A DNA stretch of 35,439 nucleotides from an uncultured Lachnospiraceae bacterium (GTDB lineage: Bacteria; Bacillota; Clostridia; Lachnospirales; Lachnospiraceae). Where the stretch lies: assembly GCA_947628045.1 (NCBI GenBank), contig CANQYP010000007.1, positions 1 through 35,439 on the forward strand, given 5' to 3'. Under the pieces are notes generated by a model. That model saw only the letters and a list, made by a program, of their open reading frames with translations, searched no databases and was not told the origin of the DNA. Positions 1 to 35,439 of this stretch are shown here, piece by piece; positions within the stretch are counted from its first letter, which is position 1, and the number at the start of each line of letters is the position of its first letter. The translations under genes and the position numbers were made by a program.

Positions 1-98
1 CTGCACGATCTTCTCGCTCTCATTGTCGAGCGCGGAAAGTGCGCGAGCGCCTCCATCGACTGCTGCACGATCTTCTCGCTCTCATTGTCGAGCGCGGA
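1..98. repeat. 36-bp perfect direct repeat, 62-bp period, inside the ABC ATPase gene
   Basis: Bases 1-36 and 63-98 are identical and encode, on the minus strand, the D-loop region just after Walker B (ALDNESEKIVQ). The period of 62 is not a multiple of three, so the second reading of the segment is out of frame. Because it lies at the very edge of the window, a contig-end assembly artefact is a serious alternative to a real duplication. Confidence 0.85.
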
Positions 99-1610
99 GG
101 TCGCCTCGTCGAAGATCAGGATCGGCGGATTTTTCAGAAATACGCGCGCGATCGAGAGCCGCTGTTTCTGCCCGCCGGAGAGTTTCACGCCGCGCTGCCC
201 GATATCGGTCAGGTAGCCGTCCGGCAGCTGCTCGATGAACTCGTGCGCATTCGCAAGCTTTGCCGCCGCGACGACCTCCTCGTCCGTGGCGTCCGGTCTG
301 CCGTAGCGGATATTCTCCATGACGTTCTCCGCGAACAGGTAAACATCCTGCTGCACGATGCCGATCTGTCTGCGCAGATCCGCCAGCTTAATCTTGCGGA
401 TATCCGTGCCGTCCAAAAGGATCCGCCCGGCGTCCACGTCGTAAAAGCGCGGGATCAGGCTGCACAGCGTCGTCTTGCCGCCGCCCGACGAGCCGACGAT
501 CGCCAGATAGTCGCCCGGCTTTACGTGCAGGTCGATGTGGCTCAGCACCGTGTCCAGGTTATCCTCATATTTGAACGAGACATTGTCGAAACGGATGTCG
601 CCCTTCGCCCCCGAGATGCTGACCGCGTCCGGCGCATCCGTGATGTCCGGCGCGATCGCCAGAATCTCCAGAAAACGTTCATAGCCTGTATAACCGTTCT
701 GGAACTGTTCTGTGAAATTGATCAGTTTCCGGATCGGCTCGGTGAAATTGTTGATGTAGAGCAGGAACGTCACGAGATCCGCGACCTCCATGCGCCCGCT
801 TGTCATCAGCGCGGTTCCGACGACGAGCACCGCGATCGTCACGAGCGTCGTCAGCGCGCCCAGCCCGGAATTGTACCAGCCCATGTACCAGTAACTGCGG
901 CGTTTCGACTCGACAAAGCGCTCGTTGCCCTCGCGGAATTTCCGCATCTCCACCGCCTCGTTGCCGAACGATTTGACCGCCCGCACACCGGACAGGCTGT
1001 CCTCGATCTGGCTGTTGATGTCCGCGATCCGCGCGCGGTTCTGCTTGAACGCGCGTTTCATTTTCCGGTTGAAATACGCCGCGTAGAGTATGATCACCGG
1101 CAGGAACGCGAACGCGACGAGCGTCAGCGTCGTGTTGACCTGCAGCAGGATCACAAACGAGCCGATAAATTTGATCAGCGAGATCACGACGTCCTCGGGA
1201 CCATGGTGCAAAAGCTCGCTGATGTCGAACAGATCTGAGGTAATGCGCGACAAAAGCTGCCCGACCTTCTGGTTGTCGTAGAAGGCGAAGGACAGTTTCT
1301 GATAATGCCCGAAGATCTCGTTGCGCATGTCATGCTCGATCTTCGCGCCCATGATGTGCCCGAAATACGCGATATAGAAATTGCAGAACCACTCCACCAC
1401 GACCAGCGTCACCATCAGCGCGCCAAGCCGCAGAATGATCCGCATCGCCTCGCCGCCCGGGAGCAGGATCACGCTCGTCGTCACATAGCGCACGATCAGC
1501 GGGATCGCGAGGGTCACGCCCGCGCCCAGAATGGCAAAAAACATATCGCTGAAAAACAGGTTCAGATATGGCTTATAATACGCAATCAGGCGTTTCCACT
1601 TGTGGTCCAT
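1..1610 (-). CDS. ABC exporter, fused permease and ATPase (partial, C-terminus outside or disrupted)
   Basis: A half-transporter of the type I exporter (MsbA/LmrA-like) family: an N-terminal six-helix membrane domain followed by a nucleotide-binding domain that couples ATP hydrolysis to export; the substrate cannot be told. Reading from the ATG at 1610, the permease part runs to about residue 320. The ATPase then shows Walker A (GSSGGGKT), a Q-loop region (GIVQQDVYLF), the signature LSGGQKQR and Walker B with D-loop (ILIFDEATSALD). The start is set by a GGGAGGG-type ribosome binding site upstream of ATGGACCAC. The H-loop and C-terminus are not seen: a 36-bp direct duplication with a 62-bp period lies at the left edge, and after it the frame no longer reads as ABC ATPase. 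The gene is therefore either truncated by the window or frameshifted by that duplication. Confidence 0.9.
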   Translation of the reverse strand, partial: MDHKWKRLIAYYKPYLNLFFSDMFFAILGAGVTLAIPLIVRYVTTSVILLPGGEAMRIILRLGALMVTLVVVEWFCNFYIAYFGHIMGAKIEHDMRNEIFGHYQKLSFAFYDNQKVGQLLSRITSDLFDISELLHHGPEDVVISLIKFIGSFVILLQVNTTLTLVAFAFLPVIILYAAYFNRKMKRAFKQNRARIADINSQIEDSLSGVRAVKSFGNEAVEMRKFREGNERFVESKRRSYWYMGWYNSGLGALTTLVTIAVLVVGTALMTSGRMEVADLVTFLLYINNFTEPIRKLINFTEQFQNGYTGYERFLEILAIAPDITDAPDAVSISGAKGDIRFDNVSFKYEDNLDTVLSHIDLHVKPGDYLAIVGSSGGGKTTLCSLIPRFYDVDAGRILLDGTDIRKIKLADLRRQIGIVQQDVYLFAENVMENIRYGRPDATDEEVVAAAKLANAHEFIEQLPDGYLTDIGQRGVKLSGGQKQRLSIARVFLKNPPILIFDEATSALDNESEKIVQQSMEALAHFPRSTMRARRSC

Positions 1611-1756
1611 GGACCCTCGTCCCTCCCGTTTCCTGTATTTTCCTGTTTCTCCGAGCTGTTCCCGCCGTGCAGATTATTTTCCCGCAGCGGTCATCATCGC
1701 TATCCGGCATTCCTATTTTTATCAGTGCAAGAGTATTCTCAATTTCTTTCGACTCC

Positions 1757-3103
1757 CTACTCCACCGTCAGGCTCTGCTCCCGGATCACGGTGATCACGC
1801 TGTCCACATATTTCTCGCAGAGCTCGTCGGTCTCCGCCTCCACCATGACGCGGATCACCGGCTCCGTGCCGCTCTCCCGGACGAGAATCCTTCCGTTCTC
1901 ACCCAATTCTTTCTCGACCGTGTCCACCGCCGCGCGCACGACAGCGTTGTCCTTCACCGCCTGCTTGTCGGCGACGCGAACATTCTTCAAAAGCTGCGGG
2001 TAGATCCGCACCTCAGACGCCAGCGCGGAGAGACTCATCTTCTTCTCCATCATGACTTCCATGACCTTCAGCGAGGTCAGGATGCCGTCGCCGGTCGTCG
2101 CGAACTGTGAAAAAATGATGTGCCCGGACTGCTCGCCGCCGAGGCAGTGCCCGTTCTCCACCATATTCGCGTAGACGTACTTGTCGCCGACCGCCGTCTT
2201 GACATAATTGATGCCGATCTTGTCAAATGCCTTGTACAGCCCGAGGTTGGACATGACCGTCGTCACGACCGTGTTGTTCGCCAGCTTGTGCTCTTCCTTC
2301 AGATATTTGCCGCAGATGTAGAGGATCAGGTCGCCGTCGATGATGCGCCCGTTCTCGTCCACCGCGATGCAGCGGTCCGCGTCGCCGTCGTACGCGAAAC
2401 CAACGTCCAGCCCCTTCTCCAGCACGAATTTCCGCAGCTCCTCGATGTGCGTCGAGCCGCAGTCCTTGTTGATGTTCGTGCCGTCCGGCTCATTGTGGAT
2501 CACATAGGTCTTGGCACCAAGCGCGTCAAACACGCTCTTCGCGATGGACGAAGAGCTGCCGTTCGAGCAGTCCAGCCCCACCTTCGTGTTCTTGAACGAG
2601 CGTGTCGCCATCGCGATCAGATGCCCGATGTAACGGTTCCTGCCCGCGATATAGTCCACCGTGCGCCCGATGTTTTCCCCGGTCGCCAGCGGGAGCTCGC
2701 CGATCTCGCCGTCGATGTACGCCTCGATCCGCTCCTCGACCTCCGCCTCGATCTTCTTGCCGCTGCCGCTGATGATCTTCAGCCCGTTGTCGTAGTATGG
2801 GTTGTGGCTCGCGGAGATCATGATCCCGCAGTCGAAATCCTCCGTCCGCACCACGTAGGACACGCTCGGCGTCGTCGTCACATGCAGCAGAAACGCGTCC
2901 GCGCCCGACGCCGTCAGCCCTGCCGCCAGCGCATACTCAAACATGTAGCTCGAGCGCCGCGTGTCCTTGCCGATCACAATACGCGCCTTGTAATCCTGCC
3001 CATAGTACCAGCCGAGATAACGCCCCACCTTGAACGCGTGCTCCACCGTCAGCTTTTTGTTCGCCTCGCCGCGAAAACCGTCCGTTCCAAAATACTTACC
3101 CAT
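1757..3103 (-). CDS. glmM: Phosphoglucosamine mutase GlmM
   Basis: Interconverts glucosamine-6-phosphate and glucosamine-1-phosphate in the cytoplasmic route to UDP-GlcNAc, hence peptidoglycan. The 448-residue product has the usual family length and all four phosphohexomutase signatures: the N-terminal GTDGFRG, the active-site loop ISASHNPYYDNG with the phosphorylated serine at about residue 99, the metal-binding DGDADR at about 240-245, and the C-terminal phosphate-binding ESGTEPVIR. An upstream ATG at 3136 is in frame, but the start at 3103 is preferred because GGAACGGAG lies just before it and family members begin MGKYFGTDG. The gene ends TAG. It is co-directional with ppk2 upstream and the ABC exporter downstream, with gaps of 125-285 bp, so operon membership is uncertain. 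Confidence 0.97.
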   Translation of the reverse strand: MGKYFGTDGFRGEANKKLTVEHAFKVGRYLGWYYGQDYKARIVIGKDTRRSSYMFEYALAAGLTASGADAFLLHVTTTPSVSYVVRTEDFDCGIMISASHNPYYDNGLKIISGSGKKIEAEVEERIEAYIDGEIGELPLATGENIGRTVDYIAGRNRYIGHLIAMATRSFKNTKVGLDCSNGSSSSIAKSVFDALGAKTYVIHNEPDGTNINKDCGSTHIEELRKFVLEKGLDVGFAYDGDADRCIAVDENGRIIDGDLILYICGKYLKEEHKLANNTVVTTVMSNLGLYKAFDKIGINYVKTAVGDKYVYANMVENGHCLGGEQSGHIIFSQFATTGDGILTSLKVMEVMMEKKMSLSALASEVRIYPQLLKNVRVADKQAVKDNAVVRAAVDTVEKELGENGRILVRESGTEPVIRVMVEAETDELCEKYVDSVITVIREQSLTVE

Positions 3104-3229
3104 CGTTCCACTCCGTTCCGGGACCTTTCGTCCCAATTTTCTTCATTTTATATGTATTCCGCTCCTGCCTGGATTTCGCCTCAGTGCTCCGTCCCGGTCG
3201 ACTTTTCAATCATTTCTGATCCTTTTATT

Positions 3230-3428
3230 CCAGCCGTTTTTCGCTGTTTCCGTGTTCCCTCTCATTCTGCAGATCAGAGGGTTTCCCTACTTCTCCTTAA
3301 GCAGCTGCGCCCTGCAATCCTTCAGCTTATCCCAGCCGTTTTCCGCTGTTTCCGTGTTCCCTCTCATTCTGCTGATCAGAAGGTTTCCCTATTTCTCCTT
3401 CAGCAGCTGCGCCCTGCAATCCTTCAGC
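3230..3428. repeat. Tandem duplication of the ppk2 3' end (two 97-bp copies, 102-bp period)
   Basis: Bases 3230-3326 and 3332-3428 differ at only five positions. The right copy contains the last 13 or so codons of ppk2 (DCRAQLLKEK and stop) plus about 50 bp of downstream flank. The left copy repeats the same peptide and stop as an untranslated duplicate beyond the real stop. The period equals 34 codons. The few differences show that the duplication is not brand new. Confidence 0.9.
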
Positions 3429-4261
3429 ATCGCGCGCTCCTCCTTCGGCATCTTCGGATACTGCGGGTCGATCTCCTCGAGCGCCTTCAGGACCGCCTCC
3501 GACACCAGATAGCGCGTGTACCATTTCTGGTCGGCAGGGAGTACATACCACGGATTCTCCTTCGTCGCTGTCGCGTTGATCACGTCCTCGTAGACCTTGT
3601 GGTACGTGTCCCAGAGGGCGCGCTCCTTCAGGTCGGAATGCGAAAACTTCCAGTTCTTCGCCGGCGTGTCGATGCGCTCCAGAAAACGCTCCTTCTGTTT
3701 CTCCTTCGAGACGTTCAGGAAGATCTTGACCGTGCGGTAGCTGTTTTCGTACAGATATTCCTCATAATTGCGGATCTGCTTATATCGTTTTTTGAAAAAA
3801 TCCCTGTCGTCCTGCCCGGTGATCCGCTTTGCCATGTGGTAGGTCTTGTTCAGCTTGTGCACCTGGACGACCAGCACGTCCTCGTAATACGAACGGTTGA
3901 AGATCGCCATCTTCCCGCGCTGCGGCAGACATTTGTTCACGCGCCAGAGGAAATCGTGCGCCAGCTCCTCCGAGTTCGGCTGCTTAAAGCTGTACACATC
4001 CACGCCCTGCGGGTTCACGCCACCCATCACGTGCTTGACCGTGCTGTCCTTGCCGGCGGCGTCCATCGCCTGGAGCACGATGATCAGCCCCTCCCTGCCG
4101 TCCGCATACAGACGATCCTGCAGCTCCTGGATCCGCAGCTGATTCTTCTCCGTCTTCTTCAGGATCTCTTCCTTGTCCACCTTGTCCTTGCTGCTGTTCG
4201 TCGGCAGTTTCTTCAGGTTCAGGTTCTTGCTGCCGTCAAATCGGTAGTCCTTCAGTGCCAT
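3389..4261 (-). CDS. Polyphosphate kinase 2 family protein (polyP:nucleotide phosphotransferase)
   Basis: PPK2 enzymes transfer phosphate between polyphosphate and nucleoside mono- or diphosphates in the cytoplasm. The 290-residue product has the family P-loop AMDAAGKD (about 65-72), the downstream FNRSYYEDVL segment (about 121-130) and the lid helix region with ERIDTPAKNWKFS. Its size fits the one-domain class that often phosphorylates AMP or ADP, but substrate preference cannot be read with confidence. The start at 4261 is chosen because GGAGGTGG lies just upstream. A longer in-frame reading to 4501 would pass through the probable promoter and lacks such a site. The 3' end is duplicated downstream. 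Confidence 0.93.
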   Translation of the reverse strand: MALKDYRFDGSKNLNLKKLPTNSSKDKVDKEEILKKTEKNQLRIQELQDRLYADGREGLIIVLQAMDAAGKDSTVKHVMGGVNPQGVDVYSFKQPNSEELAHDFLWRVNKCLPQRGKMAIFNRSYYEDVLVVQVHKLNKTYHMAKRITGQDDRDFFKKRYKQIRNYEEYLYENSYRTVKIFLNVSKEKQKERFLERIDTPAKNWKFSHSDLKERALWDTYHKVYEDVINATATKENPWYVLPADQKWYTRYLVSEAVLKALEEIDPQYPKMPKEERAMLKDCRAQLLKEK

Positions 4262-4486
4262 GTACACCACCTCCGCGTCATGTTTCGTGAATTTCCCCGA
4301 ACGCGTGCGGGACTGCGGATATTCCGCCGCAAACACATCGTTCTCCTTGATTCGGTTCCGCCGCAAAGCTAGTCCTTTCGGGCGCCGCGTATTGACAGAT
4401 GCTCTCTCAAACTCGCTGCGCTCAGACAGGTTCGAGCGAAAGCGTGTTTGCCGTGGCATTGGCAACTCCTGTGAGGGCGTTCGGGA
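4262..4486 (-). other. Long ppk2 leader with an open reading frame and possible dispersed repeat
   Basis: The stretch upstream of the PPK2 start stays open in the ppk2 frame for about 75 codons and would encode a basic peptide containing SERSEFERASV and TRRPKGLALRRN. Neither resembles PPK2. Similar strings occur, from memory, in spurious Lachnospiraceae ORFs, which would suggest a dispersed structured repeat rather than protein. An imperfect hairpin is present: bases near 4407-4413 pair with those near 4430-4436. I read it as untranslated leader. Confidence 0.35.
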
Positions 4487-4492
4487 AAATTC

Positions 4493-4521
4493 ATTATACA
4501 CGAGTTTACCATACTTTCCAC
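4493..4521 (-). promoter_or_regulatory. Probable ppk2 promoter
   Basis: On the minus strand a perfect -10 hexamer TATAAT lies at 4493-4498. A matching -35 at 17 bp is weak (GTGGAA). It would start transcription near 4486, inside the longer reading frame, supporting the downstream PPK2 start. Confidence 0.4.
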
Positions 4522-4542
4522 GAAATGTCTCCTATATTTTTG

Positions 4543-4575
4543 ATTGTCAACTAATTTTTATTTATGGTTGACAAT
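4543..4575 (+). promoter_or_regulatory. BirA operator of bioY
   Basis: Perfect 9-bp inverted repeat ATTGTCAAC (4543-4551) and GTTGACAAT (4567-4575) separated by 15 bp. The arm sequence and spacing match the known bacterial BirA box (TGTTAAC-type arms, 14-16 bp apart). The right arm overlaps the -35 of the bioY promoter, so holo-BirA bound here would block transcription when biotin is plentiful. Sequence and position are seen directly; regulator identity is from knowledge of the family. Confidence 0.88.
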
Positions 4576-4596
4576 TCCGCGCATACCGTTTATACT
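4568..4596 (+). promoter_or_regulatory. Strong sigma-A promoter of bioY
   Basis: TTGACA at 4568-4573, 17-bp spacer, TATACT at 4591-4596. Transcription would begin near 4603, leaving a leader of about 120 nt. Confidence 0.85.
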
Positions 4597-4607
4597 TGCA
4601 GTGCATT

Positions 4608-4661
4608 GCCGTCGAGGGCGTTCCCGGTTCATCTGGTATTTTCCGGAACGTCCCCGGCGGC
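4608..4661 (+). other. Leader hairpin upstream of bioY
   Basis: Bases 4608-4624 pair with 4645-4661 at 14 of 17 positions around a 20-nt loop, right at the predicted 5' end of the bioY transcript. No U-tract follows, so it is not a classical terminator. It may stabilise the mRNA. Confidence 0.45.
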
Positions 4662-4722
4662 ATGATAAAATTTGCCGCACCAAAGGCGGCGGACCAGAGA
4701 TTCTTTACAGGAGATTTTCATA

Positions 4723-5271
4723 ATGGAAAAAACAAAGCTTTCAATTCAGGATTTAACGCTCATTGCCCTGTGTACCGCGATCATCGCCATCATGGCGCAG
4801 CTCTCCATCCCCATGCCGATGGGCGTGCCGATGACGATGCAGACCTTCGCGATCACGCTTGTCGCCGTCCTGCTCGGCGCAAAGAAAGGCGCTTTTGCCG
4901 CACTTGCCTATCTGCTGCTCGGCGCGGTCGGCGCGCCCGTGTTCGCAGGTTTCACCGGCGGCATACAATACTTCGTTGACCCCACCGGCGGCTTTCTGTG
5001 GTCGTTTCCGCTCATGGCTTACGCGATCGGGTACGGCGCGGAGCAGTTCCATCACTCCCGCTGGAGCTACGTGTTCTGGCTGACGTTCGGCACCGCGCTC
5101 AACTATGTGGTCGGCGTACTGTTCTTCTGCCTGATCACCGCATCGTCGCCCGCCGCCGGCATCGCCGCCTGTGTCCTGCCGTTCCTTCCGACAGCGGTCA
5201 TCAAGGCTGTGCTTGCCTCCGTCATGGGATTCAAAATCCGCGAAAGGCTGGTGCATCTGGCATGGAGCTGA
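4723..5271 (+). CDS. bioY: Biotin ECF transporter S component BioY
   Basis: Membrane substrate-binding subunit for biotin uptake, working with a shared EcfA/EcfA'/EcfT energy module encoded elsewhere. The 182-residue protein is strongly hydrophobic with about six membrane helices. It shows the BioY hallmarks GVPMTMQTF near residues 32-40, then YLLLGAVGAPVFAGFTGG and DPTGGFLWSF. The start is fixed by AGGAG at 4709-4713. The BirA box and promoter upstream strongly support the biotin assignment. No ecfA or ecfT gene is in this window, which fits a group II (shared-module) arrangement. The stop overlaps the start of the next gene. Confidence 0.96.
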   Translation: MEKTKLSIQDLTLIALCTAIIAIMAQLSIPMPMGVPMTMQTFAITLVAVLLGAKKGAFAALAYLLLGAVGAPVFAGFTGGIQYFVDPTGGFLWSFPLMAYAIGYGAEQFHHSRWSYVFWLTFGTALNYVVGVLFFCLITASSPAAGIAACVLPFLPTAVIKAVLASVMGFKIRERLVHLAWS

Positions 5272-5747
5272 GACAAAGCGGCAAGGCATCCCGGCATTGC
5301 TCTAATATTTCCGCATTTCAATCAGGGGATTGCGCGACTCCAACTATCCGGCTCCGCCCGCATCATCTCCTCTGTACGCAGAGCTATGCGGGAGTCGGCT
5401 ACGACGACCGGTTCAAACGGCATATGGATGAGATCGTTCATCGGCTGCGCACGGAGGAGCGCACCCCGGTAGCGCTCGTTTTTTCCACGGACGAGCTGTG
5501 CAGCGCGTGCCCCAATCAAGTCGGCGTAAATCTCTGCCGCACAGACGAAAAAGTAAACGCACTCGACCGCAAGACAGCCGAGTGCTTTCATCTCGAAGAA
5601 AAACAATACGTCTATCAGGATCTTATCCAGGAGATCCGCCGAACGGAAACGCCCGCGATCATGGACTACATCTGCGGCGACTGCTTCTGGTATCTCAGCG
5701 CGTGCAAAGACTTTTTCACACTTCGCTGCACACGCGATGGGGCGTGA
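5262..5747 (+). CDS. DUF1284 family protein, coupled to bioY
   Basis: A 161-residue product whose recognisable part begins at RLRPHHLLC and carries several cysteines (SACPNQ, LCRTDEK, ICGDCFWYLSACKDF), as in DUF1284 proteins. That family is suspected, not proven, to bind metal or an iron-sulfur cluster. The first ATG (5262) overlaps the bioY stop by 10 bp, suggesting translational coupling, but its ribosome binding site is weak. The first 30 residues look unlike the family, so a non-ATG start nearer 5330 is possible. Its biotin link is positional only. Confidence 0.75.
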   Translation: MELRQSGKASRHCSNISAFQSGDCATPTIRLRPHHLLCTQSYAGVGYDDRFKRHMDEIVHRLRTEERTPVALVFSTDELCSACPNQVGVNLCRTDEKVNALDRKTAECFHLEEKQYVYQDLIQEIRRTETPAIMDYICGDCFWYLSACKDFFTLRCTRDGA

Positions 5748-5767
5748 GTTCGCGCCCCATTCAGCGC

Positions 5768-5878
5768 ACAAAAACCTTCCTCCATCTTCCTCTATGCGCC
5801 GACGATCATTCCTCTGTTCAGCACATACAAAAATCTTCCTCCATCTTCCGCTACGCGCCGACGATCGTCCCTCCGTTC
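5768..5878. repeat. Tandem duplication of the SDR gene 3' end (two 52-bp copies, 59-bp period)
   Basis: Bases 5827-5878 hold the last codons of the dehydrogenase (GGTIVGA and stop) and a few downstream bases. Bases 5768-5819 repeat them with about six differences, again reading IVGA-stop. The arrangement matches that downstream of ppk2: the end of a gene copied into its own 3' flank. Confidence 0.8.
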
Positions 5879-6870
5879 GGGTGCAGCACCTGCCCTGTCA
5901 TATAGGACGCGTCGTCCGATGCAAGAAATACATAGCACGGGGACACTTCGCACGGCTGCCCTGCGCGCAGCATCGGTACCCGCGAGGTCTTGCGCCCAAA
6001 CGTCGCGACTTCTTCCGCCGAAAAAGAGGCGGGGATCAACGGCGTCCAGATCGGTCCCGGCGCAACGCCATTTACGCGGATTCCCTTTTCCGCGAGCGAT
6101 AAGGCAAGAGACCGTGTGAGCGCAACGATCGCCCCTTTTGTGGCGCTGTAATCGATCAGATTTTTATGCCCCTGATAGGCAGTGACGGAAGTGGTATTGA
6201 TGATGCTGTTTCCCTTTTTCATGTGCGGAAGTGCCGCCTGAATCAAATAGAAAAATGAGATGATATTGTTCTGGAACACCAGGTCGAGCTGCTCCGGCGA
6301 GATCGCGAGGATGCTGTCCTGAAGGAACTGCACCGCATGGTTGTTCACCAGAACATCCAGTTTCCCGAACCGCTGTATTGTCTTATCAACACATTCCTGC
6401 GCGAAACGGCGCTCCTTCAGGTCGCCCTTAAGCAGCATGCACGCCCCGCCCAGCATGCCGATCCGTTTCTCCGTCTCCGCCGCGTCCTGCTCCTCATCAT
6501 AATACACAAGCGCGACCGACGCCCCGGCTTTCACAAATTCGTACGCGACCGCGCGCCCGATGCCGCTGTCCCCTCCGGTGATCAGCGCGACCTTCCCTTC
6601 CAGTTTTCTCCCGCGGGATTCCCGTTCAGATATCGGTCTCGGATCCATGCAGTACTCCAGCCCCGGCTGTTCCTCCTGATGCTGAGGCGGAAAGGCAAGC
6701 GTGATCTGCTCGCACTCCTGCACGGTTCCGTAATTGTAATCGCCGCACTCTTCCCCGCATCCACAGGCATCTCTTCCTTGCGTCCGCCCGCTGTTCCCCA
6801 CAGCAGCCGCACGGCTGTGGTTTTCCCCGTTTCGTCCCCCTGTGTTCCTGTAACCAAGTTTCTGCTCCAT
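5851..6870 (-). CDS. Short-chain dehydrogenase/reductase with a Cys-rich N-terminal extension
   Basis: NAD(P)-dependent oxidoreductase of the classical SDR type, closest to the YghA/GSP39-like general-stress group, which shares a QPG...MDPRP segment before the Rossmann fold. Visible elements are the cofactor loop TGGDSGIG, the NNHA motif, the catalytic serine in NTTSVTAYQ, the YSATK active site and a C-terminal GGTIVGA. The 339-residue length includes about 85 residues before the fold. Near residues 35-45 the extension reads CGCGEECGDY, a cysteine cluster not usual for the family. The start at 6870 is chosen over an in-frame GTG at 6879 because GGGAGG lies 8 bases before the ATG. Substrate unknown. 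Confidence 0.9.
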   Translation of the reverse strand: MEQKLGYRNTGGRNGENHSRAAAVGNSGRTQGRDACGCGEECGDYNYGTVQECEQITLAFPPQHQEEQPGLEYCMDPRPISERESRGRKLEGKVALITGGDSGIGRAVAYEFVKAGASVALVYYDEEQDAAETEKRIGMLGGACMLLKGDLKERRFAQECVDKTIQRFGKLDVLVNNHAVQFLQDSILAISPEQLDLVFQNNIISFFYLIQAALPHMKKGNSIINTTSVTAYQGHKNLIDYSATKGAIVALTRSLALSLAEKGIRVNGVAPGPIWTPLIPASFSAEEVATFGRKTSRVPMLRAGQPCEVSPCYVFLASDDASYMTGQVLHPNGGTIVGA

Positions 6871-6878
6871 GCAAAACA

Positions 6879-6909
6879 CCTCCCGAAATACTGTATGTAC
6901 CCCGGGAGG
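6879..6909 (-). promoter_or_regulatory. Inverted repeat that could mask the SDR ribosome binding site
   Basis: CCTCCCG at 6879-6885 and CGGGAGG at 6903-6909 are perfect 7-bp complements 17 nt apart. On the minus-strand transcript the downstream arm is the GGGAGG Shine-Dalgarno of the SDR gene, so folding would hide it. Whether this is regulated is unknown. Confidence 0.45.
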
Positions 6910-6934
6910 ATTCTGTGTAAATGATCGCTGCCGC

Positions 6935-7552
6935 TTACCGAATGAAATGCGTCCACGCGTGCTCTTCCGTCTCGGGCAGCCCGAACCGCTCCTTGCCGAG
7001 CACGATGCTCTTCATCAGGAAGGTCATGTTCCGCGCGAGCACCCGCATCGTCTGCCTGCCCTCCTCGTCCATCTCCGCCTCGCCCTTGCCGCGCCCGTGG
7101 ATGCTGTTCCAATACTGGCTCGAGGCGACCGGCATGTTGGCGATCGTGAAATATTTGTTCAGCTCGTCGAACGTCGCCGAACAGCCGCCGCGCCGCGCGC
7201 AGACCACGCTCGCGCCGACCTTCATCGTCTTGTCGAAACTCGTGCTGTAAAACAGCCGGTCCAGGAACGCGATCAACGTCGCGTTCGCCGAGGCATAGTA
7301 GACCGGACTCGCGACCACCAGACCGTCCGCCGCCTCAAACTTCGGCGCCGCCTCGTTCACCGCGTCGTCAAAAACGCATTTCCCTTTCTCCGCGCAGCTC
7401 CCGCAGGCAATGCAGCCGCGAATCGCCTGATTGCCGATCTGCATCGTCTCGACCTCGACGCCATTCTCCGCGAAGACCTTCTCCATCTCGCGCACCGCGA
7501 TGGACGTGTTGCCATTCTTCCGCGGACTTCCGTTTACGATCAAAACCTTCAT
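6935..7552 (-). CDS. Flavodoxin-fold NAD(P)H-dependent FMN reductase
   Basis: A 205-residue flavoprotein of the NADPH-dependent FMN reductase / iron-sulfur-flavoprotein-like group. The N-terminal FMN phosphate loop reads NGSPRKNGNTS. A CIACGSCAEKGKC stretch near residues 47-59 gives closely spaced cysteines, and SPVYYASANA forms the second flavin-contacting loop. Such proteins reduce quinones, nitro compounds or metals, but the substrate cannot be named. The start has a good AGGGAGGA site. It is co-directional with the SDR gene 64 bp downstream, and both may be redox stress genes in one transcript. Confidence 0.9.
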   Translation of the reverse strand: MKVLIVNGSPRKNGNTSIAVREMEKVFAENGVEVETMQIGNQAIRGCIACGSCAEKGKCVFDDAVNEAAPKFEAADGLVVASPVYYASANATLIAFLDRLFYSTSFDKTMKVGASVVCARRGGCSATFDELNKYFTIANMPVASSQYWNSIHGRGKGEAEMDEEGRQTMRVLARNMTFLMKSIVLGKERFGLPETEEHAWTHFIR

Positions 7553-7864
7553 AAATGATTCCTCCCTGTCCTTTTTTCCTTCAGCGCGAAGGTCGCCAGA
7601 ATCTCCTCCGCCCCGCGCGTCACATTGTACTATCCTCTTTTGTTTCTGTCTGCAATTTTAACAGACTTTCGGGGGAAATACAATGGTTCATTCAATCAGC
7701 CCGAGCCCCATACAGAATTACTCCATATCATCAGTGGTGCAGTTTGTTAATATGTGGCTTATACTTTCCAGGAATCTGATATTTCTCTTTAATCCACAAA
7801 CAATTAGTTGTGACAATTTTCTCAAATTCATATCCGGCAAATTCGACAGCCCAGACATTGATCT
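7553..7864. other. 312-bp intergenic stretch at the left border of the AT-rich insert
   Basis: Base composition switches from GC-rich to AT-rich near 7640, marking the border of the acquired ATPase/DUF4276 segment. Apart from the minus-strand gene remnant at 7731-7870 I see no RNA gene or clear terminator. A 61-codon plus-strand frame at 7683-7868 has no ribosome binding site and is probably spurious. Confidence 0.5.
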
Positions 7865-7870
7865 CTAAGC
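7731..7870 (-). pseudogene. Possible 3' remnant of an unidentified gene
   Basis: On the minus strand the frame ending with TGA at 7731-7733 reads protein-like sequence including NVWAVEFAGYEFEKIVTT and KYQIPGKYKPHINK, with no usable start. It abuts the end of the DUF4276 gene in another frame. I do not recognise the family. It could be the tail of a gene replaced when the neighbouring pair arrived. Confidence 0.3.
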
Positions 7871-8530
7871 AACTATTCTTTTTTCCAGCTCGTTTATAAA
7901 ATGCTGATAGCTCGGAGAATTATTTCCATGCAAACGTAAATATCTGCCTATTCGGTCCGCCCACTCACATTTCGCTTTTCCGATCTCTGTATATGCATTC
8001 CCGGCTTTTTTCCTGAGTTCAGATAATCCCTTCGGATAAACCATATCCGCCAGTACTTCCCAAGTCTCACAGATCGCATCCTGTTCATACTTTTTTATAT
8101 ACTGCATCTTTGCATTTGGATACGCCGTCCTGATTGCCTCCGCATCTCCTAACAGCCATGCCTCCATTTCCTTAATCGCTACACAGAAAGCATAGTCGCA
8201 CAAAACCATATTAGAAATCGCTGTATCTTCCAGTTCCTGCCTGAATTGCTGAATGTCTCTTTTATCGTTATCCAGAACAATAATCAGCGCGGCGTTCGGC
8301 ATCTTTTGCAGAGCTTTGCCGATTCCTCGCATATACCGTGGCAAATTATTCAGCAATTTCCCTGTCTTTTGTTGCATTGCATTTCCTTTCTTCTGCAAAT
8401 GACCGATTCCGGAAAAAGGCTTTACATTCCAGAAAATATCATTTCCCGTATATTGATCTTTCAGTTTGTCCATCACATGGTTCACCAGTATTTCTGTTGA
8501 TCTGTCTTCGATCAGAAATTGAAAATACAT
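7865..8530 (-). CDS. DUF4276 family Toprim-like protein, probable defence nuclease partner
   Basis: A 221-residue protein with the features of DUF4276. The N-terminal FLIEDRSTEI contributes the Toprim-type glutamate, LIIVLDNDKRD near residue 88 the D-x-D motif, KEMEAWLLGD near 130 is a family signature, and the C-terminal NSPSYQHFINEL ends it. Toprim folds coordinate metal for DNA or RNA strand breakage. Its ATG directly abuts the stop codon of the ATPase gene upstream (TAGATG) with GGAGG inside the ATPase's last codons, so the two are translationally coupled. The pairing of an AAA15/21-type ATPase with a Toprim-like partner recalls PARIS, AbiL and OLD-type anti-phage systems. Function is inferred. 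Confidence 0.8.
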   Translation of the reverse strand: MYFQFLIEDRSTEILVNHVMDKLKDQYTGNDIFWNVKPFSGIGHLQKKGNAMQQKTGKLLNNLPRYMRGIGKALQKMPNAALIIVLDNDKRDIQQFRQELEDTAISNMVLCDYAFCVAIKEMEAWLLGDAEAIRTAYPNAKMQYIKKYEQDAICETWEVLADMVYPKGLSELRKKAGNAYTEIGKAKCEWADRIGRYLRLHGNNSPSYQHFINELEKRIVA

Positions 8531-9766
8531 CTATACCTCCATACTTTCGAAATATTTGCTGTACCACATGTCTCCGACAGGTACCCCCTCTTCCGCCAAT
8601 TCCTTTACAAAGTCAAATTCTGAAGCCCTTTTTATTGTAGAATACCCTTCTGCATCCTTCATCAGCACCCAGACGTCATCCGGTCCTAATGCGTTGACAA
8701 AAAACGGGCTGTGTGTTGTAATAAACAGCTGTTTGGAGAACCCACTGCCTGCTTCCCGTTTCATCTCTTCGGCAAGCTCCCCCAGATAATGATGGTACAG
8801 CCCGTTCTCGGGCTCTTCAATAAACACAAGCTGACGCGGATTTTTTTCATGAAGCAATAAATAATAGGCAAAAAGTTTTAATGTCCCATCTGACATTCTC
8901 TGGGAATAAAAAGGTTCCGCAAATCCCTTTTCGTAAAACCGCAGCATCATCTGTCCATTCTCGAATTTTTTAGGCTCAATTTTCTCAATGTTAGGAAGCT
9001 TTGACTGTATTTCTTGCAAAATTTTTTCAAAATCCTTTTTATTTTCACGATACATGTATTGCGCTACATTATTAATGTTGCTTCCAATTCGATCCAAATA
9101 AGGCTGAGGCGCGGCAGTTTGTATGCGCCGCGCTGCATCCGGAGAAAAATAGCAAAGATACCAGCTTTTCAAAAAATCAAGGAATTTCTCAATACGATTA
9201 TACTGTTTCATCGCTCCTATAGTAACAATGCCTAGGCGGCGGAGATCAGACAGCTGTACCTCCTTTTTTTCCCCGATAATACTACCGTCATCATTCTGCC
9301 CTGCTTCATCGTCATTTCCCTCAAAAGCATATCCGTTGCCTTCCTGCAGATACATAAAGCTTCTCGGCCACCCATATTGCCCTACTCGCTGACGAAGTCT
9401 CTCCGACTTTACATAAGGGCGTCCTGTCTTATCCAAGTCAATTTCCAGTTCATACGTAATCGGTCTCGTATTTCTTGATTCCCTATAGTATAATTCAAAA
9501 GAAATCGGTTCCGCCGCACCTTGTGAAATCAGCTTTTCAAAACCGCCGCGGTTATTTGCATCACATGCCGCCTCCACGCCCATCTCGAGACAATCTGCTA
9601 TAAATCCAAACGCATCTGCCAGAGTACTTTTTCCGTTTCCGCTTGGTCCGATAATGGCAATCAAATTTCCCAAAGCTTTTTCCGTCTGTTTTGTTCTCGT
9701 TTTTCCCAATACAATATCTTTCAGTACTCCATAATTCTGAATTTTTATTCCTTCAATCTTTCCCAT
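8531..9766 (-). CDS. AAA_21/COG4637-like ATPase, partner of DUF4276
   Basis: A 411-residue SMC/ABC-like ATPase. It has Walker A GPSGNGKST near residue 42, an ABC-type signature region QRMSDGTLKLFAYYLL near 300, Walker B VFIEEPENGL near 325 and the H-loop ITTHSPFF. A middle region replaces the long coiled coil of SMC proteins. ATPases of this shape commonly act as the sensor or scaffold of two-gene defence systems. The start at 9766 is preferred over an upstream in-frame TTG because GGAGGG lies directly before the ATG. The gene is AT-rich relative to the flanking metabolic genes, a sign of transfer. Confidence 0.87.
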   Translation of the reverse strand: MGKIEGIKIQNYGVLKDIVLGKTRTKQTEKALGNLIAIIGPSGNGKSTLADAFGFIADCLEMGVEAACDANNRGGFEKLISQGAAEPISFELYYRESRNTRPITYELEIDLDKTGRPYVKSERLRQRVGQYGWPRSFMYLQEGNGYAFEGNDDEAGQNDDGSIIGEKKEVQLSDLRRLGIVTIGAMKQYNRIEKFLDFLKSWYLCYFSPDAARRIQTAAPQPYLDRIGSNINNVAQYMYRENKKDFEKILQEIQSKLPNIEKIEPKKFENGQMMLRFYEKGFAEPFYSQRMSDGTLKLFAYYLLLHEKNPRQLVFIEEPENGLYHHYLGELAEEMKREAGSGFSKQLFITTHSPFFVNALGPDDVWVLMKDAEGYSTIKRASEFDFVKELAEEGVPVGDMWYSKYFESMEV

Positions 9767-9839
9767 TTCACCCTCCAGCCACAAATAAGTGTTACAGTTC
9801 TGTAGTGCATCATTTGCGACAAAAATTCCAGATATTTAT

Positions 9840-9869
9840 ATTTTACCATACAACCAAAACAGTTTGCAA
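9840..9869 (-). promoter_or_regulatory. Candidate promoter of the ATPase/DUF4276 pair
   Basis: Minus strand: TTGCAA (9864-9869), 18-bp spacer, TAAAAT (9840-9845), about 75 bp before the ATPase start. Confidence 0.4.
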
Positions 9870-9890
9870 TCCCTAGGATAATATCAAGCC

Positions 9891-10901
9891 TCACCTCAGA
9901 TAATACTTCCGATACTCGCTCGGCGAACAGCCCCGATACTGCCGGAACACCCGGTTGAACGTCGAGATGCTCCTGAATCCCGCCTGATAGGAGATCTCCG
10001 TGACGCTCTTTTCCGAATCGGCAAGGAGCAGTTGGGCTCTCTTGATCCGCTGCAGCGTCAGGTATTCGACAAAATTGTAATTCGTGAATTGCTTGAAAAT
10101 ACGGGAAAAATAGCAGGCGCTGAACCCGGCGTGCGCGGCGGCGGATTCCAGCGTGAGCTCACGCTCGCAATTGTCGATGATGTAGCTACAGGCGTCGCTG
10201 ATCTTCTCGAAGGTTCTGGCGGCGCTGACTCTTTCGCTGCCCTTTCCGGCGCCGCCGTTTCCGGGGCTCGCCTCAGCCAACACCGTGTTCTTGATGTAAA
10301 TCCCGAAGTCCATGAACATTTTATACAGGCAGATTACCGCCTCCACCCCGGAGAACGTGTCCCGTTTCTCCTGAACAGAAAGCATCCGTCTGATGTGGTT
10401 CATGATCCGCCGGGCAAGCTCCGGCTGCTCCGAACAGGAAATCTGGTGGAAGGTTCGGAAAAAGTGAAAGAACGGCGTAAAATCCGGGAGCTCGTTAAAA
10501 AGTGTAACCGAGAACTGAAGTCCGGTCAGCCTGCCGCTCGTGTTCTCAACGATCTCGTGCATCTCGCCCGGCCAGATAAACAGGATATCCCCCGGACTCA
10601 GCCGATACACATCCTGGTTGATACGCAGGATCGGCTGATTCTCCGCCGCGCCCGCATGCCCATCCACGCTCATGCCTGTGTCCGCGCTCACGTCTGTGCT
10701 CATTCCTGTGCCCGCACCCGCGCTTGCATCCATGCTCACATCTATGCCCGCGCCCGCACTCCGTTCCGTCTCCTCCTGCATAACGGCGATCTCCACATGG
10801 TTATGCCAGTGGCGCGGAAAACTGCGCGGGAAATCCTCCGCGTCGATGACATTCACCGCCCCGTTATAGCTGATCGTCTCGTGCGTATTTCTTTTTTGCA
10901 T
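9891..10901 (-). CDS. AraC-family transcriptional regulator with interrupted cupin domain
   Basis: A 336-residue regulator with an N-terminal sugar-sensing cupin-like domain (HWHNHVEIAVM near residue 31, GDILFIWPGEMHEI near 105) and a C-terminal AraC double helix-turn-helix (LTLESAAAHAGFSACYFSR and the second helix set ending GCSPSEYRKYY). It is divergent from the GH10 xylanase and probably activates it in response to xylan breakdown products; this is inferred from position. Between cupin strands lies a low-complexity insert of about 45 residues rich in Ala, Gly, Asp, Ser and Met, not usual in the family. The start has GGGG 10 bases upstream. Confidence 0.9.
   Translation of the reverse strand: MQKRNTHETISYNGAVNVIDAEDFPRSFPRHWHNHVEIAVMQEETERSAGAGIDVSMDASAGAGTGMSTDVSADTGMSVDGHAGAAENQPILRINQDVYRLSPGDILFIWPGEMHEIVENTSGRLTGLQFSVTLFNELPDFTPFFHFFRTFHQISCSEQPELARRIMNHIRRMLSVQEKRDTFSGVEAVICLYKMFMDFGIYIKNTVLAEASPGNGGAGKGSERVSAARTFEKISDACSYIIDNCERELTLESAAAHAGFSACYFSRIFKQFTNYNFVEYLTLQRIKRAQLLLADSEKSVTEISYQAGFRSISTFNRVFRQYRGCSPSEYRKYYLR
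10655..10760. repeat. Low-complexity degenerate tandem repeat inside the AraC gene
   Basis: Degenerate 12- to 18-bp units built from words such as CTCATGCCTGTG, CTCACGTCTGTG and CTCATTCCTGTG, all in frame, encode the Ser/Asp/Ala/Gly-rich insert between cupin strands. It looks like slippage-driven expansion. Confidence 0.7.
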
Positions 10902-11084
10902 TTTTTGTCGTCCCCTTTTTCAAAAAATGTGACGTTCCAGTCTGTCCCGAACAGGCGCATTCCCCTTCCGCCCACTTTTTCCTTTCGGCGGACTCGCGTT
11001 TCTCCTACGCAAAGCTTACCGAATCTCTTTGGAAAAAGCAAGCAAAAAATGACAAAAAATAAGCAGAAACGGACAAAGCATAGT

Positions 11085-11113
11085 TAGTTTCCCTGTCCGA
11101 TAATCGTTATAAT
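11085..11113 (+). promoter_or_regulatory. Probable xylanase promoter, activator-dependent
   Basis: Perfect -10 TATAAT at 11108-11113 with only a poor -35 (TAGTTT at 11085-11090), as expected for an AraC-activated promoter. Upstream, ACAAAAAAT-like words repeat around 11043-11060 and could be regulator half-sites, though this A-rich run may be chance. Confidence 0.5.
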
Positions 11114-11189
11114 CTCTCTATAAATTTTGCCGTCTGACCAAGGGGCTTGCCGACAGGGCTCCGCAAGTATTCAGGAAAGGGGAACTCAC

Positions 11190-12491
11190 ATGAAAAGATA
11201 TGACGATCTGTCTCATCGAAAAGCAAAATGCCTGCTGCGCGTCGTGGACCGGCAGGGAAATCCCGTAGCTGACGCCAAGCTCCATCTGAAACAGACCCGG
11301 CACGAATTTCTGTTTGGATGCGGCGCGTTCGACCTTATGGCATACGCAAACTCCGCGGATATGGCAGCCGAGGGCGCGGACATGACCAATGCACCGGACG
11401 CGGCAGGCGAAACAGCTGGTTTGAAGGACCGCGCCGACAAATGGCTTGCTCTGTACAACTACGGCACGCTGCCCTTCTACTGGGGACGGTTTGAGCCGAA
11501 GGAAGGCGATCCGCAGACGAAAAGCCTGATGCGCGCCGCGAATTTCCTGCGCAGCCATAACGTGACCGCGAAAGGGCACCCGCTCTGCTGGCACACCGTC
11601 TGCGCGGACTGGCTGATGAAATATGACAATGCGACTATCCTGGAAAAGCAGCTCCGCCGGATCACCCGGGACGTGACCGCCTTCCGCGGAAAGATCGATA
11701 TGTGGGACGTGATCAACGAGGTCGTCATCATGCCCATCTTTGACAAATACGACAACGCCGTCACCCGGATCTGCAAGGATCTCGGCAGGGTCGGCATCGT
11801 CAAGGAGACGTTCGCCGCCGCCAGGGCAGCCAACCCCGACGCGCAGCTTCTGATCAACGATTTCAACACGTCCATCGCCTACGAGATCCTGATCGACGGC
11901 TGTCTGCAGGCGGGCGTGCCTATCGACACCATCGGGATCCAGTCCCATCAACACCAGGGTTACTGGGGCGCGGAAAAGCTGGAGGAAGTGCTGGAGCGCT
12001 ACGAGCATTTCGGGCTCCCGATCCACTTTACCGAAAACACCCTCGTGTCGGGCAGCCTGATCCCGCCCGAGATCGAGGATCTGAATGATTTCCAGGTCAC
12101 GGAATGGCACTCCACCCCCGAAGGCGAAGAGCGCCAGATGCGGCAGACCGAGGAAATGTACCGTATCCTGTTCGCGCATCCCCAGGTAAAAGCGATCACC
12201 GGCTGGGACTTCGCGGACGGCGCCTGGCTGAACGCACCCAGCGGCGTGATCCGCAGGGACAATTCCATCAAGCCTGTCTATGAGATGCTGACGCGCCTGA
12301 TCAAAGGAGAATGGTGGACAGACTGCGAGATCCGCACCGACGCGAACGGCTTTGCGAAGGCGGAAGGATTCAAGGGCGATTACCTTCTGGAACTGCCGAA
12401 TAAAAATGGCACGACAGTCGGGAGCGGAACACTGAAACTGACCGCCGGTCTGCCGGAGACGCAGATCACGCTGGATCCGAATACTCCCTGA
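11190..12491 (+). CDS. GH10 endo-1,4-beta-xylanase, intracellular
   Basis: A 433-residue glycoside hydrolase family 10 enzyme. A short beta-rich N-terminal part (residues 1-50) precedes the barrel. Visible catalytic features are HPLCWHT near residue 130-136, the acid/base glutamate in WDVINEV (about E177), QSHQHQGYW near 251 and the nucleophile in HFTENTL (about E282), followed by GWDFADGAW. There is no signal peptide or membrane anchor, so it should act on imported xylo-oligosaccharides. Residues 52-78 are an Ala/Asp-rich insertion. The ATG at 11190 is chosen because AGGAAAGGGGA lies just upstream. The divergent AraC gene is the likely regulator. Confidence 0.93.
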   Translation: MKRYDDLSHRKAKCLLRVVDRQGNPVADAKLHLKQTRHEFLFGCGAFDLMAYANSADMAAEGADMTNAPDAAGETAGLKDRADKWLALYNYGTLPFYWGRFEPKEGDPQTKSLMRAANFLRSHNVTAKGHPLCWHTVCADWLMKYDNATILEKQLRRITRDVTAFRGKIDMWDVINEVVIMPIFDKYDNAVTRICKDLGRVGIVKETFAAARAANPDAQLLINDFNTSIAYEILIDGCLQAGVPIDTIGIQSHQHQGYWGAEKLEEVLERYEHFGLPIHFTENTLVSGSLIPPEIEDLNDFQVTEWHSTPEGEERQMRQTEEMYRILFAHPQVKAITGWDFADGAWLNAPSGVIRRDNSIKPVYEMLTRLIKGEWWTDCEIRTDANGFAKAEGFKGDYLLELPNKNGTTVGSGTLKLTAGLPETQITLDPNTP

Positions 12492-12535
12492 CAGCCGACG
12501 TCTTCGGCTCGCGCTTGCGAAAGAGTTCCATTTAG

Positions 12536-13975
12536 TCAGACCACCTTCGGCGTACCACGCAGCACCTGCGCGCCGAAGGTTTCTTTTTCTCCCAGTTCCC
12601 GATAGGTCCGCATGATCAGGACCGCCGCAATCAGAAACGTCAGGAAATCAGACACCGGCATGGAATACAGCACTCCGTCCAGCCCCCAGAACAGCGGGAG
12701 CAGGAACGCGAATCCCACGCCGAAAACGACCTCACGAACCATCGAAAGCATCGTCGACGCTGCCGCCTTGCCCATCGCCTGAAGGAAGATGAAACACGCC
12801 TTATTGACACAGGCAAATACCACCATGCACAGATAGATGCGGAACGATCTGAGCGCAAAATCGGTGTAATACGCGCTCTCGTTGGCAGCGCCGAAAATAC
12901 CAATCAGCGCGCCCGGAAACGCCTCCACGATCACAAGCGCGACCGCGCCGACCGCCGCCTCCGCGACCAGCAGCCGAGTAAACAGACTCCGCACCCGCGC
13001 CTTCAGACCCGCACCCATATTGTAGCCGGCGATCGGGATACAGCCCGCCGCCATGCCCACAACGATCGAGATCACGATCTGGAAAAATTTCATGACGATC
13101 CCGACTACCGCCATGGGAATCTGCGCGTACTGCGTCTGCCCGAACACCGGATCCTGCGCGCCGTATTTGCGGATCATGTTGTTGATCGCCGCCATCGCGG
13201 CAACCAGAGAGATCTGAGATAGAAAGCTCGTGACGCCGAGCATCAGCGTCCGGCACACAATATTGCGGCTTAAACGGAAATCCGCTCTCGCCGGTTTCGT
13301 CAGTTTCATGTGCGCCAGATACCAGAGCGCCAGCAGCGCCGTCGCCACCTGACCGATCACCGTTGCGACCGCGGCTCCCATCATTCCCTATCTGAACAGA
13401 TAAATGAAGATCGGGTCGAGGATCACATTGATCACAGCGCCGAGCAGGGTGGAGACCATCGCAAATTTCGGCGACCCGTCCGCCCGGATGATCGGATTCA
13501 TCGCCTGTCCGAACATGTAAAAAGGAACCCCGAGCGAGATCCAGAAGAAATACTCCTGCGAGTACCGGAACGTCTCCGCGTTGACCGTCGCGCCGAACAG
13601 CGTGATGATCGGACGCGCGAAGATCAGATAGACCGCGCACAAGAACAGGCTGCCCACGACGACCAGAACGACCGAGTTCCCGACGCTTTTTTTCGCGTTA
13701 CCCGCCTCCCTCCTGCCGAGGCTCAAACTGACGAACGCGCAGCAGCCGTCTCCGATCATGACGGCGATCGCCAGCGCGATCACGGTAAGCGGGAAGACCA
13801 CCGTATTCGCCGCATTGCCGAACGACCCGAGATACGAGGCATTGGCGATAAAGATCTGATCCACAATGTTGTACAACGCCCCGACCAACAGTGAAATGAT
13901 GCAGGGAACCGCGTACCGGCTCATGAGCTTTCCGATGCGCTCACTTCCCAGATAATGATTTGTTTCCGTTTCCAT
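12536..13975 (-). pseudogene. MATE-family efflux transporter interrupted by one in-frame TAG
   Basis: Reading from the ATG at 13975 gives the N-terminal half of a MATE (MepA-like) Na+/H+-drug antiporter with its first membrane helices (YAVPCIISLLVGALYNIVDQ and a GDGCCAFVSLSLGR loop). The frame meets TAG at 13385-13387 and then continues with no shift into the second half (GAAVATVIGQVATALLALWY, CIPIAGYNMGAG). At the stop the context is IYLFR-stop-GMMGAA, where homologues often have a tryptophan, so TGG to TAG is the simplest cause. Total length without the stop would be about 478 codons, normal for MATE. TAG is an ordinary stop elsewhere here (glmM), so recoding is unlikely. The start follows AAAGGAATG. 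Confidence 0.85.
12544..12590 (+). terminator. Rho-independent terminator of the xylanase gene
   Basis: Perfect 9-bp stem CCTTCGGCG (12544-12552) with CGCCGAAGG (12571-12579), followed by TTTCTTTTTCT. It lies inside the 3' end of the convergent MATE gene, so the arms also encode its last residues. Confidence 0.8.
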
Positions 13976-14030
13976 AGTTTCATTCCTTTCCATACAAACG
14001 CCCTCTTTCTTTTATCTCTTTTAATCACAC

Positions 14031-14079
14031 AAAAAACGTGCGGCACTCAACTGGATTTACGCATCGAGTGCCACACGTT
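14031..14079 (-). terminator. Intrinsic terminator at the very 5' end of the MATE transcript (attenuator-like)
   Basis: Arms 14035-14048 and 14066-14079 pair over 14 bp with one G-U and a 17-nt loop. On the minus strand the stem is followed directly by a run of six T. It begins at the predicted transcription start of the consensus promoter next to it, so a 49-nt terminated RNA is expected unless read-through occurs into the MATE gene 56 bp later. Confidence 0.75.
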
Positions 14080-14085
14080 ACTGTC

Positions 14086-14114
14086 ATTATACGCAGAGAA
14101 TTTTCTTCTGTCAA
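14086..14114 (-). promoter_or_regulatory. Perfect consensus sigma-A promoter upstream of the MATE gene
   Basis: Minus strand: TTGACA (14109-14114), 17-bp spacer, TATAAT (14086-14091). Both hexamers match consensus exactly. Transcription should start near 14079. Confidence 0.88.
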
Positions 14115-14201
14115 AGGACGAATTGCACAAAAAACACGAAAACTGAATTCAATAAAAAGTGAGAGATTTCTGTCCATAGCTGAATACTATTACGTTCACT
14201 T

Positions 14202-14888
14202 TCATGAAAAAACATCTTTGGGTCTCGCATCCTTTGACTTCGCATATTCCGCCCCGACCTCAAAATGATATTTCACGATGCCGAGATCGACCTTGCTGAA
14301 AATTCCGCCTTGATCGGCGAAGGTCACACTGCCGTCTTCCTTCAGATCGATCAAAAATTTCTGCTGATTGATGGCGGTCGGCGCAAGAAGCGCCATCTCC
14401 ACCCCATAATTGAACCAGCACGGTTTCTCTCCGCCGGAAGCAATCACCTTCTCCGGCTCCTTTGACTTATGCTGCCTTCCCTGGTTCGCGCCGTAGCCTA
14501 TCGCGATCACAATGACCAGCCGCTCTCCTTCTCTCACCTCTGCGGGCACATTTTTTGCATTAAAAGTCCCCGCCCAGCAGGTGTTCAACCCCAGCCCCTG
14601 CGCGAAAAGCACGACCTGCTCGCCGTAGTATCCGATCCGCTCCTCCAGATCAGCCCCAGCCTTGCCGATACAGGCGATCACGCTGGGCGCGCTGCCGAGT
14701 CCCATAAATTTATTCAACACCCTGTTAAACGTCTTCCCCGCATCCGGGCAAAACTGCATATGCAGCCCGCCCGCCGCATTGCATTCCGCAATTTTTGCTT
14801 TCAGCTTCTCGACCTTGTCCGTCTCAATTGGCTTGTCCAGATAACTCCGGACAGAGTGCCGCGCCTTGATCAGTTCGATTGTGTTCAT
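14202..14888 (-). CDS. Nitroreductase family protein
   Basis: FMN-dependent oxidoreductase of the nitroreductase fold, 228 residues. The N-terminal ARHSVRSYLDKP motif contributes flavin phosphate contacts, with further family-like segments GLGLNTCWAG near residue 110 and MALLAPTAINQQ near 175. The electron acceptor is unknown. The start at 14888 (MNTIEL) is chosen over an upstream ATG at 14990 because GAGGTG precedes it and the family begins here. An 18-bp palindrome 22-39 bp upstream may be its operator. Confidence 0.9.
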   Translation of the reverse strand: MNTIELIKARHSVRSYLDKPIETDKVEKLKAKIAECNAAGGLHMQFCPDAGKTFNRVLNKFMGLGSAPSVIACIGKAGADLEERIGYYGEQVVLFAQGLGLNTCWAGTFNAKNVPAEVREGERLVIVIAIGYGANQGRQHKSKEPEKVIASGGEKPCWFNYGVEMALLAPTAINQQKFLIDLKEDGSVTFADQGGIFSKVDLGIVKYHFEVGAEYAKSKDARPKDVFS

Positions 14889-14909
14889 GATGCACCTCAC
14901 TTCAATAAT

Positions 14910-14927
14910 AATGAAAAGTTTTTCATT
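14910..14927 (-). promoter_or_regulatory. Palindromic operator candidate before the nitroreductase
   Basis: AATGAAAA and TTTTCATT are perfect 8-bp inverted arms separated by 2 bp, located between the likely promoter region and the ribosome binding site. The regulator is not identifiable. Confidence 0.45.
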
Positions 14928-15005
14928 CAATAGTAATCGCTTTCGTCCAAAACAGTTCAATTTTGAGCGAAAAAACAATCCGTTGGGCAAAATTGTAACA
15001 TTGTA

Positions 15006-17099
15006 TTACCCGGCACTCGGTCTTGCGCTGTACGCAAAATCTTCTTCCAGATCCAGCTCATACTTTTTCAGCAATTCACGGATAAAACAAATGCAGTCAT
15101 ACGCTGAATATCCCGTATTAATATAAAGATTAGTATCCTTCTTCAACTTAACAGGATTTCTAAGCGCTGTTGCATCATATGAAAAAACAGGATTGATCCA
15201 TGATGGGAAGACCTCCTGTGTGCTCGCCATCTGGTCTATGATTCGGCTATCTAAATCGTACAGTTTCCTGGCGACTGACCGAACCATAAGCGCAAAACTG
15301 TCAACATTCACTTTTTCACCGAGCAGTTCGTAATAATTCACATACTTGTGGGTTGCCTTATGCGGATCCGCAACGGTATAAAGCGTATATCGCGGATCCT
15401 TAAACTCTATCTTTGTCTCCGGCTGGTCAATCGGAAACAATTCTTTGATCAGGCTGGCAAGCCGCTCCGCCCTGCTCTCAATCGCCGCGGCGTTCCATAA
15501 ATCCTTGTCTTTGACGTCGCTATATAAAACAACAATATGTGTCGTATCTGCAAGCATCTCTTTCTTTTCCTGGAATGGCTTGTCCCCCAGCTCACTGTTG
15601 TATCCGGTCAATGTAAGATTTCCGAGAGTATGCAGATATCTGTCGCGGACGGTTTCCCAGTCCTCACCGAGCATTTTCTTCCAGGCTGTTGAAAGATTCT
15701 TGTTTTGGGGCATAATGTGCTCAATCGTGAGGTTGTCAGTGATCACATGCTCCTTTCCCTGGTTTTCAATCCTGGTCAGCAAGTACTTACAAAGAGCATT
15801 TTTTCTGTATAGATTACGCTCTTTCAATGCAAGCATGAAATCTGCGTCGCTCGGTATTACATCTTTAGAAGTCAGCTGAAGAAGGAAAGATAAAATGGCG
15901 TCATAATAGTGATCTTTATTCTCACCGCGAATAAAGACACGACTGTAAAGCGTCTTATACAGACCGCGCAATGAATTGGAACCAATCTCGCAAATCAGGC
16001 GGCGCACACTGTAGCTCAACAACAAATTCAGTATTTTCCCTAATTCTCTCTGATCAATCACTCCAGCCTCGAAATCATCAAAAACATGAAATAAGAAAAG
16101 ATAAACCGTAGTCTGCTTCAGCCGTCTCAATCCGGAAAGTGCCATATTGATCTCACTGCTCAGTGCATCGTTGCCGCAACAGAACGTGTGATATTGCTTT
16201 GCATAATGGAGAATTTCACGCAGCATCGACTCGTTCGTATATTGTCCGTCCCGATAGATCTGTTTGAAATCCGCATAGGCGTTGCTCTCTTTCGTAAACC
16301 CGTCCAGCTTCATGTTGAGAAAATCCAGGAAAAAACTCTCCAGCCGATCCTTCGAGAGAAGTTCCTGCGTGATCAGCCAGTAATCCTCGTAAAGCCTTTC
16401 CTGGTCATCATCCGTCATCAGAACATAATTCCTGATCAGATCTGGAAGTCCCAGAGTAATACCCGTAGAGTTGATCCTCTCAAAAATCTCCTGAGCATCA
16501 TCATCCTGATCGAGGCGGATATCGGCACAAATCAGGTTGTCGATTCCGTCATGGATCATCATGACCGTATGATCAGGATCTTCATTCAGAAAAGCACTAA
16601 TCAGCTCCTTAAAGAGCATGTAGTTATGATAAATGACGCCATTCTTACTTTTATCCATGCTGTCAATTTTTCCTGACATCAACAGCCGAAGCTGATCATT
16701 ATCTGTTTTTACCGGTTTGAGTTTCAGCTTGCTTTTCTCGTCGATTCCATACCTATTGAACCTGTCTTCATTGAACAGATATTTTTCCAGAGCGTCTTTT
16801 TCCGACTCATCCTGCGCACAATCCGCCAGCGCTTTCAGAAGAATATAAAGCGTGGTGAACCTCTGCTGTCCGTCAATGATGATAAAATAATCTATATGAT
16901 TTTTTGATTTAAGCGGTGCGTAAACAAATGATCCGCAAAAATGCAGCCTGTCCTTCTGGAAGGACAGAACAATATCTTCAAAGAGTTTTTCGCACTGTTC
17001 ATGAGTCCATGCATAATCGCGCTGAAAAACAGGAATGCAATATTGTTTCTTATTCGGCTGAATATAATCATTCAGCATCCTGCCGCTGTCAATTTTCAT
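15006..17099 (-). CDS. DUF262/DUF1524 (GmrSD-like) modification-dependent nuclease
   Basis: A 697-residue single-chain homologue of GmrS-GmrD. The N-terminal DUF262 domain, a ParB/Srx-like nucleotidase fold, shows IPVFQRDYAWTHEQ near residue 24 and FIIIDGQQRFTTLY near 75, with RINSTGITLGLPDL about 210. The C-terminal DUF1524 domain carries the HNH-type motif LTIEHIMPQNKN near 460 and LGNLTLTGYNSELGDK near 495. A further 100-residue C-terminal module is not recognised. The family cuts glucosylated hydroxymethylcytosine DNA or other phage DNA in an NTP-dependent way. The target here is inferred. It overlaps the small upstream gene by 11 bp. Confidence 0.88.
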   Translation of the reverse strand: MKIDSGRMLNDYIQPNKKQYCIPVFQRDYAWTHEQCEKLFEDIVLSFQKDRLHFCGSFVYAPLKSKNHIDYFIIIDGQQRFTTLYILLKALADCAQDESEKDALEKYLFNEDRFNRYGIDEKSKLKLKPVKTDNDQLRLLMSGKIDSMDKSKNGVIYHNYMLFKELISAFLNEDPDHTVMMIHDGIDNLICADIRLDQDDDAQEIFERINSTGITLGLPDLIRNYVLMTDDDQERLYEDYWLITQELLSKDRLESFFLDFLNMKLDGFTKESNAYADFKQIYRDGQYTNESMLREILHYAKQYHTFCCGNDALSSEINMALSGLRRLKQTTVYLFLFHVFDDFEAGVIDQRELGKILNLLLSYSVRRLICEIGSNSLRGLYKTLYSRVFIRGENKDHYYDAILSFLLQLTSKDVIPSDADFMLALKERNLYRKNALCKYLLTRIENQGKEHVITDNLTIEHIMPQNKNLSTAWKKMLGEDWETVRDRYLHTLGNLTLTGYNSELGDKPFQEKKEMLADTTHIVVLYSDVKDKDLWNAAAIESRAERLASLIKELFPIDQPETKIEFKDPRYTLYTVADPHKATHKYVNYYELLGEKVNVDSFALMVRSVARKLYDLDSRIIDQMASTQEVFPSWINPVFSYDATALRNPVKLKKDTNLYINTGYSAYDCICFIRELLKKYELDLEEDFAYSARPSAG

Positions 17100-17316
17100 T
17101 CGATGCAAACCCCCTGTGATGCGTCTGTGTCATTGTCTGTTCCGATATGGATTCATTTTCATCTTCCCACATCTCCCGGTATTCTTCGATATAAAATTTA
17201 ACACAGTTCGGATATATATATAAATACCTTCTGCAGACTCTTTTGTATAAATTTAATATTTTTTCATCATAGGCAAAATCCAACAAGTGATCAAACAAAT
17301 GCGATCTTTCTTCCAT
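17089..17316 (-). CDS. Small unknown protein coupled to the GmrSD-like nuclease
   Basis: A 75-residue charged, aromatic-rich protein (LFDHLLDFAYDEKI, YKRVCRRYLYIY, EEYREMWEDENE) with no family I recognise. Its stop codon overlaps the nuclease start, so the two are translated together. A 15-codon frame (17316-17363, MEEIKRILKHWGRVV) ends in a TAATG overlap with its own start and could be a leader peptide. It may be an accessory or immunity factor for the nuclease; this is position-based inference only. Confidence 0.6.
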   Translation of the reverse strand: MEERSHLFDHLLDFAYDEKILNLYKRVCRRYLYIYPNCVKFYIEEYREMWEDENESISEQTMTQTHHRGFASNEN

Positions 17317-17396
17317 TACACCACCCTTCCCCAATGTTTGAGTATCCTTTTTATTTCCTCCATTTTTCTCTTTTCTTTCACCAAATCTTGTTTTTA

Positions 17397-17477
17397 GTTA
17401 TCCGCTTCAGCAAAAATGCTGCCGATGTGCTGAATTCCTTTCAGACCATGCAGGACTACGGCATCAATCTGATTTGT
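17397..17477 (+). pseudogene. Serine recombinase fragment
   Basis: Plus-strand frame reads VIRFSKNAADVLNSFQT and then MQDYGINLIC, closely resembling the catalytic-domain end of large serine recombinases. It runs out at TGA (17499-17501) after unrelated residues. No start and no flanking domains: a scar of a mobile element. Confidence 0.55.
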
Positions 17478-17752
17478 TGGGGACATAGTAAACGCATGTG
17501 ATCCAGCACTTCACTTCTAAACCCGTCGAATTCGACGGGTTTAAAATCCGGGTTATGCAAGCTTTCCCATAATCCCAAAAATTCGAGTGTCTCGCGTCCT
17601 CTCATCCAATTCTTAATTACATCATTAGGAGCATTGCTTTTATACTTTGCAATATCAGTCAACGAAATGAACTCATTTTCATAGTCAATTGTGTATATTC
17701 CAATGTCAAAACCTTTGGCATGAATAACATCTTTCTTTATATCTTTTGCCAT
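17456..17752 (-). pseudogene. KilA-N domain protein, 3'-truncated
   Basis: A 98-codon reading frame whose first 80 residues match the KilA-N DNA-binding domain of phage and mobile-element proteins (ISLTDIAKYKS, NDVIKNWMRGRETLEFLGLW, KPVEFDGF). The last 18 residues are just the antisense of the adjacent recombinase fragment, so the true 3' end was lost in a rearrangement near 17518. The full family is usually around 250 residues. The start has GGAGG and a candidate promoter. Confidence 0.8.
17518..17543. repeat. 26-bp perfect palindrome at the KilA-N break
   Basis: A perfect inverted repeat centred on GAATTC with arms beginning TAAACCCGTCGAA. It codes the conserved peptide KPVEFDGF in both strands. 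Its core TCGAATTCGA also forms the centre of the palindrome at 17803-17820. Confidence 0.8.
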
Positions 17753-17791
17753 ATGCGGCCTCCAATTCTAAACTTATCTCATCCGATAGCT

Positions 17792-17821
17792 TCTATACTA
17801 ACTGCCTCGAATTCGAGGCAA
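17792..17821 (-). promoter_or_regulatory. KilA-N promoter with palindromic operator
   Basis: Minus strand TTGCCT (17816-17821), 18-bp spacer, TATAGA (17792-17797). The perfect 18-bp palindrome TGCCTCGAATTCGAGGCA at 17803-17820 fills most of the spacer and the -35, a typical operator position. Confidence 0.5.
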
Positions 17822-17827
17822 TTGCAT

Positions 17828-18022
17828 CTATCCTCGTTTCTTTATCAGCTTCTCATACTTCATCTGATACTCTATCAACCGCGGGATATATTTCGGCGGA
17901 GTGCGTCTGCCTGCCTCCCAGTCCTCCAGAGTACGGACAGGTATCCCCGTATGAGTCGAAAATTCTTTCCTGTTCTCGCCTGTTTCCTCACGAAGTTCCA
18001 TTATCCTTTTCGCTATATCCAT
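17828..18022 (-). CDS. XRE-family helix-turn-helix regulator, small
   Basis: A 64-residue, single-domain DNA-binding protein of the Cro/C1 type: RIMELREETGENRKEFST, the recognition helix region TGIPVRTLEDWEAGRRTPP, then a C-terminal LIEYQMKYEKLIKKRG helix. Such stand-alone proteins are common on Clostridia mobile elements. The second ATG (18022) has GGAGG nine bases upstream. The first (18028) would leave only three bases of spacing. Nested palindromes in its promoter suggest autoregulation. Confidence 0.85.
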   Translation of the reverse strand: MDIAKRIMELREETGENRKEFSTHTGIPVRTLEDWEAGRRTPPKYIPRLIEYQMKYEKLIKKRG

Positions 18023-18039
18023 ATCCATCGTCCTCCACG

Positions 18040-18085
18040 CATTGCGATATATGGATCATAGCACATGATCTGCTTTTTCGCAATG
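18040..18085 (-). promoter_or_regulatory. Promoter and nested operators of the small XRE gene
   Basis: Minus strand TTGCGA (18078-18083), 17-bp spacer, TATGAT (18055-18060). Two inverted repeats overlie it: CATTGCGA (18040-18047) with TCGCAATG (18078-18085), and GATCAT/ATGATC (18054-18070, 5-bp centre) over the -10. Confidence 0.6.
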
Positions 18086-18086
18086 T

Positions 18087-18317
18087 ATGTCCCGCATATT
18101 CCGATTATCACAGCCCGATATTAAGCCCTATCCCGACGGTTACGTGAAGACCCTGTTATACTTACTGGCTCCCTATGAAACGCCGGAGGCTCTGGACAGA
18201 ATCTGCGAAGAATACAATCGCGTCACCGGAAATAGGAAAATAGAGCCGTTAATCACTATTCCCGTTTCCATTCACGACTTTCTCTGCATACATCCATTCA
18301 AGATGACGTATAATTAG
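18087..18317 (+). pseudogene. Fic-domain protein, 5' fragment cut at the Fic motif
   Basis: Reads Fic-family sequence (PDGYVKTLLYLLAPYETPEAL, VSIHDFLCIHPF) up to the first half of the HPFx(D/E)GNGR active-site motif. It then ends in KMTYN-stop at the border of the IS element. The usual N-terminal portion of about 150 residues is also missing. It cannot encode an active AMP-transferase. Confidence 0.8.
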
Positions 18318-19646
18318 TTTCGCAAATTTAACTTCATAAAAAATAGACATGGTCTATGCCGTTTGGTAGAATTAAGTTACCACACAAAATTTTACTAAAG
18401 GAGGCAAAAACCATGTCTGATAACATTATACAACTGAATGAGGATTTAATAAAGCATGATTTGAAGGATCTTGTCCGCAGCAGCGTGGAAGAGACCCTTA
18501 ACGCCCTGCTTGACAAGGAAGCCGATGAACTGGTCAATGCCCAGAGATATGAACGTTCCGATACCCGCCAGGGCTACCGCTCCGGCCATTATAAGCGAAA
18601 CTTCCAGACCACGGCAGGCGAAGTGGAGCTGAAAGTCCCAAAGCTCAAAGGCGTTCCTTTTGAGACGGCCATCATCGAGCGCTACCGCCGCAGGGAATCC
18701 TCCGTGGAAGAGGCACTGATCGAAATGTACCTTGCCGGTGTCTCTGGCCGCCGCGTAGAGGATATCACGGAAGCCCTATGGGGAACCAGGGTCTCGCCCG
18801 GCACGATCAGCAACCTCAACAAGAAAGCCTATGAACATATCGAGACCTGGCGTACACGCCCGCTCGCCGGGGATTATCCGTATCTCTATGTGGACGGGGT
18901 CTACCTGAAACGCAGCTGGGGCGGTGAGGTCCAGAATGTATCTGTCCTTGTTGCGATCGGTGTCAGCAGCGATGGGTTCCGCGAGATCATCGGTGCAGCA
19001 GAAGGCATGAAAGAAGACCGGGAAAGCTGGCGTTCCTTCTTTGTCTGGCTAAAAGAGCGAGGGCTTACAGGCGTCCGGCTTGTCATCGGGGATAAGAACC
19101 TGGACATGCTGGAAACAGTTGCAGAGATCTTTCCGGATGCCCGGTACCAGAGATGTACAGTCCATTTTTACCGGAACATCTTTTCCGTGACACCAAGGAA
19201 TAAAGTGAAAACGGTCGCGATGATGCTGAAAACGGTACACGCCCAGGAGAACAAGGAAACTGCCAGGGAGAAAGCCTCCCAGATCATCAGGAAACTGCGG
19301 GAGATGAAACTGTCCAGAGCGACCCAGAAAGTGGAGGACGGCATAGAGGAAACGCTCACTTACATGGACTTTCCGACGCAGCACTGGACACGGATCCGGA
19401 CGAACAATACGATCGAGCGTGTGAACCGGGAGATCAAGCGGCGGACCAGGGCCATTGGCGCGTTCCCGGACGGGCAGAGTGCACTGATGCTGGTCTGCGC
19501 ACGGCTGAAGCATGTAGCCGGGACCCAATGGGGCACCCGGAAATACATGAACATGGAGCATCTTGCCAAGCCGGAAGACGGAATGCTGTCCGACTCCCTT
19601 GCAGGTTAACGTCGGCGTCCAAACGGCTGAATTTAATTTTGCGAAA
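18318..19646 (+). mobile_element. IS256-family insertion sequence
   Basis: About 1.33 kb containing a complete transposase gene, bounded by imperfect terminal inverted repeats (18318-18336 and 19628-19646, 17 of 19 matching; core TTTCGCAAA). A second shared block GCCGTTTGG lies just inside each end at different distances. No 8- to 9-bp target duplication is visible and about 100 bp of the host Fic gene are missing, so the insertion was followed by, or made with, a deletion. Confidence 0.75.
18413..19609 (+). CDS. IS256-family transposase
   Basis: A 398-residue DDE transposase of the mutator/IS256 type, apparently full-length. It contains YRSGHYKRNFQTTAGEV near residue 50, YVDGVYLKR with the first acidic residue near 160, GDKNLDMLE with the second near 225, the CTVHFYRN motif, and NTIERVNREIKRRT with the catalytic glutamate near 345. 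The ATG at 18413 follows AAAGGAGG, a strong site; an upstream ATG (18356) lacks one. Nothing suggests inactivation. Confidence 0.95.
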   Translation: MSDNIIQLNEDLIKHDLKDLVRSSVEETLNALLDKEADELVNAQRYERSDTRQGYRSGHYKRNFQTTAGEVELKVPKLKGVPFETAIIERYRRRESSVEEALIEMYLAGVSGRRVEDITEALWGTRVSPGTISNLNKKAYEHIETWRTRPLAGDYPYLYVDGVYLKRSWGGEVQNVSVLVAIGVSSDGFREIIGAAEGMKEDRESWRSFFVWLKERGLTGVRLVIGDKNLDMLETVAEIFPDARYQRCTVHFYRNIFSVTPRNKVKTVAMMLKTVHAQENKETAREKASQIIRKLREMKLSRATQKVEDGIEETLTYMDFPTQHWTRIRTNNTIERVNREIKRRTRAIGAFPDGQSALMLVCARLKHVAGTQWGTRKYMNMEHLAKPEDGMLSDSLAG

Positions 19647-19664
19647 AACTATTGACACAAAAAA

Positions 19665-20016
19665 CGCTCAAAATAAGGATTTGTACTATGACATACTCAG
19701 GCAGACACAGGTCGGCTGGCACGAAGGCTGTGAAAATACAGTTCCGTTCACCAAATATCTGCTTGTCACTATCCTTTCCGCTTATAAGGATTTCGGGGAT
19801 CGCTTTGCTCTGGTAGGAACAAAGCTGTCCGCGCTTGAGGCAGTAAGACGTGCTGCTGTGAATAAAATCGACCATTTTACCAAACAAGATATTCTTGAAT
19901 TGTGCCCTTCGCTCAGTATTAGTTCCGTTGAGGGCGCACTGCGCAAACTCGTGGCATCCGGTGAACTAAAACGAGAGGGCGTCGGAAAGAGCACCTGCTA
20001 TTATAGGGTCAGCTGA
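19665..20016 (+). pseudogene. Fic-domain protein, 3' fragment
   Basis: Continues the Fic gene after the IS: KNAQNKDLYYDILRQTQVGW, then TKYLLVTILSAYKDF and a C-terminal winged helix (KQDILELCPSLSISSVEGAL, ending STCYYRVS). Roughly 33 residues, including GNGR, are missing between the two fragments. The open frame starts artificially inside the IS element. Confidence 0.8.
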
Positions 20017-20065
20017 TTCCTTTAATTGATTACTCGTTCCCTTAAAATATATAAAAATAAGGGGA

Positions 20066-20100
20066 CTTCTGATTTGTGTCTTAACACTTCCAGAATCTTG
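20066..20100 (-). pseudogene. Short remnant of a third ATPase/winged-helix gene copy
   Basis: This 35-bp stretch is nearly identical to 24238-24272 and encodes the same KILEVLRHK peptide found in the pseudogene there. It sits just downstream of the intact relative at 20255-21301. The rest of 20017-20254 shows no gene. Confidence 0.5.
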
Positions 20101-20254
20101 CCACTTCGCAAATCCTTGCCTCGGCTGTATAATTACTCTCCAATGGTCTCCAAAATTGTACAGCTTTACGCAAGCTCATAAGTCTGCGTCGGATTATGGA
20201 TATCTCTTGTCTTTCATTATCATATTTTCAATTCTATCTTCATATAAAATTTCT

Positions 20255-21301
20255 TCACTCTACTTCCCAGTGCCCGTATCTCTTTCCACCGACACGTATA
20301 ACGCGCCCAGACTCACGCATTTTTTTCATTTCACGTTCTATAGTCCTGGTTGTAACATCCAGTTTTTCTGCCATCTCAGACATTTTTATTTCTGAATTAT
20401 CTGAAATCAACTCTATAATCTTTTCCGCCAAACCGACTTCTAAACCGACATTCTTGCCGACGTCCTGTCGGTTTGGAGTTTTAGACCAATCTATAAGAGC
20501 ACTCTTGAGTGCCGGGAAATATACTCTGATACCAGTTCCCAGTATCTCATATCTGGGAAGCTCCGTACCCAACGCTATGCATTCATCACATATCTTCTGA
20601 ATTCCCTGTCCCCAGGTTTCTATATATCCCGCTCTGTAAAATACGTTGGCAATGTCAGGATTGTACGGTATGGAATCATGTGGCTGCATCAATGTCTCCA
20701 CAGTCCACCCCTCGGGAAGAATACAACGGTTGCTTATAATAATCTGCTCTTCTTCAATCCGTATCTGTATCGGAGTCCCATACACGTAACAATTATGAGC
20801 GATGGCATTGTAAATTTCCTCGCGAATAGCATTTCTCGCATAAGGATAGGTCTCTACACGCCGGTCATGTTCATATGTGATTTTTGCCTTCAAGTATTTA
20901 AGATAAATAAGATCCACAATTTTATCTGCTGTAGATATGAGCGAACCTTCAAGATCATCATGATATTCCACAGTTCCGTGCTCACCAAATTTGCCGATTT
21001 TAACATAACTACCGACCTGCACAATACTCGGATCACCATAGAACAACAGCACGGCTGAACGCTTCAGCTTACCATTTGATAAAAGCTTCAACTTGGAAAG
21101 TAGTTCCTCATTTGAAATATTAAGCTCAGCCTCAGTCATCCGCTTGCTACGAAGCGCCTCTCTCCTGAAAATCTTAAAGCTTTCATCATCCAGATCATCT
21201 ACTGTAATATTATCGACAGTGACATCTTCCCATCGGAAACCGGTTTTCTTCATAATATTCAATGTTTTGACTTTCTGACATAAAAAAGACTCCCATATCA
21301 T
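20255..21301 (-). CDS. ATP-binding (HATPase_c_4) and winged-helix protein lacking the AlbA_2 domain
   Basis: A 348-residue protein matching the C-terminal two thirds of COG2865/Schlafen-AlbA-type putative regulators. It contains KLKRSAVLLFYGDP, GSYVKIGKFGEHG, then NAIREEIYNAIAHNCY near residue 165 (the HATPase N-box-like segment), ANVFYRAGYIETWGQGI near 225, and a C-terminal winged helix with DVTTRTIEREMKKMRESG and RVGGKRYGHWE. The usual N-terminal AlbA_2 DNA/RNA-binding domain (about 130 residues) is absent, so it is either a shortened variant or a 5'-truncated gene. A GGGAGGAG sequence and a plausible promoter lie upstream, so it may be expressed. Regulatory role inferred. Confidence 0.75.
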   Translation of the reverse strand: MIWESFLCQKVKTLNIMKKTGFRWEDVTVDNITVDDLDDESFKIFRREALRSKRMTEAELNISNEELLSKLKLLSNGKLKRSAVLLFYGDPSIVQVGSYVKIGKFGEHGTVEYHDDLEGSLISTADKIVDLIYLKYLKAKITYEHDRRVETYPYARNAIREEIYNAIAHNCYVYGTPIQIRIEEEQIIISNRCILPEGWTVETLMQPHDSIPYNPDIANVFYRAGYIETWGQGIQKICDECIALGTELPRYEILGTGIRVYFPALKSALIDWSKTPNRQDVGKNVGLEVGLAEKIIELISDNSEIKMSEMAEKLDVTTRTIEREMKKMRESGRVIRVGGKRYGHWEVE

Positions 21302-21339
21302 ACTCCTCCCATGCCGAATAAATGAACATGCACACTACA

Positions 21340-21368
21340 GTTATACACACTCACTGTCATCAGGACAA
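21340..21368 (-). promoter_or_regulatory. Candidate promoter for the ATPase/winged-helix gene
   Basis: Minus strand TTGTCC (21363-21368), 17-bp spacer, TATAAC (21340-21345), 40 bp upstream of the start. Confidence 0.4.
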
Positions 21369-21396
21369 CAAAAATTGAGCGAAAGCACAATTTTTG
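21369..21396 (-). terminator. Probable terminator after the membrane coiled-coil gene
   Basis: Perfect 9-bp arms CAAAAATTG (21369-21377) and CAATTTTTG (21388-21396) around a 10-nt loop. On the minus strand the 3' arm itself supplies the T-run. It lies 33 bp past the stop at 21430. AT-rich, so moderate strength; it could work in both directions. Confidence 0.5.
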
Positions 21397-21429
21397 CGCA
21401 TATATCAATAATGTAATAATATTATAGTT

Positions 21430-22368
21430 CTACCTATTTCCCTCATTATCAAAGTTTTTCCATCTCAATAATAAAACCAAATAAATAAAAGTAATTAAGA
21501 CGCATATGGCAAACAGACTAAGTGATATAATTGGCATGTACTGACTACAATTATTATATATTTTATTCATCAATGCACATAGCAAAGGAAAAAATACTCC
21601 AAGGAACGAAAAAATAATAAAAATAATTAATCCTGACTTCATTCCTTTTGGTTTTCTTATTTTTCTCTTTTTTTCTTCATATTGTGATTTTTCAAATTTT
21701 AATTCTTGTATCCGCATTTCTAATTTTTCAACTTCTCCTTCTTTTTCGTGATACCAAAACGGTGCCGTTTGCGGGATGAAATCCTCTGTATCAAATAATA
21801 GCGAAGAAAGATATGCTGAATTTTTTTCTCTCTTTTTAATCTCAACCAACACTTTTTTACACACTCCATAATCAAATTCATTTATATATTTTTTTGCCAA
21901 TATCACCGGTACTTTATCTGAATTTACACTATTGGCTTGTTCTTCACCTAAACCGAATATTTCTTCGCATATCTTTAAGGCTCTCAACCAATACCTTTCC
22001 ATTTTTGAATAATCAAGCCTTGGTTTTTCTTCAGGCTTATAGACTATATCTATACTTCTACGATCCACTAGCTCGGATACATTATCTCTTACAAAATCAA
22101 GCGCATCATCATCGTCTAATTGTTCAGTTATATTGTCGTATTGTTTCATTTTTATATTAAGCTCATCATTAATTTCTTTGATTTTATCTAAGATATTTTC
22201 TCTATCAGCACTGATGCTTATTAATTTTGCAGCAATAAAGCCACCAATAATTGCTATAATAGTTGCTGAACATCCCGCAATTGAATAAAAGAAACTTGAA
22301 TAATCCAACTCAATAGTCCTCCATACCTCTTTGCGATAGAAAATATTAAACAATTCTATCAACAGCAT
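21430..22368 (-). CDS. Membrane protein with coiled coil, three predicted helices, unknown function
   Basis: A 312-residue, AT-rich gene product. One membrane helix is near residues 24-50 (FFYSIAGCSATIIAIIGGFI). A long charged cytosolic region follows with two coiled-coil stretches (about 50-85 and 210-245), and two closely spaced helices at about 246-270 and 280-305 lead to a short tail. No enzyme motif is visible. It follows the AbrB-domain gene by 24 bp on the same strand, and a terminator-like hairpin closes the pair. The layout, soluble regulator then membrane protein within an island, would fit a toxin or abortive-infection effector, but that is speculation. Confidence 0.7.
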   Translation of the reverse strand: MLLIELFNIFYRKEVWRTIELDYSSFFYSIAGCSATIIAIIGGFIAAKLISISADRENILDKIKEINDELNIKMKQYDNITEQLDDDDALDFVRDNVSELVDRRSIDIVYKPEEKPRLDYSKMERYWLRALKICEEIFGLGEEQANSVNSDKVPVILAKKYINEFDYGVCKKVLVEIKKREKNSAYLSSLLFDTEDFIPQTAPFWYHEKEGEVEKLEMRIQELKFEKSQYEEKKRKIRKPKGMKSGLIIFIIFSFLGVFFPLLCALMNKIYNNCSQYMPIISLSLFAICVLITFIYLVLLLRWKNFDNEGNR

Positions 22369-22392
22369 TAATTTCTTCTTTGTATTTCCACT

Positions 22393-22956
22393 CTATCTTG
22401 CCAGTTCCGCCAACCTTCCAAGCGCAGTCACAAACCATTGAACGTCCTCTTCTCCCATTGGGGACATGCTCCAGTGATTCCAGTACCGCCATTGTGAATA
22501 GATCGCATTGCCTAACGTCTGCAGGTCAATTTGTTCAATGATCCGTTCCAGCACCGCGTTATCATTTAAGGCGTTTAAGCCCGGAAACGCTGTTTCCAAC
22601 GATTTTCCGCAATCCATCTCAAACCCCAGGTCAGCCATTTCCTCTCCCATGAATTCTATCTCTTCAAAGAAGTAAAACGGTATTGTTTTATAATTTATAT
22701 ACATTTGCTGCCACACCAGCGCAAAACGACGAATTCTTTTCTTGTTGGCAAGCGGTATACGTTTTACACCAGACCCTTCCGGGCGGCGAACGGACACTAC
22801 ATCGCCATCAAAACAAAGCGTCACTTCCCGGCTATCCGGGCGAACGCCCATCCGGTCAACCCACGATTTCGGGATAGACAATTTGCAGGTATAGGAATTC
22901 CTGCTTGCATTACCGCCGGCTTTACCAAAGATTATATTTGCATTTCTTTCTTCCAT
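22393..22956 (-). CDS. AbrB/MazE-like domain protein with unknown C-terminal domain
   Basis: A 187-residue protein. The first 60 residues look like a SpoVT-AbrB swapped-hairpin DNA-binding domain (SYTCKLSIPKSWVDRMGV, then REVTLCFDGDVVSVRRPEG). AbrB domains serve as transition regulators or antitoxins. The remaining 125 residues, rich in Trp, Met and acidic residues (QWRYWNHWSMSPMGEED), are not recognised. It has a good promoter and an AAAGGCGG site and is the first gene of a two-gene unit with the membrane protein. It could be the antitoxin or repressor of that unit. Confidence 0.7.
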   Translation of the reverse strand: MEERNANIIFGKAGGNASRNSYTCKLSIPKSWVDRMGVRPDSREVTLCFDGDVVSVRRPEGSGVKRIPLANKKRIRRFALVWQQMYINYKTIPFYFFEEIEFMGEEMADLGFEMDCGKSLETAFPGLNALNDNAVLERIIEQIDLQTLGNAIYSQWRYWNHWSMSPMGEEDVQWFVTALGRLAELAR

Positions 22957-22989
22957 AAACCAAACCGCCTTTCAGCACTTTTCATTTCC

Positions 22990-23018
22990 ATTATATGGGA
23001 TTGGTAACGAATAATCAA
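22990..23018 (-). promoter_or_regulatory. Promoter of the AbrB/membrane-protein unit
   Basis: Minus strand TTGATT (23013-23018), 17-bp spacer, TATAAT (22990-22995), 34 bp before the AbrB-domain start. Confidence 0.65.
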
Positions 23019-23022
23019 GATA

Positions 23023-23069
23023 TAGAAAACCCCTCCGGCAAAACACCTGTTATAATTTATCGGAGAGGT
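23023..23069 (-). terminator. Likely terminator of the SAM methyltransferase gene
   Basis: On the minus strand CCTCTCCG and CCGGAGGGG can pair imperfectly around a long loop and are followed by TTTTCT. Core stem CTCCG/CGGAG only. Confidence 0.35.
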
Positions 23070-23090
23070 CTGTTGTAACGATTATGTCAT

Positions 23091-23858
23091 TTATTGCAAA
23101 TGATCAGGTTTCCTCGTCAAAAATAAAATATAAGTATCCTCGAATACAATTTTATTCCCGGCTGCCAGAACAGTCTCCCGCAGTCCGTCGAAAAACTTAC
23201 TTCTATATGGTTCTGGAATGGAAATGTGATCGCTATGTGTGCCGGAAAACGCCACATATTCATCTGCGGTAAATTCGCGCCTCCCATGATATTCGCGCCG
23301 CTCAAACGCAACATACCCGTAGCGGACGGCATTTTCGTAGGAAAACGAACCATGCGCATAGGGAGCCTCTGGTTTGAAATATGCGGAATAAACCTGCTGG
23401 ATTTTGTTGTACAGCTCCACATTCGGCGTTTTGTAATCTGCCTTTGTCAGCATCATCGCCAAGGTTCCGCCCGGTTTCAGCAGCGCAAACGTCTTCGGAA
23501 ACGCGACTTCCTCCGGAATCCATTGAATGGTTGCCGCTGAATAGATCATATCAAATTTCTGTTCGCCAAAATCATGTGTGATAAAATCATCATTCACAAT
23601 ATGAAAATTGGATCGCATTCCATATTTTCGTTTCATCATTCCGGCAAGGTGCTCGCCGAGTTCAATCGCATGATAGTCACAGCCCGTCGCCAATATCGGA
23701 TCGGTAGCCTGACCAGTCCCGGATCCAAGTTCCAAAACAGTTTTATCGGGATCGATTTTGGCATATGCAATCAGATCCGCAAACAGCTCCGCGCTGTATC
23801 TGGGTCTGTATTTGTCAAATTGCTCCGGGATCGTATCAAACAATTTTCTGGGTTCCAT
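23091..23858 (-). CDS. Class I SAM-dependent methyltransferase
   Basis: A 255-residue small-molecule-type methyltransferase. Motif I VLELGSGTGQATDPIL near residue 43 binds SAM. The acidic end of beta-2 is followed by NDDFITHDFG and then FDMIYSAATIQWI near 100, and LLKPGGTLAMMLTK is the post-motif III loop. It resembles Tam/UbiE-like enzymes; the substrate is unknown. The ATG at 23858 is chosen over 23906 because GAAAGGAAAG lies just upstream. It has no visible functional tie to the neighbours and may be ordinary cargo. Confidence 0.88.
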   Translation of the reverse strand: MEPRKLFDTIPEQFDKYRPRYSAELFADLIAYAKIDPDKTVLELGSGTGQATDPILATGCDYHAIELGEHLAGMMKRKYGMRSNFHIVNDDFITHDFGEQKFDMIYSAATIQWIPEEVAFPKTFALLKPGGTLAMMLTKADYKTPNVELYNKIQQVYSAYFKPEAPYAHGSFSYENAVRYGYVAFERREYHGRREFTADEYVAFSGTHSDHISIPEPYRSKFFDGLRETVLAAGNKIVFEDTYILFLTRKPDHLQ

Positions 23859-23909
23859 TTTCTTTCCTTTCTCGGCAGCAGCCAGATCCATGATTATCAA
23901 TTGCATTTT

Positions 23910-23999
23910 GACAAGTTAATTGCCGCTGAGTTTGGACAAAAGTACGCACGTATCCACATGACTCGTTTGCTCCAGATTAATGCACCTGAGACTACTTAA
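23910..23999 (+). pseudogene. Possible C-terminal gene remnant
   Basis: Plus-strand frame reading FDKLIAAEFGQKYARIHM and TRLLQINAPETT-stop looks protein-like but has no start of its own. I do not recognise it. Just beyond, TTCCCGC and GCGGGAA form a perfect 15-bp palindrome at 24039-24053. Confidence 0.25.
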
Positions 24000-24103
24000 T
24001 TATATGGATCCGCACAGATTTTCCGACTGCCTCAAGACTTCCCGCTGCGGGAATAGTTCCAAAATCCCATCGTCTCAACTTTACTAAGCCTGTTTAATGG
24101 ATT

Positions 24104-24956
24104 TTATTCATGGATTATCCAGTGACCATAACGCTTGCCGCCGACACGTTCAATACGTCCTGCTTCTTTCAAAAGAGTCATTTTCTTTTGAATCACCCGT
24201 CTTGTAGTCCCAAGCTCTTCTGCCATTTCGCCTTGTGAAATTTCTGGTTTGTGTCTTAGCACTTCCAGAATCTTTTGCACTAAAGCGTCATCCAAAGCAC
24301 CAAAATCTGCGGTGCTTTGGTGCTTTGGAACTTTGGAATCTGACACTATGGCACTTTGCAGGGCGCGAAATTTCACCATGATATCTTCGCCATGAAGAAC
24401 ATATACCGGTTCATCTGCGCCGAGGCTCTTACAGGCGTCACATATTTTTTGAATTCCGCGTCCCCAGCTTTCAATATAGCCCGCGCGATAAAATACATTT
24501 GCGATATCCGGATTGAAAGGCTTTGAGGAATGCGCTCCCATCAATGTCTCCGCCGTCCATCCAAAAGGAAGCAGACTACTGTTGCTGATGTACATGACGT
24601 CTTCCTCAATGCGGATCTGGATCGGAATATTGTCAGCCCAATTGCAATGGATCAGCGCATTATAGACCGCCTCACGCACTGCGTCTCGAGCAAAAGGATA
24701 GGTTTCAATCCTGGTACAGAGGCTCACTGCCCTCGAATTTTCCTATTTTTACATAACAACCATTGATAATCTTTTCTGTGCTTCGATAGAAATACAATAC
24801 TCCAGCCCTTTTCAGTTTGCCATCAACAAACAGGTCAGGCTTATCAAAAAAGCTTGAGGGCATTTCCGTTCTATACGTCCATCCTGCCGCCGTGCTGTGA
24901 CGGTATAAAGCTGGTCTTGTTCTGAAAGCTGTCTGCATCATTACCACTTTCCACAT
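24104..24956 (-). pseudogene. Second ATPase/winged-helix copy, frameshifted and internally deleted
   Basis: Two overlapping frames (24705-24956 and 24104-24727) carry successive parts of the same family as the gene at 20255. The upstream part has KLKRAGVLYFYR and YVKIGKFEGSEPLY. The downstream part starts at RIETYPFARDAVREAVYNAL and runs through ANVFYRAGYIESWGRGI to the winged helix ending RVGGKRYGHW. Comparison with the relative shows about 45 residues lost at the junction plus a frame change, and the N-terminal domain is also missing. Not expected to be functional. Confidence 0.8.
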
Positions 24957-25032
24957 TCCTGTGAGGCTTCTGTTATCGCTAAAATATATGGCTATCGCTG
25001 AAAAGTGTATAACCGCTGAAAGGTTTGATTAT

Positions 25033-25236
25033 TTACTCATTCTTCTCATCGCATTCCTCAACAACGACTTTATAATGTTTCCGCAGCTCCGAACGTATTT
25101 TGGAAACAAATACATGAAATTGTTGAACATCCTTTAATCCGAGAATTTCAGTGCATTGAACCGCATTTCCAAATGCGATGATTTCATCCGTATCCTCCCG
25201 ATAAATCGTATAATGTTTTATAGCAATTCCTTTCAC
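25033..25236 (-). CDS. Small protein at the end of the McrBC-type operon
   Basis: A 67-residue protein (HYTIYREDTDEIIAFGNAVQ, then LGLKDVQQFHVFVSKIRSEL) resembling short phage-type regulatory proteins with an x-x-T-D-E-I-I-A-x-G pattern; no family is certain. It starts at a GTG overlapping the McrC stop by 4 bp (GTGA), so translation is coupled. The role in the restriction operon is unknown. Confidence 0.6.
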   Translation of the reverse strand: MKGIAIKHYTIYREDTDEIIAFGNAVQCTEILGLKDVQQFHVFVSKIRSELRKHYKVVVEECDEKNE

Positions 25237-26588
25237 GGAAGAATTTGCTGCAGTGCCTCAGACGCATTATCAAGGTCGTTTCCTAAAATTAGTTCATAAT
25301 AATCCAGTGAATCAACCGCCAATGGGAGCGAAGTTATCCCTGTAGCGTCCAGAACTTTTGCATGGCTATTAGATCCCGGAAATACAAATCCACATCGATT
25401 TACATCTGTCAAAAGGACATAAGATAATAACTGATGAGTATCTGATCTTACGCTTCGAGTATTCGGCTTATATTTCGCATCAATAACAGCTACCGGCTTT
25501 CGGCTTTCATTGTCCCGAATTATTATATCAGGAATGCAATAGGGCATTAGGTGGATACCACGCTTAATTTCAGAGATATCTTTAACATTCTTTTGTATAT
25601 ACAATCTTTTTGAATAACGATCTAAGGAGTATTTGTCCGTATTTATCGTCCGCTTCAAAACTATTCGAGCATAAAACTCAAATAGAGATTCCATGTTTAT
25701 CATATATGGAATTGTGAATACGCTTTTGGCTATGGATTGACCATCCTCGCTCTTAAATGCGTAATATTTTTGTCCATAGATACAACGTGCCTGCTGTAAA
25801 AGAGGTTTGTAATACATATAAAGCCCTGACGCATCTGCTCCATTGAAATCACTCGTCTTTATACGAACAGTCTTTACACGGCGGAATGCATTCTGGCAAT
25901 AAGCCATCCGTTTTGACACCTCAGATGTTAGAGGGAATCTTCTCCCTATAATATCTTTACACTTCAATAAGGTCGCTTTGAGAATTCTGTTTTCAATATT
26001 ATCTTCGGTAAAATCAATGTATTTGCAGTAGAACCTGTCACTTCTGCCTTTACAAGTGTTAACGCGTATGTTCTTCTTAATATCAATTTTACCTCGAACT
26101 TTTGAGACATAATTCTCTTCCTGGTGAAACATCGTTTTCTTCAAGCCTTTTTTACAAAGACTATAGCATGACGTAATAAAACTCAGGGCATATAACAGTT
26201 CCCCGTCTTGTTCTGTATCCTGGGATAACTTAATCAGTGGCTGGTCATAGAAAACATGAAACAGAGACCTTCCATCAGCATCCATTTCTGCAATGTAATC
26301 ATCGTATTCATCATCAGTCATCACCGTCTCAAGCATCTGCCACGGGTTCATGCCATATTGTGAAGTTACGACAATAATATGCTCTTTGCCTCCGGATTGA
26401 AGATAGTGACCGTTTTTATCATATAGTCTCCCAACTCCAACATATCCACTGCTCCACAGTTTTCCTTGAAATCTATGTATGCCAAAATTGATCTCTGGTG
26501 CAGAAAGATCTACTTTTGTCCATACCTCATCCTTGCTGTTCAGCACAGACCAGTCATTAACTTGATGGATTATTACATCTCGTGCCAT
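25233..26588 (-). CDS. McrC-like PD-(D/E)xK nuclease subunit
   Basis: The 451-residue nuclease partner of McrB-type motors. The N-terminal half is beta-rich. The middle has FTEDNIENRILKATLLKCKD and FTIPYMINMESLFEFYA, both typical of McrC. The catalytic core is CIPDIIIRDNESRKPVAVID with AKYKP, giving the PD...D-x-K pattern near residues 350-375, then HQLLSYVLL. McrC stimulates GTP hydrolysis by McrB and cleaves DNA. The gene lies 16 bp after the McrB frame with AGGAAAG before the ATG. All catalytic residues seem present. Confidence 0.92.
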   Translation of the reverse strand: MARDVIIHQVNDWSVLNSKDEVWTKVDLSAPEINFGIHRFQGKLWSSGYVGVGRLYDKNGHYLQSGGKEHIIVVTSQYGMNPWQMLETVMTDDEYDDYIAEMDADGRSLFHVFYDQPLIKLSQDTEQDGELLYALSFITSCYSLCKKGLKKTMFHQEENYVSKVRGKIDIKKNIRVNTCKGRSDRFYCKYIDFTEDNIENRILKATLLKCKDIIGRRFPLTSEVSKRMAYCQNAFRRVKTVRIKTSDFNGADASGLYMYYKPLLQQARCIYGQKYYAFKSEDGQSIAKSVFTIPYMINMESLFEFYARIVLKRTINTDKYSLDRYSKRLYIQKNVKDISEIKRGIHLMPYCIPDIIIRDNESRKPVAVIDAKYKPNTRSVRSDTHQLLSYVLLTDVNRCGFVFPGSNSHAKVLDATGITSLPLAVDSLDYYELILGNDLDNASEALQQILP

Positions 26589-26604
26589 AACATCACTTTC
26601 CTAT

Positions 26605-29547
26605 TTAGTATCCGATTTTGGTGCGTACCTCTTCGATAAAAGTTCCCACATAATCGTTATCAATGCATTTTCCCGACCTTGTCATACTGCCAAATTCTTT
26701 AGCATACAGCATGATATTGTCACTGATAAAGCGGACTCGTTCACCACGGTCGGCAGCGTCCCTGATTTCCGAAGGAGTATGTTCGATAGCTTTCAAGTCC
26801 TCGATGGTATCTAATATTCCATCTTTAACATACTCTCTTAAGATGGGGATAATTTGGAAGACAAAATGTTCAACAAAATCCTCCTCATAACCATCTTTTC
26901 TTTTTCTGAGGAAATAGGTATGCCCAAGACGAACATCACTCTTTTGATACTCATCATTAAAGTAGCTTTCGTTATCAAATACTGCCTGTACCGCATCAAA
27001 TACCAACAGTTCAATGGAATTCTCATCATCGTTTCCAGAAGCATTCTGATAGCAGCTAATGACAACATTCCGATCCGCAGGGCTATCAATGAAAAGAAAC
27101 CGCCTGCGAATGGCATAGTCGATTGAATCAATAGATTTATCAGCAGTATTCATCGTGCCAATAATATATAGATTTTTTCCAAGAACGATATCCTTGGTTC
27201 TCGACACAGGATCAGCAGCCTTGTCCTCGACCTCATAAGGCGTAGATACCTTGCTATCACGGTATTCAAGGCCATAAATCAACTCTCCAAATACCGTAGC
27301 AATATTTGCCCTATTAATTTCATCAATAACGAGATAAAACTTCGGTGGTTCGGTCGGATTGGCTTTTTCAGCAAGTTTGGCAAACTCGGCAATCTTGCCA
27401 AGGATTCTGTTAACACTGTTATACGATGGAAGTCCTCCGTCGGCCTTCACCTCGATACCTCTTATGAAATCCTCATAACCATATGATGGATGAAATTGAA
27501 CCAAATCCCATCCCCCCATAGTCAGCTTTGCAGAAACTGCCGGATTAGAATAATCTTCTTCCGTCATCTTATAAACATCAAGCGCAGAAGAGATTTCCTC
27601 CAGGCTCACAAAGCGTTTTGTTAGGATTTCCGAATCTGGCTCCAACTGTTTAAGTACGAATCTCTTGCTCTCAAAGGTTTTAGATGTACCGGGAGGTCCT
27701 TGGAATACCATCTGACGAACGCCGATGTTTTCCATGATCTGCTGATAATCCTTTAAGTCAGTCATTTTTACCACTCCTTTTATCTCTATGACTTTTTCCA
27801 TACCACTTGTGATGTTATAGGTATCCTCATATGCCTCAACACTAAAAGGTGTAGAGCCTACAACCAAATTCTTAAACTTCTGTTCGTCAACTCTGATTAC
27901 TTCTCCTTGACGCGTCCACAGCGTTCGCAATCGTCTCATTTTTGTACCAAAATAATCAATACGCGCTTTCTCCCGTTCTGTTTGTGAAGCTGCATTAACA
28001 TTCCTAAGTTCATCATGCAAAGAAGAGAGATATTTTATTTCCAGTAAAATCAACTCATCCAAATCCGCATAAGACTCATCGTGACCCTTTATCAGCGATA
28101 TATTCACCTCATATAACTTCAAGTAGTATAACAGAAGCCGATATAAGGAGCCGTATATCTCTGCCGGGTTATTGTCCTTGCAAACATTGTTTGTCGTAAA
28201 TGTATGTAACCTTAATCCATTCAGCGGAAGGTAGGTATCGCTTGGTGATCCATCTGCATATGAAATCTCATATGCAGCAACATCTGACCGATCAGCCCAT
28301 CTTCCCACATTACCCGGACGGGTAGAATAGTATGCATGGGGATTACGCCGATCTTTTCCTTTTACGGCAGTTTCATAATAGTAACTTGGAGCATCCTGTG
28401 CTTTTACCAAATAAGAAGCATATGCCACCGGCACAGTCTTACTCGGTACAGATGCAACCTCTATATTAAATAGGAGGGAATCCGTTGCTATATCGTTTGG
28501 AAACACTCCATTTAATACGACCGCATCTATTACGCTTTCTAATAAGCCTTTATAGTCGGAACAGTGGTTCGGTATAATCTCTCTTTCGTAATAATCAATG
28601 GTATCTTCTAACGAGTAAGGATCAACTCGGTCGCCCGAATTGACCATAACCTTTCGTATGTCTGAAATACGATTCAGCCCGGATACCCCTGTATTCAGCT
28701 TTGAAGAAAGCGCCTGCTCAAAAGAATCAATATTGCCGTGAATAATTCCCATTGAAGAAAGATTGTTCAAAAAAGGGAATACCTGATATACCATTTTCTG
28801 CTTAAACTTGTCAAGCACAAAATATGATGTTCCTGTGCGATCGACCATAAACAACCCATGACCTGGCATATATTTTTCAGCAACATCAGGAACTCCAGGG
28901 GCAGCATTAGACGACAAGAACTCTTTTATACTCTCAAAGATATCCGTAATAATCCTTCCGGCGTTTGCATTGACGGCGTCGTAATATCTCTCAATTATTT
29001 CTCTGTCAGATTTCAATTCAGCAACATAATCAATCCTCCTGCGCAATGCGTAATCTAAATGGCCTAAATGGAAGTCCCCTCATTCCGTAAAAATAAGAGT
29101 GACATTGTCAGGTATACACAATTCCGAGCCATCAGCAAAAGTTACGGACTCATTACGAAATTCCATCGCATAGATCAGATTCCCCAGCAAAACACTTGCA
29201 TCGATTCTCGAAATATCGTCAAAAATCACAGCAAAGCTTTCTTCTGATATTTTTGCTCTATCACACAGTCTTTTTATTCGCTTCTCCACATAGTCTATCG
29301 TCATCGAACCTGTGGCTTTAATGTCGATACCATAAACTATGTCCTCATATGTCATGCTTGGATGAACCTGGATAAATTCGCATCTATCACTGTTTATAAA
29401 TGCCTCAATCTTATCCAAGTCCTCATAAATGTCCCTTGATTGAAGGCTGTCTATATTTAATTGTTCGTGACACAGGTAATATGCGGCTGCTCTTGCAAGA
29501 AATGTTTTTCCTGTAGCAGGATTACCTGTGAACAGTAAGCTCTTCAT
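26605..29547 (-). pseudogene. McrB-like tandem-AAA GTPase, one reading frame split by an in-frame TGA
   Basis: From the ATG at 29547 to the stop at 26605 the frame is continuous for 981 codons except for TGA at 29080-29082. The first 155 codons form an AAA module: Walker A GNPATGKT, VHPSMTYEDIVYGI, a degenerate Walker B AVIFDDISRIDASVLLGNLI. Directly past the TGA the frame continues GDFHLGHLDYALRRRIDYV, the expected end of the same AAA fold. A helical region follows. The second, canonical McrB domain then shows GPPGTSKT, FHPSYGYEDFIRGI, LVIDEINRANIATVFGELI and the GTP-type motif GTMNTADKS with DYAIRRRF. McrB motors form rings and translocate DNA for McrC. No well-placed start exists after the TGA: the nearest is a TTG at 29046 without a ribosome binding site. 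Nonsense mutation, sequencing error and read-through are all possible. Confidence 0.85.
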
Positions 29548-29553
29548 ATAAAA

Positions 29554-30669
29554 TCATTCTCCAGTATTATCTGTGGTCAATATGTTCAAGACCAATCGAG
29601 CCAGGAAATAAGATACCTTCGGCGGCACAGCATTCCCAATCTGCCGACTTATCGATCGTTTATCTCCATAAAAAACGTAACTGTCCGGGAAACTCTGAAT
29701 CCTCGCTGCTTCTCTTGGTGTCAATGTTCTGTCTTCGTCAGGGTGAATGAATCTTCCACCCGCCGGAGTGTCAAATCTTGTAGTTATAGTTGAGGCTTGC
29801 TCATCCCAGCATAACCTACCGTATGAACCACTATGGACAGAATTAATCTGTTCATTAAGAACCGTATAGTTTTCACCGTTCTTAATTTGTTTCATTCTGT
29901 CAACTGCAACCTTTGAATGTTGAGACCGGGTATGATTTGTTATTGTTTTTGCATCACAGGAAAGGTATTTTTCATATTCTGTTTCAGGGACGGGATTTTG
30001 AATAATTCCGTCTGAAGAAGTCACGGGCAAATTACCAATTGCATCTCGTACTGTGACGCTATCAAAATATGTCGGAATTTCCCGCAGGATATCTTCTCTT
30101 GTCTTTTTCCACAACGCCTCAATGTCTGTATCTTCAATAAGCGTACCCAGGATTATCATTCTTTCCCTACGCTGAGGAACCCCAAAGTCAGCAGCATTTA
30201 TTACCCGATGATATATGTGATAAGGCTCGTTTCCTAAAACCTCTGTGTCTTGGAATATCCTCTGAATTTCCTTGAATATTTTTCCGCCTTGCATGGTTGC
30301 TATGCCTTTAACATTCTCCATGATAAACACTTTAGGCATAACTTCTTTTACCACATTAAAATAATGCTTAAAAAGATAGTTCCGCGGATCATCAATGAAG
30401 CCATGCCTGATTCTTGCACCAGCCATAGAAAAACCCTGGCACGGGGGACCTCCAATGATGATGTCAGCATTTACTCCTTCAAAAGTTCCAGAAATATCTA
30501 TATTTTTAATATCATCGATTATCATGTTGACTTCAGGGTGATTAAGCTGATATGTGTTTGCTATGACGGAATCAAATTCCACAGCTTGATTCACATCATA
30601 TCCAGCCTGTATAAACCCAAGTGACAGCCCACCACATCCTGCAAATAAATCAATTACTCTCATCCGCAT
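29554..30669 (-). CDS. DNA (cytosine-5) methyltransferase
   Basis: A 371-residue C5-methyltransferase with all main motifs in order: motif I DLFAGCGGLSLGF, motif IV GGPPCQGFS with the catalytic cysteine, motif VI MENVKG, motif VIII PQRRERMIILG, a target-recognition region at about residues 200-300, and motif X QIGNAVPPKV. The start at 30669 follows GGAGGAATTA. It overlaps the end of the N6-methyltransferase gene by 20 bp, so the two are coupled. It ends 6 bp before the AAA frame. It most likely protects host DNA from the McrBC-like nuclease. The target sequence is unknown. Confidence 0.94.
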   Translation of the reverse strand: MRMRVIDLFAGCGGLSLGFIQAGYDVNQAVEFDSVIANTYQLNHPEVNMIIDDIKNIDISGTFEGVNADIIIGGPPCQGFSMAGARIRHGFIDDPRNYLFKHYFNVVKEVMPKVFIMENVKGIATMQGGKIFKEIQRIFQDTEVLGNEPYHIYHRVINAADFGVPQRRERMIILGTLIEDTDIEALWKKTREDILREIPTYFDSVTVRDAIGNLPVTSSDGIIQNPVPETEYEKYLSCDAKTITNHTRSQHSKVAVDRMKQIKNGENYTVLNEQINSVHSGSYGRLCWDEQASTITTRFDTPAGGRFIHPDEDRTLTPREAARIQSFPDSYVFYGDKRSISRQIGNAVPPKVSYFLARLVLNILTTDNTGE

Positions 30670-32329
30670 TAATTCCTCCGCTTGTTCTATATCTGATAGC
30701 AAATGTCTTTATGTATTCGCTCTCAGATTTGGTTAATCCATATGCGGCATTTATAAAATCATCTATCGCATGGATTTCTTCCAAACACCCACGATGTTTA
30801 TATTCATATTGAGTTTGCTTTGTACCCACATAGACTTTTGTTGCCTCAAGTTTATCTATCAGCAGTGTTGCTAAATTGGTGGCACCGTCAATGTTTGGCA
30901 TTGTAGGCATCCTGAAATCATTAAGTGCCTTGCTAACATGCCAACAATCCGAAACGCAAATCCAATACCACCAAAAAAGCGATGAGTTTATGACGCAATA
31001 GCAAAAATCGGCTTCTTGGGCTGTTGCAAAACTAAACACTTTGTATTCCGGATCATCAACCTTTGTTCGATATGCCTTCATCCAAAACGCCTCTCGGCGA
31101 TTCAAATACACCGATTGACGCCCATGTCTTGAAACGCTATAAATGGATGTAGTCGTAATAGGATTGGATACTTTTTCATATATATCCGCATCCATTTGAG
31201 TTCCAAGTTTAGGGATAAAATCATCACACTGATGATGGTTCTTTATAACCTGCAGATTTTGAAAAAGGTGCTCTCTTTCATCTTTATACCAATATTGATA
31301 GTTACCAGTATAAAGAGTTACTGGCACTCGCTTGTCCTTGCCAATCAAAATACATAGTTTCTGATGTACAGATTCAAACAAGCAATCAGGTCTATCAGCA
31401 AAACTCAAAATATACTGTTCTGGAACAAGTACCTCCAATTCTTCTCGAAGCTGTTTCATTCGCGGTGTCGAAACATATGATAATGGAATTATAAATCCCA
31501 ACGTACCATTCTTCTCTAACCTTTCAGCTGCATTTATAAGAACATTAGCATAAATGTTTCCATATTTTTTCGTCGGAGAAAGTCCGCTTTTTGAATCTTC
31601 TACATAGGGAGGATTTCCAACTATAATATGGAATTTAACCTCTGTTTGTAATTTTTCTTGTACAAAATCGTATGTAGTAAAACACCGATTCATCATATTG
31701 CCAAGTCCACGGCAGAACTTAGCACCGCATAGTTCTACTACACACAACAACAATCTCATTTCTGTAATGATGACTGAGTCAAGATTTACATCGTTTCCAT
31801 ATATTGTGGAAACCATATTTTTGACATCCGTATCCGTCACCATTTTCTTGTTCTGCTTAAATAACTTCAGTTTCATTTCCAATGCAGTTAGTAGATATTC
31901 TCCCGCACCACAGGTTGGGTCAAAGACTGTCCTTGTAACACAGAATGAGCGATACGGGATATCAGCCAAATCCATATCCGTAATATTCTCATCTTTGAGT
32001 TTTCCGAATGATGACTTTATGCTATTCGTCAGAATAAACCTGACGACATCGTTTGGAGTGTAATAAACCCCTTTGCTCTTTCGGATGCTTTCTTTTTCGT
32101 TTATTTTAGAAAGCATCTCCTGAATCTGACCATATGTATATACGCTATCTTTTCCGCAACCTGTGTTAAAATCAAAGTCTTCGATTCTTGCGATGGTTTT
32201 CAATTCAGCACAAATATCAGCTACATCTTTAGTAGCATAACGGCTAACTATATACGAATAAACAAGCCGCATGGCATTGATTATTAAATCATCCGCTCCA
32301 TTGGGCTTGACACCATCAATCCTACTCAT
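30650..32329 (-). CDS. N6-adenine DNA methyltransferase (Eco57I/TaqI-like)
   Basis: A 559-residue gamma-type methyltransferase. SKGVYYTPNDVVRFIL near residue 90 and FDPTCGAGEYLL near 140 (motif I) bind SAM. IIVGNPPYVED near 235 is the catalytic NPPY motif, and GTLGFIIPLSYVST follows. The C-terminal 250 residues likely recognise the target. There is no fused nuclease. The start at 32329 is chosen over 32341 because AAGGA is better spaced. It is the second large gene of the operon, behind the XRE regulator. Whether it methylates the same site as the C5 enzyme on the other strand (LlaJI/BsuMI-type double protection) is inference. Confidence 0.9.
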   Translation of the reverse strand: MSRIDGVKPNGADDLIINAMRLVYSYIVSRYATKDVADICAELKTIARIEDFDFNTGCGKDSVYTYGQIQEMLSKINEKESIRKSKGVYYTPNDVVRFILTNSIKSSFGKLKDENITDMDLADIPYRSFCVTRTVFDPTCGAGEYLLTALEMKLKLFKQNKKMVTDTDVKNMVSTIYGNDVNLDSVIITEMRLLLCVVELCGAKFCRGLGNMMNRCFTTYDFVQEKLQTEVKFHIIVGNPPYVEDSKSGLSPTKKYGNIYANVLINAAERLEKNGTLGFIIPLSYVSTPRMKQLREELEVLVPEQYILSFADRPDCLFESVHQKLCILIGKDKRVPVTLYTGNYQYWYKDEREHLFQNLQVIKNHHQCDDFIPKLGTQMDADIYEKVSNPITTTSIYSVSRHGRQSVYLNRREAFWMKAYRTKVDDPEYKVFSFATAQEADFCYCVINSSLFWWYWICVSDCWHVSKALNDFRMPTMPNIDGATNLATLLIDKLEATKVYVGTKQTQYEYKHRGCLEEIHAIDDFINAAYGLTKSESEYIKTFAIRYRTSGGINADESN

Positions 32330-32353
32330 AGTTGGTGGCATCCTTTCTAATAT

Positions 32354-32596
32354 TCAATCGTTCGATGTCTCTTCTTTGACATTTCCTTCTTCAGCAGCCG
32401 GAATAAACTCCATAATATCAGCCACGTCGCACTTTAACTCATTGCAAATTTTAACGAGAACTTCTGTAGTGACATTTTCGCCCTTCGTCAGCTTTGCAAG
32501 CGAGGATGAACTAATTCCGGCGTTCTTCCGAAGATCAGACTTCTTCATTCCCTTATCAATTAACAGTTTCCAAAGTTTGTTATAGCTCATTCTCAT
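32354..32596 (-). CDS. XRE-family regulator of the restriction operon
   Basis: An 80-residue Cro/C1-type helix-turn-helix protein (LWKLLIDKGMKKSDLRKNAG, then SSSSLAKLTKGENVTTEVLV) with a short acidic tail. In size and position it resembles the controller (C) proteins that time restriction versus methylation. AAGGAG ten bases before the ATG overlaps the stop of a 56-codon gene. The palindrome over the operon promoter is a candidate binding site. Confidence 0.9.
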   Translation of the reverse strand: MRMSYNKLWKLLIDKGMKKSDLRKNAGISSSSLAKLTKGENVTTEVLVKICNELKCDVADIMEFIPAAEEGNVKEETSND

Positions 32597-32602
32597 GTCG
32601 TA

Positions 32603-32773
32603 TTACTCCTTTATGTCCCATGATCTACCATAAAGCTCACAGTTGTTGTTCGATAGTTCCAATACACAACGGTCTTCCAATATCTGCTGCGTTTCCAGTC
32701 TGCAATCACCTTGTTTATCATAAATCTTATTTTCTTTTGTTAATTCTAATGATGGGTCTTTGAAGTATCCCAT
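32603..32773 (-). CDS. 56-residue unknown protein upstream of the XRE gene
   Basis: Frame MGYFKDPSLELTKENKIYDK ... QQILEDRCVLELSNNNCEL ... SWDIKE-stop, with GAGG seven bases before the ATG. It ends 6 bp before the XRE start, whose ribosome binding site overlaps this stop. Acidic, no known domain. Tight packing with the XRE gene argues that it is real. Confidence 0.55.
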   Translation of the reverse strand: MGYFKDPSLELTKENKIYDKQGDCRLETQQILEDRCVLELSNNNCELYGRSWDIKE

Positions 32774-32862
32774 TCGTCCTCAGTCACCTCTGTAATCATG
32801 ACTATCAGATCTCTGAAGAAATAAGGAGCTTCCGCTCCATCAGATATTCTATTTTTCATCAT
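32746..32862 (-). CDS. 38-residue possible leader ORF
   Basis: Reads MMKNRISDGAEAPYFFRDLI and on to TSKTHH-stop, overlapping the 56-codon gene by 28 bp in another frame. Ribosome binding site weak. It could be a leader peptide or chance. Confidence 0.3.
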   Translation of the reverse strand: MMKNRISDGAEAPYFFRDLIVMITEVTEDEWDTSKTHH

Positions 32863-33019
32863 TGGGAAGAAGACCCTAAATTCCACGAGACATTATATCC
32901 TTTCGTTTGTACCATGACGAACCACGGTGAACCATTCTGTCCCCAAACCGAAATGCCCGGTTTTGTATATTTTTTTCAGCGTTAGGCGCTACACCTTCCG
33001 TATCAAAAAATTCCATTGT
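32863..33019 (-). other. Leader of the restriction operon
   Basis: The 5' untranslated part downstream of the promoter at 33020-33048. A short hairpin AAACCG/CGGTTT lies near 32944-32962 and a second TATAAT-like hexamer (32892-32897, minus strand) could be an internal promoter without a good -35. A 75-codon minus-strand frame (32876-33103) spans the promoter and is probably not translated as such. Confidence 0.4.
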
Positions 33020-33053
33020 AGTATACCATAGAATTGTCTGTTTGCCAAACAGA
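33020..33053 (-). promoter_or_regulatory. Operon promoter with a 17-bp palindromic operator
   Basis: Minus strand TTGGCA (33043-33048), 17-bp spacer, TATACT (33020-33025). The perfect palindrome TCTGTTTGCCAAACAGA (33037-33053, one-base centre) covers the -35, ideal for repression by the operon's XRE protein. Confidence 0.72.
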
Positions 33054-33136
33054 AAGTTCGTGTTAAGGACAAACATGGTTTCAAAAAGATTTTTTTGACG
33101 CAATAAGGTAAGCCAAACTATAAAAATAGGTTATCC

Positions 33137-33165
33137 TTTACATTCCTTATCGAATATTGTAAAAT
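33137..33165 (+). promoter_or_regulatory. Candidate promoter of the PIN-domain membrane protein
   Basis: TTTACA (33137-33142), 17-bp spacer, TAAAAT (33160-33165). The direct repeat AATATTGTAAA (33153 and 33163 region) overlaps it. Confidence 0.45.
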
Positions 33166-33224
33166 ATTGTAAATATAAATCTTTATAATTCACATTGTTT
33201 TCTAATAAAATAAAGGTGATAGAT

Positions 33225-35231
33225 ATGAAGGAAGAAAATAATTTATTTCGAATGAATTTTGTAATTCAGGATAATGCCGCCACAACGCTTGACGCTAACC
33301 TAGTTAAAATTGTAGAAGCAATCTTATACAACACAGATTATATTTCTATGTCAATTCAAGAAATACAGCTACAGATTGAGAAAGAAATCCATTTAACGTT
33401 CTCAATCGACGAACTTAAGGCTGCCATAAAAAGAAAAGGAAAAAATATACAAATAGAAAAAGACAAATATTTTCTGTCTCCTGCATATAGAAACGCCCTT
33501 TCTCAAAAGGGCACTTATCAAAGTGAATTAAAAAAATATATTAAGGCTGCAATACATGCCCTTAGTCTAGAGGTAAATGAGGACACATTATTTGAACTTT
33601 TGACCGAATATTTATATTATTGCTTTAACTCTAACAAAAATACATTACTTGCTTTAATACAAAATAAGCAAATAAAAAAGGAAAACAATCTTAATTTCAA
33701 TAATAATGAGATCAAACTTATAAATGCTTTTTTATCTTGGAATAATGATGAAAAAAACAAACTGATTTACAATGTTATATCTTATTGTTTTATTTACTGT
33801 ACTTTAACAGTAAAGAAAGATAGTATATTTGCCAATAGATTATTTAGAGGAAAAAGATTTATTTTAGATGCCAACATTATTTTCCGCCTAGCCGGAATCA
33901 ATAATGATGTACGAAAATTTACAATAAACTCTTTTATTGATAAATGTAAAGAAGTGGGAATCGAGTTATGTTATTCAAGTGCTACTCTAGATGAAATATA
34001 TAGAGTGATTACTAATAAAGTACAATGGATCAGAGCAATAACAAATTGTCAAGAGCCTTTAGATCTAACTCCATATAGTATATATGAAAATGACTTTTAT
34101 AAATTATATTATTTATGGTGCAAAGATTCAGGAAATAAATATGATGATTATACTAGTTTCCAAAATTATTTGAATGGTTTAATTTCAAATGTAATTGGAG
34201 AGCTAAATATTGTTGAAATACCTAACTACGAAATTGAAAACAATACTACGTATGAACATTGGTTTAATTCTCTTAAACAATATAAAGCAACTCATACGAG
34301 CAAAGAACAATCAAATGCATCATTAAGCACAGATGTAAATAATGCATTATATGTTAAACTTCTACGAGCTAAAAACAAAAATAATGTCTGGGCAACACAA
34401 GAATACTTTATATCTGCAGATCAAAATCTTATTGCCTGGTCATCAGATATATATTCTGGCATTCCACTAATTGTCTTACCGAGTGTCTGGTTAACGATTA
34501 TTCTTCGTTTTTCAGGCAGAACCTCAAACGATTATAAAGCTTTTTGTTCTTTTTTAGAATTGCGAATACATATATCCCAAGATTCAATGGATGTTTATCA
34601 GTTAGTTGAACAACTTGCTGAAAAAACCAGTAGCTCCATTCTTAAAGAAAAAATAGTAAGAGAAGTATATGAGCACAAAAAAGAATATTCTTTTAACACG
34701 AGTGAAGATTATAAAAACGCGATCAACAAAGCTTTTGATGCGATATTAAGTCAAGCATCAGAAGAAGATAAGAAAAAGTATTTTAGACTGGAGCAAGAAA
34801 TCCGCTACCGCGATAGTACTATAGATAATCTAAATTTAGAGAAAACGGCCGAGGAAGAAAAAAGAATTCGGCTTCTTGTCGATAGAGATTGTAAAAGGCA
34901 TTTTAGGTCGATTAATGCAATTAATAGAATAAAATTGCCGTGTGCTTTTATTATATTTATAAGCTTGATTGTACTTGCAATATTTGCCTTGAAAAAAAAG
35001 GGAATTTTATATAATATTCTACTGGTCTTTAATAGGGACCTAGTAAAATCCGATAACTTGTTGACATTTTTTGCTGTCGCTGGAAGTGCAATTTTTGTGT
35101 TGGCATTTTTTATAAATGCATTTCTTGCATTTCTTGGTAATGGCAAAAGGCAAAAAAATTATCGCGATAAAAGAGCTAAATATTATAAAAATCTATTTAC
35201 GCAAAATGAGTGTGTGAAGGAAAGTTTGTAA
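33225..35231 (+). CDS. PIN-domain protein with two C-terminal membrane helices
   Basis: A 668-residue, very AT-rich gene product. An N-terminal helical region with a possible winged helix (residues 20-80) leads to a PIN-like nuclease domain. FILDANIIFRLAG supplies the first aspartate (about D215), SSATLDEIYRV the next acidic pair (about 256-257), STDVNNALYVKLLRA an aspartate near 370 and YFISADQNLIAW another near 399. A charged, partly coiled-coil stretch (about 455-560) follows. Two membrane helices at about 571-588 and 612-637 end in a basic tail. PIN domains cut RNA or DNA with metal ions. Membrane anchoring is unusual for them. The ATG at 33225 follows AAAGGTG. The gene diverges from the restriction operon with its own promoter, so it is probably a separate unit; a defence role is inferred from location. 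Confidence 0.75.
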   Translation: MKEENNLFRMNFVIQDNAATTLDANLVKIVEAILYNTDYISMSIQEIQLQIEKEIHLTFSIDELKAAIKRKGKNIQIEKDKYFLSPAYRNALSQKGTYQSELKKYIKAAIHALSLEVNEDTLFELLTEYLYYCFNSNKNTLLALIQNKQIKKENNLNFNNNEIKLINAFLSWNNDEKNKLIYNVISYCFIYCTLTVKKDSIFANRLFRGKRFILDANIIFRLAGINNDVRKFTINSFIDKCKEVGIELCYSSATLDEIYRVITNKVQWIRAITNCQEPLDLTPYSIYENDFYKLYYLWCKDSGNKYDDYTSFQNYLNGLISNVIGELNIVEIPNYEIENNTTYEHWFNSLKQYKATHTSKEQSNASLSTDVNNALYVKLLRAKNKNNVWATQEYFISADQNLIAWSSDIYSGIPLIVLPSVWLTIILRFSGRTSNDYKAFCSFLELRIHISQDSMDVYQLVEQLAEKTSSSILKEKIVREVYEHKKEYSFNTSEDYKNAINKAFDAILSQASEEDKKKYFRLEQEIRYRDSTIDNLNLEKTAEEEKRIRLLVDRDCKRHFRSINAINRIKLPCAFIIFISLIVLAIFALKKKGILYNILLVFNRDLVKSDNLLTFFAVAGSAIFVLAFFINAFLAFLGNGKRQKNYRDKRAKYYKNLFTQNECVKESL

Positions 35232-35340
35232 ATTCAGATCTTCTATGATAATTGCTGAGGCTGGGAGCTGGTTGACCGGTTACCCAGCCCTTGGTTATGT
35301 AAACTTCAAGTGCTTTGTAATACTGTTCTTCTGAATACAT
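35197..35340 (-). pseudogene. IS3-type transposase orfA fragment (5' end only)
   Basis: From an ATG at 35340 with AGGAAAGG upstream the frame reads MYSEEQYYKALEVYITKGWV, the typical start of a helix-turn-helix orfA of IS3/IS150-type elements. It loses similarity after about 20 residues and ends at 35197. Its 3' end overlaps the end of the PIN gene on the other strand. Confidence 0.5.
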
Positions 35341-35370
35341 CGATCAATCCTTTCCTGTGGTATTGAATAT

Positions 35371-35439
35371 TCCGGTGCGGCGAAGCCGCCTGTCCGGTGT
35401 GGCGGGAGCCACCTGTCCGGACTGACGGGGCCACACGAT
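35371..35439. repeat. Start of a GC-rich tandem hairpin repeat, cut by the window edge
   Basis: Three units of 22-24 bp beginning TCCGG (35371, 35393, 35416). The first two end in CCTG, and each of these two holds a small perfect hairpin: GCGGC-GAA-GCCGC and GTGGC-GGGA-GCCAC (a GNRA-type loop). GC content contrasts sharply with the AT-rich PIN gene next to it, suggesting an island border or repeat family. Confidence 0.55.

Follow-up and report, generated by a model that had tools for sequence, protein, structure and literature searches.

Two McrB-type AAA modules are joined in a single motor protein of about 980 residues, which is found uninterrupted in all 12 full-length relatives that were identified and is interrupted by one in-frame TGA in an uncultured Lachnospiraceae bacterium (assembly GCA_947628045.1, contig CANQYP010000007.1). 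The window, i.e. the whole stretch of 35,439 nucleotides that was analysed, contains this gene amid genes for two DNA methyltransferases, a small regulator and an McrC-type nuclease subunit. Our preferred reading, to which we assign a probability of roughly 60%, is that the gene encodes the motor of a LlaJI-like restriction-modification cassette, that the TGA truncates this motor, so that restriction is off here, and that the stop is very recent. The features concerned are the following.

32354-32596, minus strand: Cro/C1-type HTH regulator, 80 amino acids, first gene of the cassette (Pfam HTH_26, 8.4e-21)
30650-32341, minus strand: N6-adenine DNA methyltransferase, 563 amino acids, open (Pfam N6_Mtase, 1.4e-11, and Eco57I, 1.8e-11; NPPY at 243)
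29554-30702, minus strand: C5-cytosine DNA methyltransferase, 382 amino acids, open (Pfam DNA_methylase, 7.6e-74; GPPCQGF and ENV motifs)
26605-29547, minus strand: tandem-AAA McrB-type motor gene, interrupted once, 981 codons including the final stop
28750-29547, minus strand: module 1 of the motor, McrB-type AAA, approximately residues 1-266, cut by the TGA (hhalign, HMMER, Foldseek, motifs)
29080-29082, minus strand: the in-frame TGA, codon 156, with a cysteine at the same column in relatives
27748-28749, minus strand: family-specific middle region, approximately residues 267-600, candidate target-recognition part (no Pfam match)
26605-27747, minus strand: module 2, canonical McrB AAA, approximately residues 600-980 (motifs, NCBIfam and PDB profile matches)
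25233-26588, minus strand: McrC-type nuclease subunit, 451 amino acids, open (Pfam McrBC PF10117, 2e-27; PD...DAK motif at 353)

Reading frame and domain organization of the motor

The motor gene runs from 29547 to 26605 on the minus strand as a single frame of 155 sense codons, the TGA (29082-29080), 824 sense codons and a final TAA. With 979 sense codons and a sole internal stop, this frame is far from what chance would produce. An earlier note on this DNA had described one frame with a single stop, and this description holds, with the strand, which had been left out, now added; the plus-strand reading of 26605-29547 contains many stops and was discarded. As that note had also stated, the Walker A and Walker B motifs of a first AAA module (GNPATGKT at residue 8 and VIFDDISR at residue 107) precede the TGA, and a second, canonical McrB module lies downstream in frame. 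Directly after the TGA the frame reads GDFHLGHLDYALRRR, with GDFHLGH followed by LDYALRRR, which starts at the eighth codon. Both pieces of the gene are matched by Pfam AAA_5 (1e-8 and 2.2e-10), and the TGA falls where the strand preceding the sensor-1/NxxD loop of module 1 ends.

The fold of module 1 is continuous across the stop. When a profile of residues 1-290 is compared with module 2 by hhalign, the two modules align over 264 columns (99.5%, E 2.5e-22, with module 1 as 3-270), and the alignment crosses the stop column and extends to the G-H motif of the lid. A profile of module 1 plus the middle region retrieves E. coli McrB from the PDB (entry 6hz4, 4.7e-16, HMMER), again spanning the stop. 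For structure prediction, residues 1-290 of the intact relative L012 were modelled instead of the read-through protein of the window, using an alignment of 12 sequences. The best 20 Foldseek matches in the PDB of the resulting model (pLDDT 82.7, pTM 0.77) are all McrB chains, with a top E of 1.3e-13 and TM values of 0.67/0.68. Because both alignments cross the stop and the model is confident, the segment after the TGA can be said, as modelled, to provide module 1 with its lid, its final strand and its arginine region, which agrees with the earlier proposal that it completes the first AAA module.

Module 1 combines conserved and degenerate motifs. In all 12 relatives TGKT, RRR and the PGHG of the lid are kept, while Walker B has DD for DE and the signature asparagine is absent. 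The residue preceding the invariant cysteine of the TGA column is glutamate in ten relatives, alanine in L008 and aspartate in L040, and never asparagine; opposite the McrB asparagine the alignments place either a glutamate (HMMER) or a gap (hhalign), and in both of them the cysteine lies opposite the next threonine. For Thermococcus gammatolerans McrB, the accessible parts of PMC7680126 describe the Walker B glutamate and the signature asparagine as positioning the catalytic water and as needed for hydrolysis, and two neighbouring arginines as acting in trans and being required for hexamers. Since Walker A and RRR are kept and both water-placing residues are lost, module 1 is predicted from its sequence to bind nucleotide without hydrolysing it and still to serve its neighbour. 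In L008 (4703-7732) an alanine/aspartate-rich repeat is inserted in module 1 after approximately residue 74.

Module 2 contains GPPGTSKT (617), LVIDEINR (739), GTMNTAD (797), DYAIRRR (810) and RLGH, and the motifs GPPGTSKT, DEINR, GTMNTAD and DYA[IV]RRR are present in the window and in all 12 relatives. The family profile matches PDB entries 6ut3 and 6hz4 over module 2 with E values of about 1e-27. The NCBIfam McrB model matches module 2 at 1.9e-25, but with 89.5 of the 637 bits of its curated cut-off, and the NCBIfam match of the McrC gene is far under its cut-off as well. The middle region matches no Pfam domain, and a profile search against the PDB gave three hits, to one unrelated molecule with E about 0.74, and hence no significant fold match. 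The model of the full-length motor is poor (pLDDT 52.2, pTM 0.33), with low confidence in the middle region, and was left out of the structure matching, for which the module-1 model was used in its place.

Relatives of the motor and of the cassette

A scan of genome contigs with the piece behind the stop reveals nine loci (L003-L011), in each of which one open frame of 977-1021 residues covers the query. Three further full-length relatives are L012, a contig from a viral collection that is 94% identical to the window and has an open frame, and two loci in members of the bacterial family (L039 in G356 and L040 in G516). An internal stop occurs in none of the 12, which are 47-94% identical to the window, and the column of the TGA is a cysteine in every one of them. 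The partial locus L042, which was counted apart, is open across 293 codons and has the cysteine too, so that the TGA is absent from all 13 relative loci. L041 (G642), identical in contig to L003, and its search hit L037 were dropped before counting; L005 and L006 are near-identical, and the 12 full-length loci are thus fewer than 12 independent ones. The claim of the earlier note that the two pieces form a single protein, in which two McrB-type AAA modules follow one another and the first has DD in place of DE, is therefore borne out by the 12 unsplit relatives, the profile alignment across the stop and the module-1 model. Neither of the outcomes that would have contradicted the note was observed: the homologues do not encode two proteins with a conserved stop, and in the model of the relative the segment behind the TGA position does complete the first AAA fold.

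The tandem form is rare in the sampled genomes. At 1e-50 the piece behind the stop is found in one of 60 genomes, which is the window's own, and among phage and plasmid records, with 18 and 278 matches respectively, none covers 80% of the query. In scans with the profile of module 1 plus the middle region, three candidates per genome were scored among the matches listed. At 1e-15, 10 of 392 genomes of the order, own genome included, are among the matches listed, and the loci of the nine others among them are tandem only in G356. At 1e-30 the matches listed comprise 3 of 397 genomes of the bacterial family and 1 of 398 genomes of the phylum sample, the own genome included in both cases. Profile scans of viral contigs return L012 and L042 only. 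Both contigs come from a viral collection (IMG/VR; 50 kb and 12 kb) and include the cassette, with 97.8% identity where their motor sequences overlap; they represent either phage-borne copies or misfiled host DNA.

A tree was built from eight module-1 and eight module-2 sequences, taken from 8 of the 12 relatives, and from nine single-module McrB sequences. In it, module 1 and module 2 each make up a group of their own, both supported at 100/100. This separation fits one old fusion or duplication that has been conserved since. The exact origin of module 1 is unsure because of the very long module-1 branch, two long single rows and the odd composition of module 1 in L008. Elsewhere, in the distant genome G351 (L075 4952-8823), an McrB gene (469 codons), an McrC-like gene (500) and a second, AAA-only McrB gene (330) lie in a row; no match to the window's methyltransferases is present within 15 kb.

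The cassette has the order HTH regulator, N6 methyltransferase and C5 methyltransferase upstream of the motor, and McrC downstream. The N6 methyltransferase is present in all 12 full-length loci, the C5 methyltransferase in 11 (not found near L011) and McrC also in 11 (no match following the motor in the L008 stretch), so that the four core genes occur together in 10 of the 12; the HTH gene was found by tblastn in six. PADLOC gives no match for the McrC gene and for the motor only weak REase_II matches (1.3e-9).

Nature of the internal TGA

The stop itself is an ordinary nonsense codon. Four other genes of the cassette end in TGA, by which an alternative genetic code was rejected in favour of the standard one. 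Under the preferred reading, the TGA would end the motor after residue 155 and no full motor would be made. The earlier note suggested that the stop may silence a nuclease; it is the motor subunit that is broken, whereas the nuclease subunit, McrC, is intact.

Relaxed selection on the motor gene is not clearly evident. Relative to L012, dN/dS is 0.049 before the stop and 0.041 after it; relative to L009, L010 and L007 the values are 0.041, 0.082 and 0.068 before, and 0.061, 0.057 and 0.060 after the stop. (The whole-gene dN/dS relative to L003 and L004 was left out, as dS is saturated.) On the window's own branch dN/dS amounts to 0.045 and 0.052 with two outgroups (bootstrap upper bounds of 0.065 and 0.077), and on the branch of the nearest relative, L012, to 0.039 and 0.032, which is slightly lower, with overlapping bootstrap ranges. 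Such values imply that the stop is very recent, or that it is an error, or that the product is still made.

An origin of the TGA in sequencing, assembly or strain mixture, with the gene intact in the organism, is the principal competitor, although we consider it clearly the less probable explanation. The contig stems from a genome in 258 contigs that is 91% complete and 2.7% contaminated, and a pattern of the stop region has no match in the viral contigs, the sole collection scanned with it, which thus provide no second copy of the strain's sequence. The absence of clear relaxation agrees with an error as well. In addition, the contig has another interrupted gene: a MATE-type transporter gene (12539-14011, minus strand) is divided into 207 and 283 codons by a single in-frame TAG (13390-13388) between two MatE domains, whereas 39 of the genome's 41 other MatE matches fall in uninterrupted frames 448-604 codons long, and in another genome both halves weakly match one frame of 454 codons. 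However, each of the two genes is interrupted by one in-frame stop, TGA in one and TAG in the other, with no frameshift, which is the appearance expected of recent nonsense mutations, and the remaining genes of the cassette are open. A pair of single-codon splits within 35 kb is as compatible with local decay as with a contig of poor quality. In a scan of 400 kb of the own genome for same-frame neighbours, long antisense frames swamp the split-gene signal.

The contig shows several other features. At 21433-22971 (minus strand), two open stretches of 192 and 320 codons in the same frame are separated by a TAG (22395-22393); neither has a Pfam match, the gene at 21433-22368 has no match in plasmids, and the pair could be two genes or one broken gene. 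A candidate two-gene defence pair is located at 7865-9784 (minus strand; PADLOC HEC-01, ATPase 9.6e-170 and partner 2.1e-99), and a Mutator-family transposase at 18356-19609. A GmrSD-type restriction protein is encoded at 15006-17108 (minus strand; best PADLOC models Orf5 and HEC-06), with which the contig looks like a defence island.

It is improbable that re-initiation behind the stop has turned the gene into a source of two functional products, a mini-AAA protein and a shortened McrB. In its favour, module 2 is whole, dN/dS behind the stop is as low as before it, and in G351 McrC is flanked by two distinct McrB-type genes. However, the break falls inside the fold of module 1, so that this module's arginine helix and lid end up on the second piece, the split is absent from every relative in the tandem-motor family, and each of the two G351 genes encodes a complete module with canonical motifs. 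An AGGAGG follows shortly after the stop at a position where most relatives use other arginine codons. The in-frame starts that come first in the second piece are three TTG codons (168, 178 and 211) and an ATG (codon 227), and the AGGAGG precedes the second TTG by 18 bases, too distant for the usual spacing.

The most interesting reading of the TGA is selenocysteine, since a cysteine column is where selenocysteine would sit: all 13 relative loci have cysteine there, a classic place for Cys/Sec exchange, and dN/dS is low on both sides of the stop. Among 47 genomes of the genus, the own genome being one of them, four have a selB above the cut-off. Yet the own genome shows neither selB above the curated cut-off (2 of 14 controls above it) nor tRNA-Sec above the gathering score (5 of 14 controls above it; 150 of 256 first-look candidates scored). 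Its best tRNA-Sec match reaches 44 of 47 bits but is called a tRNA-Ser, and the genes at the five matches are identified by ARAGORN as Ser, Ser, Gly, Lys and Ser tRNAs. Nor is a special hairpin behind the UGA indicated: the stretch of 60 bases from the UGA is equalled or surpassed in folding by 197 of 200 shuffles, and Rfam has no match within the window. Together with the lack of the stop in all 13 relatives, these results make it very unlikely that the UGA is read as selenocysteine or, by another type of read-through, serves as a regulated switch; functional read-through, one of the options in the earlier note, is thus without support. For selenocysteine the negative is strong but not final, because in a genome that is 91% complete the absence of selB and tRNA-Sec is no proof.

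Comparison with known systems and proposed mechanism

The cassette most resembles LlaJI of Lactococcus, in which, according to the available text of PMC1459862, two methyltransferase genes lie beside genes for the McrB-like R1 and the McrC-like R2, the latter with a putative PD...D/ExK centre. Two methyltransferase genes likewise adjoin McrB-like and McrC-like genes in the window, where the McrC protein has its PD...DAK. R1.LlaJI is described there as a unique N-terminal part followed by a single nucleotide-binding domain at the C-terminus (PMC1459862), whereas the motor of the window has an extra, degenerate AAA module at its N-terminus. A similar LlaJI-like operon is described for C. cellulovorans in the accessible part of PMC11779793. 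In LlaJI-like proteins as far as presented in PMC7680126, a DNA-binding N-terminal domain, B3 in H. pylori, precedes a single AAA module; here the N-terminus is AAA module 1 itself. The methyltransferases differ as well, with one N6-type and one C5-type enzyme in the cassette of the window. Both methyltransferases of LlaJI are of the C5 type.

Like McrBC of E. coli and T. gammatolerans, the motor has Walker motifs, MNTAD and RRR in module 2, the same fold in module 1, and an McrC-type partner. Unlike these methyl-specific systems, which in the available portions of PMC7680126 and PMC1459862 have no associated methyltransferase and one AAA module per chain, it has N6 and C5 methyltransferase genes upstream and two modules per chain, and thus does not conform to a type IV McrBC system. 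An McrB-type GTPase with an McrC is also shared with CoCoNuT and other McrBC branches, and a census reports, in its accessible text, that NxD and NxxD branches often lie beside DNA methyltransferases (PMC11090510). On its MNTAD signature, module 2 is NxxD and not NxD, in contrast to CoCoNuT, and whereas CoCoNuT has coiled-coil or helicase partners, Pfam shows no helicase among the cassette genes. In the Foldseek search with module 1, BsuMI YdiS-YdjA (PDB 9a5m, an integrative model), which we take to be a single-module McrB/McrC-like pair of a type II system, ranks 23rd. A tandem McrB architecture is unusual: no description of an McrB chain with two McrB modules was found in the open-licence literature, including the available parts of PMC11090510.

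By analogy with LlaJI, the target of the intact system is probably unmethylated DNA. The two methyltransferases would mark the host's copies of an asymmetric site, and the motor would bind unmarked sites through the candidate middle region. Module 2 would hydrolyse nucleotide, GTP by analogy to McrB, and move the DNA, module 1 would serve as a permanently attached partner in the ring that supplies arginines to its neighbour without hydrolysing nucleotide, and the McrC-type nuclease would cut. This tandem mechanism derives from the motifs and from analogy with single-module McrB. Without a full motor, restriction would be off in the organism of the window, with the methyltransferase and McrC genes still open.

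The accessible text of PMC7680126 presents McrB as the only AAA+ protein that prefers GTP, with a ring that is intrinsically asymmetric and sites that fire in sequence. A tentative, rather doubtful extension is that three tandem chains form a pseudo-hexamer in which the non-hydrolysing module 1 alternates with the active module 2 and lends it arginines, so that the asymmetry of the ring is hard-wired and McrC finds only three competent sites. In such a three-chain ring, the conserved cysteine beside the lost sensor asparagine would be part of the frozen site. The second McrB of G351 groups next to module 2 in the tree (99/98), which suggests that mixed rings may predate the fusion.

The stop codon carries little weight beyond this strain. 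It shows either that restriction was lost via the motor gene or that the contig contains an error, and it would lead automatic annotation to list a spurious mini-AAA gene at the split motor. The tandem architecture has the wider meaning: in a naturally occurring chain that pairs a live McrB module with a frozen one, the succession of live and dead sites would be set by the gene itself, and the model of an asymmetric, sequentially firing McrB ring would become testable by ordinary biochemistry.
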